Positions 1 through 64,000 of a DNA stretch of 64,000 nt are shown here, piece by piece (position 1 is the stretch's first letter; every line of letters begins with the position of its first letter). The stretch spans positions 31,849-95,848 of the forward strand of contig CABIIJ010000058.1 of assembly GCA_902175065.1 (NCBI GenBank). Reading direction: 5' to 3'. The notes beneath the pieces were generated by a model that saw only the letters and a program-made list of their open reading frames with translations, made no database searches and was not told the origin of the DNA. The translations under genes and the position numbers were made by a program. The stretch comes from an uncultured Comamonas sp. (lineage in GTDB: Bacteria > Pseudomonadota > Gammaproteobacteria > Burkholderiales > Burkholderiaceae_C).

Positions 1-2
1 TC

Positions 3-314
3 GTCATTGCCGAGCACGGCGGCGTGCTCGAAGGGCGCGTTGACCAGCTCCTGCGCCCCGGTGCCGACCCCAAAGCCCTGTGCGTGGAGTGCAAGGATGC
101 GCTGAAGAACCAGCCCATGGTCGGCCTGCCCATCATCCAGGGCGCGAAGAAAGCCGCTGACAAAGACGTGTGGGAGGGCGGCAAGATTCTCGACCCCGAA
201 AATGGCAAGTTCTACACCCTGCGCCTGACCCCCATCGACGGCGGCCAGAAGCTGGAGGTGCGCGGCTCCATCGGCCCCTTTGGCCGCACCCAGACCTGGG
301 TGCGTGTGCAGTAA
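3..314 (+). CDS. DUF2147-like protein, C-terminal part (5' end outside window)
   Basis: Open frame from the window edge to the stop at 314; motif ...GKILDPENGKFYTLRLTPIDGGQKLEVRGSIGPFGRTQTWVRV resembles DUF2147 C-termini. Confidence 0.75.
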   Translation, partial: VIAEHGGVLEGRVDQLLRPGADPKALCVECKDALKNQPMVGLPIIQGAKKAADKDVWEGGKILDPENGKFYTLRLTPIDGGQKLEVRGSIGPFGRTQTWVRVQ

Positions 315-333
315 TTTTTAGCAAAGAAGTCTT

Positions 334-2757
334 ATGTCCCGATTCAATGTGAAAAAAGTCGCCGTCCTCGGCGCGGGCGTGATGGGGGCGCAGATCGCCG
401 CCCATCTGGTGAACGTGAAAGTGCCCGTCATCCTGTTTGACCTGCCCGCCAAAGAAGGCGACAAAAACGGCATCGTCACCAAAGCCATTGCCAACCTGAA
501 AAAGCTCAAGCCCTCGCCCATTGGCGTGGCCGAAGATGCCGATTTGATTCAAGCGGCCAACTACGAAGAGCACCTGAAACTGCTCAAAGAATGCGACCTG
601 GTGATCGAGGCCATCGCCGAGCGCATGGACTGGAAGCTGGACCTCTACACCAAGATCGCCCCGTTTGTCGCCAAGCACGCCATCGTGGCCAGCAACACCT
701 CGGGCCTGTCCATCACCAAACTCAGTGAAGTGCTGCCCGAGGCGATCAAGCCGCGCTTTTGCGGCATTCACTTCTTCAACCCACCGCGCTACATGCCGCT
801 GGTGGAGCTGATTGCCACGCCCACCACCCAGCCCGTGGTGCTTGACCAGCTGGAAGCCTTCGTCACCAGCGGCCTGGGCAAAGGCGTGGTGCGGGCCAAA
901 GACACGCCCAACTTCATCGCCAACCGCATCGGCATTGCCGGCATGCTCTCCACCATGAAAGAGGTGGAAAACTTTGGCCTGACCTACGACGTGGTCGATG
1001 ACCTGACCGGCAAAAAACTGGGCCGCGCCAGCAGCGGCACCTTCCGCACCGCCGACGTGGTGGGCCTGGACACCATGGCCCACGTCATCAAGACGCTGCA
1101 AGACAACCTGAGTCTTGAAACCGACCCCTTCTACGGCAGCTTCGAGACGCCCGCCGTGCTGGCCAAGCTGATCGAGCTGGGCCACCTGGGCCAGAAGACC
1201 AAAAAAGGCTTCTTCAAGAAAGTGGGCCGCGACATCCTGCGCTTCGAGCTGGAGAGCGAAGACTACGTGCCCGGCGGCCAGAAAGCCGACGACGTGTACG
1301 CCCGGATGCTGAAAAAGCCCGCCGCCGAACGCCTGCAACTGCTGCGCAATGCCGAAGGCGCCCCCGGCCAGTTCCTGTGGGCCATTCTGCGCAACAGCTT
1401 CCACTACGCCGCGCTGCACCTGGGCACGATTGCCGACTCCGCCCGCGACGTGGACCAGGCCATGCGCTGGGGCTTCGGCATGAAGCAAGGCCCCTTCGAG
1501 CTGTGGCAGGAGGCCGGCTGGCTGCAAGTGGCCAGGATGGTGCAGGAAGACATCGACGCCGGCAAAGCCCTGTGCAACGCGCCCCTGCCCGCCTGGGTCT
1601 TCGAAGGCCCGGTGGCCGAGGCCGGCGGCGTGCATACCGCCCAGGGTTCGTGGAGCGCAGCCGAGCAGAAATTCGTCGCCCGCCGCGTGCTGCCCGTCTA
1701 CGAACGCCAGCTGTTCCCCGAGAAGCTGCTGGGCGAGGACAGCCTGCCCGACTGGAAAACCGCCGGTACCACGCTGTTTGAAAACAAAGCCCTGCGTGCC
1801 TGGACGCTGGACAAGGATGGCAGCCCCTTCGGTGGGCGGGTGCTGATCGCCAGCATCAAAAACAAAATGCACGCCATCAGCCCCGAAGTGATGGAAAGCC
1901 TGATGGAAGCCGTCGAGCTGGCCGAAAACGAATACCAGGGCATGGTCATCTGGTCGGGCGATGCGCCGTTCAGCGTCGGCGCGGACCTGGAAGCCACCAT
2001 GCCGGCCTTCGTGGTCGGCGGCGCGGATGCCATCGACAGCATCGAAGGCGAACTGCAAAACCTGATGATGCGCCTGCGCTACGCCCAGGTGCCCGTGGTG
2101 TCTGCCATCCACGGCATGGCCCTGGGCGGCGGCTGCGAGCTGGCCGTCTACAGCGCCCGCCGCGTGGCACACATGGAAAGCTACATCGGCCTGGTGGAAG
2201 TGGGCGTGGGCCTGATCCCCGGTGCGGGAGGCCTGACCTACATCGCCCGCCGCGCTGCCGAAAAAATGCAGCAAAGCACCAGCAAGGACATCCTGCCCTT
2301 CCTGACCGAAGGCTTCACCGCCGCCGCCATGGCCAAGGTGGGCACCAGTGCCATCGAATCGCGCAAGCTGGGCTATTTGCTCGATAGCGACATCATCGTG
2401 CCGCACAAGGACGAGGTGCTGTTTACCGCCATCAACGAGGCCAAGGCCCTGGCCGCCAGCGGCTGGCGGGCCCCCGTCAAGCGCCTGTTCCCCGTGGCCG
2501 GGCGCAGCGGCATTGCCACCATCCAAGCGCAACTGGTGAACATGCGCGACGGCGGCTTCATCAGCGCCTACGACTTCAAGATCGCCCGCATGATTGCCGA
2601 AGTGGTCTGCGGCGGCGAGGTGGACGGCGGCACCCTGGTGACCGAGGAGTACCTGCTGGCGCTGGAGCGCAAAGCCTTCTGCCACCTGATCGGCCAGCCC
2701 AAGACGCACGAGCGCATCCTGGGGATGCTCAACACCGGCAAGCCTGTGCGCAACTAA
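334..2757 (+). CDS. 3-hydroxyacyl-CoA dehydrogenase / enoyl-CoA hydratase fusion (FadN-like domain order)
   Basis: 807 aa; N-terminal Rossmann VAVLGAGVMGAQIAAHL, HFFNPPRYMPLVE; C-terminal crotonase region HGMALGGGCELA. Confidence 0.93.
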   Translation: MSRFNVKKVAVLGAGVMGAQIAAHLVNVKVPVILFDLPAKEGDKNGIVTKAIANLKKLKPSPIGVAEDADLIQAANYEEHLKLLKECDLVIEAIAERMDWKLDLYTKIAPFVAKHAIVASNTSGLSITKLSEVLPEAIKPRFCGIHFFNPPRYMPLVELIATPTTQPVVLDQLEAFVTSGLGKGVVRAKDTPNFIANRIGIAGMLSTMKEVENFGLTYDVVDDLTGKKLGRASSGTFRTADVVGLDTMAHVIKTLQDNLSLETDPFYGSFETPAVLAKLIELGHLGQKTKKGFFKKVGRDILRFELESEDYVPGGQKADDVYARMLKKPAAERLQLLRNAEGAPGQFLWAILRNSFHYAALHLGTIADSARDVDQAMRWGFGMKQGPFELWQEAGWLQVARMVQEDIDAGKALCNAPLPAWVFEGPVAEAGGVHTAQGSWSAAEQKFVARRVLPVYERQLFPEKLLGEDSLPDWKTAGTTLFENKALRAWTLDKDGSPFGGRVLIASIKNKMHAISPEVMESLMEAVELAENEYQGMVIWSGDAPFSVGADLEATMPAFVVGGADAIDSIEGELQNLMMRLRYAQVPVVSAIHGMALGGGCELAVYSARRVAHMESYIGLVEVGVGLIPGAGGLTYIARRAAEKMQQSTSKDILPFLTEGFTAAAMAKVGTSAIESRKLGYLLDSDIIVPHKDEVLFTAINEAKALAASGWRAPVKRLFPVAGRSGIATIQAQLVNMRDGGFISAYDFKIARMIAEVVCGGEVDGGTLVTEEYLLALERKAFCHLIGQPKTHERILGMLNTGKPVRN

Positions 2758-2779
2758 TGCGGCAAGGAGAAAAATCACC

Positions 2780-3973
2780 ATGAAACAAGTTCAAGAAGCC
2801 TACATCGTTGCCGCCACGCGCACGCCCATCGGGCGCTCCGGGCGCGGCTATTTCAAAAACACCCGCCCGGACGACCTGCTGCTGGCCGCCGTGCGCGGCG
2901 CCATGGCCCAGGTGCCCACGCTCGACCCCAAGGCGATCGAGGACAGCATCGTCGGCTGCTCCTTCCCCGAAGGCGAACAGGGCATGAACATGGCGCGTAT
3001 CGTCATGGGCCTGGCCTTCCCCCACCCCGTGGGCGGCGTGACGGTGAACCGTTTCTGCGCCTCGGGCATCACCGCCATCCAGATGGCCGCCGACCGCATC
3101 CGCGTGGGCGAGGCCGACGTGCTGATCGCCGGCGGTGCCGAATCCATGAGCATGGTGCCCATGGGCGGCAACAAACCCTCCTTCAACCCGGCCGTCTTCG
3201 CCCGCGATGAAGACGTGGGCATTGCCTACGGCATGGGCCTGACGGCGGAAAAAGTCGCCCAGCAGTGGAAAGTCAGCCGCGAGGCGCAGGACGCCTTTGC
3301 GCTGGAATCGCACCTGCGGGCCATCAAGGCCCAGCAGGCCGGCGAGTTCGCCGACGAAATCACGCCGTTTGAAATCATCGACCGCAGCCCTAACCTGGCC
3401 ACCGGCGAAGTGATCGAAAAGCGCCGCACCGTCAGCCTGGACGAAGGCCCGCGCCCCGACACCTCGCTGGAAGGCCTGGCCAAGCTGCGCCCGGTGTTTG
3501 CCGCACGCGGCAGCGTCACCGCCGGCAACAGCTCGCAGACCAGCGACGGCGCCGGTGCCTTGATCCTGGCCAGCGAAAAAGCAGTGAAGCAGTTCGGCCT
3601 CACGCCCCTGGCGCGTTTCGTCAGCTACGCCGCGCGGGGTGTGCCGCCGGAAATCATGGGCATCGGCCCCATCGAAGCCATTCCCGCCGCGCTGCGCTAC
3701 GCCGGTTTGAAGAGCGACGACATCGGCTGGTACGAGCTGAACGAAGCCTTCGCCGCCCAGTCGCTGGCCGTCGTCAACACCCTGGGCCTGAACCCGGCCA
3801 ATGTGAACCCCATGGGCGGCGCGATCGCCCTGGGCCACCCGCTGGGCGCGACCGGTGCCATCCGTGCCGCCCCCCCCATCCACGCCCTGCGCCGCCACAA
3901 GCGCAAGTACGGCATGGTGACGATGTGCATCGGCACCGGCCAGGGCGCTGCCGGAATTTTCGAAGCGCTGTAA
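2780..3973 (+). CDS. acetyl-CoA C-acyltransferase (thiolase)
   Basis: 397 aa; NRFCASGITAIQMAADRI, GGAIALGHPLGATGA, CIGTGQGAAGIFE. Confidence 0.95.
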   Translation: MKQVQEAYIVAATRTPIGRSGRGYFKNTRPDDLLLAAVRGAMAQVPTLDPKAIEDSIVGCSFPEGEQGMNMARIVMGLAFPHPVGGVTVNRFCASGITAIQMAADRIRVGEADVLIAGGAESMSMVPMGGNKPSFNPAVFARDEDVGIAYGMGLTAEKVAQQWKVSREAQDAFALESHLRAIKAQQAGEFADEITPFEIIDRSPNLATGEVIEKRRTVSLDEGPRPDTSLEGLAKLRPVFAARGSVTAGNSSQTSDGAGALILASEKAVKQFGLTPLARFVSYAARGVPPEIMGIGPIEAIPAALRYAGLKSDDIGWYELNEAFAAQSLAVVNTLGLNPANVNPMGGAIALGHPLGATGAIRAAPPIHALRRHKRKYGMVTMCIGTGQGAAGIFEAL

Positions 3974-4009
3974 ACCGCGCCCTGTATAGCATTCAAGTTC
4001 ATTGCGTTT

Positions 4010-4042
4010 ACCCGCCTGCGGCTTGCCCTGGCGGGTTTTTTT
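4010..4042 (+). terminator. Intrinsic terminator downstream of thiolase
   Basis: ACCCGCC...GGCGGGT stem followed by a T run. Confidence 0.75.
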
Positions 4043-4063
4043 ACGAAGAAGGTTCACTCCTTT

Positions 4064-4153
4064 AAAAAGAGCTTTTACCGCTTGTATTCATTAGATTTCA
4101 GATATTTTTGTATCTGAAACCCTTTAAATTCATGCGGTAGCAGCTATTCTTAA
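4064..4153. repeat. Intergenic palindromic repeat, copy 1
   Basis: AGCTTTTACCGC...GCGGTAGCAGCT outer arms; TTTCAGATAT...GTATCTGAAA inner arms. Confidence 0.75.
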
Positions 4154-4180
4154 AGAAATTTTTCACCCCAAGGAATAGCG

Positions 4181-5008
4181 ATGACCCAGCAACACCCCCT
4201 GGACGCCATGCTGCACCTTCAGCCCCAGGCCGATGGCAGCTTTGTCGCCCACACCCATGCGGGCTACGCCAACATGGTCGGCCCTTACGGCGGTGCCACC
4301 GCCGCGCTGCTGCTGCACAGCGTATTGCAGCACCCCGACTGCCTGGGGGAGCCGCTGTCGCTCACGGTCAATTTCGCTGGCCCGGTGGGGGATGGCGCCA
4401 TGCACATCGTGCCCCGCGCCGTGCGCACCAACCGCACCACGCAGCACTGGGTGGTGGAGCTGCGCCAGACCGATGCCCAAACCGGGGTGCAAGTCGTCGC
4501 CACCACCGCCTCCGTGGTCACTGCCGTGCGCCGGGAAACGTTCAGCGCCGAAGCCATCGACGCCCCCACCGTGCCCCCCGCAGCCGATTGCCCCCGCTTT
4601 GACGTACGCCGCGCCATGACCTGGCTCCAGCGCTACGACTGGCGCATCGTCAGCGGCGGCCTGCCCACCGTGTGGGACGACAGCCCGCACCCCACGCAAA
4701 GCCGCCTGTGGATACGTGACGAACCCGCCCGGCCGCTGGACTTTGCAAGCCTGGCCGCGCTGTGCGATGTATTCTTCCCGCGCATCTGGCTGCGCCGGGC
4801 GCGGATTGTTCCGGTAGGCACGGTATCGCTGACCATCTACTTTCACGCCGACCGCGCCCAACTCGCCGCCCAGGGCAGCGCCCATGTGCTGGCCCAGGCC
4901 GATGCCCAGGCACTGCGCAACGGTTTTTTCGACCAGACCGCCCAGGTCTGGGACACCCAGGGCCACTTGCTGGCCACCAGCCACCAAATCGTTTACTACA
5001 AGGAATAA
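4181..5008 (+). CDS. Acyl-CoA thioesterase family protein (TesB-like, double hotdog)
   Basis: 275 aa; ANMVGPYGGATAALLLHSVLQHPDCLGEPLSLTVNFAGPV and C-terminal LATSHQIVYYKE typical of TesB-like thioesterases. Confidence 0.8.
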   Translation: MTQQHPLDAMLHLQPQADGSFVAHTHAGYANMVGPYGGATAALLLHSVLQHPDCLGEPLSLTVNFAGPVGDGAMHIVPRAVRTNRTTQHWVVELRQTDAQTGVQVVATTASVVTAVRRETFSAEAIDAPTVPPAADCPRFDVRRAMTWLQRYDWRIVSGGLPTVWDDSPHPTQSRLWIRDEPARPLDFASLAALCDVFFPRIWLRRARIVPVGTVSLTIYFHADRAQLAAQGSAHVLAQADAQALRNGFFDQTAQVWDTQGHLLATSHQIVYYKE

Positions 5009-5011
5009 ACC

Positions 5012-5779
5012 ATGTCCCAAGACCTGCTCGTCCACACCGAAGCCGGTGTCACCACCATCACTTTCAACCGCGTGGAGAAGAAAAACTCCTTCACCGAAGC
5101 CATGTACGCCCAGCTCACCCAGACGCTGGCCCAGGCCGATGCCGACACTGCCACGCGGGTGCTGGTGTTCCAGGGCGATGTGGCCGTGTTCAGCGCCGGG
5201 AACGACATTGGGGATTTCTTGAACAACCCGCCGGCCAGCGAAGATGCGCCGGTGTTCCAGTTCCTGCGTGCCCTGGTCGGCTTCAGCAAACCCATGCTGG
5301 CGGCCGTCTGCGGCCCGGCAGTGGGCATCGGCACCACCCTGCTGCTGCACTGCGATCTGGTCTACGCGGGCGACAACGCGGCTTTTTCCCTGCCCTTCGT
5401 GAACCTGGGCCTGTGCCCGGAAGCCGCCTCCAGCCTGCTGCTGCCGCAAATGCTGGGCTACCACCGCGCTGCCGAAGCGCTGCTGCTGGGCGAACCCTTC
5501 ATGGCCGAAGCGGCCCTGGAAGTCGGCCTGGTCAACCGCGTGCTGCCGCCCACCGAATGCAACGCCTACGCCCAGGCGCAGGCGCGAAAGCTGGCCGCCA
5601 AGCCCCTGGCATCCCTGGTGGCGACCAAGCGCCTGATGAAGCAAAGCCAGCAGCCCGCCCTGCTGGAACGCATCAGCCAGGAAGGCCAGACCTTCGGCCA
5701 GCTCCTGCGCGGCCCGGCGGCAAAGGAAGCGTTCTCGGCGTTCATGGAGAAGCGTCGTCCTGACTTCAGCGGTTGCTGA
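5012..5779 (+). CDS. Enoyl-CoA hydratase/isomerase family protein
   Basis: 255 aa crotonase fold; FSAGNDIGDFL, AVCGPAVGIGTTLLLHCDLVYA. Confidence 0.9.
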   Translation: MSQDLLVHTEAGVTTITFNRVEKKNSFTEAMYAQLTQTLAQADADTATRVLVFQGDVAVFSAGNDIGDFLNNPPASEDAPVFQFLRALVGFSKPMLAAVCGPAVGIGTTLLLHCDLVYAGDNAAFSLPFVNLGLCPEAASSLLLPQMLGYHRAAEALLLGEPFMAEAALEVGLVNRVLPPTECNAYAQAQARKLAAKPLASLVATKRLMKQSQQPALLERISQEGQTFGQLLRGPAAKEAFSAFMEKRRPDFSGC

Positions 5780-5923
5780 ACGTCCCGGCCCGAAAGAGAC
5801 AAACAGATACGGCAGCGACGCGGCGGCAGCCGTTAGCATCCCCCCATGCTGCCGCTGTCCGTCCTCCGGCTGGCCCCGCGCCAACATCCGGCAGCCAACC
5901 CATCTGATAAAGGGCTGCCATCC

Positions 5924-7546
5924 ATGCCATCGTCACCTTTCCTGCATTCCGCCCTGGCGCTGGCCGCCCTGGCGGTCATCGCGCCCGCTGCCGGGGCGCA
6001 AGGCGCTGCCAGCGCCACGTCCACCATTGCCGCCGTCACGCTGTACCCCGGCAGCGCGACGGTGGAGCGCGTGCTGCGCGTCCCGGCAGGCAGTACGCAG
6101 GCGCTGTTTGCCTGCCTGCCCGCACAGCTCGATGCCCGCAGCCTGCAAGTGCGCAGCGTCGGCAGCGTGCGCATTGGCGAAGTGAACGTGCAGACGGTGG
6201 AACGCCGCATCGCCACCGGCTGCGCCGACGCGCTGGACAGCCGCATCCGCAGCGCCGAGGACGATCTGGCCCGCGCCCAGGCCGAAGTGCAGGCGCTGGA
6301 GCTGGCACAGACCTGGCTGAACACCCAGGCCGGCACGCCCGCCGCCAAGGACGGTGCGGCCAGCGCCCAGATCGGCGCAAAGGCCGATGCGCTGCGCCGC
6401 TCCGCGCTCAACACCCTCACGCAATTGCACCAGGCCCAGCGCACGCTGGAAGAACGCCAACGCGTCCTGGAGCGCGTGCAGGCCGAGCAAGGCAGCGTGC
6501 AGGCCGCCGAGGTGGCCGTGGTGCGCATCACCCTGGCAACGCAAACCGATGCCGACGTGCGCCTGACCTACCAGGTGCGCGGCCCGAGCTGGTCGCCCAG
6601 CTACCGTGCCCGCCTGGACAGCAGCAGCGCCAAGGTGACGCTGGAGCGTCTCGCCCTGGTCGCCCAGACCACGGGCGAGGACTGGCGCGGCGTGGCGCTG
6701 ACCCTGTCCACCGGCCAACCGTTAACAGCGACCCAAGGCCCGCTGCCGCGCCCCTGGACGCTGGATGTACCGCCACCCGAGCCGCCCCAACGGCCCCAGG
6801 CCGAGATGGCCGTGGCCGCCATGGGTGCCGATGCCATGCCCGCCCCGGCGGCCCCCATGCTCAAGGCCATGCGCAGCGCCCCGGCACCGCTGCCCAGCTT
6901 CGAGCCGGTGGCCACGCAAGGCGCTTACGCCACCCAGTTCGCCCTGCCGCAACGGGTGACGGTGCCTTCGGGCGGGGAACGCGTCACCCTGGCCCTGGGG
7001 GCGGAAAACCTGCCCGTCACCCTGCTGGCCCGCACCGCCCCGGCGCTGGAGCCGCACGCCTGGCTGATCGCGCAGCTGCCCCCATTGACCGGCGACTGGC
7101 CCGCCGGCCCGATTGCCCTGGAGCGCGACAACGCCACCGTCGGCCAGGGCCGGTTCGACCCGCAGGCCAGCGATTTCGAGCGCCTGGGCCTGTCCTTTGG
7201 CCGCGATGACCGCATCGTCGTGCGCAGCGAACCGGTGCAGGAATTGACCAGCACCGCCGGTTTCATGAGCGGGCGCAGCGAGCGCAGCATCGAGCGCCGC
7301 TTTACCGTGGAGAATCGCCACCCCCGGGCCATCACCGTGCAGGTGCTGGATGCCGCGCCGGTGACGCAGAACGCCGCCATCCGCGTGCAGTCCGGCTACA
7401 CCCCGCAGCCCGCCGATACGGCCTGGGGCGGGCAGCCCGGCCTGGTGCTATGGCAAAAGGAGCTGGCTGCGCAGGCCAGCAGTGCCTTTACGGCCAAACA
7501 CACCATCAGCCACGACAAGGACGTGACGGTGCGCGAACGGCATTGA
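5924..7546 (+). CDS. DUF4139 domain-containing protein (mucoidy inhibitor A-like)
   Basis: Signal peptide from M at 5924; coiled-coil then YQVRGPSWSPSYRARLDSSSAKVTLERLALVAQTTGEDW typical of the DUF4139/MuiA family. Confidence 0.8.
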   Translation: MPSSPFLHSALALAALAVIAPAAGAQGAASATSTIAAVTLYPGSATVERVLRVPAGSTQALFACLPAQLDARSLQVRSVGSVRIGEVNVQTVERRIATGCADALDSRIRSAEDDLARAQAEVQALELAQTWLNTQAGTPAAKDGAASAQIGAKADALRRSALNTLTQLHQAQRTLEERQRVLERVQAEQGSVQAAEVAVVRITLATQTDADVRLTYQVRGPSWSPSYRARLDSSSAKVTLERLALVAQTTGEDWRGVALTLSTGQPLTATQGPLPRPWTLDVPPPEPPQRPQAEMAVAAMGADAMPAPAAPMLKAMRSAPAPLPSFEPVATQGAYATQFALPQRVTVPSGGERVTLALGAENLPVTLLARTAPALEPHAWLIAQLPPLTGDWPAGPIALERDNATVGQGRFDPQASDFERLGLSFGRDDRIVVRSEPVQELTSTAGFMSGRSERSIERRFTVENRHPRAITVQVLDAAPVTQNAAIRVQSGYTPQPADTAWGGQPGLVLWQKELAAQASSAFTAKHTISHDKDVTVRERH

Positions 7547-7565
7547 CCAACGCAGCCTCAGACCG

Positions 7566-7976
7566 TCAAACCGCCTGCGCCACCGGGCGCGGGCGGCCTT
7601 CTTCGTCGATCGCCACATAGGTGAGCACCGCGTGCGCCACCTGCACGTAGGCGTTCTGCGTGGCCAGCCGCTGGGCCAGCACCTGCACTTCCACCGTGAC
7701 CGAGGTGGTGCCCACGCGGCCGATCCTGGCGTAGAACGACAGCAGATCGCCCACGCGCACGGGCTGGGTGAACAGAAACTCCTTCACCGCCACCGTCGCC
7801 ATGCGCCCCTGGCTCAGGCGCATGGGCAGGATGCAGCCTGCCAGATCGACCTGCGACATCAGCCAGCCGCCAAAAATATCGCCATTGGCATTGCAGTCGG
7901 CCGGCATGGGGATGACCTTGAGCACCAGTTCCTGATCGGCAGGCGGCGCTTGCAGGGTGAATTTCTCAGTATTCAT
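7566..7976 (-). CDS. Acyl-CoA thioesterase (hotdog, YciA-like)
   Basis: MPADCNANGDIFGGWLMSQVDLAG and VKEFLFTQPVRVGDLLSFYA. Confidence 0.88.
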   Translation of the reverse strand: MNTEKFTLQAPPADQELVLKVIPMPADCNANGDIFGGWLMSQVDLAGCILPMRLSQGRMATVAVKEFLFTQPVRVGDLLSFYARIGRVGTTSVTVEVQVLAQRLATQNAYVQVAHAVLTYVAIDEEGRPRPVAQAV

Positions 7977-8018
7977 GGGGGACAATTCCTTCAATGTTGA
8001 AGCTGCAAATTCTCCCCC

Positions 8019-9824
8019 ATGCGCCCCACTGCTGAACCGAGCCAGGACTCTGCCCGCCCCGGCGACTGGCGCACCCTCGCCCGCCTGCTGCCCTACCTGT
8101 GGCAATACAAATGGCGCGTGCTGATCGCCATCGCCTGCATGGTCGCCGCCAAAAGCGCCAACGTCGGCGTGCCCTTGGTCCTGAAACGCCTGGTGGACGC
8201 GATGGACGTGCCTGCCGCCAGCCCCCAGGCGCTGCTGGTGGTGCCCGTGGGGCTGCTGCTGGCCTACGGGGCGCTGCGCTTTGCCAATTCATTGTTCAAT
8301 GAGCTGCGCGAATTCGTCTTTGCCAAGGCCACGCACGGCGCGGCGCGGTCGATTGCGCTGTCCACCTTCCGGCACCTGCACGCCCTGAGCCTGCGCTTTC
8401 ACCTGGAGCGCCAGACCGGCGGCATGACCCGCGACATCGAGCGCGGCGTGCGCGGCATCGAATCGCTGGTGTCGTTCGCCTTCTTCAACATCGTCGCCAC
8501 GCTGATCGAGGTGCTGCTGGTGCTCTCCGTGCTGGGGCACAAGCTGGACATCGGCTTTGCCCTCATCACCCTGACGGCGCTGGTGGCCTACGTGGCCTTT
8601 ACCGTGGTGGTGACGGAATGGCGTATCCAGTTCCGCCGCCAGGCCAACCAGTTCGACTCTGCCGCGCACACCAAGGCGGTCGATTCCCTGCTCAACTACG
8701 AAACCGTCAAATACTTCAACAACGAAGCCTTCGAGGCCCAGCGCTACGACACCAGCCTGGAGCAGTTGCGCCGCGCCCAGCTCAAGAGCCGCAGCAGCCT
8801 GTCGCTGCTCAACGGCGGGCAGCAACTCATCATCGCCGTGGCCCTGGTGGCCATGCTGTGGCGGGCCACGCAGGGGGTGGCGGACGGGGCGCTCACCCTG
8901 GGCGATCTGGTCATGGTCAATGCCTTCATGCTGCAGATCTACATGCCGCTCAATTTCCTGGGCGTGATCTACCGCGAGATCAAGCAGAACCTGACCGACC
9001 TGGACAAGATGTTCACCCTCATGGACAAGCAGCAGGAGGTGCAGGACGCCCCCGGCGCCAGCGCCCTGGCCGGGCTAGACGCGCCCACGGTACGCTTTGA
9101 CAACGTCCACTTCGCTTACGAAGCCGAGCGCCCCATCCTGCACGGCATCGACCTGGAGATACCGGCGGGCAAGACCGTTGCCGTCGTCGGCCCCTCCGGC
9201 GCGGGCAAATCGACCCTGAGCCGCCTGCTCTACCGCTTCTACGACATCCAGCAGGGCCGCATCACCATCGCCGGGCAGGACATCCGCGCCGTCACCCAGC
9301 AATCGCTGCGCCGCGCCATCGGCATCGTGCCGCAGGACACGGTGCTGTTCAACGACACCATCGCCTTCAACATCGCCTACGGCAGGCCGGACGCCAGCCA
9401 GTCAGAAATCGAAGCCGCAGCCCGCGCCGCCCGCATCCACGACTTCATCGCCGCCCAGCCCAGGGGCTACGCCACCACCGTGGGCGAACGCGGCCTGAAA
9501 CTCTCCGGCGGCGAAAAGCAGCGCGTGGCCATTGCCCGCACGCTGCTGAAAAACCCGCCGATCTTGATCTTCGACGAAGCCACCAGCGCCCTCGACTCGG
9601 CCAACGAACGGGCCATCCAGAACGAGTTGCGCCAGGCCGCGCAGGGCAAGACCACGCTGGTGATTGCGCACCGCCTGTCCACCGTCGTCGATGCCCACGA
9701 AATCATCGTGCTGGAAGCAGGCCGCATCGCCGAACGCGGCAGCCACGCGCAGTTGCTGGCCCAGGGCGGGCGCTACGCCAGCATGTGGGCGCTGCAGCAG
9801 CAAAACGGCGCAGCCACCGCCTGA
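8019..9824 (+). CDS. ABC transporter ATP-binding/permease protein (ATM1/HMT-type exporter)
   Basis: 601 aa; membrane domain then Walker A GPSGAGKST, signature LSGGEKQR, Walker B ILIFDEATSALD. Confidence 0.93.
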   Translation: MRPTAEPSQDSARPGDWRTLARLLPYLWQYKWRVLIAIACMVAAKSANVGVPLVLKRLVDAMDVPAASPQALLVVPVGLLLAYGALRFANSLFNELREFVFAKATHGAARSIALSTFRHLHALSLRFHLERQTGGMTRDIERGVRGIESLVSFAFFNIVATLIEVLLVLSVLGHKLDIGFALITLTALVAYVAFTVVVTEWRIQFRRQANQFDSAAHTKAVDSLLNYETVKYFNNEAFEAQRYDTSLEQLRRAQLKSRSSLSLLNGGQQLIIAVALVAMLWRATQGVADGALTLGDLVMVNAFMLQIYMPLNFLGVIYREIKQNLTDLDKMFTLMDKQQEVQDAPGASALAGLDAPTVRFDNVHFAYEAERPILHGIDLEIPAGKTVAVVGPSGAGKSTLSRLLYRFYDIQQGRITIAGQDIRAVTQQSLRRAIGIVPQDTVLFNDTIAFNIAYGRPDASQSEIEAAARAARIHDFIAAQPRGYATTVGERGLKLSGGEKQRVAIARTLLKNPPILIFDEATSALDSANERAIQNELRQAAQGKTTLVIAHRLSTVVDAHEIIVLEAGRIAERGSHAQLLAQGGRYASMWALQQQNGAATA

Positions 9825-9829
9825 CTAAA

Positions 9830-10381
9830 TTACCCGGCGGCGGCAGGCGTGGCGGCAACCGGTGCGGGGGCACTGTGCAGGCTGGCCTTGAGCCGGGGCT
9901 TGCCGTCCGTGCCCACGGCAATTTCGCCGGAGAGCTGGCCGCCCTCCTCGATCACCAGCTTGCCGTAGCGGATCTTGCCGCTGACGCGGCCCGTGCCAAA
10001 AATCACCAGCTTGTCGCGCACGGTCAGGTCGCCGTCGAAACTGCCGTAAATCTCGGCAATGTCGATCTCCACCGCGCCACGGAAGGCCCCCTGCTCGGCA
10101 ATGTGGATGACGCGCGAGTCCATCGTGGCCTCGACCGTCCCCTCCACCACCAGGGTGTCGCAATCGGTGATCTCCACGCCCTTGAGCTTGATGTTCGGCC
10201 CCACGGTGAGCTTGCTGCCCCCTTCCGGGGCACTGCCCTGCACGGGAGCGCTGGCCGGGCTGTACGCCACCCCTGTCGGGCGTTGCGGGGCGCTGGCCAA
10301 CGGACTGCTGCCCACACTCGGGCTGCGCGGCTGCAGAGGCTCGGGTTCGCGCTTGCTGAAAAACGGGGGGGATACGGCCAT
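9830..10381 (-). CDS. Bactofilin family cytoskeletal protein
   Basis: Repetitive beta-helix (GTVEATMDSRVIHIAEQGAFRGAVEIDIAEIYGSFDGDLTVRDKLVIFGTGRVSGKIRYGKLVIEEGGQLSGEI); start M at 10381. Confidence 0.9.
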   Translation of the reverse strand: MAVSPPFFSKREPEPLQPRSPSVGSSPLASAPQRPTGVAYSPASAPVQGSAPEGGSKLTVGPNIKLKGVEITDCDTLVVEGTVEATMDSRVIHIAEQGAFRGAVEIDIAEIYGSFDGDLTVRDKLVIFGTGRVSGKIRYGKLVIEEGGQLSGEIAVGTDGKPRLKASLHSAPAPVAATPAAAG

Positions 10382-10547
10382 GGGGGAAACTCCTTTGCAA
10401 AAACCCACGGATGCTAGGAGCACCCCGCGCTAACAACTGCTACCGCAAGGCAAGAGGGGTAACCAAAGCGCTCATTGCTTGCACGCGCTTGCAGGCTTTG
10501 CGGTTGCATACACGCCGGGCAGGCCTACCGGGCTGCGGGCATCAAAT

Positions 10548-10638
10548 AAAGTAGCTTTTTCCGCTGATAAAAAAACGTTTTCAGATATAAAACCATCTGA
10601 AATCATTTATTTAATAGTGGAATAAGCTATTAAATATC
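10548..10638. repeat. Intergenic palindromic repeat, copy 2
   Basis: AGCTTTTTCCGCT...AGTGGAATAAGCT outer arms; TTTCAGAT...ATCTGAAA inner arms. Confidence 0.75.
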
Positions 10639-11413
10639 ACACCGGCTTGAACTGCGCCACCGCGTCGGTAATCAGGCCATCCAGCCCCAGGCCGATCAGG
10701 TACTGCGCTGCCGCCGCGTCATTGACGGTGTAGCCCAGACAGCGCAGGCCCGCGCCGTGGGCCAGGGCGATGGTGTGCGGCGTCCACAGCCCGTAGTTCA
10801 ACACCAGGGCGCAGCACTCCAGACTGACGGCCAGCGCCACGGCGGCGGCGGCATCCGGGTATTCCGCCCGGTCAAAAGCATCCACCAGCAAGCCGCGTGG
10901 CAAATCGGGCGCGGCGGCGCGTGCGCCTTCCAATGCCTGCGGATAGAAGGAGGTCAGCAGCGGCGCGGGCCGATGGCCATCCCGGCCGGCAGGCCACAGG
11001 CGATCGAGCAGCGCCCCCGCCGCCTGCCCCGTCTCCCGCGCCTGGCCGGGGTTGGGCTTGATCTCCACATTCAGCAGCCAGTCCTGCGCCAGGCACGCGT
11101 CCACCAGCGTATGCAGCGTGGGGATGGCCGCCCCGACGCAGGCGGGGCTGTGCCAGCTTCCGGCGTCCAGTTGCGCCAGCTGGCCCATGGTCAGCCGGCC
11201 TGCCGGGCCGTGGCCGTCGGTGGTGCGCTCCAGCGTGTCGTCGTGCAGCAGAAACAGCACGCCGTCGGCAGAAAGGCGGACATCGCACTCGAACATGCGG
11301 TAGCCATGCTGCGCCCCCAGACGGAAGGCGGGCAGGGTGTTTTCCGGGGCCAGCGTGCCCGCGCCGCGATGGGCAATCCAGCGGGGATAGGGCCAGGCAG
11401 AAGTGAACGGCAT
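10637..11413 (-). CDS. ugpQ: Glycerophosphodiester phosphodiesterase
   Basis: WIAHRGAGTLAPENTLPAFRLGAQHGYRMFECDVRLSADGVLFLLHDDTLERTTDGHG; start M at 11413. Confidence 0.9.
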   Translation of the reverse strand: MPFTSAWPYPRWIAHRGAGTLAPENTLPAFRLGAQHGYRMFECDVRLSADGVLFLLHDDTLERTTDGHGPAGRLTMGQLAQLDAGSWHSPACVGAAIPTLHTLVDACLAQDWLLNVEIKPNPGQARETGQAAGALLDRLWPAGRDGHRPAPLLTSFYPQALEGARAAAPDLPRGLLVDAFDRAEYPDAAAAVALAVSLECCALVLNYGLWTPHTIALAHGAGLRCLGYTVNDAAAAQYLIGLGLDGLITDAVAQFKPV

Positions 11414-11563
11414 TTTTCGATGGTAGCCCTGCCCGCTTGCCGGGACAAGCGCCCCCTCGGGGATTACCCCCTGGCTTAAAATCGCCAGCTTTTGAAGTTC
11501 TGGCCGCCTGGCGCCTGCCGCCATGCCCGGCTCCTACCCGGCTTTAGCCCACACCCCACCCCC

Positions 11564-14500
11564 ATGAATGCACCGATTGCACAGTCTGCTGTGCTGGCCG
11601 CCGCAGCACAGCCTGCCCGCCTGCGCGAAATTCCGTACAACTACACCTCGTTTTCCGACAAGGAGATCGTCATTCGCCTGCTGGGGCACCGCGCCTGGGA
11701 GGTGCTGCAACTGCTGCGCTCGGAGCGGCGCACGGGCCGCTCGGCACGGATGCTCTACGAGGTGCTGGGCGATATCTGGGTCGTGCAGCGCAACCCCTAT
11801 CTGCAGGACGACCTGCTGCACAGCAGCGAACGGCGCGGCCAGCTGGTGCAGGCCATGCGCCACCGCATGGCCGAGGTGCAAAAGCGCCGCCGCCCCGAAG
11901 AAGATGCCGAGCGCGATGCCCTGGTGGCCGAGCTGGCCGCTGCCGCCGAGCGCGCCGTGCAGGAATTCGAGCGCATGTTCGCGCAGGCCGGGCGGCTGCG
12001 CGAGCAGGTGCGCAAGACGCTGGGCAGGCTCACGCACAAGGACAACATCAAGTTCGACGGCATGTCCCGCGTCAGCCACGTCACGGACGCCACCGACTGG
12101 CGCGTGGAATACCCCTTCGTCGTCCTGACGCCGGATACCGAGGTGGAAATGGCCGCCCTGGTGCAGGGCTGTATCGAGCTGGAGCTGACCATCATCCCCC
12201 GGGGGGGCGGAACCGGCTACACAGGCGGGGCCATTCCGCTGTCCTGGCGCAGCGTGGTCATCAATACTGAAAAACTCGATGCCATCACCCCCGTAGAGAT
12301 GGTGCAACTGCCCGGTCTGGACAAGCCCGTGCCGACCGTGTGGACCGAAGCCGGTGTGGTCACCCAGCGCGTGGCCGACGCAGCAGAGGATGCTGGCTTT
12401 GTGTTTGCGGTGGATCCCACCTCGATCGAAGCCTCGTGCATTGGCGGCAACATCGCCATGAACGCCGGTGGCAAGAAAGCCGTGCTGTGGGGAACGGCGC
12501 TGGACAACCTGGCCAGCTGGCGCATGGTCACGCCTGACGGGCAGTGGCTGGAAGTGACGCGCGTGAACCACAACCTGGGCAAGATCCACGATGCCGAGAT
12601 GGCCAGCTTTGAACTGCAGTATTTCGAGGCCGACGGCAAAACGCCCATCCGCACCGAGCGCCTGGACATTCCCGGCCACAAATTCCGCAAGGAAGGCCTG
12701 GGCAAGGACGTGACCGACAAATTCCTCAGTGGCCTGCCCGGTGTGCAGAAAGAAGGCACGGACGGGCTGATTACCAGCGCCCGCTGGATCGTGCACCGCA
12801 TGCCTGCGCACACGCGCACCGTGTGCCTAGAGTTTTTCGGTAGCGCCAAGCTGGCCGTGCCCAGCATTGTCGAGATCAAGGACTACATGTTCGAGGAGCA
12901 AAGAAAGCGCAGCGGCAAAAACACCGATGCACAGGGGCCCTCCCCTGTGCTGCTCGCGGGCCTGGAACACCTGGACGACCGCTACCTGAAAGCCGTGGGC
13001 TACGCCACCAAGAGCAAGAAGGGCAACGGCCAGTTGCCCAAGATGGTGCTGGTGGGCGATATCGTGGGCGACGATGCCGACGAGGTGGCCCGTGTCACCA
13101 GCGAAGTGGTGCGCATCGCCAACACGCGCAGCGGCGAAGGCTTTGTCGCCGTCAGCAGCGAGGCGCGGAAAAAATTCTGGCTCGACCGCAAGCGCACCGC
13201 CGCCATTTCCAAGCACACCAACGCCTTCAAGATCAACGAGGACGTGGTCATCCCCCTGCCGCGCATGGCCGAATACACCGACGGCATCGAGCGCATCAAC
13301 ATCGAGCTGTCGCTGCGCAACAAGCTGGCGCTGTGCGATGCCCTGCTGGAGTTTTTCGCCCAGGGCGAACTGCCGCTGGGGCAGAGCGAAGACCGTATCT
13401 CTGCCGCCGAGCTGCTCGAAGACCGCGTACACCAGGCCCAGGCGCTGGTGCAGGAGGTGCGCGCCCAGTGGGCCGACTGGCTGGCCAACGTGGCCACGCT
13501 GTTCCCTGAATTGCAGGAGCACCGCCTGCGTGCCAGCTGGAAAACCCAGCTCAAGGCGCCGATGGCGCACATCTTCAGCGGCCAGGCCTTCCAGCCGGTG
13601 CTGGCCGAACTCAACAAAATCCACCAGCGCGTGCTCAAAGGCCGTGTCTGGGTGGCGCTGCACATGCACGCGGGTGACGGCAACGTCCACACCAACATCC
13701 CCGTGAACAGCGACGACTACGCCATGCTGCAAACCGCGCACGAGGCGGTGGGCCGCATCATGGCGCTGGCCCGCAGCCTGGACGGCGTGATCTCGGGCGA
13801 GCACGGCATCGGCATCACCAAGCTGGAGTTTTTAACGGACGAAGAACTCGCGCCCTTTGCCGATTACAAAAAGCGCATCGACCCGCACGGGCGCTTTAAC
13901 CGGGGCAAGCTCATTCGCGAGAAAAACGGGCTGGTGCCCGCCGAATCCCCGCGCGAAGCGCTGATGTTTGCCGACTTGACCAACGCCTACACGCCTTCGT
14001 TTGGCCTGATGGGCTACGAGTCGATCATCATGCAGCAGAGCGACATCGGCGCGATTGCCGAATCGGTCAAGGACTGCCTGCGCTGCGGCAAGTGCAAGCC
14101 GGTGTGCAACACGCACATTCCCGGCGCCAACCTGCTGTATTCGCCGCGCAACAAGATTCTGGCCACCTCGCTGCTGGTGGAAGCCTTTTTGTACGAGGAG
14201 CAAACGCGCCGGGGTATCTCCAGCCACCATTGGCAAGAGTTTGAGGACGTGGCCGAGCACTGCACCCTGTGCCATAAGTGCTTTACGCCCTGCCCGGTGA
14301 AGATCGACTTTGGCGACGTGTCCATGAACATGCGCAACCTGCTGCGCAAGATGGATAAAAAAAGCTTCAACCCCGGCAGCAAGTTGGCCATGGCGCTTTT
14401 GAACACCACCGAGCCGCAAACCATCAAGTTGCTGCGCAGCGGCGTGGTTGGCGTCGGCTACAAGGCCCAGCGGCTGGCGGTGGACGTGCTCAAAACCGTG

Positions 14501-15490
14501 GCCAAGCCGCAAATGCAACGCCCCCCGGCCACCGTGGGCAAGGCCAGCATCAAAGAGCAGGTGATCCACTTCGTGAACAAAAAGCTGCCCGGCGGCCTGC
14601 CCACGAAAACCGCCCGCGCGCTGCTGGACATTGAGGACAAGGACTACATCCCCATCATCCGCAACCCGCAGACCACCTCCTCGGACACCGAGGCGGTGTT
14701 CTACTTCCCCGGCTGCGGCTCCGAGCGGCTGTTCAGCCAGGTTGGCCTGGCCACTCAGGCCATGCTGTGGCACGCGGGCGTGCAGACGGTGATGCCACCG
14801 GGCTACATGTGCTGCGGCTACCCGCAGCGCGGCGGCGGCCAGTTCGAGCAGGCGGACAAGATGATCACCGACAACCGGGTGCAATTCCACCGCCTGTCCA
14901 CCACGCTGAACTACCTGGACATCAAGACCGTCGTCGTCTCCTGCGGCACCTGCTACGACCAGTTGGCCGGCTACCAGTTCGACCAGATCTTCCCCGGCTG
15001 CCGCATCGTGGACATCCATGAATACCTGCTGGAAAAAGGCATCACGCTACCGGCAGGCCAGGGCGGCTACCTGTACCACGAACCCTGCCACAACCCCATG
15101 AAGCAGGGCGACTCGATGCAGACCGTGCGTGCCCTGGTGGGCGACAAGGTGCTCAAAAGCGACCGCTGCTGCGGCGAATCGGGCACGCTGGGCGTCTCGC
15201 GCCCGGACATCTCCACGCAAATCCGCTACCGCAAGGAGCAGGAAATCCGCAAGGGCGAAGCCCAGCTGCGCGACAGCGGCGCCGTCGGCGCCACCGACAA
15301 CATCAAGATCCTGACGAGCTGCCCCAGCTGCCTGCAAGGCGTCTCGCGCTACGCCAACGACTTGCAGACCGGCCTGCTGGAAGCGGACTACATCGTCATC
15401 GAGATGTGCAACCAGATCCTCGGCAAGGACTGGCTGCCCGAATTCGTGCAACGCGCCAACAACGGCGGGATCGAGAAGGTGCTGCTATGA
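11564..15490 (+). CDS. DUF3683/FAD-linked oxidase/Fe-S oxidoreductase fusion (GlcD-GlcF-like)
   Basis: FAD-binding [28 protein letters not shown]; ferredoxin motifs [12 protein letters not shown] and [15 protein letters not shown] domains [10 protein letters not shown] and CCGESGTLG. Confidence 0.9.
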
Positions 15491-15915
15491 CCGACTGTGT
15501 GCTGTGCCAGGAACCGGGCGGCCAGCCCATCTGGCAAGGCGAAAAACTGCGCCTGATCCGCGCCGACGAGGCGGGCTTTCCCGCCTTCTACCGCATCGTC
15601 TGGAACGCGCATGTGGCCGAGTTCTCCGACCTCGGCGCGGCCGAGCGCCGGCACTGCATGGACGCCGTGGCGCTGGTCGAGCAGACCCTGCGCCAGCAAC
15701 TGCACCCCACCAAGATCAACCTCGCCGCGCTGGGCAACGTCGTGCCGCACCTGCACTGGCACATCATTGCCCGCTACGACTGGGACAGCCACTTTCCCGC
15801 CCCCGTCTGGGCCAGCGCCCAGCGCCCGCGCGATAGCGAGCGTGAAGCCGCCGTGGCCGCGCAACTGCCCGCCGTGGATGCAGCGCTGCAACAGGCTTTT
15901 GCCGGGTTTGAATGA
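15487..15915 (+). CDS. HIT family protein
   Basis: ATGA overlap with the upstream stop; [15 protein letters not shown] motif. Confidence 0.9.
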
Positions 15916-16012
15916 AAACAAGAGCTGCTTTCACAGATAAACAAACGATTTCATATATCTTCATCCTTGAAAACAAGGATATATCAGCGGAAACAGCTCC
16001 TTTTTTAGCAAA
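15914..16012. repeat. Intergenic palindromic repeat, copy 3 (divergent inner arm)
   Basis: GAGCTGCTTTCACAG...CAGCGGAAACAGCTCCTTTTTT; inner ATCCTT/AAGGAT. Confidence 0.65.
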
Positions 16013-16015
16013 GAT

Positions 16016-16456
16016 ATGACCACCCCCATCCCCCAATCCATCGACGTCCTGCTCGAATCCCGCGTGCTGGAGCTGGGCTACGCCGACGGCACCGTGCTGG
16101 CGCTGCCGTTCGAGTTCCTGCGCGTGTATTCCCCCTCCGCCGAAGTCATGGGCCACGGCCCCGGCCAGGAGACGCTGCAGACCGGCAAGCGCTGCGTAGA
16201 GATCGTGGATTTGCAAACCGTCGGCCACTACGCCATCCAGCCCAGCTTCAGCGACGGGCACCAGAGCGGCATCTTCACCTGGGACTACCTCTACCGCCTG
16301 GGCACGCAAAAAGATGCGCTGTGGCAGGAATACCTGGACCGCCTGGCCGCCGCCGGCAAAGACCGCGACCAGCCCATGCCCGGCCAGAAAAACGGGCACC
16401 CAAACGGACACACAGGCAGCCACAGTTGCGGCAGCGGCGGCTGCGGCGGCCATTAA
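16016..16456 (+). CDS. DUF971 / gamma-butyrobetaine hydroxylase-like N-terminal domain protein with His/Cys/Gly-rich tail
   Basis: LELGYADGTVLALPFEFLRVYSPSAEVMGHG; tail GHPNGHTGSHSCGSGGCGGH. Confidence 0.85.
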   Translation: MTTPIPQSIDVLLESRVLELGYADGTVLALPFEFLRVYSPSAEVMGHGPGQETLQTGKRCVEIVDLQTVGHYAIQPSFSDGHQSGIFTWDYLYRLGTQKDALWQEYLDRLAAAGKDRDQPMPGQKNGHPNGHTGSHSCGSGGCGGH

Positions 16457-16486
16457 GATCAGGCGTTCGAGAACGAAAGACCCCCC

Positions 16487-17218
16487 ATGAGCAGCACCCA
16501 TTTTGGTTTTGAAACCGTCGATGAAAACGACAAGGCCCGGCGCGTGCGCGGCGTGTTTGATTCCGTCGCCAGCAAATACGACATCATGAACGACCTGATG
16601 TCCGGCGGCCTGCACCGCGCCTGGAAGGCGTACACCATCATGGTGGCCAACCTCAAGGAAGGCGACCAGGTACTGGACATCGCCGGCGGCACCGGCGATC
16701 TGTCGCTGGCCTTTGCCAAAAAGGTCGGCACCACCGGCCGCGTGGTGCATACCGACATCAACGAAGCCATGCTGCGCGTGGGCCGCGACCGCCTGCTGGA
16801 CAAGGGCATCATCCTGCCCACCGTGGTCTGCGATGCGGAGAAACTGCCCTTCCCCGACCAGCACTTCAACCTGGTCAGCGTCGCCTTCGGCCTGCGCAAC
16901 ATGACGCACAAGGACGCCGCGCTGAAGGAAATGTGCCGGGTTCTGAAGCCGGGCGGGAAACTTCTGGTGCTGGAGTTCTCTAAAGTCGCCAAGCCGCTGG
17001 AAAAGGCCTACGACTGGTACTCCTTCAACATCCTGCCGCGCCTGGGTTCCATGGTGGCGGGCGATGCCGACAGCTACCGCTACCTGGCCGAATCCATCCG
17101 GATGCACCCCGGCCAGCAGGAATTGAAGGCGCTGATGCAGCAAGCCGGTTTCGGCCACGTCGATTACCACAACATGACCGCCGGGGTCGTCGCCCTGCAC
17201 GTCGGGATCAAGTGCTGA
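16487..17218 (+). CDS. ubiE: Demethylmenaquinone methyltransferase / 2-methoxy-6-polyprenyl-1,4-benzoquinol methylase
   Basis: [43 protein letters not shown]. Confidence 0.96.
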
Positions 17219-17332
17219 ACCCATCCGAGTTGTTGTTAAAAAACGACAACCCGGAAAAGAACGCATTGCCCGGCCCGCAGGTTTTCCTGGATAACCTTAA
17301 AACTTGAATTTCTTTTATTTTTGGAGCAAACA

Positions 17333-18322
17333 ATGAAAAAACTATGGGTGGTGACTTTGACCACAGCGCTGCTGCTTGCGCAACCGCTGGCCGAAGCCAA
17401 ACGCCTGGGTGGTGGCGGCTCGTTCGGCCGTCAGTCCAGTAACGTAACCCAGCGCCAGGCCACCCCGCCTGCGGCCCCCGCACGCCAGCAGAATGCCCAA
17501 CAGCAACCGGCACAAAAACCCGGGCAGGCCAACGCCGCCCAGACCCCGGCCAAGAAACCCTGGGGCGCCATGCTCGGCGGTCTGGCCGCCGGCCTGGGCC
17601 TGGCCTGGCTGGCCAACAGCCTGGGGCTGGGCGAGGCCTTCGGCAACATCCTGCTGATCGGCCTGCTGGTCATGGCCGCTCTGGCCATCTTCGGCATGAT
17701 CAAGCGCCGCAGCCAGAACGCTGCCGCCGCACCTGCGCCCTTCGCCTTCCAGGGCGGCCCCACCCCGGCCGCGGCAGGCGGCAACGTCTTCAACCCGCCG
17801 CAATACAAGCCGGAAAAAGTCGGCAACGACGCCTCGGCCCGCCCCTGGGAGCAATTCGGTCAGGCCGCACCGGCCTCATCGACAACAGGCGGCAGCATGA
17901 TCGGCGCCGCCCTGGCCGGTTCGCAGACCTGGGGCATTCCGGCGGACTTCGACACCGCCGGCTTCATCACCGCCGCCAAGCGCAACTACCTGAGCCTGCA
18001 ATCCGCCTGGGATGCCGGTGACCTGGACACCCTGCGTTCCATGATGACCGACGACATGCTGGACGAAGTGCGCCAGCAACTGGCCGAACGCGAGGCCGAA
18101 GCCAACGGCGCCGCCAACGTCACCGAAATCGAAGGGCTGGAAGCGCAGCTGCTGGGCATCGAAGACCAGGGCGACGTGTACCTGGCCAGCGTGGAGTTCT
18201 CCGGCATGAGCCGGGAAGACCTGGGCGCGGGCCTGAGCCCCTTCCGCGAAGTGTGGAACATGGCCAAACCCAAATCGGGCAACGGCGGCTGGCTGGTGGC
18301 CGGGCTGCAGACGCTGGGCTGA
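17333..18322 (+). CDS. Tim44-like domain protein
   Basis: Signal peptide, GGGGSFGRQSS, transmembrane segments and C-terminal Tim44-like region. Confidence 0.88.
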   Translation: MKKLWVVTLTTALLLAQPLAEAKRLGGGGSFGRQSSNVTQRQATPPAAPARQQNAQQQPAQKPGQANAAQTPAKKPWGAMLGGLAAGLGLAWLANSLGLGEAFGNILLIGLLVMAALAIFGMIKRRSQNAAAAPAPFAFQGGPTPAAAGGNVFNPPQYKPEKVGNDASARPWEQFGQAAPASSTTGGSMIGAALAGSQTWGIPADFDTAGFITAAKRNYLSLQSAWDAGDLDTLRSMMTDDMLDEVRQQLAEREAEANGAANVTEIEGLEAQLLGIEDQGDVYLASVEFSGMSREDLGAGLSPFREVWNMAKPKSGNGGWLVAGLQTLG

Positions 18323-18383
18323 ACACGCTGCATCCACGGCGGCCACCAGGGCCGCTGTGGAATGCGCGGATAATCGGGGGACT

Positions 18384-18935
18384 ATGGCAACACAGTCCCC
18401 CTTTTCTTTGCTCGGCAGCCTGGCCGAGCGTGCCGCCCAAGCCGTGCAGCCGCCGGCCTGGTTCGTTTCGGAAACCCAGCAACGCGTGGTGCTGTTCCTC
18501 AACCACGTCCTGATGCAGGAACCCCAGGCCATGGAGCGCCTGGTGCGCCAGACCGGCCGCACCGCGCTGGTGCAGTGGCGGCAATTCTCGATGGCGCTGG
18601 TCGTCACCCCGGCCGGCCTGTTCAATCTGGCTGCCGAAGGGGCCCGGCCCGATCTGCGCCTGGAGGTGCTGGATGCCAACCCCCTGGCCCTGGCGCAAAC
18701 CGCCCTGCGCGGTGACAAACCCGCCATTCGCATCGAGGGCGACGTGCAACTGGCCGCCGAGATCAACTGGCTGGTGGAAAACGTGCGCTGGGATGTGGAG
18801 GAAGACCTGGCCCGCGTCATCGGCGACGTACCCGCGCACACCCTGGCGAATCTGGCCCTGGCCGCTGCCGGCGCGGTGCGCCAGTTCGTCGGCAAGGCCA
18901 AGGGCGGGGCGGCCAGCGCCCAGCACCTGGCGTAA
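18384..18935 (+). CDS. ubiJ: Ubiquinone biosynthesis accessory factor UbiJ-like (SCP2 domain)
   Basis: Located directly upstream of ubiB; IRIEGDVQLAAEINWLVENVRWDVEEDLARVIGD. Confidence 0.85.
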   Translation: MATQSPFSLLGSLAERAAQAVQPPAWFVSETQQRVVLFLNHVLMQEPQAMERLVRQTGRTALVQWRQFSMALVVTPAGLFNLAAEGARPDLRLEVLDANPLALAQTALRGDKPAIRIEGDVQLAAEINWLVENVRWDVEEDLARVIGDVPAHTLANLALAAAGAVRQFVGKAKGGAASAQHLA

Positions 18936-18950
18936 AGCGCAGCAAGCACT

Positions 18951-20516
18951 ATGGGTCGCTTTTTTCGCGCATGGGCCATTGTCTGGGTGGTGCTGCGTTA
19001 TGGCCTCGACGAGCTGGTGCTCTCCAGCTTCCAGCACCCCTGGCTGAACCTGCTGCGGCGCATCGTCACCGTGGGCCGCAAGCTGGATGCGCCACGCGGC
19101 CAGCGGCTGCGCCAGGCGCTGGAGGAACTGGGGCCGATCTTCGTCAAGTTCGGCCAGGTGCTGTCCACGCGCCGCGACCTGCTGCCGCCCGATGTGGCCG
19201 AGGAGCTGGCCAAGCTGCAGGACCGGGTGCCGCCCTTCGATCCGCAGATTGCGGTGGAGACGATCGAAAAGTCCTTCCGCAAGCCGCTGGGTGAAATTTT
19301 CCTGCGCTTCGAGCGCCAGCCGGTGGCCAGTGCCTCCATCGCCCAGGTGCATTTCGCCACCATCCGCGCCCGCGACGGGCATGAGCGCGAAGTGGCCGTG
19401 AAGGTGCTGCGCCCGGGCATGAAGCGCGTCATCGACAAGGATCTGGCGCTGATGCACATGATGGCCGGCTGGGTGGAAAAGCTCTCGGCCGACGGCAAGC
19501 GCCTGAAGCCGCGCGAAGTGGTGGCCGAGTTCGACACCTACCTCAACGACGAGCTGGACCTGGTGCGCGAAGCGGCCAACGCCGCGCAGTTGCGCCGCAA
19601 CATGGCGGGGCTGGATTTGCTGCTGGTGCCGGAAATTTTCTGGGACTTCTGCCATACCGACGTGATGGTGATGGAGCGGATGCACGGCGTGCCCATCAGC
19701 CAGGTCGAAAAGCTGCGCGAGGCCGGGGTGGACATCCCCAAGCTGGCCCGCGACGGGGTGACGATCTTCTTCACCCAGGTGTTCCGCGACGGCTTTTTCC
19801 ACGCCGACATGCACCCGGGCAACATCATGGTGAGCCTGGCGCCCGAGACCTTCGGGCGCTACATCTCGCTGGATTTCGGCATCGTCGGGGCGCTGACCGA
19901 GTTCGACAAGGAATACCTGGCGCAGAACTTCACCGCCTTCTTTCGCCGCGACTACAAGCGCGTGGCCGAGCTGCACATCGAAAGCGGCTGGGTGCCCGCC
20001 ACGACGCGGGTGGAGGCGCTGGAGGCAGCGATCCGCAGCGTGTGCGAACCCTACTTCGACCGCCCGCTGGCCGAGATTTCGCTGGGCATGGTGCTGATGC
20101 GGCTGTTCCAGACCTCGCGGCGCTTTCAGGTGGAGATCCAGCCGCAGCTGGTGCTGCTGCAAAAGACGCTGCTCAACATCGAGGGGCTGGGCCGCCAGCT
20201 CGACCCCAACCTGGATTTGTGGAGCACGGCCAAGCCTTTCCTGGAGAAGTGGATGCTGGAGCAAATGGGCCCGCAGCGCCTGTGGAGCGAGATCAAGGCA
20301 CAGGCGCCGCGCTACGCCAAGATCCTGCCCGACCTGCCGCGCCTGCTGCACACCTATCTGCAACGCCAGGATGACGGCCAGCAGCAACTCGCCCGCGCCC
20401 TGCTGCAGGAACAGCGGCGCACCAACCGCCTGCTGCAAGGGCTGATGTACGGCGGCCTGGGTTTCGTGCTGGGGCTGATCGTCACGCAGGTGCTGGTGCG
20501 CATCCGGCTGTTCTGA
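18951..20516 (+). CDS. ubiB: Ubiquinone biosynthesis regulatory protein kinase UbiB
   Basis: [52 protein letters not shown]-terminal TM helix. Confidence 0.96.
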
Positions 20517-20535
20517 ACAAGCATTAAAAAAACAA

Positions 20536-20620
20536 GAGCTTCTTCCGCTGGCATACACTGGATTTCAGGCATAAAACACCTTGAAATCCTTGTATACCTA
20601 GCGGAAGAAGCTCCTTTTTT
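20536..20620. repeat. Intergenic palindromic repeat, copy 4
   Basis: Perfect 14 bp outer arms GAGCTTCTTCCGCT/AGCGGAAGAAGCTC; inner TGGATTTCA/TTGAAATCC; flanking A run and terminal CTTTTTT. Confidence 0.85.
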
Positions 20621-20751
20621 ATTGCATTGCACATTAACTGTCGCAATAAGCCGACAACGGCAGTTTTTCATCCCGCAACCGCCGCGATGTGTTGATAATC
20701 GCCCGTCCCGTAATCTGGCGTAACCGTTTCTCACTTGGGAGTTGCCCTGCC

Positions 20752-22218
20752 ATGTTGATCGCTTTTATCGCGGCCTACCTGCTGGTATCGATTGCCATCG
20801 GCCTCATTGCCGCCCGCCGTGTCCACAGCACCGCCGACTACGCCGTGGCCGGACGCTCGCTGCCGCTGTACATGGTCGTGGCGACCACGTTTGCCACCTG
20901 GTTCGGCTCGGAGCTGGTGCTGGGCGTCTCGGCCCAGTTCGTGCAGGAAGGGCTGGGCGGCGTGGTGGAAGACCCCTTCGGCGCGGGCATGTGCCTGGTG
21001 CTGGTCGGCCTGTTCTTCGCCTACAAGCTCTACAAGAAAAACCTCATCACCATCGGCGACTATTACCGCCTGCGCTTTGGCCGCACGGTGGAGATTCTGT
21101 GCTCCATCATCATCATCTTCAGCTACCTGGGCTGGGTGGCGGCGCAGGTGGCGGCGCTGGGGCTGGTGTTCAACCTGCTCACGCAGGGGGCCATGTCGAT
21201 CACTGCCGGGATGGTGCTGGGCACGCTGATCGTGCTGGTCTACACCCTGTACGGCGGCATGTGGTCGGTGGCGATCACCGATCTGGTACAGATGGTGGTG
21301 ATCTGCGCGGGCCTGCTGGCGATTGCCTGGTTTGCCGCCGATCTGGCCGGCGGCACGGCCCGCGTCGTCGATTACGCCGCGACGGAGGGCAAGCTGCGCT
21401 TCCTGCCGGAGAACGCCGACGGCAAGACCTGGCTGTTCTTCATCGCCGCCGGCATCACCATGATGCTCGGCTCCATCCCGCAGCAGGACGTGTTCCAGCG
21501 CGTCATGTCGTCCAGGGACGCCACCGTGGCGCAACTGGGGCCGATCATCGGCGGCTCGCTCTACATCCTGTTTGCCTTCGTGCCGATGTTCATCGTCACC
21601 GCCGCCGTGCTGGTCATGCCCGAAGGCGTGCAGGCGCTGATGGCGGAAGACCCGCAGAAAATCCTGCCCGCCCTGGTCATGAACCACATGCCGCTGGCGC
21701 TGCAGATCGCCTTCTTCGGGGCGCTGCTGTCGGCCATCATGTCCACCGCCTCGGCCACCATGCTGGCACCGTCCACCGCCTTCGTGGAGAACGTGCTGCG
21801 CAATATCCGCCCGGGCCTGAGCGATGCGCAGACCCTCAAGGCCATGCGCATTTCGGTGCTGGTGTTCACCGTCTGCGTGCTGGTGTACGCCATCACCATG
21901 CAGGACAGCTCGATCTACGAAATGGTCTCCGGCGCCTACCAGGTGCCGCTGGTCGGCGCATTCATCCCGCTGGTGTTCGGCCTGTACTGGAAGCGGGCCA
22001 CCACCCAGGGAGCCATTGCCGCCATCGTGCTGGGCATCGGCGTGTGGCTGCTGTTCATTGCCGTGCCGGGCTGGTCGGACGCCTTCCCGCAGCAACTGGC
22101 GGGCCTGCTGGCCGCCGTGGGCGGCATGGTGGCCGGCTCCCTGGCACCGCAGTGGCTGGACGACCGGCAGGAATCGGTCGTGCATTACGAATCGGATCCC
22201 ATGGCCCAGTTGGCCTGA
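20752..22218 (+). CDS. Sodium:solute symporter family protein
   Basis: Multi-TM SSS family; ADYAVAGRSLPLYMVVATTFATWFGSELVLG. Confidence 0.9.
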   Translation: MLIAFIAAYLLVSIAIGLIAARRVHSTADYAVAGRSLPLYMVVATTFATWFGSELVLGVSAQFVQEGLGGVVEDPFGAGMCLVLVGLFFAYKLYKKNLITIGDYYRLRFGRTVEILCSIIIIFSYLGWVAAQVAALGLVFNLLTQGAMSITAGMVLGTLIVLVYTLYGGMWSVAITDLVQMVVICAGLLAIAWFAADLAGGTARVVDYAATEGKLRFLPENADGKTWLFFIAAGITMMLGSIPQQDVFQRVMSSRDATVAQLGPIIGGSLYILFAFVPMFIVTAAVLVMPEGVQALMAEDPQKILPALVMNHMPLALQIAFFGALLSAIMSTASATMLAPSTAFVENVLRNIRPGLSDAQTLKAMRISVLVFTVCVLVYAITMQDSSIYEMVSGAYQVPLVGAFIPLVFGLYWKRATTQGAIAAIVLGIGVWLLFIAVPGWSDAFPQQLAGLLAAVGGMVAGSLAPQWLDDRQESVVHYESDPMAQLA

Positions 22219-22307
22219 GCACGCCAATCGCCGCAGGAGAAACCCTGAGCCAACCGCCTTGCCTATAATCGAGGGTTTTGGAAAATTTCCCGATTTTCTT
22301 TTCCCCT

Positions 22308-22598
22308 ATGCCTATCTATGCCTACCGGTGCGGCGCCTGCGGCCACGCCAAAGACGTTCTGCAAAAACTTGCCGACCCCGCACTCACGCAGTGCCCGGCC
22401 TGCCACGCCCCAGCGTTCGGCAAGCAACTGACGGCACCGGGCTTCCAGCTCAAGGGCACGGGCTGGTACGCCACCGATTTCAAGGGCGGCAGCAGCGCCT
22501 CCGGCCCCCAGGCCGCTGCCCAGCCCACGGCTACGGCCAGCGATGCGGCACCCGCTGCCAGCACCGCCGCCCCGGCGGCGGCAGCCCCGGAGGCTTGA
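22308..22598 (+). CDS. FmdB family zinc ribbon protein
   Basis: MPIYAYRCGACGHAKDVLQKLADPALTQCPAC, FQLKGTGWYATDFK. Confidence 0.92.
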   Translation: MPIYAYRCGACGHAKDVLQKLADPALTQCPACHAPAFGKQLTAPGFQLKGTGWYATDFKGGSSASGPQAAAQPTATASDAAPAASTAAPAAAAPEA

Positions 22599-22602
22599 GC
22601 GC

Positions 22603-23226
22603 ATGAACGCTGTGCGCAAATGGCTGCTCACCGGCCTGCTGGTCATCGTGCCGGGGGTGATTACGGTCTGGGTGCTGCACTGGATCGTCAGCACCCTCGA
22701 CCAGACCCTGGCCATCCTGCCCGAAGCCTGGCACCCCGACCGGCTGCTGGGGGTGCACATCCCCGGCTTCGGCGTGCTGCTGACCCTGGCCATCCTGCTG
22801 TCCGTGGGGGCCGTGGCCAGCAATTTCGTGGGGCGCAAGCTGGTATCCTGGGGCGACGCCGTCATCAGTCGCATCCCGGTGGTGCGTTCGATCTACTCCA
22901 GCGTCAAGCAGGTTTCGGACACCGTTTTCTCCGACAGCGGCAATGCCTTCCGTACCGCCGTGCTGGTGCAGTGGCCGCGCGAAGGGGTGTGGACGGTGGC
23001 GTTCATCACCGGCTCGCCCGCGCTGGAGATCGCCCGCTATCTGCGGGACGATTACGTCAGCGTCTTCGTGCCCACCACGCCCAACCCGACCGGGGGTTAT
23101 TTCGTGCTGATGCGCAAGTCCGATTGCGTGGAGCTGGAGATGAGCGTGGATGCCGCGCTCAAATACATCGTGTCCATGGGGGTGGTGGCACCGCCCGCAC
23201 CCGCCCTGGACGATCAGGAACGTTAA
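22603..23226 (+). CDS. DUF502 domain membrane protein
   Basis: [58 protein letters not shown]. Confidence 0.92.
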
Positions 23227-23266
23227 TTTTTTGCAACCGCATCCATCGATGCAGGAAGACACGACC

Positions 23267-25069
23267 ATGGCCATGCGCTCTGAATATTGCGGTCTTGTGA
23301 CCGAAGCCCTGATGGGCCAAACCATCACCCTGTGCGGCTGGGTGAATCGCCGCCGCGACCATGGTGGCGTGATCTTCATCGACCTGCGTGACCGCGAAGG
23401 CTATGTGCAGGTGGTCTGCGACCCCGACCGCCCCGAGATGTTCAAGGTGGCCGAGGACATCCGCAACGAGTTCTGCATCCAGATCACCGGCCTGGTGCGT
23501 GCCCGCCCGGCCGGCACGACCAACGACAAGCTCAAGAGCGGCCAGATCGAGGTGCTGTGCCACGCACTGACGGTGCTCAACGCCTCGGTCACGCCACCCT
23601 TCCAGCTCGACGACGAGAACCTGTCGGAAAACGTGCGCCTGACGCACCGCGTGATGGACCTGCGCCGCCCGGCCATGCAGCGCAACCTGATGCTGCGCTA
23701 CAAGACCGCCATCCAGGTGCGCAACTTCCTCGACAAGGAAGGCTTCATCGACATCGAAACGCCCATGCTGGGCAAGTCCACCCCCGAGGGCGCCCGCGAC
23801 TACCTGGTACCCAGCCGCGTGCATGACGGCCAGTTCTTCGCCCTGCCGCAATCGCCCCAGCTCTACAAGCAGATGCTGATGGTGGCCGGCTACGACCGCT
23901 ACTACCAGATTACCAAGTGCTTCCGCGACGAAGACCTGCGGGCCGACCGCCAGCCCGAGTTCACGCAGATCGACTGCGAAACCTCGTTCCTGGGCGAGGA
24001 GGAAATCCGCGCCCTCTTCCAGCGCATGATCAAGGACGTGTTCCAGCAGCAGTTGAACGTCGATCTGGGCGACTTCCCCGTCATGCCCTACCAGGAGGCC
24101 ATGGCCCGCTTCGGCTCGGACAAGCCCGACCTGCGCGTGAAACTCGAATTCACCGAACTGACCGACGTGATGGCCGACGTGGACTTCAAGGTGTTCTCCA
24201 CCCCCGCCACCACCAAGGGCGGCCGCGTGGTGGCCCTGCGCGTGCCGGGCGGTGCGCAAATTTCGCGCGGCGAGATCGACGGCTACACCGAGTTCGTGAA
24301 AATCTACGGCGCCAAGGGCCTGGCCTGGATCAAGGTCAACGAAGCAGCCAAGGGCCGCGACGGCCTGCAATCGCCCATCGTGAAAAACCTGCACGACGCG
24401 GCCCTGGCGGAAATCCTGAAACGTACCAACGCGCAGGATGGCGACATCCTGTTCTTCGGCGCGGACAAGGCCAAGGTGGTGAACGACGCCATCGGCGCCC
24501 TGCGCCTGAAAATCGGCCACAGCGACTTTGCCAGGCAAACCGGCCTGTTCGAAGACCGCTGGGCGCCGCTGTGGGTGGTGGACTTCCCGATGTTCGAGCA
24601 TGACGAGGAAGACAACCGCTGGGTCGCCGTGCACCACCCCTTCACCAGCCCGAAGGACGGTCACGAGGATTTGATGGACACCGACCCCGGCGCCTGCATC
24701 GCCAAGGCCTACGACATGGTGCTGAACGGCTGGGAGCTGGGCGGCGGCTCGGTGCGCATCCACCGCGCCGACGTGCAGGCCAAGGTGTTTGCCGCGCTGA
24801 ACATCGGCCCCGAAGACCAGCGTGCCAAGTTCGGCTATCTGCTCGATGCCCTGCAATACGGTGCGCCCCCGCATGGCGGTCTGGCCTTTGGCCTGGATCG
24901 CCTCATCACGCTGATGACCGGCGCGGAATCCATCCGCGACGTGATCGCCTTCCCCAAGACCCAGCGGGCGCAAGACCTGCTGACCCAGGCGCCCTCGCCC
25001 GTCGATGAGAAGCAGCTGCGCGAGCTGCACATCCGCCTGCGCAACACGATTGCCGCCCAGCAAGGCTAA
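23267..25069 (+). CDS. aspS: Aspartate--tRNA ligase
   Basis: [57 protein letters not shown]. Confidence 0.97.
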
Positions 25070-25081
25070 AACCCAATAAAA

Positions 25082-25169
25082 AGGAGCTGCTACCGCTCTG
25101 TATAAAAGGATTTCACACTGTTTTGAATGTGAAATCCTTTTGTATGAAGCGGTAGCAGCTCCTTTTTTT
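25082..25169. repeat. Intergenic palindromic repeat, copy 5, between convergent aspS and fbpC
   Basis: Perfect 16 bp AGGAGCTGCTACCGCT/AGCGGTAGCAGCTCCT and 14 bp AAAAGGATTTCACA/TGTGAAATCCTTTT; A run before, T run after. Confidence 0.9.
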
Positions 25170-25175
25170 ATTCGT

Positions 25176-25901
25176 TTACTGAACGGCTGGCGCCACCCCT
25201 GCGGTCAGCCGCTGCCGAAAGTCTTCCGGCTGGTCCCAATACTGCAACTGCCCGCCGGAAAGGCTGCCGATGCGGTCGGCAATCGCCAGGGCTTCGGCCT
25301 GGTTGTGCGTGACCAGGATGGCCGTGTGGCCGGTGGCCTGGAGAATGCCGCGCACCTCCTGCGCCAGATGTTCGCGGGTGTTGGTGTCCAGGTTGGAGAA
25401 CGGCTCGTCGAGCAGCAACAGCTCGGGCGCCGGTGCCAGGGCGCGGGCCAGCGCCACGCGCTGCTGCTGGCCGCCGGAGAGTTCGTGCGGATAGCTGTCT
25501 TTGGCATGGGCCAGGCCGACCAGCTCCAGCAGTTCGGCCACGCGGGCCTCGCGCTCCTGCGCCCGGGCGCGGCGCAGGCCGAAGCCGACGTTGCGGGCCA
25601 CGCTCATGTGCGGAAACAGGGCGTAGTCCTGGAACATCATGCCCACGCGGCGCAGCTCCGGGGCCACCTGCTGCTGTGGCAAGGACAGCACCCGCCCCTC
25701 CAGCAGAATGCGCCCGCCACGCACCGGCTCGAACCCGGCAATGGCCCGCAGCACGGTGGACTTGCCGCAGCCCGAAGCGCCCAGCAGGCAGCCGATCTGC
25801 CCGCGTTCGAGTTGCAGGTTCAAATCCGGGATGACGGTGTGCAGGCCCCGCGCGGTGTCGTAGGCCAGGTGCAGGTGTTCAAGCGCAAGCAAAGTGGGCA
25901 T
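25176..25901 (-). CDS. fbpC: Fe(3+) ABC transporter ATP-binding protein
   Basis: GASGCGKSTVLRAIAGFEPVRGG, LSGGQQQRVALARAL, LLLDEPFSNLD. Confidence 0.9.
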   Translation of the reverse strand: MPTLLALEHLHLAYDTARGLHTVIPDLNLQLERGQIGCLLGASGCGKSTVLRAIAGFEPVRGGRILLEGRVLSLPQQQVAPELRRVGMMFQDYALFPHMSVARNVGFGLRRARAQEREARVAELLELVGLAHAKDSYPHELSGGQQQRVALARALAPAPELLLLDEPFSNLDTNTREHLAQEVRGILQATGHTAILVTHNQAEALAIADRIGSLSGGQLQYWDQPEDFRQRLTAGVAPAVQ

Positions 25902-25929
25902 GGCAAATGGACAAATGGATGGGCAAAGG

Positions 25930-27591
25930 CTAGTGGTGGCGCTGGGACGCCGGGTATCCCTGGGTACGGGCCAGCAGCACCACGGGCAGCAGTCCGGCCA
26001 GCACGATGGCCAGCGCCGCCACGGCGCCTTCTTCGTAGGTGCCACGGGCCGCTTCGGCATACAGCCAGGTGGCCAGGGTATCGAAGTTCAGCGGGCGCAG
26101 CAGCAGGGTGGCGGGCAGCTCTTTCATGGTATCCACGAACACCAGCAGGGCGCTGGCGGCCAGGGCAGGCTTGAGCAGCGGCAGGTGGACGCGCCACAGC
26201 GTGCGCCCGGAGCTTTCGCCCAGCAGGCGGGACGCCTGCTCCAGCGAGGGCGGGATGCGTGTCAGCCCCGCCTCGATGCCGCCGGCGGGGATGGCCAGAA
26301 AGCGGATGGCATACGCCAGCACCAGCGCCGCACTGCTGCCCATGAGCAGCAGGCCGGAATGCTGCAACAGCTCGCCCAGCACCCGGTCGGCCCACAGCAG
26401 CGGGGTGAGCAGGCCGATGGCCAGCACCGTGCCCGGCACGGCATAGCCCAGGCTGGCCAGGCGCACGCAGGCGCGGGGCAGGAGTCGGCGCGTGCTCTCG
26501 CGCAGCGAGCGCCCGGCCCAGGCCAGCATCAGGCCACAGGCCACCGTCAGCACCGTGGCGCTGGTCGCCACCAATACGGTATTGCCCAGCGCCTGGAGCA
26601 GGGCCGACGAGATGCTGCCCACCAGGTTCAGGCGCTTGACGGTTTCGCTGACCAGATAGGCCGTCGGCAGGACAAAGCCCAGCACGACCGGCAAGCTCCC
26701 CAGCACCAGCGCCCCGGCAGCAGGCAGGCCGCGCAGGCGGTGGGCCTGCATGGGGCGCATCCGCTGGGTATTGGCAAAGCGCTGGCGGCGCCGGCCATGG
26801 CGCTCCAGCAGGATCAGCCCCAATACCAGGGCCAGCATGGCCAGCGCAATCTGTGCCGCCGCCCCCAGGTCGGAACGGGTCGCCCAGGTGGTGTAGATGG
26901 ATACCGTGAGCGTCTGCACGCCCAGGAATTCAGAGGCACCGATGTCGTTGAGCGTCTCCAGCAGCGCCAGGCTCATGCCCACGGCAATGGCCGGGCGGGC
27001 CAGGGGCAGCGCCACCTCGCGGAACACCTGGCTGCGGCTGGCGCCCAGGGTGCGTGCCGCTTCGAGCAGGCTGGCCGCCTGAGTCAGGAACATGGCCCGG
27101 GTGGTCAGGTAGACGTAGGGGTAGAGCACGAAGCCCAGCACGAAAACGGCCCCTTGCAGCGAGCGCAGGTCGGGCAGGCGGAACTGGCGCGGGCTGTCGT
27201 AGCCCAGCAGCGTGCGCAGGGCCGTTTGAATCGGGCCGATGGGGTGCAGCAGATCCAGGTAGGCAAAGGCCACGATGTACGTGGGCACGGCCAGCGGCAG
27301 CAGCAGCGCCCACGCCAGAACGCCGCGCCCGGGAAAGTCGTAGGCCGTGACCAGCCAGGCACTGCCCGTGCCCAGCACGGCGCACACCAGCCCGACGCCG
27401 AGCAGCAGCAGCACGGTATTCCACAGCGCCTGCGGCAGCACGAACCGGGCCAGATGCGCCCAGTGCGCCACGTCGGCCATCCAGGCGTGCCAGGCCAGCA
27501 CCACCACCGGCAGCACGACCAGCGCCGCCACGACGATCGCGCCGCCCAGCGCCAGACGGCCCCGGCCAGCGTCCCTCATGCGCACCTGCAT
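25930..27591 (-). CDS. fbpB: Fe(3+) ABC transporter permease
   Basis: 553 aa, two fused permease halves; upstream of fbpC in the same operon. Confidence 0.9.
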   Translation of the reverse strand: MQVRMRDAGRGRLALGGAIVVAALVVLPVVVLAWHAWMADVAHWAHLARFVLPQALWNTVLLLLGVGLVCAVLGTGSAWLVTAYDFPGRGVLAWALLLPLAVPTYIVAFAYLDLLHPIGPIQTALRTLLGYDSPRQFRLPDLRSLQGAVFVLGFVLYPYVYLTTRAMFLTQAASLLEAARTLGASRSQVFREVALPLARPAIAVGMSLALLETLNDIGASEFLGVQTLTVSIYTTWATRSDLGAAAQIALAMLALVLGLILLERHGRRRQRFANTQRMRPMQAHRLRGLPAAGALVLGSLPVVLGFVLPTAYLVSETVKRLNLVGSISSALLQALGNTVLVATSATVLTVACGLMLAWAGRSLRESTRRLLPRACVRLASLGYAVPGTVLAIGLLTPLLWADRVLGELLQHSGLLLMGSSAALVLAYAIRFLAIPAGGIEAGLTRIPPSLEQASRLLGESSGRTLWRVHLPLLKPALAASALLVFVDTMKELPATLLLRPLNFDTLATWLYAEAARGTYEEGAVAALAIVLAGLLPVVLLARTQGYPASQRHH

Positions 27592-27615
27592 ACAGCCCGG
27601 CGCCAGTCGCTGCGA

Positions 27616-28659
27616 TCAGTGGTCAAAGCCAACCTTGTCCACCAGCTGGCTGGCCTGCTTGCGGTGCTTGGCGATCTCGGCCACGGGCAGGGAGTCGATC
27701 TGCAACGGCCCCATGGCGGCCATCACCGGGTCTTGCGGGACGTTGGCACGCACCGGGTACTCGTAGTTGGCCCGGGCATACAGCACCTGGGCCGGTTCGG
27801 ACACCAGGTACTCCAGCAGCTTGACGGCATTGCCCTTGTTGGGGGCGTGCTTGGCCACGGCCGCCCCGGAGACGTTCACGTGCGTGCCCCCGGTCTGGGC
27901 AAAGGTGGGGCGGATGGCCTGGATGCCGTCGCCCCATTTGCGGGCGTCGGTCCCGGCAGCGGCATTCTTCATGTGGCCGACGTAGTAGGCGTTGGCAATG
28001 CCGATGTCGCAGATGCCGCCCAGGATGTCCCGCGCCACGTCGCGGTCGCCACCGGCAGCCTTGCGGGCCAGATTGGCCTTGACGCCGCGCAGCCACTGCT
28101 CGGTCTGCGCTTCGCCACGGTGGGCAATCATGGCCGCCACCAACGCCGTGTTGTAAGGGTGCTGGCCGGAGCGAATACACACTTTGCCCTTCCACTCGGG
28201 GGCAGCCAGATCCTCGTAGGTGAAGCGGGTCAGCGACAGGTCTTTTTCCACATACAGCACCCGGTCACGCAGCGACAGGGCAAACCACTGCCCCTGGGCA
28301 TCACGCAAGTGCGCAGGCACCACCGCTTCCAGAGTGGCCGACTGCACCGGCTGGGTGACGCCGCCATCCACCAGATCGATCAGATTGCCGATGTCCACCG
28401 TCATCAGCACATCGGCGGGAGAGCGGGCGCCCTCGGCCTTGACCCGCTCCAGCAGACCGTCCTTGACGAATACGGTATTGACCTGGATGCTGCCCTGGTG
28501 CGCCTGCGTGAAGGCATCGAGCAGCGGCTGGATCAACGCAGGCTCGCGCGTGGTGTACAGATTGACTTCCTCGGCAGCGCTGGCAGCAGTACCAGCCAAA
28601 GCGGCAAAAGCGGTACACACCGCCAGACGGGCAAATGAACGAAGGGACACGGGTTTCAT
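27616..28659 (-). CDS. fbpA: Fe(3+) ABC transporter substrate-binding protein
   Basis: Signal peptide; EEVNLYTTREPALIQPLLDAFTQ, C-terminal NYEYPVRANVPQDPVM. Confidence 0.92.
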   Translation of the reverse strand: MKPVSLRSFARLAVCTAFAALAGTAASAAEEVNLYTTREPALIQPLLDAFTQAHQGSIQVNTVFVKDGLLERVKAEGARSPADVLMTVDIGNLIDLVDGGVTQPVQSATLEAVVPAHLRDAQGQWFALSLRDRVLYVEKDLSLTRFTYEDLAAPEWKGKVCIRSGQHPYNTALVAAMIAHRGEAQTEQWLRGVKANLARKAAGGDRDVARDILGGICDIGIANAYYVGHMKNAAAGTDARKWGDGIQAIRPTFAQTGGTHVNVSGAAVAKHAPNKGNAVKLLEYLVSEPAQVLYARANYEYPVRANVPQDPVMAAMGPLQIDSLPVAEIAKHRKQASQLVDKVGFDH

Positions 28660-28948
28660 AAGCAAGGCATCCTACAGGCAAGGAAGAAGGAAAAAAGGGA
28701 AGAAGGGCAGTGCCACGGCCATGGCGCCCGAACTGGCATAAGTGGGTGATTATGAAGCAAGATGTATTTGCATTCGCCATCTCAACGAATCTCGCGCCAG
28801 GGCACAAAACAGACAAAGTGCCCTTTCCGGCACCGGCCTGCTCTTGAATCTGCACGCCGATGCGACATATGCTCCAGCAGAGAACTGTGCTGCAGGCCCT
28901 GCCCCTTTGCCGACCGTCGCCCATGCAGACCACCAGGATTTTTCGACC

Positions 28949-29722
28949 ATGACCGTCCCCCCCCTTTCCCATCGAGAGCCGCCCGCACCGCAACTCCTGC
29001 GCGTGGCCACCTACAACATCCACAAGGGCGTGCAGGGCCTGGGGCCGACCCGCCGGCTGGAAATCCACAACCTGGGGCTGGCCGTGGAGCAGATGGATGC
29101 CGACATCGTCTGCCTGCAGGAAGTGCGCAAGATGAACCGGCGCGAAGCCGAGTACTTTCGCCGCTGGCCCGACGTACCGCAGGCCGATTTCCTGGCCCCC
29201 GAGGGCTACCGCGCCGTTTACCAGACCAACGCCTACACCCGCCACGGCGAGCATGGCAATGCACTGCTCACGCGCTGGCCCGTCATCACCCACCAGCACG
29301 AGGACATCTCCGACCACCGCTTCGAGCAGCGCGGCCTGCTGCACGTGGAGGTCATGTTCCAGGGCCACCCGGTACACGCCATCGTCGTCCACCTGGGGCT
29401 GATTCCGGGCAGCCGGGTGCGCCAGATCCAGCAACTGCAACGCTTCATCGAGCGGGAAATCCCCCCCGGCGCCCCCCTGGTCGTGGCCGGCGACTTCAAC
29501 GACTGGGGCAGCCAGCTCAAACGGATGCTGGCCGGTTACGGCCTGTACGAGTTCGATGACCAGGACATGAACTCCCTGACCTACCCGGCCCGCCTGCCCC
29601 TGGCGCAACTCGACCACGTGTACGTGCGCGGCCTCACCCCCCTGGGGCTGCACGTGCCGCAAGGGCGCATCTGGTGGCGCATGTCCGACCACCTGCCCTT
29701 GATTGCAGAATTTCGGTTTTAA
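28949..29722 (+). CDS. Endonuclease/exonuclease/phosphatase family protein
   Basis: LRVATYNIHKGVQGLGPTRRLEIHNLG, VVAGDFNDW, MSDHLPLIAEF. Confidence 0.9.
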   Translation: MTVPPLSHREPPAPQLLRVATYNIHKGVQGLGPTRRLEIHNLGLAVEQMDADIVCLQEVRKMNRREAEYFRRWPDVPQADFLAPEGYRAVYQTNAYTRHGEHGNALLTRWPVITHQHEDISDHRFEQRGLLHVEVMFQGHPVHAIVVHLGLIPGSRVRQIQQLQRFIEREIPPGAPLVVAGDFNDWGSQLKRMLAGYGLYEFDDQDMNSLTYPARLPLAQLDHVYVRGLTPLGLHVPQGRIWWRMSDHLPLIAEFRF

Positions 29723-29799
29723 GCCTTTGATGCTATTTTTTATGAAGCTACTGGCGCTTGCTGCAAGGGCGCAAAAGCCCCATTTCCTTTAAAACAAAA

Positions 29800-30567
29800 A
29801 TGACAACAATCGCTGCTACCATGGCAACCATGTTTACCGATCTGGCCTCCACGTCCGCCACCGCTCCGGCAGCCACGCCCGAAGGTGCCCCCATTTCCAC
29901 CGTCATCCGCCAGCGCCTGCAAAAGGCCGGTCAGCGCTTTCACGCCAACGACAACATTGCCGACTTCATCGAGCCGGGCGAGCTGGCCCAGCTCCTGGAC
30001 GAGGTGACGCACAAAATGCAGGGCGTCCTCGACAGCCTGATCATCGACACCGAGCACGACCACAACACCCGCGATACCGCGCGGCGCGTGGCCAAGATGT
30101 ACGTCAAGGAAGTCTTCAAGGGCCGCTACGCCGAAGCACCGGTATTGACCGAATTCCCCAACGCAGAGCACTTGAACGAGCTGATGATCGTCGGCCCCAT
30201 CACCGTGCGCAGCGCCTGCAGCCACCACCTCTGTCCGGTGATCGGCAAGCTCTGGGTCGGCATCCTGCCCAACAAGCATTCCAACGTCATCGGCCTGTCG
30301 AAATACGCCCGCCTGGTCGATTGGGTCATGGGCCGCCCACAAATCCAGGAAGAAGCCATCGTGCAACTGGCCGACATCATCATGGAAAAAACCCGCCCCG
30401 ACGGGCTGGCCGTGGTCATGGAATGCTCGCACTTCTGCATGTCCTGGCGCGGCGTGCGCGAGATGGACAGCAAGATGCTCAACTCCGTCATGCGCGGCGC
30501 TTTCCTGAAAGACCCCAACCTGCGGCGCGAATTTCTGTCGCTTATCCCTGGCCGCCAGAGCGGATAA
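29800..30567 (+). CDS. folE: GTP cyclohydrolase I (exact start uncertain)
   Basis: TVRSACSHHLCPVIGKLWVGILPN, MECSHFCMSWRGVRE. Confidence 0.93.
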   Translation: MTTIAATMATMFTDLASTSATAPAATPEGAPISTVIRQRLQKAGQRFHANDNIADFIEPGELAQLLDEVTHKMQGVLDSLIIDTEHDHNTRDTARRVAKMYVKEVFKGRYAEAPVLTEFPNAEHLNELMIVGPITVRSACSHHLCPVIGKLWVGILPNKHSNVIGLSKYARLVDWVMGRPQIQEEAIVQLADIIMEKTRPDGLAVVMECSHFCMSWRGVREMDSKMLNSVMRGAFLKDPNLRREFLSLIPGRQSG

Positions 30568-30580
30568 AGCGGGGACATCC

Positions 30581-30802
30581 ATGCCCGCCCGCTGGCTGCG
30601 CCGCATTCCCCTGCTCATGCTGTGCAGCGCCCCGCTGTGGGCCAGCGCCGCCCCGGCCAGCTGGTACTGGTGGCACAGCCGCCTGGACAACGACGTACGC
30701 GTCTGCGCCCAGTTCATGCCCGACCAGGGCTGGACACGCGGCAGCGGGCCGTTCAGCAACCCGCGCTGCGCCGCCGACCCGGCCGTAACGCCCCGGCGCT
30801 GA
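30581..30802 (+). CDS. Small predicted exported protein, unknown function
   Basis: 73 aa with signal peptide MPARWLRRIPLLMLCSAPLWASAAPA; 13 bp after folE. Confidence 0.5.
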   Translation: MPARWLRRIPLLMLCSAPLWASAAPASWYWWHSRLDNDVRVCAQFMPDQGWTRGSGPFSNPRCAADPAVTPRR

Positions 30803-30826
30803 CCATCTCTTGCCCACATTCCGCCC

Positions 30827-31477
30827 ATGCCCACCCTGCAAACACTGACGGCGTTCTTCAGCCTCTGCGTGCTGCTGGCCCTCAGTCCCGGGCCGGACAA
30901 CCTGTTCGTCCTCATGCAGTCGGCCCAGCGCGGCTGGCGCGTGGGGCTGGCCGTGGTCGTCGGCCTGTGCATCGGCATCCTGGGGCACACCGCCGCCGTA
31001 GCCCTGGGGCTGGCAGCGCTGGTGGCGGCATCGCCAACGGCCTTTACGGCGCTGAAACTGGCCGGGGCGGCCTACCTGCTGTACCTGGCCTGGGGGGCGC
31101 TGCGTGCCCCCGTGCAAGTCAGCGCCACGGCAACGGCGGCCCACACCGCGCCGCTGTCCTTGCGCCAAACCTTGCGCATGGTCGGGCGCGGCGTGGTGAT
31201 GAACATCACCAACCCCAAGGTGTTGATCTTCTTCCTGGCCCTGCTGCCGCAGTTTGCCGATGCCGGACGCGGGAGCATCGCTCTGCAAATCGTGCTGCTG
31301 GGCAGCGTGTTCATGCTGGCCACGCTGCTGGTGTTCAGCGCCATCGCCCTGTTCAGCGGCTGGTTCGGCAGCCTGCTGCAAGGCTCGGCCCGGGCGCAGC
31401 GGCTGCTCAATCGCCTCGCCGGGCTGGTCTTTATCGGCCTGGCGCTGCGTCTGGCGACGCTGCAACGCGCCATGTAA
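30827..31477 (+). CDS. LysE/RhtB family translocator
   Basis: SPGPDNLFVLMQSAQRGWRVGLAVVVGLCIG, MNITNPKVLIFFLALLPQF. Confidence 0.93.
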   Translation: MPTLQTLTAFFSLCVLLALSPGPDNLFVLMQSAQRGWRVGLAVVVGLCIGILGHTAAVALGLAALVAASPTAFTALKLAGAAYLLYLAWGALRAPVQVSATATAAHTAPLSLRQTLRMVGRGVVMNITNPKVLIFFLALLPQFADAGRGSIALQIVLLGSVFMLATLLVFSAIALFSGWFGSLLQGSARAQRLLNRLAGLVFIGLALRLATLQRAM

Positions 31478-31489
31478 AACCCAATGAAA

Positions 31490-31519
31490 AAACCCAAGGG
31501 CTTGCGCCCTTGGGTTTTG
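31490..31519. terminator. Bidirectional intrinsic terminator between lysE-like gene and tRNA-Pro
   Basis: AAACCCAAGGGC-TTGC-GCCCTTGGGTTTT. Confidence 0.85.
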
Positions 31520-31525
31520 GTGTCC

Positions 31526-31602
31526 TGGTCGGGGTGAGAGGATTCGAACCTCCGGCCTCTACGTCCCGAACGTAGCGCTCTACCAGGCTAAGCTACACCC
31601 CG
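31526..31602 (-). tRNA. tRNA-Pro (anticodon CGG) with encoded CCA
   Basis: Reverse complement CGGGGTGTAGCTTAGCCTGGTAGAGCGCTACGTTCGGGACGTAGAGGCCGGAGGTTCGAATCCTCTCACCCCGACCA; anticodon loop TTCGGGA. Confidence 0.97.
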
Positions 31603-31657
31603 TTTTTCAGCGTCATCCGCCAAAGCGTCGGATTTTAGCGCGAAAGCGCGGCGTATT

Positions 31658-32650
31658 TCAGGTTCGGCGCAATAAAAGCTGACCGGCCAGCTCCCGCATG
31701 GCATCGGTATAGGCGTTGGCAGGCAGCGGGGCCAGGGCGTCGATGGCACGCTGGGCCTCGGCGTGAGCGGCTTCGCGGGTGGCGTCCAGGGCGCCAGTGC
31801 TGCGCACGATCTGCAAGATGGCCTGCAACTGGTCGGCGCTGCCGTTTTCGATAGCACTGCGCACGACGGCGGCGTCAGCGGCACCAGCACGCTGCATGGC
31901 GATGATGAGCGGCAGGGTGTTCTTGCCTTCGCGCAGGTCGTCGCCCAGGTTTTTGCCCATTTCCTGCGCATCGCCGTCGTAGTCGAGCACGTCGTCGATG
32001 ATCTGAAAGGCCGTGCCCAGCGCCTGCCCGTAGGTGGCGCACGCGGCTTCCACCACCGCGTCGGCACCGGCCAGCTGGGCAGCGATCTGAGCGCTGGCCT
32101 CGAACAGTTTGGCTGTCTTGGAGCGGATGACGTGCAGGTAGCCCGCCTCGTCCAGATCGGCATCGTGGGTGTTGATGAGCTGCATCACCTCGCCCTCGGC
32201 AATGATGTTGGTCGCATCCGAGAGCACCTTCAGGATCGGCAGGCTGCCGACTTCCACCATCATCTGGAAGGAGCGGGTGTGCAGGAAATCGCCCACCAGC
32301 ACGCTGGCCGGATTGCCGAAGGTTTCGTTGGCCGTCGGGCGGCCCCGGCGCATCGTCGATTCATCGACCACATCGTCGTGCAGCAAGGTGGCGGTGTGGA
32401 TCAGTTCCACCACGGCGGCCAGCTTGTATTTGTCCGCGCTGGCCACGCCCAGGGCGCCTGCCGTGAGCAGCACCAGGGCCGGACGCAGCCGCTTGCCGCC
32501 GGCGGCGATGATGTAACGCGCAACCTGCCCAATCATGGCGACGCTGGTGTCCAGGCGCTGGGCGATCACTTGATCGAGCGCCTGCATGTCGCTTGCGATC
32601 AAAGCCAAAGGAGAGGGGGAAGAAGCTGAGGAAGTCAAGATAGTGGCCAC
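31658..32650 (-). CDS. ispB: Octaprenyl diphosphate synthase
   Basis: LLHDDVVDESTMRRGRPTAN, FQIIDDVLDYDGD. Confidence 0.94.
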   Translation of the reverse strand: MATILTSSASSPSPLALIASDMQALDQVIAQRLDTSVAMIGQVARYIIAAGGKRLRPALVLLTAGALGVASADKYKLAAVVELIHTATLLHDDVVDESTMRRGRPTANETFGNPASVLVGDFLHTRSFQMMVEVGSLPILKVLSDATNIIAEGEVMQLINTHDADLDEAGYLHVIRSKTAKLFEASAQIAAQLAGADAVVEAACATYGQALGTAFQIIDDVLDYDGDAQEMGKNLGDDLREGKNTLPLIIAMQRAGAADAAVVRSAIENGSADQLQAILQIVRSTGALDATREAAHAEAQRAIDALAPLPANAYTDAMRELAGQLLLRRT

Positions 32651-32801
32651 CGGTAAGACCGCGCCATTATAGGAAGGCGATTGCCGCCGGCAGGGCCAGG
32701 CGCGGGGCTGCGCTTGGCAGAATTTCAGGTTTCACAGTAGAATTTGCGGTTCCCGTGGAAATGGGTCTACGTGGAAGATTCAAAACTCTGAAAGAGGTTT
32801 T

Positions 32802-33113
32802 ATGTACGCGGTCATAAAAACCGGCGGCAAACAGTATCGTGTTGCTGCTGGCGAAAAAATCAAGGTAGAACAGATTGCTGCGGACGTAGGCCAGGAAATC
32901 GTGCTTGACCAGGTTCTGGCTGTCGGTAACGGCGCCGAGCTGAAGGTGGGCACACCCCTGGTGTCCGGCGCTAGCGTGAAGGCAACCGTTGTTGCCCATG
33001 GCAAGCACGACAAGGTGCGTATTTTCAAGCTGCGTCGTCGCAAACACTACATCAAGCACCAAGGCCACCGCCAGCAGTTCACCGAGCTGCAAATCGTGGC
33101 AATTGCTGGTTAA
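32802..33113 (+). CDS. rplU: 50S ribosomal protein L21
   Basis: [45 protein letters not shown]. Confidence 0.98.
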
Positions 33114-33131
33114 TTTGTCAGGAGCTAAGTC

Positions 33132-33392
33132 ATGGCACAGAAAAAAGGCGGCGGCTCTACGCGCAACGGACGTGATTCCAAGCCAAAAATGCTGGGTGTG
33201 AAAGCCTTCGGCGGCGAGTTGATCAGCGCAGGCTCGATCATCGTGCGCCAGCGCGGCACCAAGTTCCACCCCGGCAACAACGTCGGCATTGGTCGCGACC
33301 ATACCCTGTTTGCTTTGGTCGATGGCCATGTGTCCTTTGAGACCAAAGGCGCCTTGAACAAGCAAACCGTCAACATCAGCCCTGCTGCCTAA
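33132..33392 (+). CDS. rpmA: 50S ribosomal protein L27
   Basis: [48 protein letters not shown]. Confidence 0.98.
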
Positions 33393-33410
33393 GCACTGCT
33401 GAGCGACGCC

Positions 33411-33433
33411 AAAGCCCCGCTGGTCGGGGCTTT
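33411..33433 (+). terminator. Hairpin terminator after rpmA
   Basis: AAAGCCCC-GCTGGTC-GGGGCTTT. Confidence 0.7.
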
Positions 33434-33512
33434 GCTATTTTCCGGGTCTGCTGCTGGCGTATGCTGCGGGCCTTGCTGCGGGCCTTGCGCCGCGGGCAGC
33501 ATTTTTTTGTGA

Positions 33513-34595
<1,083 letters not shown>

Positions 34596-34611
34596 GAAGT
34601 CAAATAAATCA

Positions 34612-34697
34612 ATAGCTGTTTCCACAGATATTCAAACGATTTCAGATATAAAAACATCTGAAATTCAATAATATCAAGTGGAAGCAGCTATCTTTAT
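34612..34697. repeat. Intergenic palindromic repeat, copy 6
   Basis: ATAGCTGTTTCCAC/GTGGAAGCAGCTAT (13/14 plus wobble) and ATTTCAGAT/ATCTGAAAT. Confidence 0.85.
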
Positions 34698-34736
34698 CAT
34701 CCAACCCTGCATCCATTCTTCCAGCCTCCACCAGCC

Positions 34737-35867
34737 ATGTCAGTTGTCAAAGAAGCACGGCGCATCGTCGTCAAGGTCGGCTCCAGCCTCGTCACCAACG
34801 AAGGGCGCGGCCTGGATGAAGCCGCCATCGGGGAATGGGCACGCCAGCTGGCCGCCCTGGTGCATGGCAGCGACGGCGTACGCCGCGAGCTGATCATGGT
34901 CTCCAGCGGCGCGGTGGCCGAAGGCATGAAGCGCCTGGGCTGGAAAACCCGCCCCAGGGAGCTGCACGAATTACAGGCTGCCGCCGCCGTCGGCCAGATG
35001 GGGCTGGTGCAGATGTACGAAACCAAGCTGCGCGACCACCAGGTCGGCAGCGCCCAGGTGCTGCTCACCCACGCCGACCTGGCCGACCGCGAGCGCTACC
35101 TGAACGCCCGTTCCACCCTGCTGACCCTGCTGCGCCTGGGCGTGGTGCCGGTGATCAACGAGAACGACACCGTGGTCAATGACGAAATCAAGTTCGGCGA
35201 CAACGACACCCTGGGTGCCCTGGTGGCCAATCTGGTCGATGCCGACGTGCTCATCATCCTGACCGACCAGCCCGGCCTGTATACCGCCGACCCGCGCAGC
35301 ACCCCGGATGCCGCATTCGTCCACCAGGCCCGCGCGGGTGACCCGGCGCTGGAGGCGATGGCGGGCGGCGCAGGCTCGTCCATCGGCAAGGGCGGGATGC
35401 TGACCAAGATCCTGGCGGCCAAGCGAGCGGCGGGTTCCGGCACCTCCACCGTCATCGCCTGGGGGCGCGAGCAAAACGTGCTGCTGCGTCTGACGCAGGG
35501 CGAGGCCATCGGCACGGCGCTGATTGCGCCGACGCAGAAAATCCAGGCCCGCAAGCAGTGGATGATGGACCACCTGCAACTGCCCGGCGCGGTGCAGGTC
35601 GATGCCGGGGCTGCCGCCAAGCTGCAAACCGCTGGCAAAAGCCTGCTGCCCGTGGGCATGGTGGCGGTGGCGGGCGAATTCTTCCGGGGCGACGTGATTG
35701 CCGTGCGCGACCCGCAGGGCCGGGAAATTGCCCGGGGCCTGGCCAACTACTCCAGCGCCGAGGCGCGGCTGCTGTGCAAGCACAGCTCGGACGAGATCGC
35801 CCAGGTGCTGGGCTACAGCGCCGAGCCGGAAATGGTGCACCGCGACAATATGGTGGTGCTGCACTGA
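34737..35867 (+). CDS. proB: Glutamate 5-kinase
   Basis: [46 protein letters not shown]-terminal PUA domain. Confidence 0.97.
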
Positions 35868-35908
35868 CTCAAAGCCGCCAACATGGCCGAGGGTTGTGTT
35901 GCCGGCGC

Positions 35909-37387
35909 TCAGTACGACGGATACGACTGCACGGCCTGGAAGTAATACACCTGCCCGCGCCCGGCCTCCTTGGCCTGGTACAGGGCCGTATCGGCATGGC
36001 GCAACAGCTCGGCAAAGCTGGTGCCATGCTCGGGATAGATGCTGACGCCACCGCTGACACCGTACACCGCCTGCAGATTCTCCCCATGCCACCAGCACGC
36101 CGTCGCGCAGGCCTGGAGCACCCGGATGGAGACCTCGCGCACATCCACCAGGGTGCAGCCGGGCAGCAGGAGCACGAACTCGTCGCCGCCCAGCCGGCAC
36201 ACCGTATCGCTCATCCGCGCCACCTGCTGTAGCTGCCGGGCAATGTGCACCAGGACATGGTCGCCAGCCGCGTGCCCCCAGCGGTCATTCACTTCCTTGA
36301 ACCCGTCCAGGTCCAGGTACAGCAGCCCGACGGCGCCCGCATCACGCTGCGCTGTCGCAATGGCCTGTTCGATGCGGTCCTGGAGCAGCGTTCGATTGGG
36401 CAGCCCGGTGAGCGGATCGTGCAGGGCCATCTCCTGCATCCGGTCCTTCTCGACCTGCAGGGCTTTTTGCGTGCGCTGGCGCCACTCCAGCTCGCGCACG
36501 AACAGCAGAGCCAGCCCCAGATTGCCCAGGAACAGCAGCAGGGCCATGCTGCCCAGGCTCCAGGCACTGCTGCGCCAGGGGGCCAGCACGGCATCCCTGG
36601 CCTGCACGACATTGACCAGCAGGGGCATCGCCGTGACGTGCTCGAAACTGTGGATGCGCTCGATGCCATCGAGCACCGAGGGCCGGGTGAAAACCCCGGA
36701 CTGGCGGGCGGTGTAACGCCGCCAATTCTCGCTGCCGGCCAGGGGATGGGACCGGGGCAGCGCCGACGGGGCCGGAAAACGCAGCAGCACCTGGCCATCC
36801 ATCCGGATCAGGTTGATCGCGCTGCCAGGCTCCATCTGCATTCCGGAAAACCATTCCTGCAACTGCTGCAGCGGCAGCAAGGCCACGACGACGCCACCCG
36901 GGCTGCCATCGGCCTGTTGCCAGACCCGTGCCAGCGGCAACACCTGCGGGCCATCGTGGACGAGCACCTGGGGCGCCCCGATAGCCAGCCCCAGGTCCGG
37001 CTGGCGCTGCAGCGCCTGGAAGAAATCCCGCTGGGCAAGGTCGAGCTGTTCTTGTCCGAAAGCGATGTCCCGCACACCCTGGCCCTGGGCGTCCAGCAGG
37101 AGCAGGGCACTGCCCGAGGCGGCCAGCATGGCCTGGGCATCCATCCCCTGCACCCCATCGCGTTGCAGGGCACTGCGCATTTGCAGCACATCCCGGTCGA
37201 TATCGGTCAGCACCCATTGCAGCCCCACGGCCAGAGTGTGGCTCAGGTTGCGGCTGGCCCGCTCGGCGTTGGCGAGCAGTTCCTGGCGCATCGTCCACAG
37301 ATTGCGGGCCAACAGCCCGCCCATGCCCAGCGAAACCAGCAAGGACAGCAGCACGAGGCGATGGAAAAAATAGCGGGTGAGCGACAT
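35909..37387 (-). CDS. Diguanylate cyclase with N-terminal periplasmic sensor
   Basis: GGDEF motif CRLGGDEFVLLLPG, RMSD I-site; N-terminal TM and sensor region. Confidence 0.92.
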   Translation of the reverse strand: MSLTRYFFHRLVLLSLLVSLGMGGLLARNLWTMRQELLANAERASRNLSHTLAVGLQWVLTDIDRDVLQMRSALQRDGVQGMDAQAMLAASGSALLLLDAQGQGVRDIAFGQEQLDLAQRDFFQALQRQPDLGLAIGAPQVLVHDGPQVLPLARVWQQADGSPGGVVVALLPLQQLQEWFSGMQMEPGSAINLIRMDGQVLLRFPAPSALPRSHPLAGSENWRRYTARQSGVFTRPSVLDGIERIHSFEHVTAMPLLVNVVQARDAVLAPWRSSAWSLGSMALLLFLGNLGLALLFVRELEWRQRTQKALQVEKDRMQEMALHDPLTGLPNRTLLQDRIEQAIATAQRDAGAVGLLYLDLDGFKEVNDRWGHAAGDHVLVHIARQLQQVARMSDTVCRLGGDEFVLLLPGCTLVDVREVSIRVLQACATACWWHGENLQAVYGVSGGVSIYPEHGTSFAELLRHADTALYQAKEAGRGQVYYFQAVQSYPSY

Positions 37388-37459
37388 ACCATTCAATGCG
37401 GGCCAGCAGCACGCATCCATTGATCCGGCTCATTGTAAAAATAAGGTTTTATTTCTTCC

Positions 37460-39670
37460 CTAGGGTTTGCGTGGGGCAGGTGTCGCCAGGCCCGCGCCGC
37501 GCACCTGCACCGTCACGGCGTCCAGCCGGCGCCCCTGTCGGTCGACGATTTCCAGCACATGCTGGCCGGGCATGGGCAGCCAGGCCAGTTGCGCCCCGGC
37601 CCCCAGGATGCGGCCATTCAGGCGCCAGCGCACGGCGCTGCTGCTGGAGCGCAGCCACAGGCGCTGCTGGGCGGGGGGAATGTCCGGGTCCAGCGCCAGG
37701 ATGGTGCCGGAGGCAGGCGTGAGGATCCGGGGGGCAAAGCCCGCCCCGGCGGGGTCGGCAGCCGCGCCAGCGCCGCTTGCCGGGACATTGTCCCGCGCGA
37801 AATCGGTTTGCGCCGAGCCGGTGAGGAACCACTCCTGGCGGTCGGCATCCAGCCCCTGCCCGCCAAAACGCACCCACTGCTGCTGCACCCCCGGCGGGGG
37901 CGCGGGGGCGCGGCTGGGCTGCTGGCGGTGCAGGTAGTCCATCACGTCGGCCCACACCGGGGCGGCGCCGCTGCTACCGCTGACGTCGTGCATGGCCGCG
38001 CCGCTGGCGTTGCCGACCCAGACGCCGACGGTGTAGCGCTCAGACCAGCCGATGGCCCAGTTGTCGCGCATGTCCTTGCTGGTGCCGGTTTTGACGGCGC
38101 TCCAGAACCGGGTGGCGAGCACGCTGTCCAGCCCGAAGGTGGGCGCTCGCGCCAGGCTGTCCGCAAGGATGTCGCCCACGATGAACGCCGCCTGGGGACT
38201 GACGGCCTGGCGCGGCAACGCCTGTTCCCCGGTGGCTGCGCCGGGCACCGGCCCGGCCACGGGCTGCCACTGTCCGCCATTGGCCAGGGCGCGGAAGGCG
38301 TTGGCCAGGCGCAGCAAATCGACCTCGCTGCTGCCCAGCGCCAGGCTGTAGCCGTAGTAACCGGCAGGCTGGGGCAGGTGCAGCCCGAACTGCGCCAGCT
38401 GCTGGTAAAAATCCTCCACCCCGACCATGGTCAGCGTGCGCACGGCCGGCACGTTCAGCGACGCGGCCAGCGCCACGCGGGCCGACACCCAGCCCTTGAA
38501 GCGCCGGTCGTAGTTCTGCGGGATGTACAGGCCCGACCCGGTGTTGATGTGGGCGGAGGAATCCTCGATCAGCGACGCCGCCGTCAGACGCCGCTGCTCC
38601 AGCGCCTGGGCGTAGAGGAAAGGCTTGAGGGTGGAGCCGGGCTGGCGCTGGGCCAGCACGCCGTCGACCTCCTGCGCCTGGCTCAGGCTGCCCGAGGAGC
38701 CGACCCAGGCCAGCACCTGGCCGCTGGCGTTGTCCAGCACGAGGACGGCGCCATCCTCGGCATTGCGCCCCTGCAGCTCGCGCAGGTGGCGTTGCAGGCT
38801 GTCGACGGCCACGCGCTGCACGTCGGCCCGTACCGTGGTGGCGATGCGCCCGGGCAGCGCCTGCCCTGGCAGCCACTGCGCCAGCACGCGCCGCGCCCAG
38901 TGCGGGGCGATACCCTGGCTGGCCGGCCACAGCCGGGCGCCGAGCACCTGTTCGGTGCGCCAGCGCACGGCGCTGCAATCGGGCGGGGGACGTTTTTGCA
39001 CGGCGGCAACGCTTTGCAGCACGCTGCAGGCGCGTTGGCCGACGACGCCGGCCTTGGCATTGGGGCCGCGGATGAGGGCGGCGGCAATCGCCGCCTCCTG
39101 CGCATCCAGCCCGTGCGCGGCCTTGCCGAACAGGGTGCGGCTCAGGGCGTCCAGCCCGACCAGCTCGCCGCGAAAAGGCACGAGGTTGAGGTAGGCCTCC
39201 AGGACTTCATCCTTGCGCCAGCTGCGCTCCAGGCGCGTGGCGGCCACGGCCTGGCCCAGCTTCTGCCCCAGGCTGCGCCCGCCTGCCGGGGTGCGCCAGT
39301 CTTCGTCCAGCAGCCCGGCCAGCTGCATGGTGATGGTGCTGGCGCCGCGCGTTTTCTGGTGCCACAGGTTGCCCCAGGCAGCGGCCGATACAGCCTGCCA
39401 ATCGACCCCGCTGTGTGTGTAAAAGCGCTGGTCTTCGCTGGCCAGCAGGGCCAGGCGCAGGGCGGCGGAGACGTCGGCCAGCGCCACCCATTCCCCCTGG
39501 CGCACCTGGGGGTTGGTGCGCACGCGCTGCAACTCCTGCCCGTCGTGGGCCAGCACCAGGGTTTCGGACGGGCGGTGCGCCGCGACCACTTCGCGGTAGC
39601 TGGGCAAGGCCTGGGCCACGCCGGGCAGCAGGCCGGCCAGCAGCACGAGGATGGCGATGCGGCGCTTCAC
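37460..39670 (-). CDS. pbpC: Penicillin-binding protein 1C
   Basis: Transglycosylase EDQRFYTHSGVD, GASTITMQLAGLL; transpeptidase GSTLKPF, KTGTSKD; C-terminal extension. Confidence 0.95.
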   Translation of the reverse strand: MKRRIAILVLLAGLLPGVAQALPSYREVVAAHRPSETLVLAHDGQELQRVRTNPQVRQGEWVALADVSAALRLALLASEDQRFYTHSGVDWQAVSAAAWGNLWHQKTRGASTITMQLAGLLDEDWRTPAGGRSLGQKLGQAVAATRLERSWRKDEVLEAYLNLVPFRGELVGLDALSRTLFGKAAHGLDAQEAAIAAALIRGPNAKAGVVGQRACSVLQSVAAVQKRPPPDCSAVRWRTEQVLGARLWPASQGIAPHWARRVLAQWLPGQALPGRIATTVRADVQRVAVDSLQRHLRELQGRNAEDGAVLVLDNASGQVLAWVGSSGSLSQAQEVDGVLAQRQPGSTLKPFLYAQALEQRRLTAASLIEDSSAHINTGSGLYIPQNYDRRFKGWVSARVALAASLNVPAVRTLTMVGVEDFYQQLAQFGLHLPQPAGYYGYSLALGSSEVDLLRLANAFRALANGGQWQPVAGPVPGAATGEQALPRQAVSPQAAFIVGDILADSLARAPTFGLDSVLATRFWSAVKTGTSKDMRDNWAIGWSERYTVGVWVGNASGAAMHDVSGSSGAAPVWADVMDYLHRQQPSRAPAPPPGVQQQWVRFGGQGLDADRQEWFLTGSAQTDFARDNVPASGAGAAADPAGAGFAPRILTPASGTILALDPDIPPAQQRLWLRSSSSAVRWRLNGRILGAGAQLAWLPMPGQHVLEIVDRQGRRLDAVTVQVRGAGLATPAPRKP

Positions 39671-39721
39671 CCGGCGGCCCCTGCCTGCCGGACCGGGGCG
39701 GCTTGAGAAAAGCCTATAAAA

Positions 39722-39807
39722 ATAGCTTGTTCCGCTTTCATACCAAGGTTTTCAGATATTTTCATACCGAAAAATACTGTCAATAAAGCGGGACAAGCTA
39801 TCTTTAT
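39722..39807. repeat. Intergenic palindromic repeat, copy 7
   Basis: ATAGCTTGTTCCGCTTT/AAAGCGGGACAAGCTAT (16/17 plus wobble). Confidence 0.8.
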
Positions 39808-39817
39808 TGATAGTTCT

Positions 39818-40120
39818 TTATTCAGGATGCACCGGGGTCTTGGCCGCCGCGCCGATCACCGTCGTCCAGGGCTGGACGGTGTGGCGCAGCACCAGGCCGT
39901 TTTGCACGTAGGGGTCGGCCTGGACGAAGGCCTCGATCACGCCGGGGTCGATGCAGTCGAAGACGAAGACGGCGCTGTCCGGCACGGCGCCGACGGTGCC
40001 GCCCAGCACCATTTCACCCCGGCCCTGGGCGGCCCAGGCGGCGGCAAGGTGGGCGTTGCGAAATTCGCCCCGGCGTTGCAGGTAGTCGGCGCTGTAGTGG
40101 TAGGTCAAGAGGTAGTGCAT
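39818..40120 (-). CDS. YciI-like protein
   Basis: MHYLLTYHYSADYLQRRGEFRNAHL..., VEAFVQADPYV-type motif (IEAFVQADPYVQNGLV). Confidence 0.9.
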   Translation of the reverse strand: MHYLLTYHYSADYLQRRGEFRNAHLAAAWAAQGRGEMVLGGTVGAVPDSAVFVFDCIDPGVIEAFVQADPYVQNGLVLRHTVQPWTTVIGAAAKTPVHPE

Positions 40121-40143
40121 GGGGGGTTCTCCTTGAAAAGTGT

Positions 40144-43100
40144 TTACGGTGCGCCGATGGTCCAGCGGGCGTTGGGCGTTTCCCCGAACATCTCCGGGGC
40201 GTACAGCGCTTCGACGCGCGACGGCGGCAGGGCGAAGCTGCCGGGGTTGTTCAGGCGCAGGGTGTATTCGACGCTGGTCGCGCCCTGGCCCAGGTAGCTC
40301 CAGTAGGCGCGGTAGCTGTCCTGGCCGCGCTCGACGAAGGCCGGGGTGCGCCACCAGTCGGCGTTGCGGTTTTCGCCTTGCGTGGCGATCTCCGAATCAC
40401 GGCCCAGGCCGCTGCCCAGGATGGTGGCCCCGGCAGGGATGGGGTCGGTCACGGCCACCCAGGTCATGTCGGCGCTGGCCTCGACCTCCAGGCGCACGCG
40501 CACGATGTCGCCCCGTTGCAGGTTCTTGAGGTCGGCCCCCTGCAGCGGCGTCACGGTTTTGCGCAGGCGGTAGCCCGCATCGAACGGCGCGGTGCGCGGC
40601 ACGGCGGCAATGGACTGGATGGCCACCCACGGTTTGCCCGTGCCCCGGTGCTGCACGCTGAACTGGCCCAGCGTGCGCTCGCCCCAGGGCAGGAACAGGG
40701 TGTTGGCCGGCAGGGGCGCATCCAGGGCGCTGCTACCGCTGGGCAGCAGGCGGCTGGGCTGGGCCTGTGCGACAGCGGCTGCGGCCCTGGAGGGGCTGCT
40801 GGCTTGCTGCAGGGTTTTCCAGTCCAGGGTTTGCGTGCTGGCGTTGAGCATGGCGGTGGTGTCGCCCGTCACCGGGTCGCGCTCATAGGCGCTGCTGAAC
40901 TGGCGCAGCGCCAGCCCCGCCCACAGGTTGGCGGTGGTGGTGCGCCAGGCACCGCTTTGCTGCCGCGCCAGCAGGCCGGTGACCAGGCGCGGGCGCTCGT
41001 CATCCCAATCGGGATTGCCGAGGGTGGCCAGCAGCAGGCGGGCGGCATTCACGTCCGGCCCCTGCATCAGCCACCACCAGTAGTCCTGCGCGTCGGTGGA
41101 GAACACCACCTGCGTGCCCTGGTAGGACAGGCGGTTGCGCAGGATCTGCCACGCCTCCTGCTGCAACCCGGCCCGGCCCGGCACCTGGACGTGGGCCAGC
41201 ACGGTCAGCCAGTCGAGCACGCTGTGCGTGGGCCAGCGGATGGGGTCGATGTCCAGGCTGTCGAGCAGGGCCGGGGTGGCTTTGCCATCCAGCGCCAGGG
41301 CGGCGATGGCGGCCAGCTTGCGCTCGGTCAGGTCCTCGCGCGGACTCCAGAACTTGCGCTGCACCCGCCCGGTGACGAAGGCGATCAGGGCCTGCTGCAT
41401 CTGCGCATGTTCGGCCTCGGGCAGGGTGAAGCGCGGGTCGGTCTTGCGCATGAAGTGCGACAGCGTGAGCAGGTGCGCCGTCAGCGTGTCGCTGCCCTGC
41501 GCCCGCACCCCGTCCTGCGGCGGGAAGTAGAGGGCCAGGCCGTCGCCGTCCAGGTAGGTCGGCAGGCGGCCCATGATGCTGCTCCACAGCGCCGCATCGT
41601 TCAGCCCCACGGCCCGGCTGGTGGTCTGCTCCAGGCAGCTATGGGGGTAGCGCTGCCACCAGTCGCGCAGGCCGGGCACGCCCTCCTCGGGATCGGCCAG
41701 GCGCTCGCTGAACGTCAGGCGCAGGCCACCCTTGCCCACCACGGCCTGCGGCGGCCACTGCACGGGCATTTGCACGCGGCCATCGATCTGCTCCAGCGTG
41801 GCCTGCTGAACGGCCAGGGGCACGGCCGGCAACAGGCGCTGGCTCACGGCCACGGCATCCCTGGCGCCGGTCCTGGCATCGCTGGCCTGCAAGCTCCAGT
41901 GCAGCACCCCTTCATGGGCCTGCGCCAGGGCGGTGGGCACCTGCACGGCCCATTGCACGGCTTGCGCATCGCCCGCCGCGACCTCGACCTTCCGGGCGGG
42001 CAGCTCCAGGCCGGTCACCTGGGGTTGGAGCTGCACCTGCATGGCCTGATCGGTGGTGTTGCGCACGGTGAACAGGGCGGTGAACTGGTCGCCCTCGCGC
42101 ACCACGGGCGGCAGGCCGCTGATGAGCTGCAAGTCCTGCGTCGTGGCAATGGTGGCGCTACCGGTGCCGAAGCGGTCTTCGCCCTCGTCGGCAATGGCGA
42201 CGATTTCAAAGCTGCTCAGGGCATCGCCCAGCGGCACGGTGACCTGGGCGCGGCCCTGGGCGTCGAGCTGCACCACGGGCTGCCACAGCAGCAGGGTGTC
42301 GAACAGCTCGCGTGTGTTGCTGCGCCCGCCGCCGCCGCCCGGTGCGGCGGCCTTGCGGCCGTAGTGACGCCGGCCGACGATTTCAGACTGCGCCGTGGCG
42401 GTGCTGACACTCCAACTGCGGTGGCGCCACAGCCCTTCGGCCAGCTTCCAACTGGTGTTGGGCATCAGTTCCAGCAGGGCCTTGTCCACCGCTGCCAGGG
42501 CCACCTGGGCGTGGGCCGCAGGCTGGCCGTCGGCCTGCAATACCTGGATGCCGACCTGGGCCTGCTCGCGCACCTGGTAGCGCGGTTTGTCGGTGCTGAC
42601 TTTCACCTGCAACTGCCTGCCCGCATCCTGCACCTGGATTTCGGCCACGCCCAGGCGGAAGGCAGGTTTGCTCAGGTCGACCATGGCGGTGGGGGCCGCG
42701 TATTCCTTGTTGCCATGCCAGTAGGCATCCCACCACTGGCGCGGCGCCTTGTAGCCCCAGGTGAAGAAGCTGTACCACGGCACCTCGTACAGCCGCCCGC
42801 GCAGCGCCAGCACGCTGACGTACACGTTCGGCCCCCACCCGGCCTGCACGGGCAGGTCGACCACCGGCTTGCTGCCCTTGAGCTGCACGACTTCGGCATG
42901 GAGCACGCCCTCGCGCTCCACGCTGACCAGGGCCGTGGCTTCACGGAAGGGCATCCGCACCTGGAAGCGGGCCGTCTGGCCCACGGCGTAGCCGGGGTTC
43001 TCCGGCAGCAGGTCCATGCGGTCGTGGTCTTCCCCGCCGAACCACAGCTCGCCCTGGCCCGTCACCCAGACGGTATCGGCCGCCTGGGCGACATGGCCGT

Positions 43101-46100
43101 CCTTGTCCCGGGTGGTGACGATCAGCTCCACCTGCCCCGGCTGGGTCAGGTCGGCCTCGCAATAGAGCAGGCCGGCGCTATCGCTCTTGCCGCTGCACAA
43201 CTGCCCCAGGGGGATGCGCTCGGTCTGGTTGTCGTAGCTGTAGAAGCCCCCGACCAGCCGCTTGCGGGTGGTGGTGGTGCGGGTCAGCACGGCCTCGACC
43301 TTCATGGCCACGCCCGCCTGCGGGCGGCCCTCGGTATCGACCGCGACGGTTTGCAGCTTCAGCTTGCGCTGCACGGAAACCCAGTTGTCCGCCAGGATGC
43401 CCGGCAGCACCGCCGCCGGCCACAGGGTATGGGTGCTGCGCAGGGTCTGGATTTCGCCGTTGGGGTCGGCAAAACTGGCCTCCAGCAGCAGCTCCCGGGG
43501 CTGCTGCAGCGGCCCCACGCCGGGCAATGGCACCTGGCCCTGGCCCTGCGCATCGAGGGTGACGGGCAGCTTGTCGGCCAGCAGGCGCTCCTGCTCGGTC
43601 ACAGCGCCGTCGGGCGCGGCAAAGCTGTAGCGCGACCAGCGCGGGAAATACACGCCGTGGCCGCGCAGCAGGGCATTGACCTGCACCTCCTGGCCTTTGG
43701 CCGAGCCGCCGTTGAGGTATTGCAGGCTCACCGCCACCGGCAGCGCCTGGGGCTGGATCAGGGGCGCCCTGGGCACAGGCTGCACACTGCCTTCGAGCAC
43801 CGGCAGGCGGAAGGCTTCCACCCGGAACTGGCCCGAAGACAAGGTCATGGATTGCCCCTTGCCCTCCCAGCGCAATTCGATGCGGTACTGCCCCAGCTTG
43901 GCGGCAGGGGGCACGGCAAAGCGGCTCAGGGCGTAGCGGGCATGGCCCCCTTCCTCGCTCCATTCCAGGGGCAAGGTGTAGGTCTGGCCGCTACCGACGT
44001 GGGTGATCACCGCTTCCTGCACCGGGGGGGCCTGCACGCCGGCCAGCCCCTCCATCCTCTCGCGGCGGATGAAATGCTTCATCGAGACGGTTTCACCGGC
44101 CCGCACCAGGGTGCGGTCCAGCACCGTGTGCGCGACGACCGGGGCATCGTCGTCCCAGCTTCTGGGCAGATTGAAGCGCCACGGCTCGATGCCGCGCTGC
44201 CAGTCGCTCCAGATGAACGCCATATCCCCATCCTGGCGGGCGCTGACGAACCATGTCCGGCTCTGCGCAGACTGGCTGCAGCGCGGGGCCTCCCGGGCAA
44301 TGTCGGGCAGCAGCAGGATGCCCTGGCTGTCCGTCAGCCCCTGGGCCTGGACATGGCCATCGCAACTGGAAATCTGCACCTGCGCCCCCGCCACCGGCTG
44401 GCCCTTGTCCAGGCTGGTGACCCACACAGCGGCGTTTTCCCGCCCAAACTTGGCATGGACGGCCAGATTGGTCACCAGCGCAGTGGTGCGCACGAACATG
44501 CGCCGCTGCGCCCCCAGGCGCTCATCCAGCAGGGCCGTGCCCAGGTTGGGGGAATCGATTTCCAGCACATGAAAGCCGGGCTGCTTCAGCGGCACGCCAA
44601 TCACTTCAAAGGGCCGGGGGTCGCCCTCCCGGGGCGCAGGCAGCAGCACCTGCTGCACCTGTTTCTGCCCTTGCAGCAAGGAGATGCTGCGCGTGGAGAC
44701 GGAATGCTCGTCCACTTCGCGGTAGTCTGGCGCCGCATCCTCGTCGTCGGCACCGGGCCGCTTGCGCATCGGCGCGGGCAACGGGCCTTGCACATCCCTG
44801 GCCGCCACCTCGCGGCGCACGCTGCCCCAGCGGTAGCGCTGCAATTTCTCCCACCAGGCGATGATGCTGGCGTCATCCGTCAGCACCAGGTCACGCAGTT
44901 GCGCAACCGCATCGCGCGTGTGCAAGCCCTCGATATGGCGCACGGTCAAGGGCAGCACGGCGGTGCCGGCGCCATCGCGCTCCTCGGCGAAGCGCTCCAG
45001 CACGCCGAATTCGTCACTGGCGAACTTGGCCAGGGCGGGTGCCGCCCCGGTCTGCACGGTCAGGGGAAAGCTGGCGGCATTGCTCAGGGGCCGGCCGCTG
45101 TCGTCGGCGAAGTTGTCCGGCAACTCCAGGCGGTAACTGGTTTGCGGCTGCAGGTAGGGGCCGAACGTCAGGCGCGTGACCGTATTGCCCTCGTCGCCCT
45201 CCTCGAACCGGGGCGCCAATGCGCCGCCATCGCCCACCAGACGCACCTGGGCCGCCACGGTTTTCTCTATTTGCGCACTGAAGTCAAGATAAACGGGCCG
45301 GATCGGCAGGCAGCCCGATTGGGCATTCTCCCGCTCGCAGGTCATTTCCGCAGTGAAGGCGCTGCGCACCTCGAAGGTGAACACCCGCGTCTTGCGATTG
45401 ACTACGCCCCCTGCCGTCTGCACCCCGGCCCCGTAGACCAGTTGCACCTCGCTGCCCGCCGTCAAGCGCCGGTTGCAGGCCAGCAAGGCCCACTCGCTCG
45501 GTGCCTTTTCCACGCGGCCTTTCAGCCGCAACCCGTCCAGGATGGCATCGGCATCCTGGCCCTCCACCCAGCGCAGGGGAATGCGCTCGCCCACGTCCTT
45601 GCTGCGGCAATGGCTGTGCTCCAGCAGGCTTTCCCTGGTCGGTGCGCTGTTGAAGCGCAGCACAAACACCTGGTCCTCGTCAATCGGCTGGTAGGTGTCC
45701 GGCAAGATCTGTTGCACATGGGGGCCGGCCACTTCGAATTGATAGCTGCTTGCGCCCGTCAGCGGGGATTTTTCGGGCGATTGGAAGGTTTTTTCCAGCT
45801 GCACCTGGCAGCGCACCCCGGCAGGCACCGGGCGCTCGAACTGCCACACCCACTCGCGGGCACTGTTCCAGCGGCCCGTGCCCTGGGCACTCTGGGGGTC
45901 GGAACAGCTCACGCGGGCGGGCGCCGGGGCCTGTGGATCGCCGAATCGCACGGCGTCCTGGTCCGTGCGCAGCACGACCTGGCGCACCTCGTTCACCACC
46001 CCCTGGGGGGAGAGTTTCTGCACCTGCAGCGCCAGTGCCGGCTGGGCCAGTAGCCCAGCAGCACAAATTCCCAGTGTCAGCCATATCCGGCGATGCAACA

Positions 46101-46101
46101 T
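40144..46101 (-). CDS. Alpha-2-macroglobulin family protein
   Basis: 1985 aa; signal peptide; MG domains; thioester motif PHSCLEQTTSRAVGL; adjacent to pbpC. Confidence 0.95.
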   Translation of the reverse strand: MLHRRIWLTLGICAAGLLAQPALALQVQKLSPQGVVNEVRQVVLRTDQDAVRFGDPQAPAPARVSCSDPQSAQGTGRWNSAREWVWQFERPVPAGVRCQVQLEKTFQSPEKSPLTGASSYQFEVAGPHVQQILPDTYQPIDEDQVFVLRFNSAPTRESLLEHSHCRSKDVGERIPLRWVEGQDADAILDGLRLKGRVEKAPSEWALLACNRRLTAGSEVQLVYGAGVQTAGGVVNRKTRVFTFEVRSAFTAEMTCERENAQSGCLPIRPVYLDFSAQIEKTVAAQVRLVGDGGALAPRFEEGDEGNTVTRLTFGPYLQPQTSYRLELPDNFADDSGRPLSNAASFPLTVQTGAAPALAKFASDEFGVLERFAEERDGAGTAVLPLTVRHIEGLHTRDAVAQLRDLVLTDDASIIAWWEKLQRYRWGSVRREVAARDVQGPLPAPMRKRPGADDEDAAPDYREVDEHSVSTRSISLLQGQKQVQQVLLPAPREGDPRPFEVIGVPLKQPGFHVLEIDSPNLGTALLDERLGAQRRMFVRTTALVTNLAVHAKFGRENAAVWVTSLDKGQPVAGAQVQISSCDGHVQAQGLTDSQGILLLPDIAREAPRCSQSAQSRTWFVSARQDGDMAFIWSDWQRGIEPWRFNLPRSWDDDAPVVAHTVLDRTLVRAGETVSMKHFIRRERMEGLAGVQAPPVQEAVITHVGSGQTYTLPLEWSEEGGHARYALSRFAVPPAAKLGQYRIELRWEGKGQSMTLSSGQFRVEAFRLPVLEGSVQPVPRAPLIQPQALPVAVSLQYLNGGSAKGQEVQVNALLRGHGVYFPRWSRYSFAAPDGAVTEQERLLADKLPVTLDAQGQGQVPLPGVGPLQQPRELLLEASFADPNGEIQTLRSTHTLWPAAVLPGILADNWVSVQRKLKLQTVAVDTEGRPQAGVAMKVEAVLTRTTTTRKRLVGGFYSYDNQTERIPLGQLCSGKSDSAGLLYCEADLTQPGQVELIVTTRDKDGHVAQAADTVWVTGQGELWFGGEDHDRMDLLPENPGYAVGQTARFQVRMPFREATALVSVEREGVLHAEVVQLKGSKPVVDLPVQAGWGPNVYVSVLALRGRLYEVPWYSFFTWGYKAPRQWWDAYWHGNKEYAAPTAMVDLSKPAFRLGVAEIQVQDAGRQLQVKVSTDKPRYQVREQAQVGIQVLQADGQPAAHAQVALAAVDKALLELMPNTSWKLAEGLWRHRSWSVSTATAQSEIVGRRHYGRKAAAPGGGGGRSNTRELFDTLLLWQPVVQLDAQGRAQVTVPLGDALSSFEIVAIADEGEDRFGTGSATIATTQDLQLISGLPPVVREGDQFTALFTVRNTTDQAMQVQLQPQVTGLELPARKVEVAAGDAQAVQWAVQVPTALAQAHEGVLHWSLQASDARTGARDAVAVSQRLLPAVPLAVQQATLEQIDGRVQMPVQWPPQAVVGKGGLRLTFSERLADPEEGVPGLRDWWQRYPHSCLEQTTSRAVGLNDAALWSSIMGRLPTYLDGDGLALYFPPQDGVRAQGSDTLTAHLLTLSHFMRKTDPRFTLPEAEHAQMQQALIAFVTGRVQRKFWSPREDLTERKLAAIAALALDGKATPALLDSLDIDPIRWPTHSVLDWLTVLAHVQVPGRAGLQQEAWQILRNRLSYQGTQVVFSTDAQDYWWWLMQGPDVNAARLLLATLGNPDWDDERPRLVTGLLARQQSGAWRTTTANLWAGLALRQFSSAYERDPVTGDTTAMLNASTQTLDWKTLQQASSPSRAAAAVAQAQPSRLLPSGSSALDAPLPANTLFLPWGERTLGQFSVQHRGTGKPWVAIQSIAAVPRTAPFDAGYRLRKTVTPLQGADLKNLQRGDIVRVRLEVEASADMTWVAVTDPIPAGATILGSGLGRDSEIATQGENRNADWWRTPAFVERGQDSYRAYWSYLGQGATSVEYTLRLNNPGSFALPPSRVEALYAPEMFGETPNARWTIGAP

Positions 46102-46380
46102 GCCCTGCCCCTTGCGCTTCTATAGAAGAGGCGCAAGCCTAACATCATCCTCCGGGGGACAATGTTTCCGTCCATTACCAAAAAGCATTGCTTCCGGCGC
46201 ACGCTGGCATTGTCTTTCAGGTGACTTTTACTCTTAAGTCTTTACAGGTCATGCAGGAACAGCTCTTATTTTTTTGTTGTTTTTCCCCGCCTATGCTGAC
46301 AATCCCGCACGACGACGCGCCGACATTCCGGTAAGCTGGCCGTTTTTTATCCCCGCCCAACAACACACAGTGAGGATGTT

Positions 46381-46692
46381 ATGAGCAGCGAACTAATCGT
46401 ACGGTTGAACCCCCAGCAGGAGTGGCGCATTGACCTCTCGCGCCTGGAACCCATGGGGGTGGAAGCGGCCCGCCAGTGGCTGGACGTGCAATTCACCACC
46501 CTGGAATGCGAGCCGCTGCGGGCCAGCGGCAAGGTGCTGCTGGCCGACAAGGTGCTGGTCGTGGCCCAGTCCGCCGGCCCGCGCCTGCTGGGCGACGAGG
46601 ACTGGCGCACCACCTATGCCCGGGCGACCCACGCCATATTGGTCAAGCCCCTGATCACGGTGGACGTGGCCGCAATGGCCGTGACCTACTGA
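46381..46692 (+). CDS. Hypothetical protein
   Basis: 103 aa ORF with clear GC-phase coding pattern, divergent from the A2M gene. Confidence 0.6.
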   Translation: MSSELIVRLNPQQEWRIDLSRLEPMGVEAARQWLDVQFTTLECEPLRASGKVLLADKVLVVAQSAGPRLLGDEDWRTTYARATHAILVKPLITVDVAAMAVTY

Positions 46693-46749
46693 ACAAGAAA
46701 AAACGCGCCCACCGGGCGCAGCGCGGGCTGGCGGGGCCACGGCCTCCCA

Positions 46750-49050
46750 TCAAAAGGCGTGCTGCGCCAGCCATTGCTCCAGCTCGGCCAGGGGCAGGGG
46801 CTTGGCAAACCAGTAGCCCTGGGCCTCCTCGCAGCCATCCGAGCGCAGCAACTGCCAGTGCGCCTGCGTCTCCACCCCTTCGGCCAGCACGCGCAGGCCC
46901 ATGCTTTGCCCCAGGGCGATGATGGAGCGGCAGATGGCCCGGTCGTTGCGGTCGGTCAGGATGTCGCGCACAAAGGACTGGTCGATCTTCAACTGCGCCA
47001 GCGGCAGCCGTTTCAGGTACGCCAAAGAGGAATACCCCGTCCCGAAATCATCCAGGGAAAACTGCAGGCCCAGCGCCTGCAGGGCGCGGATTTTGCCGAT
47101 CACCTCGTTGATGTCCTTGAGCAGGATGCTCTCGGTCAGCTCGATGAGGATTCTTTCCGGATTCGCCCCGGTATCCTGCAGGCACTGCTGCACCTGATCG
47201 ACAAAGGCGCTGGCATGGAACTGCCTGGCGCTGACGTTGACGGCAATTTCCAGTTGCGCGGTATTGGCCGATGACTGCCACGCCACCTGCTGGCGACAGG
47301 CCTCCAGAAACACCCGGCGGCCAATTTCCAGGATCTGCCCGGTCGCCTCGGCCACCGGGATGAACCGGCCCGGCGGGATCAGGCCCTGCTGCGGGTGCTG
47401 CCAGCGCAGCAGGGCCTCCACGCCGATGCAGCGGCCATAGGCATCGACCTGGGGCTGGTAGAACAGGGAAAACTCCTGGTGCTCCAGGGCGCGGTACAAA
47501 TCCTGCTCCACCTGGGCATGGGCATTGATTTTTTCCTGCATCTGCGGGTCGAAGAACCGCACCGTATTGCGCCCGGCTTCCTTGGCCTGGTACATGGCCA
47601 GGTCGGCCCGCTTCAATAGCTCGTCGGCATCGATCTCGTGCCCGAAGAACAGCGCCACGCCCAGGCTGGGGGTGATGCGCACGACGTTCCTGGCAAACTC
47701 GTAGGCAGGATTCAGGGCGCGGTTGATTTTCTCGGCAATGTCCCTGGCAATATGCACCGCCCGGGCCTGCGCATGGTCAAGGTTGTTCAGGAGGATGATG
47801 AACTCGTCGCCCCCCAGGCGGGCAACGGTATCTTCCTCCCGCACGCAGTTCAGCAGCCGCTTGGCCACAGCCACCAGGAGCTGGTCGCCTGCATCGTGGC
47901 CCAGGGTGTCGTTGAGCGTCTTGAAGTTGTCCAGATCCAGAAAAATCAATGCGCCGTAGGCATTCTGCCGCGCCGAACTGGCCAACCCCTGCTGCAGCCG
48001 ATCACGCAGCAAACGGCGGTTGGGCAGGCCCGTCAGGGGGTCGTAGAAGGCCAGGTTGCTGACCTCCTGCTCCGCCTGCTTGCGGGTGCTGATGTCCAGC
48101 AGTACGCCCAGCAGGCCGCGATCGGCGCCACGCGTATCGTGGAAGCGCTTGCCGTTCAGGTTGCCCCAGAACTGGCTGCCGTCCTTGCGCCAATACAGCC
48201 GTTCGACATCGACGGCATCGATATCGCTGGCCAGCAAGGCCAGCATTTTCTGGTGGCTGACGCTGCGTTCGGTGGGGTCGACCAGCCCCACATAGGGCGT
48301 CCCGATCAGCTCGTCCACCGTGCAGCAGAACATTTCCGCCATCCGCTGGTTGGCCAGGACGATCATGCCCTTCTTATCGACCAGGAAGATCCCGGCACTG
48401 GAAGTATCGAAGATCTGCTGCAGCAGCGATTCGCTTTGGCGGATCCGGGCATCGGCCCGCTTGCGCTCGGTGATATCTTCGATGAAACCGTGGTAGACAA
48501 TCTCGCCGTTGGGCATGGTGAACGGCGAGGAATTCGCATACATCCAGTGCAGCGCTCCATCGGGCATGGAAAAGCGGAATTCACAGAAGAACTCCTCTTT
48601 GGCGTGCCATGCGGTCCGGTCGAGATCGGAAAATCTGGTGCAATCCTCCGGGGCGATTCTCTGAAAAAACAGCGCCGGGTCGGCCACCACCTCGGCCGCC
48701 GATTTCCCGGTAAAGCGCCGGATCCCCTCGCTGACGTAAATCAGATTGGAAAGATTGCCCTCCTCCAGCCGGTAGCGGTACACCACCACGGGCAAGTGGT
48801 CCGTCAAATCCTTGAGTTCCAACTGCAGGCGCTCGCGCATCACACGGTGCATCAGCAGCAGCGCCGCACACAGCAGGAGCAGGCCCACCGCGGGCAGAAT
48901 CCACAAATACTCCAGCGCCGCACCGACCGCCTGTTGCTGTCGGTGGTACTGCCACAGACTGCCCAGCAGCACCAGGACACAGGCCGCAACCAGCCCCCAC
49001 AACAAGCCCATGGCCTGCGCAAGGGATAGTTTGATTTTTTTAACGGCCAC
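46750..49050 (-). CDS. PAS-GGDEF-EAL bifunctional c-di-GMP protein (GTG start proposed; upstream ATG at 49116 possible)
   Basis: LGGDEFIILLNN, GVEALLRWQHPQQGLIPPG, LDDFGTGYSSLAYLKRLPL; GGAGAAGG SD-like sequence before GTG at 49050. Confidence 0.93.
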   Translation of the reverse strand: MAVKKIKLSLAQAMGLLWGLVAACVLVLLGSLWQYHRQQQAVGAALEYLWILPAVGLLLLCAALLLMHRVMRERLQLELKDLTDHLPVVVYRYRLEEGNLSNLIYVSEGIRRFTGKSAAEVVADPALFFQRIAPEDCTRFSDLDRTAWHAKEEFFCEFRFSMPDGALHWMYANSSPFTMPNGEIVYHGFIEDITERKRADARIRQSESLLQQIFDTSSAGIFLVDKKGMIVLANQRMAEMFCCTVDELIGTPYVGLVDPTERSVSHQKMLALLASDIDAVDVERLYWRKDGSQFWGNLNGKRFHDTRGADRGLLGVLLDISTRKQAEQEVSNLAFYDPLTGLPNRRLLRDRLQQGLASSARQNAYGALIFLDLDNFKTLNDTLGHDAGDQLLVAVAKRLLNCVREEDTVARLGGDEFIILLNNLDHAQARAVHIARDIAEKINRALNPAYEFARNVVRITPSLGVALFFGHEIDADELLKRADLAMYQAKEAGRNTVRFFDPQMQEKINAHAQVEQDLYRALEHQEFSLFYQPQVDAYGRCIGVEALLRWQHPQQGLIPPGRFIPVAEATGQILEIGRRVFLEACRQQVAWQSSANTAQLEIAVNVSARQFHASAFVDQVQQCLQDTGANPERILIELTESILLKDINEVIGKIRALQALGLQFSLDDFGTGYSSLAYLKRLPLAQLKIDQSFVRDILTDRNDRAICRSIIALGQSMGLRVLAEGVETQAHWQLLRSDGCEEAQGYWFAKPLPLAELEQWLAQHAF

Positions 49051-49147
49051 AACCTTCTCCCTGGACGGCACCGACAACACTCCACGCGCATTGTGCGCTG
49101 GGGGCCAGCCGACCAAGCCTACTTGGAAACACCTACCCGCAGCCCGC

Positions 49148-50551
49148 CTAGCCCGGCGCGAACCGCGCGGCCAGCGCCTGCAGCAACTGCGTATGGATAC
49201 CGCCGAAGCCGCCGTTGCTCATGCACACGATGGCGTCTCCTGGCCGTACCACCGCCAGGACTTGCTGCACCACGGTCGCAATGTCGCCGGCCGTCAGGCC
49301 CGCATCGCCCAACGGTTCCAACGCCTGCGCAGCATCCCAATCCAGGCCCGCCGTGTGGCAGAAGGCCAGGTCGGCCTCTTTCAGCGCCCAGGGCAGTTGC
49401 GCCTTCATGGTGCCCAGCTTCATGGTGTTGCTGCGCGGTTCGAACACGGCCAGGATGCGGGTTTGCTGGCCCACCTGCTGGCGCAGCCCGTCCAGGGTGG
49501 TGCGGATGGCCGTCGGGTGGTGGGCGAAATCGTCGTACACCGCAACCCCGGCCACGGTGCCGCGCAGTTCCATGCGCCGGCGCACGTTCCGAAAGCGCCC
49601 CAGCGCGGCGCAGGCCGCGGCCGGGGCCACGCCCACATGCTCGGCGGCTGCAATGGCGGCCAGGGCGTTGAGCTGGTTGTGCTCGCCGCTCAAGGCCCAT
49701 TCCACCCGGCCGACCACCTGCCCGGCACGCAGCACGTCGAACGCATGGTGCAGCCCCTGGGCGGTGAAATCGCTGACGGCACTGCCGAAGCTGCGCACCT
49801 CGCTCCAGCAACCCTGGTGCAGCACGCGGGCCAGGGCTTCTTCCAGGCCATTGCTGACGACGCGGCCCGTGGCGGGCACGGTGCGCAGCAGGTGGTGGAA
49901 CTGGCGCTCGATCGCCGCCAGATCGGGAAAGATGTCGGCGTGGTCGAACTCCAGGTTGTTCAGCACCGCCGTGCGCGGACGGTAGTGGACAAACTTGCTG
50001 CGCTTGTCGAAAAAGGCTGTGTCGTACTCGTCCGCCTCGATCACGAACAGGGGCCGCTCCTGCCCGGCGGCCAAGGCCCCCAGGCGGGCCGAGACGCCAA
50101 AGTCCAGCGGCACGCCGCCGACCAGGAAACCGGGCGCCAGCCCCGCGCACTCCAGCACCCAGGCCAGCATGGAGGTGGTAGTGGTCTTGCCATGCGTGCC
50201 CGCCACGGCCAGCACATGGCGGCCTTGCAGCACGTTTTCGGCCAGCCACTGCGGCCCGCTGGTGTAGGGCAGCCCCTGGTCGAGGATGGCCTCCATCAGC
50301 GCAAACTTGGGCGTGCCATCGTCCAGCCGGGCGCGGCTGACGACATTGCCGACCACGAACACATCGGGCTTGAGCTGCACCTGCTCGGCGCCGTAGCCCT
50401 CGATCAGGTCAATGCCCAGGGCCCGCAATTGGTCGCTCATCGGCGGGTAGACCCCTGCATCGCAACCCGTAACCTTGTGCCCGGCTTCCCGCGCCAGTGC
50501 CGCGACGCCGCCCATGAAGGTGCCGCAAATGCCCAGAATATGAATATACAT
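49148..50551 (-). CDS. mpl: UDP-N-acetylmuramate:L-alanyl-gamma-D-glutamyl-meso-diaminopimelate ligase
   Basis: MYIHILGICGTFMGGVAALAREAGHKVTGCDAGVYPPMSDQL; VAGTHGKTTTTSML. Confidence 0.96.
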   Translation of the reverse strand: MYIHILGICGTFMGGVAALAREAGHKVTGCDAGVYPPMSDQLRALGIDLIEGYGAEQVQLKPDVFVVGNVVSRARLDDGTPKFALMEAILDQGLPYTSGPQWLAENVLQGRHVLAVAGTHGKTTTTSMLAWVLECAGLAPGFLVGGVPLDFGVSARLGALAAGQERPLFVIEADEYDTAFFDKRSKFVHYRPRTAVLNNLEFDHADIFPDLAAIERQFHHLLRTVPATGRVVSNGLEEALARVLHQGCWSEVRSFGSAVSDFTAQGLHHAFDVLRAGQVVGRVEWALSGEHNQLNALAAIAAAEHVGVAPAAACAALGRFRNVRRRMELRGTVAGVAVYDDFAHHPTAIRTTLDGLRQQVGQQTRILAVFEPRSNTMKLGTMKAQLPWALKEADLAFCHTAGLDWDAAQALEPLGDAGLTAGDIATVVQQVLAVVRPGDAIVCMSNGGFGGIHTQLLQALAARFAPG

Positions 50552-50562
50552 GGGCGGCGATT

Positions 50563-52539
50563 CTACGGGCCGGGCACCGCGCAGCAGCGGTCGCGCCCGG
50601 CCTGTTTGGCCGCATACAGGGCGCCATCGGCGCGTTCGATCAGGGCGGTGAAGCCGTCTGTCTGCTCCGGCTCCTGCAGCCCGCCGGGCCTGGCGCAAGC
50701 CACGCCCACACTGATGGTGACCCGTTGCCCCGGCACGCTGCTGCCGGCGTGCGGCAAGTCCAGGCGCTGCACTGCCAGCACCAGTTGCTGGCCGAACGCC
50801 TGGGCCTGCGCCAGGGTCGATCCAGGCAGCAGCACCATGAACTCCTCCCCGCCATAGCGGGCCGCAAGCTCGCCCTCACGCCCCACGCTGGCCGCCAGTA
50901 CCCGGGCCACTTCGCACAGGCAGACATCGCCCTGGACGTGGCCATAGGTATCGTTGTAAGCCTTGAAGTGGTCGAGATCGAGCATCAGCAGCGCCACGCT
51001 TTGGCCGTGCCGTGCGGCACGGCGCCATTCCTTGTGCAAGGCTTCCTGCAACGCCAGGCGGTTGGCAATGCCCGTCAGAGGGTCGAGCCGCACCTGGTTT
51101 TCCAGCTGGTGGCGGTATTCCTCCAACTGCTCGTCGACCTGTTTGCGCTCGGTGATGTCCTGGGCAATGCCGATCATGCGCGAGGGTGTCTCGCCCTCGT
51201 GCCTATCCACTTCGGCCCAGACCTGGATCCAGCGCTGCTCGCCGCTGTCTGCACGGCGAATGCGGTACTGCACGTGCAGGTGCTGGCGCCGGGCAATGGT
51301 CTGTTCATGCGCGGCAAATACCGCTTTCCGGTCCTCTTTCTCGACCAGCGCGGCCCAACGCTTGAGGGGAAACCAGCCGCCTGCGGCCACGCCGAAGATA
51401 CGGGCCGTGATCTCCGAGATGTAAAACTCCTTTTTCCCCAGGTCGTAGACGAAATAGCCCAGCGCTGCCGCCTGCTGCGCCGAATCGAGCCAGCGGATGT
51501 GCAGTTGCAGTTCCCGCTTCAAAGTCCGCTCGGCCCGCCATGCCGACCACTGCCAGATCCCGCCCAGCAAGGCCAGAAGCAGCAACAGCGCACCGATCAG
51601 CAGGCCAAAGGCCAGCCCCTCGCGGCGGCGGGCATCGTTGAGAATTTCGGCCTCGTCGATCTGCACGATCAGCCACCAGGGAGCGCCGTCAATGGCGCTG
51701 ACCATCGAGATCACCGGCTGATCCATATGGTTGATACCCCGCACGATCCCGCGTCCCCCGCGCACGGCCTGCATCGCCGGGCCGTTGCGCGTCAACGGCA
51801 AGGGCTTGCTCAGGGCCGCGACACCGCTTTTGGGCAAGGGGTTGATGTTGATGATGCTGTCCTCGCCCTCCAGCTGGGTCAATACCGCTTCTGCGCTCTG
51901 GCTCTGCACCTGCCACGCCTGCACCAGCGGGAACAGGGTGCCGCGCAAGTCCATCACCAGCCACGCCACGCCGATCGGTTCAAACCCGTCGTACAGCGGC
52001 GTCATCACGCCGAAGAAGGGAAAGGCGAAATAGCCCGGCGCCTGTGGCTCCACCGCGACGGGTTCGGCGCGGTCCAGGGCCTGCTGCAACGCCCGCATCT
52101 CCTGCGCGGGCAAGGGGCGCGGCAGGGCTGCGGTGTCGGTGCTCATCAGCAGCTGGCCCCGGGTGTCGAGCAGATAGACCAGCGCGTACTGGTCGTATTC
52201 CACCAGCACCCGCAGGCGCTGGTGCAGCAGCGCTTCCTGGCGGAGATCGCTCTGCTGGCTGTGCAGCCATTCGGCCAGCACTTTGGAGAACAGCGGATCC
52301 TGCGAAAACGCCCCGGCATCGGCCATGCGGGCACGCCGCCAGTCGGCCACGCTCTTGCTTTGCACCTCGCCGACCAGGCGCATCCGGTCTTGCACCTGCA
52401 GGCGGTATTCATCGGAGCGACGCTCATAGACCCAGACCACGCTGCTCAAGGCCAGCAGCACCACCCCCAGCACCAGGAGCCAGTACCCGCGCTTTTGCTT
52501 TTGATAGGCAGCATTTTTTTCACGGTTCAAGGCATCCAT
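50563..52539 (-). CDS. Diguanylate cyclase with Cache-like sensor and PAS domain
   Basis: YGGEEFMVLLPGS; PAS-like WIQVWAEVDRHEGETPSRMIGIAQDITERKQ; N-terminal TM plus extracytoplasmic domain. Confidence 0.92.
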   Translation of the reverse strand: MDALNREKNAAYQKQKRGYWLLVLGVVLLALSSVVWVYERRSDEYRLQVQDRMRLVGEVQSKSVADWRRARMADAGAFSQDPLFSKVLAEWLHSQQSDLRQEALLHQRLRVLVEYDQYALVYLLDTRGQLLMSTDTAALPRPLPAQEMRALQQALDRAEPVAVEPQAPGYFAFPFFGVMTPLYDGFEPIGVAWLVMDLRGTLFPLVQAWQVQSQSAEAVLTQLEGEDSIININPLPKSGVAALSKPLPLTRNGPAMQAVRGGRGIVRGINHMDQPVISMVSAIDGAPWWLIVQIDEAEILNDARRREGLAFGLLIGALLLLLALLGGIWQWSAWRAERTLKRELQLHIRWLDSAQQAAALGYFVYDLGKKEFYISEITARIFGVAAGGWFPLKRWAALVEKEDRKAVFAAHEQTIARRQHLHVQYRIRRADSGEQRWIQVWAEVDRHEGETPSRMIGIAQDITERKQVDEQLEEYRHQLENQVRLDPLTGIANRLALQEALHKEWRRAARHGQSVALLMLDLDHFKAYNDTYGHVQGDVCLCEVARVLAASVGREGELAARYGGEEFMVLLPGSTLAQAQAFGQQLVLAVQRLDLPHAGSSVPGQRVTISVGVACARPGGLQEPEQTDGFTALIERADGALYAAKQAGRDRCCAVPGP

Positions 52540-52740
52540 GATCCACCATGCTTTCCCGGCACGAACACCCGTTCACGCTCTTTTCCATGGCGCCCGTTGC
52601 CAGCACCCCCTTCGCCAAGCAGGATGGAAAGATCGCGAACAGGCTCCTACGCCACCGGAGTGATTCTGAAAGTAACAAAAATTTAAAAATGGCTATTACA
52701 TTACACAAATATCAAGTATTCCCAAGAATTGTTATTTTTT

Positions 52741-54225
52741 ATGTCCCCTTTGCACCCCCGCCGCCGTGATGCCCTGGCCCTGCTGGCGGCCGGCGCCCTG
52801 CCTTGGACTGCGCAGGCCCAGGAACGGCGCGATGCGGTCCATATCAGCATATCCCTGGAGCCGGACAGCCTCGACCCCACCAGCGCACCGGCCGCAGCCA
52901 ATGCCGAAGTGGTTCACTACAACCTGCTGGAAGGGCTGACCAAGATCGAGCAGAACGGCCAGACCCGCCCCCTGCTGGCCCAGGCATGGGACACCAGCGC
53001 CGACCAGCGTGTCTGGCGCTTTACCCTGCGCCCCGGCGTGCGCTTTCACGACGGGGCCGCGCTGGATGCCCAGACCGTGCGCTGGTGCTTCCTGCGAGCC
53101 CAGCAGGCCGATTCCGGCAACAAAGGCAAACCGGGGCTGTTCGACAACATCGCCGCCATCGACACGCCCGACGCGCAAACCCTGGTGCTGCACCTGCACC
53201 ACCCCGATCCACACCTGCTGTTTCGCCTGGGGGATAGCTACGCCGTCATCCTGCACCCCCAATCCGCAGCCCAGGCGAGTACCGCGCCCGTAGGCACCGG
53301 CCCCTACCGCCTAGAACACTGGCAGCACGGCCAAAGCATCCGCCTGCGCCGCTTTGCCGGCTACTGGGGTGCCAGGCCCGCGCTGGAACAGGGCGTGTTC
53401 CATTTCAACGCAGGGCAGGACGTACAGGCGCTGGATACGCAGCGCATCGACATGTTCTTCAACTTCGCCTCCCGCCGGCTGGACAGCTTTCGCTCCAATG
53501 CGCAGTACCAGGTGCTGGTGGGCGCCTCCAGCGGCAAGGGGCTGCTGGCGCTGAACCACCGCCTGCCGCTGTTTCAGGACGTGCGCGTGCGCCAGGCGCT
53601 CACCCATGCGATCGACCGGGAGCGCTTTATCGCCACCGCCCTGCATGGCTACGGCAGCGTCATCGGCAGCCACTTCACCCCCAACGAAACGGGCTATATC
53701 CGGCTGGCTGGCACCTACCCCTACGACCCGGAACGCGCCCGCCAGCTCCTGCGCTCGGCGAACGTCCAGCTCCCCGTCAAGGTGCCGCTGGCACTGCCGC
53801 CCACGCCCTACGCGCAGATGGGCGGGCCGCTGATTGCCGACGATCTGGCCCAGGTGGGCATCCAGGTGCAATTGCAGCCCCTGAGCTGGCCGCAGTGGCT
53901 GGACGGCCCCTTCAAGGGGGAGTTCGGGATGACGCTCATCAACCACGTGGAGCCGCTGGATTACGGCATCTACGCCAAACCGGACTACTACTTCGGCTAC
54001 GACAGCCCGCGTTACCGGAATTTGCTCGCCCAGTACCAGAACGCCCGCTCGGCGCGGCAGCGCCAGCTGCTGTTTGCCGACATCCAGCGCTTTCTGGCCG
54101 CCGACGCGGCCAACGTGTGGCTGTTCAACGCCAGCATCGGCACCGTCGTCCGCACCGGCTTGCAGGGCGTGTGGGTGGACTACCCCACCTTCGCGCACGA
54201 CATTGCCGCCATGTACTGGAGGTGA
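52741..54225 (+). CDS. ABC transporter substrate-binding protein (peptide/nickel family 5)
   Basis: ISISLEPDSLDPTSAPAAANAEVVHYNLLEGLTKI; VRFHDGAALDAQTVRW. Confidence 0.9.
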   Translation: MSPLHPRRRDALALLAAGALPWTAQAQERRDAVHISISLEPDSLDPTSAPAAANAEVVHYNLLEGLTKIEQNGQTRPLLAQAWDTSADQRVWRFTLRPGVRFHDGAALDAQTVRWCFLRAQQADSGNKGKPGLFDNIAAIDTPDAQTLVLHLHHPDPHLLFRLGDSYAVILHPQSAAQASTAPVGTGPYRLEHWQHGQSIRLRRFAGYWGARPALEQGVFHFNAGQDVQALDTQRIDMFFNFASRRLDSFRSNAQYQVLVGASSGKGLLALNHRLPLFQDVRVRQALTHAIDRERFIATALHGYGSVIGSHFTPNETGYIRLAGTYPYDPERARQLLRSANVQLPVKVPLALPPTPYAQMGGPLIADDLAQVGIQVQLQPLSWPQWLDGPFKGEFGMTLINHVEPLDYGIYAKPDYYFGYDSPRYRNLLAQYQNARSARQRQLLFADIQRFLAADAANVWLFNASIGTVVRTGLQGVWVDYPTFAHDIAAMYWR

Positions 54226-54314
54226 GCGCTGCGGCGCCGGGGAAGGCTGCCCGGCGCCCAGCGCCTTTTGCGCCGCAGACCGATAATGGGCCGCTTTACT
54301 TTCCCGACTGCGTT

Positions 54315-55538
54315 ATGCACCCTCACGCCGAAACGCTATGGCGCGGGCCGCGCTGGACACTGGCCATCTTGCTGGCCGTGCTGGGCATGCTGGGCCCCTT
54401 CTCGATCGACACCTACCTGCCCGCCTTCTCGGGCATTGCCGCCTCGCTGCAGACCTCGCCGGTGCACATGCAGCAAACGCTGTCGGCCTACCTGTTCGGC
54501 TTTGCCTTCATGAACCTGTTTCACGGGGCGCTGGCCGACAGCTTTGGCCGCCGCCCGGTGATTTTGTGGGGGCTGCTGGCCTTCACCCTGGCCAGCGCCG
54601 GCTGCGCCCTGGCGCAGAACGTGACGCAACTCATCGTTTGCCGGGCGCTGCAAGGGCTGTCCTGCGGCGCTGGCGTGGTGGTTTCACGGGCCATCGTGCG
54701 CGACATGTTCCCCCACACCCAGGCGCAGAAGGTGATGAGCCAGATCACCATCTTCTTCGGCCTGGCCCCGGCAATTGCCCCCATCCTGGGCGGCTGGCTG
54801 TTCGTCGCCCTGGGCTGGCACAGCATTTTCTGGCTGCTGACCGCCATCGGGGCGGCCCTGTGGACGGTCAATTTCAAAGTGCTGCCCGAGTCCCTGCACC
54901 CCAGCCAGCGCCAGCCGTTCAACGTGCGCCACCTGCTCAGTGGCTATTGGGAGCTGTGTACCGATCCGCGCTTTCTGCTGCTGGCGCTGGCCAGCGGGGT
55001 GCCGTTCAACGGCATGTTCCTGTACGTGCTCTCGGCCCCGGCATTCCTGGGCGAGCTGCTGCACCTGGAGCCGACGCAGTTCTTCTGGCTGTTCGTGCTG
55101 AACATCGGCGGCATCATGGGCGGCGCCTGGGTCAGCGGCCAGCTGGCCGGGAAAATCGCGCCGAAGAAGCAGATCCGCCACGGCCTGCTCATCATGCTGG
55201 TGATCTCGCTGGTCAACCTCGGGGCGAACCTGCTGCTGCCCCTGCATCCCGGCTGGGCCATGCTGCCGATTGCGATTTTTTCCTTCGGCTGGGCGCTGAT
55301 GGTGCCGGTCGTCACCCTGCTGGTGCTGGATTTGTTCCCGCAGCGCCGGGGCATGGCCTCGTCCCTGCAGGCGGTGGTCGGCTCCACCGCCAACGGGCTG
55401 GTCGCCGGTCTGCTGGCGCCGCTGGTCATGCACTCGGCCATCGCGCTGGCCAGCGCCTCGCTGGGCTTGATGCTGATCGGCCTGGTTTCCTGGATCGTGT
55501 TGCACCAGCGCTGGCCGGAGATCGGGCGGGACAATTAA
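54315..55538 (+). CDS. Bcr/CflA family multidrug efflux MFS transporter
   Basis: LGPFSIDTYLPAFSGIAASLQTSPVHMQQTLSAYLFGFA; 12-TM pattern. Confidence 0.93.
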   Translation: MHPHAETLWRGPRWTLAILLAVLGMLGPFSIDTYLPAFSGIAASLQTSPVHMQQTLSAYLFGFAFMNLFHGALADSFGRRPVILWGLLAFTLASAGCALAQNVTQLIVCRALQGLSCGAGVVVSRAIVRDMFPHTQAQKVMSQITIFFGLAPAIAPILGGWLFVALGWHSIFWLLTAIGAALWTVNFKVLPESLHPSQRQPFNVRHLLSGYWELCTDPRFLLLALASGVPFNGMFLYVLSAPAFLGELLHLEPTQFFWLFVLNIGGIMGGAWVSGQLAGKIAPKKQIRHGLLIMLVISLVNLGANLLLPLHPGWAMLPIAIFSFGWALMVPVVTLLVLDLFPQRRGMASSLQAVVGSTANGLVAGLLAPLVMHSAIALASASLGLMLIGLVSWIVLHQRWPEIGRDN

Positions 55539-55543
55539 AAGAG

Positions 55544-55635
55544 TAGCTGCTTTCGCTTGTATTCATTGATCTTCAAAGATAAAACACTTTGAAATCAAAC
55601 AATAACAAGCGCAAGCAGCTATTGATTTTATTTAT
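55544..55635. repeat. Intergenic palindromic repeat, copy 8
   Basis: TAGCTGCTTTCGCTTGT/ACAAGCGCAAGCAGCTA (16/17), inner CTTCAAAG/CTTTGAA. Confidence 0.85.
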
Positions 55636-55660
55636 ACCTGCTGCTGGCCGTATCCCCTAA

Positions 55661-55822
55661 GAACCTGTTTACGATCTCAGCGCGAAGGGGTGCGGGATGC
55701 GGATCGGGATGGGCTGCAAGGCGCAAACCGCAGCGATAGCCGGAGCTATCGCGAGGATTTGCAACGCCGCAGAGCGCCCGAGGCCGCGACTGCACACCCG
55801 CGTGGAGATCGTAAACAGGTTC
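55661..55822. mobile_element. 162 bp MITE-like element
   Basis: Perfect 18 bp TIRs GAACCTGTTTACGATCTC ... GAGATCGTAAACAGGTTC, flanked by TAA (55658-55660 and 55823-55825); internal hairpin GCGATAGC-CGGA-GCTATCGC. Confidence 0.85.
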
Positions 55823-55849
55823 TAACAGCCAGGCAGCAAAACAGCACCG

Positions 55850-56443
55850 TTACCCGGCCAGCTTTCCCGCCACTTCCACCAGCCGTTTCGCCTGGTGCCC
55901 GATCGAAGCCTGCACCTCCGACGTGAATTCCGCTCCCTGGGTATGGCTGTACCCATAGGGATTGCCGCCGGTTTTGAAGATCGCCGGGTCGGTAAACCCC
56001 GGGGCCACGATGATGCTGCCCCAGTGCATGGCGGAGTAATAGAAGGTCAGCAGCGTCGACTCCTGCCCGCCATGCGCGTTTTGCGCCGAGGTCATGGCCG
56101 ACACTGCCTTGTTCGCCAGACCGCCCTTGGCCCAGAAACCGCCCAGCGTGTCGATGAAGGCCCGCATCTGGCTGGCCATGCCGCCAAAGCGCGTGGGGGC
56201 GCTGAACAGATAGGCGTCGGCCCATTCCATATCGGCCACGGTGGCGGTGGGGATATGGGCCATGGCGTCCGCCTGGGCCTTCCAGGCCGCTTGCCCCTCC
56301 ACCACGGCAGCAGGGACGGTTTCCGCGACTTTCAAGAGCCGCACTTCCGCGCCTGCAGCCTTGGCCGCTTCGGCAGCGATGCTGGCCATTTGGTAGTTGG
56401 TGCCATAGGTGGAGTAATAGACCACTGCAAGTTTGACGCTCAT
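55850..56443 (-). CDS. wrbA: NAD(P)H:quinone oxidoreductase, WrbA family
   Basis: [62 protein letters not shown]. Confidence 0.95.
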
Positions 56444-56474
56444 GAGAACCTCCTGGGGTGAAAAAACCCGGTCA

Positions 56475-57125
56475 TCATCGCCCGGCCTGTGCGGCAGGGC
56501 AAGCCGGACTGCCCAGCAACCGGGCCACGCGCTGGCGCAGCAGGGGCAGCAGCTCCGCCTCCAGCCAGGGGTGGCGTTGGAGCCAGCCGTTGTTGCGCGG
56601 GCTGGGGTGGGGCAGGACGATGGTGCTGGGCAGTTCGGCCAAATCCTTGCCGCGCAATCCTTCGACGGCCCGGGTGATGTTGCGCGGCGCCCGGGGCAGA
56701 TGCCAGGCCAGGGCGTACTGGCCCAGGACGATGGTCAGCGCCACCTGCGGCATCCGCTCCAGCAGCGGCTGGCGCCAGGTGGAGGCACATTCGGGGCGCG
56801 GCGGCAGATCGCCCGATGGGCCGGTGCCGGGGTAGCAAAAACCCATGGGCACCAGCGCCACCTGGTGCGGGTCGTAGAACTGCGCAGGCGTCAGGCCCAA
56901 CCAGGCACGCAGGCGCCGGCCGCTGGCATCGTCGAACGGAATCCCGCTGGCGTGAACTTTGCGCCCCGGCGCCTGCCCGGCAATCAGGATGCGGGCGCTG
57001 CGGCCCGCCTGCAGCACCGGGCGCGGGCCCAGCGGCAGGTGTGCGGCGCACAGGGTGCAGGAGCGCACGCGGCCCAGCAGGGTGTCCAGGCCTTGCTCTG
57101 GAGGGGTGAAATAAAACGCATCCAT
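56475..57125 (-). CDS. Uracil-DNA glycosylase family protein
   Basis: [48 protein letters not shown]. Confidence 0.9.
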
Positions 57126-57181
57126 GGCCCCAGTGTAGGAAGCACCCGGCGTGCCGCCACAGGCGCTAGGATGGCAGCCCT

Positions 57182-58498
57182 ATGGCAAACACTGCTTCTT
57201 CCTTGCACCAACCGCTGGCCGAGCGCCTGCGCCCGCATTCCCTGGCCGAGGTCATCGGCCAGCAGCATGTGCTGGGGCCGGGAATGCCGCTGCGCCTGGC
57301 GTTCGAGTCCGGGCAGCCGCACAGCTGCATCCTGTGGGGGCCGCCCGGCGTGGGCAAGACGACGATTGCCCGGCTGATGGCGCAGGCTTTCGACGCCCAG
57401 TTCATCGCCATCAGCGCGGTACTGGGCGGCGTCAAGGACATCCGCGAAGCCGTGGAACAGGCCCAGGCCGCCGCCAGGGGCCTGATGCCGCAGCGCACGA
57501 TCGTCTTCGTCGACGAAGTGCACCGTTTCAACAAAAGCCAGCAGGATGCCTTTTTGCCCCATGTGGAAAGCGGTTTGTTCACCTTTGTCGGGGCGACGAC
57601 GGAAAACCCGTCGTTCGAGGTCAATTCCGCCTTGCTCTCGCGCTCGGTGGTCTACGTCCTGCAGGCCTTGACGGCGCAGGATCTGGAGCAGATCGTCGCC
57701 AAGGCGCAGGCCGTGCAGGCGCTGCCGGCAATCGACCAGGAGGCCGTGCAGACGCTGGTGGCGTATGCCGATGGCGATGCCCGGCGGCTGCTCAATACGC
57801 TGGAAACCCTGGCGACCAGCGCCCGGCAAGCGGGCATCGCGGAAATCACCACGGCCTGGCTGCAGCAGGTGCTGGGCCAGCAGCTGCGCCGCTACGACAA
57901 GGGTGGCGAGCAGTTCTACGACACCATCAGCGCCCTGCACAAAAGCGTGCGCGGCTCCGACCCGGACGCGGCGCTGTACTGGCTGGTGCGGATGCTGGAT
58001 GGCGGGGCCGATCCCAAATACCTGGCCCGGCGCATCGTGCGCATGGCCTGGGAGGACATCGGCCTGGCCGACCCCCGGGCCCTGCAAATCACCAACGAGG
58101 CGGCGCAGACCTACGAGCGCCTGGGCAGCCCCGAGGGCGAGCTGGCCCTGGCGCAGGCCGTGCTGTACCTGGCTGCGGCCCCCAAGAGCAATGCCGGCTA
58201 TGTGGCCTACAAACGCGCCCGCGCCCTGGTGCAAAGCGATGGCAGCCGTCCGGTGCCGCTGCATTTGCGCAATGCGCCGACCAGGCTGATGCAGCAACTG
58301 GACTACGGCAAGGGCTACCGCTACGCGCACGACGAGCCCGATGGCTTTGCCGCCGGGGAAAATTACTTCCCCGAGGGGCTGGAGCGGCCCGTGCTGTACG
58401 AACCCGTGCCGCGCGGGCTGGAAATCAGGATTGGCGAGAAGCTGCAGGCGCTGCGCCAGCGCAATGCCCAGACGCAGCAAGACCTTGCGCAAGAGTGA
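57182..58498 (+). CDS. rarA: Replication-associated recombination protein A (MgsA/RarA AAA+ ATPase)
   Basis: PLAERLRPHSLAEVIGQQHVLGPG; GPPGVGKTTIARLMA; NPSFEVNSALLSRSVVYVL. Confidence 0.96.
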   Translation: MANTASSLHQPLAERLRPHSLAEVIGQQHVLGPGMPLRLAFESGQPHSCILWGPPGVGKTTIARLMAQAFDAQFIAISAVLGGVKDIREAVEQAQAAARGLMPQRTIVFVDEVHRFNKSQQDAFLPHVESGLFTFVGATTENPSFEVNSALLSRSVVYVLQALTAQDLEQIVAKAQAVQALPAIDQEAVQTLVAYADGDARRLLNTLETLATSARQAGIAEITTAWLQQVLGQQLRRYDKGGEQFYDTISALHKSVRGSDPDAALYWLVRMLDGGADPKYLARRIVRMAWEDIGLADPRALQITNEAAQTYERLGSPEGELALAQAVLYLAAAPKSNAGYVAYKRARALVQSDGSRPVPLHLRNAPTRLMQQLDYGKGYRYAHDEPDGFAAGENYFPEGLERPVLYEPVPRGLEIRIGEKLQALRQRNAQTQQDLAQE

Positions 58499-58667
58499 AA
58501 GCAGGGAGGGAGGGCTTCGCGCTTTGGCATGGCTTGCGTGCCTCGTTGCGATGAAACAACAAGTAATGAAAAAACATCAACTTTTTCGCATCAACTTTCT
58601 AAGTTTTTGATTTCTAGAAAAAAACTCCCCAAAACCCACTTCTTTCCAACCCGCTTTTCCACGTTGT

Positions 58668-58685
58668 CCTAGGGTTATGCCTAGG
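58668..58685. promoter_or_regulatory. Candidate dyad CCTAGG-N6-CCTAGG upstream of the DUF47-pit operon
   Basis: Two CCTAGG palindromes 6 bp apart, just downstream of an AT-rich pocket in a long intergenic region. Confidence 0.3.
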
Positions 58686-58895
58686 CAGCTCCCCGGGGGA
58701 GGCACCGCTGTCGTGGAAAATTGCGGCACTTGGCGGGCCCGCACATCGTGCGGGCCTGGCTTTATATCCGGGCCGTTGGCGCCGGCGCAGGTTGTTCATG
58801 GCGCTGGCACGGCGGTGCAAACGTGACTGGTGTGCTTCATGCGTGAAGGGCACGCCGGGTTCAATGTCTTACGCAATCCATCCGAAGGAGCGTTC

Positions 58896-59543
58896 ATGCT
58901 GTTTGGCAAGCTGTTGCCGCGCGAAGGCAATTTTTTCGAAATGTTCAACCAGCATGCCCAGCGCATCGTGGAAGCGGCACAAGCCTTCTCTGAATTGGTT
59001 GCCAATTACGCCGACGTGGCGCTGCGCGAAAAATTCAACCAGGCCGTCGACGAGGCCGAGCAGGCGGCCGACCGCGTCACCGACGAGGTCAACCGCACCC
59101 TGCACCAGACCTTCATCACCCCCCTGGACCGCGAGCACATCCACACCCTGATCGACACCATGGACGACGTGGCCGACCTGATCCAGGACTGCGCCGACAC
59201 CATGTTCCTGTACGACGTGCGCGTCATGACCCCCGAGGTGGTGCAACTGACCGAACTGAACGTGCGCTGCTGCGAAATCGTGCGCGACGTGGTCAAGCTG
59301 CTCGACCGGGTGAGCGATGCCAAAACCGCCGAGGCCGCGCTCAAGCTGTGCAACCAGATCGACACCTTCGAATCCGATGCCGACCGCGTGCTGCGCTCGG
59401 CCGTGAGCAAGCTGTTCCGCGAGGAGCAGGACATGCGCGAACTGCTCAAGCTCAAGGTGCTCTACGAGCTGATGGAATCGGTCACCGACAAATGCGAAGA
59501 CGTCGCCAAGGTCGTCGAAGGCATCGTGCTGGAAAACTCGTAA
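58896..59543 (+). CDS. DUF47 family protein (PhoU-like Pit accessory protein)
   Basis: FGKLLPREGNFFEMFNQHAQRIVEAAQAFSELV; directly upstream of pit. Confidence 0.94.
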   Translation: MLFGKLLPREGNFFEMFNQHAQRIVEAAQAFSELVANYADVALREKFNQAVDEAEQAADRVTDEVNRTLHQTFITPLDREHIHTLIDTMDDVADLIQDCADTMFLYDVRVMTPEVVQLTELNVRCCEIVRDVVKLLDRVSDAKTAEAALKLCNQIDTFESDADRVLRSAVSKLFREEQDMRELLKLKVLYELMESVTDKCEDVAKVVEGIVLENS

Positions 59544-59576
59544 ACCTTTCCCTTTTCAAGCAAAGAAACTCCTGAC

Positions 59577-60587
59577 ATGGAACCCGTACAAGCTGCCCTG
59601 TGGGTGGTGATCCTGCTGGTGGCAATGGCCTTGGTGTTTGACTTCATGAACGGGTTTCATGACGCCGCCAACTCGATTGCCACGGTTGTCTCCACCGGCG
59701 TGCTCAAACCGACCCATGCGGTGCTTTTTGCCGCATTTTTCAACGTTGCTGCGGTGTTCGTGTTTCACCTCAGCGTTGCCGCCACCGTCGGCAAGGGGAT
59801 CATCGAGGCCGACATGGTCGGCACCCACGTCGTCTTTGGCGCCTTGGTCGGCGCCATCGTGTGGAACGTCATCACCTGGTACTACGGCATCCCGTCCAGC
59901 TCCTCGCACGCCCTGATCGGCGGCCTGGTCGGCGCCGGGCTGGCCAAAGGCGGCTTCAGCGCGTTGATCGCCAGCGGGATCCTGAAGACCGTGGCATTCA
60001 TCGTCATCTCGCCGCTGCTGGGCTATCTGTTCGGCTCGCTGATGATGGTCGCCGTCGCCTGGATCTTCCGCCGCGCCAGGCCGGGGCGGGTCGACGGCCT
60101 GTTCCGCAAGCTGCAGCTCGTTTCGGCCGGCGCCTACTCCCTGGGCCACGGCGGCAACGATGCGCAAAAGACCATCGGCATCATCTGGCTGCTGCTGATC
60201 GCCACGGGCTATGCCTCGGGCAGCGACAGCGTGCCGCCCACCTGGGTCATCATCAGCTGCTACGCCGCCATTGGCTGCGGCACCATGTTCGGCGGCTGGC
60301 GCATCGTCAAGACCATGGGGCAGAAAATCACCAAGCTCAAACCCGTGGGCGGCTTCTGCGCCGAATCGGGCGGGGCCATCACCCTGTTCGCCGCCACCGT
60401 CATGGGGGTGCCGGTATCGACGACGCACACCATTACCGGGGCCATCGTCGGGGTGGGCTCCACCCAGCGGGCCAGCGCCGTGCGCTGGGGCGTGGCGGGC
60501 AACATCATCTGGGCCTGGATTCTGACGATTCCGGCCAGCGCCCTCGTCGCTGCCGTGGCCTACTGGGTCAGCCTGCAACTCTATTAA
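59577..60587 (+). CDS. pit: Inorganic phosphate transporter, PiT family
   Basis: DFMNGFHDAANSIATVVSTGVLKP; HGGNDAQKTIGIIWLLL. Confidence 0.96.
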   Translation: MEPVQAALWVVILLVAMALVFDFMNGFHDAANSIATVVSTGVLKPTHAVLFAAFFNVAAVFVFHLSVAATVGKGIIEADMVGTHVVFGALVGAIVWNVITWYYGIPSSSSHALIGGLVGAGLAKGGFSALIASGILKTVAFIVISPLLGYLFGSLMMVAVAWIFRRARPGRVDGLFRKLQLVSAGAYSLGHGGNDAQKTIGIIWLLLIATGYASGSDSVPPTWVIISCYAAIGCGTMFGGWRIVKTMGQKITKLKPVGGFCAESGGAITLFAATVMGVPVSTTHTITGAIVGVGSTQRASAVRWGVAGNIIWAWILTIPASALVAAVAYWVSLQLY

Positions 60588-60593
60588 AAAAGA

Positions 60594-60677
60594 AGCTTTC
60601 TCCGCCTGCCACACAAGGGTTTCAGACTGTTTTCACCCTGAAACCCTTGTGAATGAAGCGGAAACAGCTCTCTTTTC
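60594..60677. repeat. Intergenic palindromic repeat, copy 9
   Basis: Perfect 14 bp inner arms CACAAGGGTTTCAG/CTGAAACCCTTGTG; outer AGCTTTCTCCGC/GCGGAAACAGCT. Confidence 0.85.
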
Positions 60678-60812
60678 ATGACCAGTCCCGCTTTCTTATT
60701 TTCTGTATAATCACGCGCTTTCGGCGTGTCGCTGGCCGGGTGGCCATGTCGCGTGTCTCAAACGTCGTGAAAATCAACTGCAGTGCAACTGCAACCACCC
60801 GAAGGAATAACC

Positions 60813-61067
60813 ATGGTCGTCATTCGACTCTCCCGCAGCGGCTCCAAGGCCCGCCCGTTCTTCAACATCGTTGCTGCCGACAAGCGCGTGCGCCGCGACG
60901 GCGCTTTCATCGAGCGTCTGGGCTTCTACAACCCCAACGCCCGTGGCGCTGAAGAAGGCCTGCGTCTGGCACTGGATCGCGTGGCCTACTGGAAGAGCGT
61001 CGGTGCCCAGGCATCGGACACTGCCGAGCGTCTGATCAAGCAAGCTGCTGCCAAGGTCGCTGCCTAA
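60813..61067 (+). CDS. rpsP: 30S ribosomal protein S16
   Basis: [41 protein letters not shown]. Confidence 0.98.
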
Positions 61068-61089
61068 ACTGCGCTCCTGCCGCAAGCCG

Positions 61090-61122
61090 GGCTCCGTTAG
61101 CATGTCTGACGGAGCCTTTTTT
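61090..61122 (+). terminator. Hairpin with T run between rpsP and rimM (terminator/attenuator)
   Basis: GGCTCCGT-TAGCATGTCTG-ACGGAGCC-TTTTTT, T run abuts ATG at 61123. Confidence 0.8.
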
Positions 61123-61713
61123 ATGGATTCAATTTTGACGACTATGCCCGAGCTGCCCCTGTTGCCTGCCACCGACCTGCCCAGCGATGCCATTGAAGTC
61201 GGCCGCATTGCCGATGCCTGGGGCATCAAAGGCTGGTTCAAAGTCATCGCCTTCAGCGCCGATCCGCAGGCGCTGATGGCGGCCCCGCAATGGTTTTTGC
61301 AGCCGGCAGAAAAAGGCGCAAAAACCTTCACCGGCACAGTCACCCTGCCCGTCAAGCAAATCCGCTGGCATGGCGACGGGCTGGTGGCCACCAGCCCCGA
61401 GGTGGCCAGCCGCGACCAGGCCGAAGCGCTGCGCGGCGCCCGCATCTTCGTGGCCCGCGAACATTTTCCCCAGGCCGAGGACGGCGAGTATTACTGGGTC
61501 GATTTATTGGGTTTGCAGGTGCGCAACCGCGAAGGCCTCGCCCTGGGCGTCGTGAAAGACTTGCTGGCCACCGGCCCGCAAACCGTGCTGGTGCTGGAAC
61601 AGGAAATGGACGGCAAGCCCGTGGAGCGCATGATTCCCTTCGTCGATGCCTACATCGACAGCGTCGATCTGCCCGGCAAGACCATCGTGGCCGACTGGCA
61701 GCCGGATTACTGA
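61123..61713 (+). CDS. rimM: Ribosome maturation factor RimM (start 61123 or 61144)
   Basis: [42 protein letters not shown]. Confidence 0.94.
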
Positions 61714-61741
61714 TTGCGGACGACGAACACCCTGCCCGGCC

Positions 61742-62527
61742 ATGCGCTTTGACATCCTGACCCTGTTCCCGCAGATGTTCGCCCCGTTCCTGGACAACGG
61801 GGTGACGCGCCGCGCCTTCGCCAGCGGCCAGGTACAGGTGCGGCTGTGGAACCCGCGCGACTTTGCCGAAGGCAACTACCGCCGCGTCGATGACCGCCCC
61901 TTCGGCGGCGGCCCCGGCATGGTCATGCTGGCCGAACCCTTGCAGCGCTGCCTGGATGCCGCCCGGCAGGATCGGGCGCAAGCGGGCGAGACGACTGCCG
62001 CCCCGGTGGTGCTGTTCTCCCCCATCGGCGAGGTGCTGCACCACGATGCCGTGGCCCGGTGGGCCGAAAGTGCCGGGGCGATCTTGCTGTGCGGGCGCTA
62101 CGAAGGCATGGACCAGCGCTTTATCGACGCCAACGTCACGCACCAGATCAGCCTGGGCGATTTCATCCTCTCCGGCGGCGAACTGGCGGCGCTGGTGCTG
62201 CTGGACGCGGTCACGCGCCTGCAGCCCGGGGTTTTGCACGATGCCGGCAGCTTTCAGCAGGACAGTTTCAACCCGGCGCTCGACGGCCTGCTGGACTGCC
62301 CGCACTACACCCGCCCCGAAGTCTGGCAGGGCCAGGGCGTGCCGGCGCCGCTGCTGTCCGGCCACCATGCGCAGATCGAGCGCTGGCGGCGCGAGCAAAG
62401 CCTGCTGCTGACGGCCCGCCAGCGCCCGCAACTGCTGCAGCAGGCCCGCAGCCAGGGGCGCTTGACGGCGCAGGACGAGGCGTTTCTGCGCACCCAGGCG
62501 GCCAGCCCGCCCCCGACTTCCGGGTAG
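61742..62527 (+). CDS. trmD: tRNA (guanine-N1-)-methyltransferase
   Basis: [56 protein letters not shown]. Confidence 0.97.
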
Positions 62528-62674
62528 TTGCCGACAAAATCCTGCGCGGTTATAATCGCGGGTTCTTTGATCCTCTATCCGGCCGCTGGATTCTTGATTT
62601 GTATCGCTCCAGCCTATGGCGTCAATCCCGACGCTTGCCAATTTCGGCGCGGTTACGATCAATGTGGATGAACC

Positions 62675-63067
62675 ATGAATCTGCTGCAAACCCTTGAGCA
62701 AGAAGAAATTGCTCGTTTGAACAAAGAAATCCCCGACTTCAACCCCGGCGACACCGTGATCGTCAGCGTGAACGTGGTCGAAGGCAGCCGCAAGCGCGTC
62801 CAGGCCTACGAAGGCGTGGTGATCGCCAAGCGCAACCGTGGCCTGAACAGCGGCTTCATCGTGCGCAAGATCTCCAACGGCGAAGGCGTGGAACGTACCT
62901 TCCAGACCTACTCGCCCCTGATCGCCAAGATCGAAGTCAAACGCCGTGGCGACGTGCGCCGCGCCAAGCTGTACTACCTGCGCGGCCTGACCGGCAAGAA
63001 AGCCCGTATCAAGGAAAAGCTGCCCCAGCGCAAGGCCGCCGTGGCTGCTCCGGCCGCTGCCGAGTAA
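62675..63067 (+). CDS. rplS: 50S ribosomal protein L19
   Basis: [48 protein letters not shown]. Confidence 0.98.
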
Positions 63068-63109
63068 GCGCACAACCGCCCTGCCGGATACGGCAGGGCG
63101 CAACCGGCC

Positions 63110-63147
63110 AAAAGCCGCTACAGTTTTGCTGTGGCGGCTTTTTTGTT
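63110..63147 (+). terminator. Intrinsic terminator after rplS
   Basis: AAAAGCCGCTACAG...CTGTGGCGGCTTTTTT; preceded by a second hairpin GCCCTGCCG-GATA-CGGCAGGGC at 63078-63099. Confidence 0.85.
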
Positions 63148-63154
63148 TTAGTGC

Positions 63155-63862
63155 ATGTCTTCTTCGTCCCAACGCTTTCAGCGCCCGGTGGGCATCCCCT
63201 CGTTCGATCCCCGGCAAGTGCCGGTGTACGGGCGTGATGTCCATTTGCCGGCCGTGCCGGTGCAGGCCCAAACCGTGCAGGCCGTGCGCCAGCGCTTTGC
63301 CCGGCCTCCCGCCTGGCAGCCCGAGCTGCGCGGCGAGCCGGCCTTTACCCAACGCCCCATGGCCGCTGCGGCGGTGCTTTTGCCTCTGGTGCAGCGGCAG
63401 GAGGGACTGACCATGCTGCTGACCCAGCGCAGCGAGCAGCTCTCCAGCCATTCCGGCCAGATCGCCTTCCCCGGTGGACGCACCGACCCTGAAGACCCGG
63501 ATGCGGTGGCCACCGCCTTGCGCGAAGCCTGGGAGGAAGTCGGCCTGGCTCCGCAGCATGCCCAGGTGCTGGGCAGCTTGCCGGTGTATACCACCGGCTC
63601 GGCGTACAACGTCACCCCGGTGGTGGCGCTGGTGCCGCCGCAGCCGCTGGCGCCCAATCCGCAGGAAGTCGCCCAGGTGTTCGAAGTGCCGCTGGCCTTC
63701 ATCCTGGACCCGGCCAACCACCAGCGCCATCGCCTGTTCTGGCAGGGGCGCGAGCGCGAATGGTTTGCCATGCCCTACCACGACCCCCAGGGGGCAGAGC
63801 ACTTCATCTGGGGCGCAACGGCGGGCATGTTGCGCAACTTCTACCGGTTCATGGCGGCATAA
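63155..63862 (+). CDS. NUDIX hydrolase (CoA pyrophosphatase-like)
   Basis: GQIAFPGGRTDPEDPDAVATALREAWEEVGL NUDIX box. Confidence 0.93.
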   Translation: MSSSSQRFQRPVGIPSFDPRQVPVYGRDVHLPAVPVQAQTVQAVRQRFARPPAWQPELRGEPAFTQRPMAAAAVLLPLVQRQEGLTMLLTQRSEQLSSHSGQIAFPGGRTDPEDPDAVATALREAWEEVGLAPQHAQVLGSLPVYTTGSAYNVTPVVALVPPQPLAPNPQEVAQVFEVPLAFILDPANHQRHRLFWQGREREWFAMPYHDPQGAEHFIWGATAGMLRNFYRFMAA

Positions 63863-64000
63863 GAACCTGTTCAAAGTCTTTTAAGCAGTAGCGCCAAGAA
63901 CGCCAAGTGGATGAACTGCAGGCTGGTGTTGAGTAGTCTCTCGCAGTTCTTCCACAACCGCCTATTCTTCTCCAGCCAAGCGAAGCTGCGCTCAACCACC
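63863..64000 (-). mobile_element. IS5-like insertion sequence, terminal part (continues beyond window)
   Basis: Begins GAACCTGTTCAAAGTC right after TAA; encodes a transposase C-terminus on the minus strand. Confidence 0.85.
63871..64000 (-). CDS. IS5 family transposase, C-terminal fragment
   Basis: Minus-strand translation VVERSFAWLEKNRRLWKNCERLLNTSLQFIHLAFLALLLKRL*. Confidence 0.88.
   Translation of the reverse strand, partial: VVERSFAWLEKNRRLWKNCERLLNTSLQFIHLAFLALLLKRL

Follow-up and report, generated by a model that had tools for sequence, protein, structure and literature searches.

The 162-bp element at positions 55661 to 55822 of the window (the whole 64,000-nucleotide stretch of Comamonas DNA analysed here) is a genuine, recently mobile and non-autonomous MITE of the IS5 family, and the structured hairpin module in its interior is a unit that, with both of its arms, is common to MITEs with unrelated terminal inverted repeats (TIRs). 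MITEs are commonly regarded as derived by internal deletion from a single insertion sequence (IS), to which they are tied by their TIRs. Here the relation is reversed, in that the interior is conserved and the TIRs vary, and one fold recurs over many genera in elements that have to rely on different transposases; the long-standing question of why many bacterial MITEs are giant hairpins becomes directly testable. The overall explanation that we favor, and consider quite probable, combines an IS5-family MITE, a shared module, mobilization in trans and selection on the hairpin, the last of these being a component that we advance only tentatively.

The boundaries that the first-pass annotation had given to the element are exact to the base when the sequence is read directly. 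The 18-bp TIRs, GAACCTGTTTACGATCTC at the left (55661 to 55678, plus strand) and GAGATCGTAAACAGGTTC at the right (55805 to 55822, minus strand), are perfect inverted copies of one another that recur in the genome and at sister copies, and the TAA on either side (55658 to 55660 and 55823 to 55825), which is not counted in the 162 bp, represents a target duplication of the TNA type also seen at the sister copies. The element lies, as had been noted, before the 3' end of the convergent wrbA gene (minus strand, 55850 to 56443), on the other side being the 3' end of an MFS transporter gene (plus strand, ending at 55538). The earlier view that the interior holds no plausible gene is borne out by the listing of open reading frames in the window, where no credible gene was found inside the 162 bp and the sole frame to touch the interior is a mechanical 159-aa minus-strand ORF that enters from within wrbA. 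Beside the MITE, at 55543 to 55622, is an AT-rich palindrome with GC-rich feet (the "palindrome copy 8" of that annotation). Sequences resembling this palindrome (about 72-83% identity), which came to light in the empty-site flank search described below (query 1049-1139 and 2485-2580), occur by the dozens in related Comamonas genomes, often near gene ends and MITEs.

The draft genome to which the window belongs (3.2 Mb, 103 contigs) contains about 18 near-complete copies of the element, this one included, with 83-98% identity, and 92 matches to the TIR with no more than three mismatches, as compared to a single match for a reversed control pattern, a number far above chance. Most copies are flanked on both sides by duplicated TAA, TTA or TCA, and in a few the duplication is absent or has one base changed. 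When the flanks of 14 copies were joined without the element and run against relatives, base-exact empty sites were found in the related genome G005, where the flanks of two copies (L011 and L006) align straight over the junction with a single TAA and those of a third (L003) with a single TTA; for a fourth (L013), the alignment spans the junction save for a one-base gap. The wrbA locus of G005 is 93% identical and lacks the element, but was rejected as a base-exact empty site because its flanking bases differ as well, and for this reason the exact empty sites were sought at other copies. The multiple near-identical copies with TNA duplications and the empty sites in relatives that had been predicted for a non-autonomous IS5-type element are both present, and neither of the two observations named as adverse to that prediction, a single conserved copy and a lack of empty-site alleles, describes these genomes. 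Transposition itself was not observed, and the mobile-element reading is drawn from the copies, the target duplications, the empty sites, the element-free wrbA locus and autonomous partners with the same TIR. Several copies are located exactly at stop codons, which are left whole by a TNA duplication; it is likely that insertion generally takes place at TNA, often at stop codons, with the duplication preserving the stop.

The autonomous elements that match the MITE are IS5-family insertion sequences of ~845 bp (NF033580), some with an identical TIR. Those of Comamonas odontotermitis (G008) are 843 bp long and have the TIR GAACCTGTTCAAAGTCT, TNA duplications and a transposase, split over two frames, that matches PF13340, PF01609 and NCBIfam NF033580 (IS5 family). 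An 848-bp IS in G046 carries the TIR GAACGTGTTTACGATCT, the homologs in G046 and G052, and those at the starts of G005 contigs, carry TIRs of this class, which is that of the MITE, and in G005 the C-termini of transposases run into the same TIR. The same GAACGTGTTTACGATCT is found at several MITE copies of the window's own genome and is one base from the TIR of the window copy; the autonomous ends have the same 17 bp as the left TIR, with C/G variation at base 5. Pairs of TIRs spaced 1.3-1.6 kb apart in G005 were considered as possible autonomous elements and discarded, as the sequence between them holds ordinary host genes. In the window's own genome, a draft assembly in which IS copies end at contig ends, no intact IS carrying the exact TIR was found; at least six such truncated copies all have the AAAGTCT form of the TIR (GAACCTGTTCAAAGTCT), which is more diverged, and MITEs with this form occur elsewhere (e.g., L092). 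The contig of the window itself ends inside an IS5-family element (G000:C58:95711-95848), and the assembly breaks caused by this IS number six or more (this contig and five other contig ends, L215-L220). At a locus of another genome (L225, G047:C14), an IS5-family element has inserted precisely at the TAA that separates two TIR-like ends, GTTC-TAA-GAAC, suggesting a preference for element junctions as targets.

These data place the MITE in the group with DUF4096 + DDE_Tnp_1 transposases and TNA target duplications. The MITE resembles the IS5_3 group (NF033580 transpos_IS5_3; PF13340 + PF01609) in its TIR class (GAACSTGTTTACGATCT in relatives), in its TNA duplication and in being a short non-autonomous derivative. 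The likeness is confined to the ends, however, since the autonomous copies that were read are without the hairpin module. A transposase from the ~845-bp elements would probably recognize the TIRs of the MITE and act on them in trans.

The strong nested hairpin that the first-pass annotation saw in the interior is real, but its description was incomplete, as the hairpin is a conserved module common to MITEs with other TIRs. Taken as a single strand, the plus strand of the whole element forms one long hairpin of -101.3 kcal/mol (z = -10.4; 0 of 200 shuffles folded equally well). The module occupies 55698 to 55786 on the plus strand, where it scores 102.8 bits with a covariance model (R1), and was delimited by alignment, by covariation and by its sharing with a second MITE family in the same genome. 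This second family (about 20 members, TIR GGATCCTCTGCACRAATCG, YTAR duplication) and the 162-bp family have only the central 90 bp in common, with 88/90 bases identical over this core and 22% identity in the left flank just outside it. In a third family (266 bp, TIR GAACCTGTTCACGATCTT), the same core lies between outer and apical stems that are different, and in one member of 174 bp the outer stem is that of the GAACCTGTTCACGATCTT family and the apex that of the 162-bp family; the layers of the hairpin have therefore been shuffled as pairs of arms. The core is also enclosed by a fourth type of TIR in this genome (GGAAGCNCTGCAAANCCCC, with CTTG flanks; G000:C52, L079 1259-1347).

Automated end-finding and the reading of loci gave a longer series of enclosing TIRs, namely GAACSTGTTYACGATCTC, GAACCTGTTCAAAGTCTC, GGATGCTCTGCACRAATC, GGAAGCNCTGCAAANCCCC, GGGAAACGCTGAACAAGTC, GGAACCTCTGAACAAGTCC, GGGCTCGTTAATGAATAAC, GGCGTCGAGAAACAATAAC, GGAGCCTGTCGGACTTAA, GAGCCTATTTCAGTAGGTT, GGGCCTGTTAATACTAATC, GGGCGTGTTAACGCTATTTT, AGTGTAGTGTTTCG, AGTGTCCTATCCCGTAG and others, at least 10 of which are clearly different sequences and some of which may be divergent relatives of one another; at least three of these types are held by one genome (G031). 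In larger elements, a second, inverted and weaker match to the core is found about 108 bp away. It might be supposed that the core is a hairpin with a mobility of its own, able to insert into the loops of hairpins in other elements, the MITEs being mere targets, and the occurrence of the same core in different TIR backgrounds, the finding of stems that match except for the presence or absence of the core at their apex and the pairs of inverted copies in some elements are all compatible with this idea. We nevertheless consider it very unlikely: no target duplication was seen at the borders of the core, a clean-bordered core outside an element was not demonstrated, and apex deletion accounts for the forms from which the core is absent. 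Two further observations concern these element families. Short units like CCCCTAACCGGGCG and GGGCGCCCGGCTAGG lie in variable number beside the core in some Comamonas MITEs (L157, L153, L154, L090 and L107). The TIR GAACCTGTTTACGATCTT, which is the same as that of the MITE, bounds AT-rich MITEs with TNA duplications and no R1 core (L122 3634-3793, L127 2755-2913, L132 1254-1410) in a metagenome-assembled genome labelled Parcubacteria (GC 43-46%); this points either to a TIR that crosses phyla or to contamination of the bin.

From the outside inward, the module consists of an outer stem, a WA bulge, a GGCG/CGCC stem, a CAA bulge on the 3' side, a variable stem, a GCA/GA internal loop and a variable apical stem. 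When 28 cores from several genera were aligned (MAFFT, not fitted to structure), 18 of the 25 pairs of a structure derived by eye from these same aligned sequences are changed on both sides. The paired cells amount to 92.4%, as compared to 30-43% with the partner slid, none of 500 shuffles reached any of the pairing measures, and RNAalifold, unaided, proposed 23 pairs, 18 of them with changes on both sides. The bulge bases, A and CAA, show 90-96% conservation across 69 non-redundant cores, in which most stem bases drift (unpaired versus paired bases, one-sided p = 0.02).

Template switching and apex deletions occur readily in long palindromes. An ordinary MITE with a functionless palindrome, in which the core is shared through recombination, copying and horizontal transfer and the covariation reflects templated correction between the arms, is an explanation to be weighed, and the existence of coreless elements with target duplications, together with a strand bias that is not proven (48 G-T cells versus 35 A-C cells, p = 0.19), is in keeping with it. 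We regard it as rather unlikely. Templated correction in palindromes could yield some of the paired changes in the absence of selection, but it should also erase conserved bulges; the asymmetric bulges have persisted over many genera while the surrounding stems were rewritten, which is the opposite of what arm homogenization produces, and the core goes with at least 10 TIR sequences.

The occurrence of the hairpin in many unrelated elements across Proteobacteria suggests that it helps such elements to spread. We infer, tentatively and with less than even confidence, that selection acts on the bulged hairpin at the level of the element and that the hairpin works in single-stranded, folded form (extruded DNA, lagging-strand DNA or RNA), which a widespread host or element factor would recognize, so that core-bearing elements would spread best. 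The hairpin may move between TIR families by the exchange of whole layers, for example through template switching on folded single strands; equivalently, a lineage of elements may retain its core while exchanging its TIRs so as to exploit another transposase. Among the C. odontotermitis elements, the lengths that occur repeatedly (265-266, 279-280 and 307 bp) are core-bearing where they were read and each of the coreless elements that were read (50, 52, 60, 201, 217, 229 and 260 bp) is unique, a pattern that is only suggestive of a core-bearing form that multiplies and of coreless forms that arise as later apex deletions. Transposition may be possible without the core, as coreless elements with intact target duplications exist. 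A different role, in the RNA of transcripts that read through the ends of genes, in which the hairpin would be an mRNA stabilizer, a nuclease site or an attenuator and would make insertions tolerable or useful to the host, fits the frequent position of the elements directly against stop codons and the folding of the window copy, which is ~10 kcal/mol better for the model-orientation strand than for its complement. Such a role appears unlikely to us, as the orientation relative to co-directional genes is inconsistent between genomes (10 opposite and 2 same in the window's own genome, 3 opposite and 5 same elsewhere), the U-tract of an intrinsic terminator is absent and the excess of G-T over A-C cells is not significant. 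A strand-specific RNA is unsupported by these cell counts or by gene orientation.

The attC sites of integrons are hairpins with extrahelical bases, an unpaired spacer-like loop and a variable apical stem. The module shares all three features, but the R boxes RYYYAAC and GTTRRRY occur together in 0 of the 69 cores, and no cassette or integrase context was seen. Among REP sequences, the GTAG and CGTC superfamilies have been distinguished (PMC3733652), and their members are also extragenic palindromes that occur repeatedly, have conserved features and form inverted dimers. The module, by contrast, has a longer fold, lies inside TIR-bounded elements and is without a conserved tag, as GTAG/CTAC is present anywhere in 13/69 cores and CGTC/GACG in 38/69, and neither is conserved at the foot. 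The bacterial hairpin MITEs NEMIS, RUP, ERIC and Nezha (PMC3733652) are likewise short, bounded by TIRs, built on a long hairpin and found adjoining genes; the present elements differ from those listed in having a conserved bulged core that is common to different TIRs and target duplications. Rfam 15 gave nothing at or above gathering score, the only matches being to miRNA precursors far below it, and no description of the module was found in the open-licence literature (ISfinder being outside the scope of the search). The class of MITEs is already known, and the hairpin core, as judged from Rfam and the open-licence papers, appears to be an undescribed variant. That this hairpin family, which would be defined by its conserved bulges and covarying stems, is the heritable core of widespread proteobacterial MITEs that swap their TIRs and transposases, with the core binding a conserved cellular factor, is a conjecture that we put forward as possible though somewhat improbable.

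Model R1, which could annotate many unlabelled intergenic repeats, found matches (E <= 1e-4) in 65 of 150 genomes of the order, in 46 of 91 genera, and in 59 of 299 genomes of the phylum, with many genera of a single distant family among them, counts that are lower bounds owing to strict filters and the few candidates scored per genome. Phages gave no match to the core. In three genomes of the distant family, very similar core-like hairpins are found within the same AT-rich flanks (L295, L296 and L299), possibly an old copy that has become fixed at one locus.
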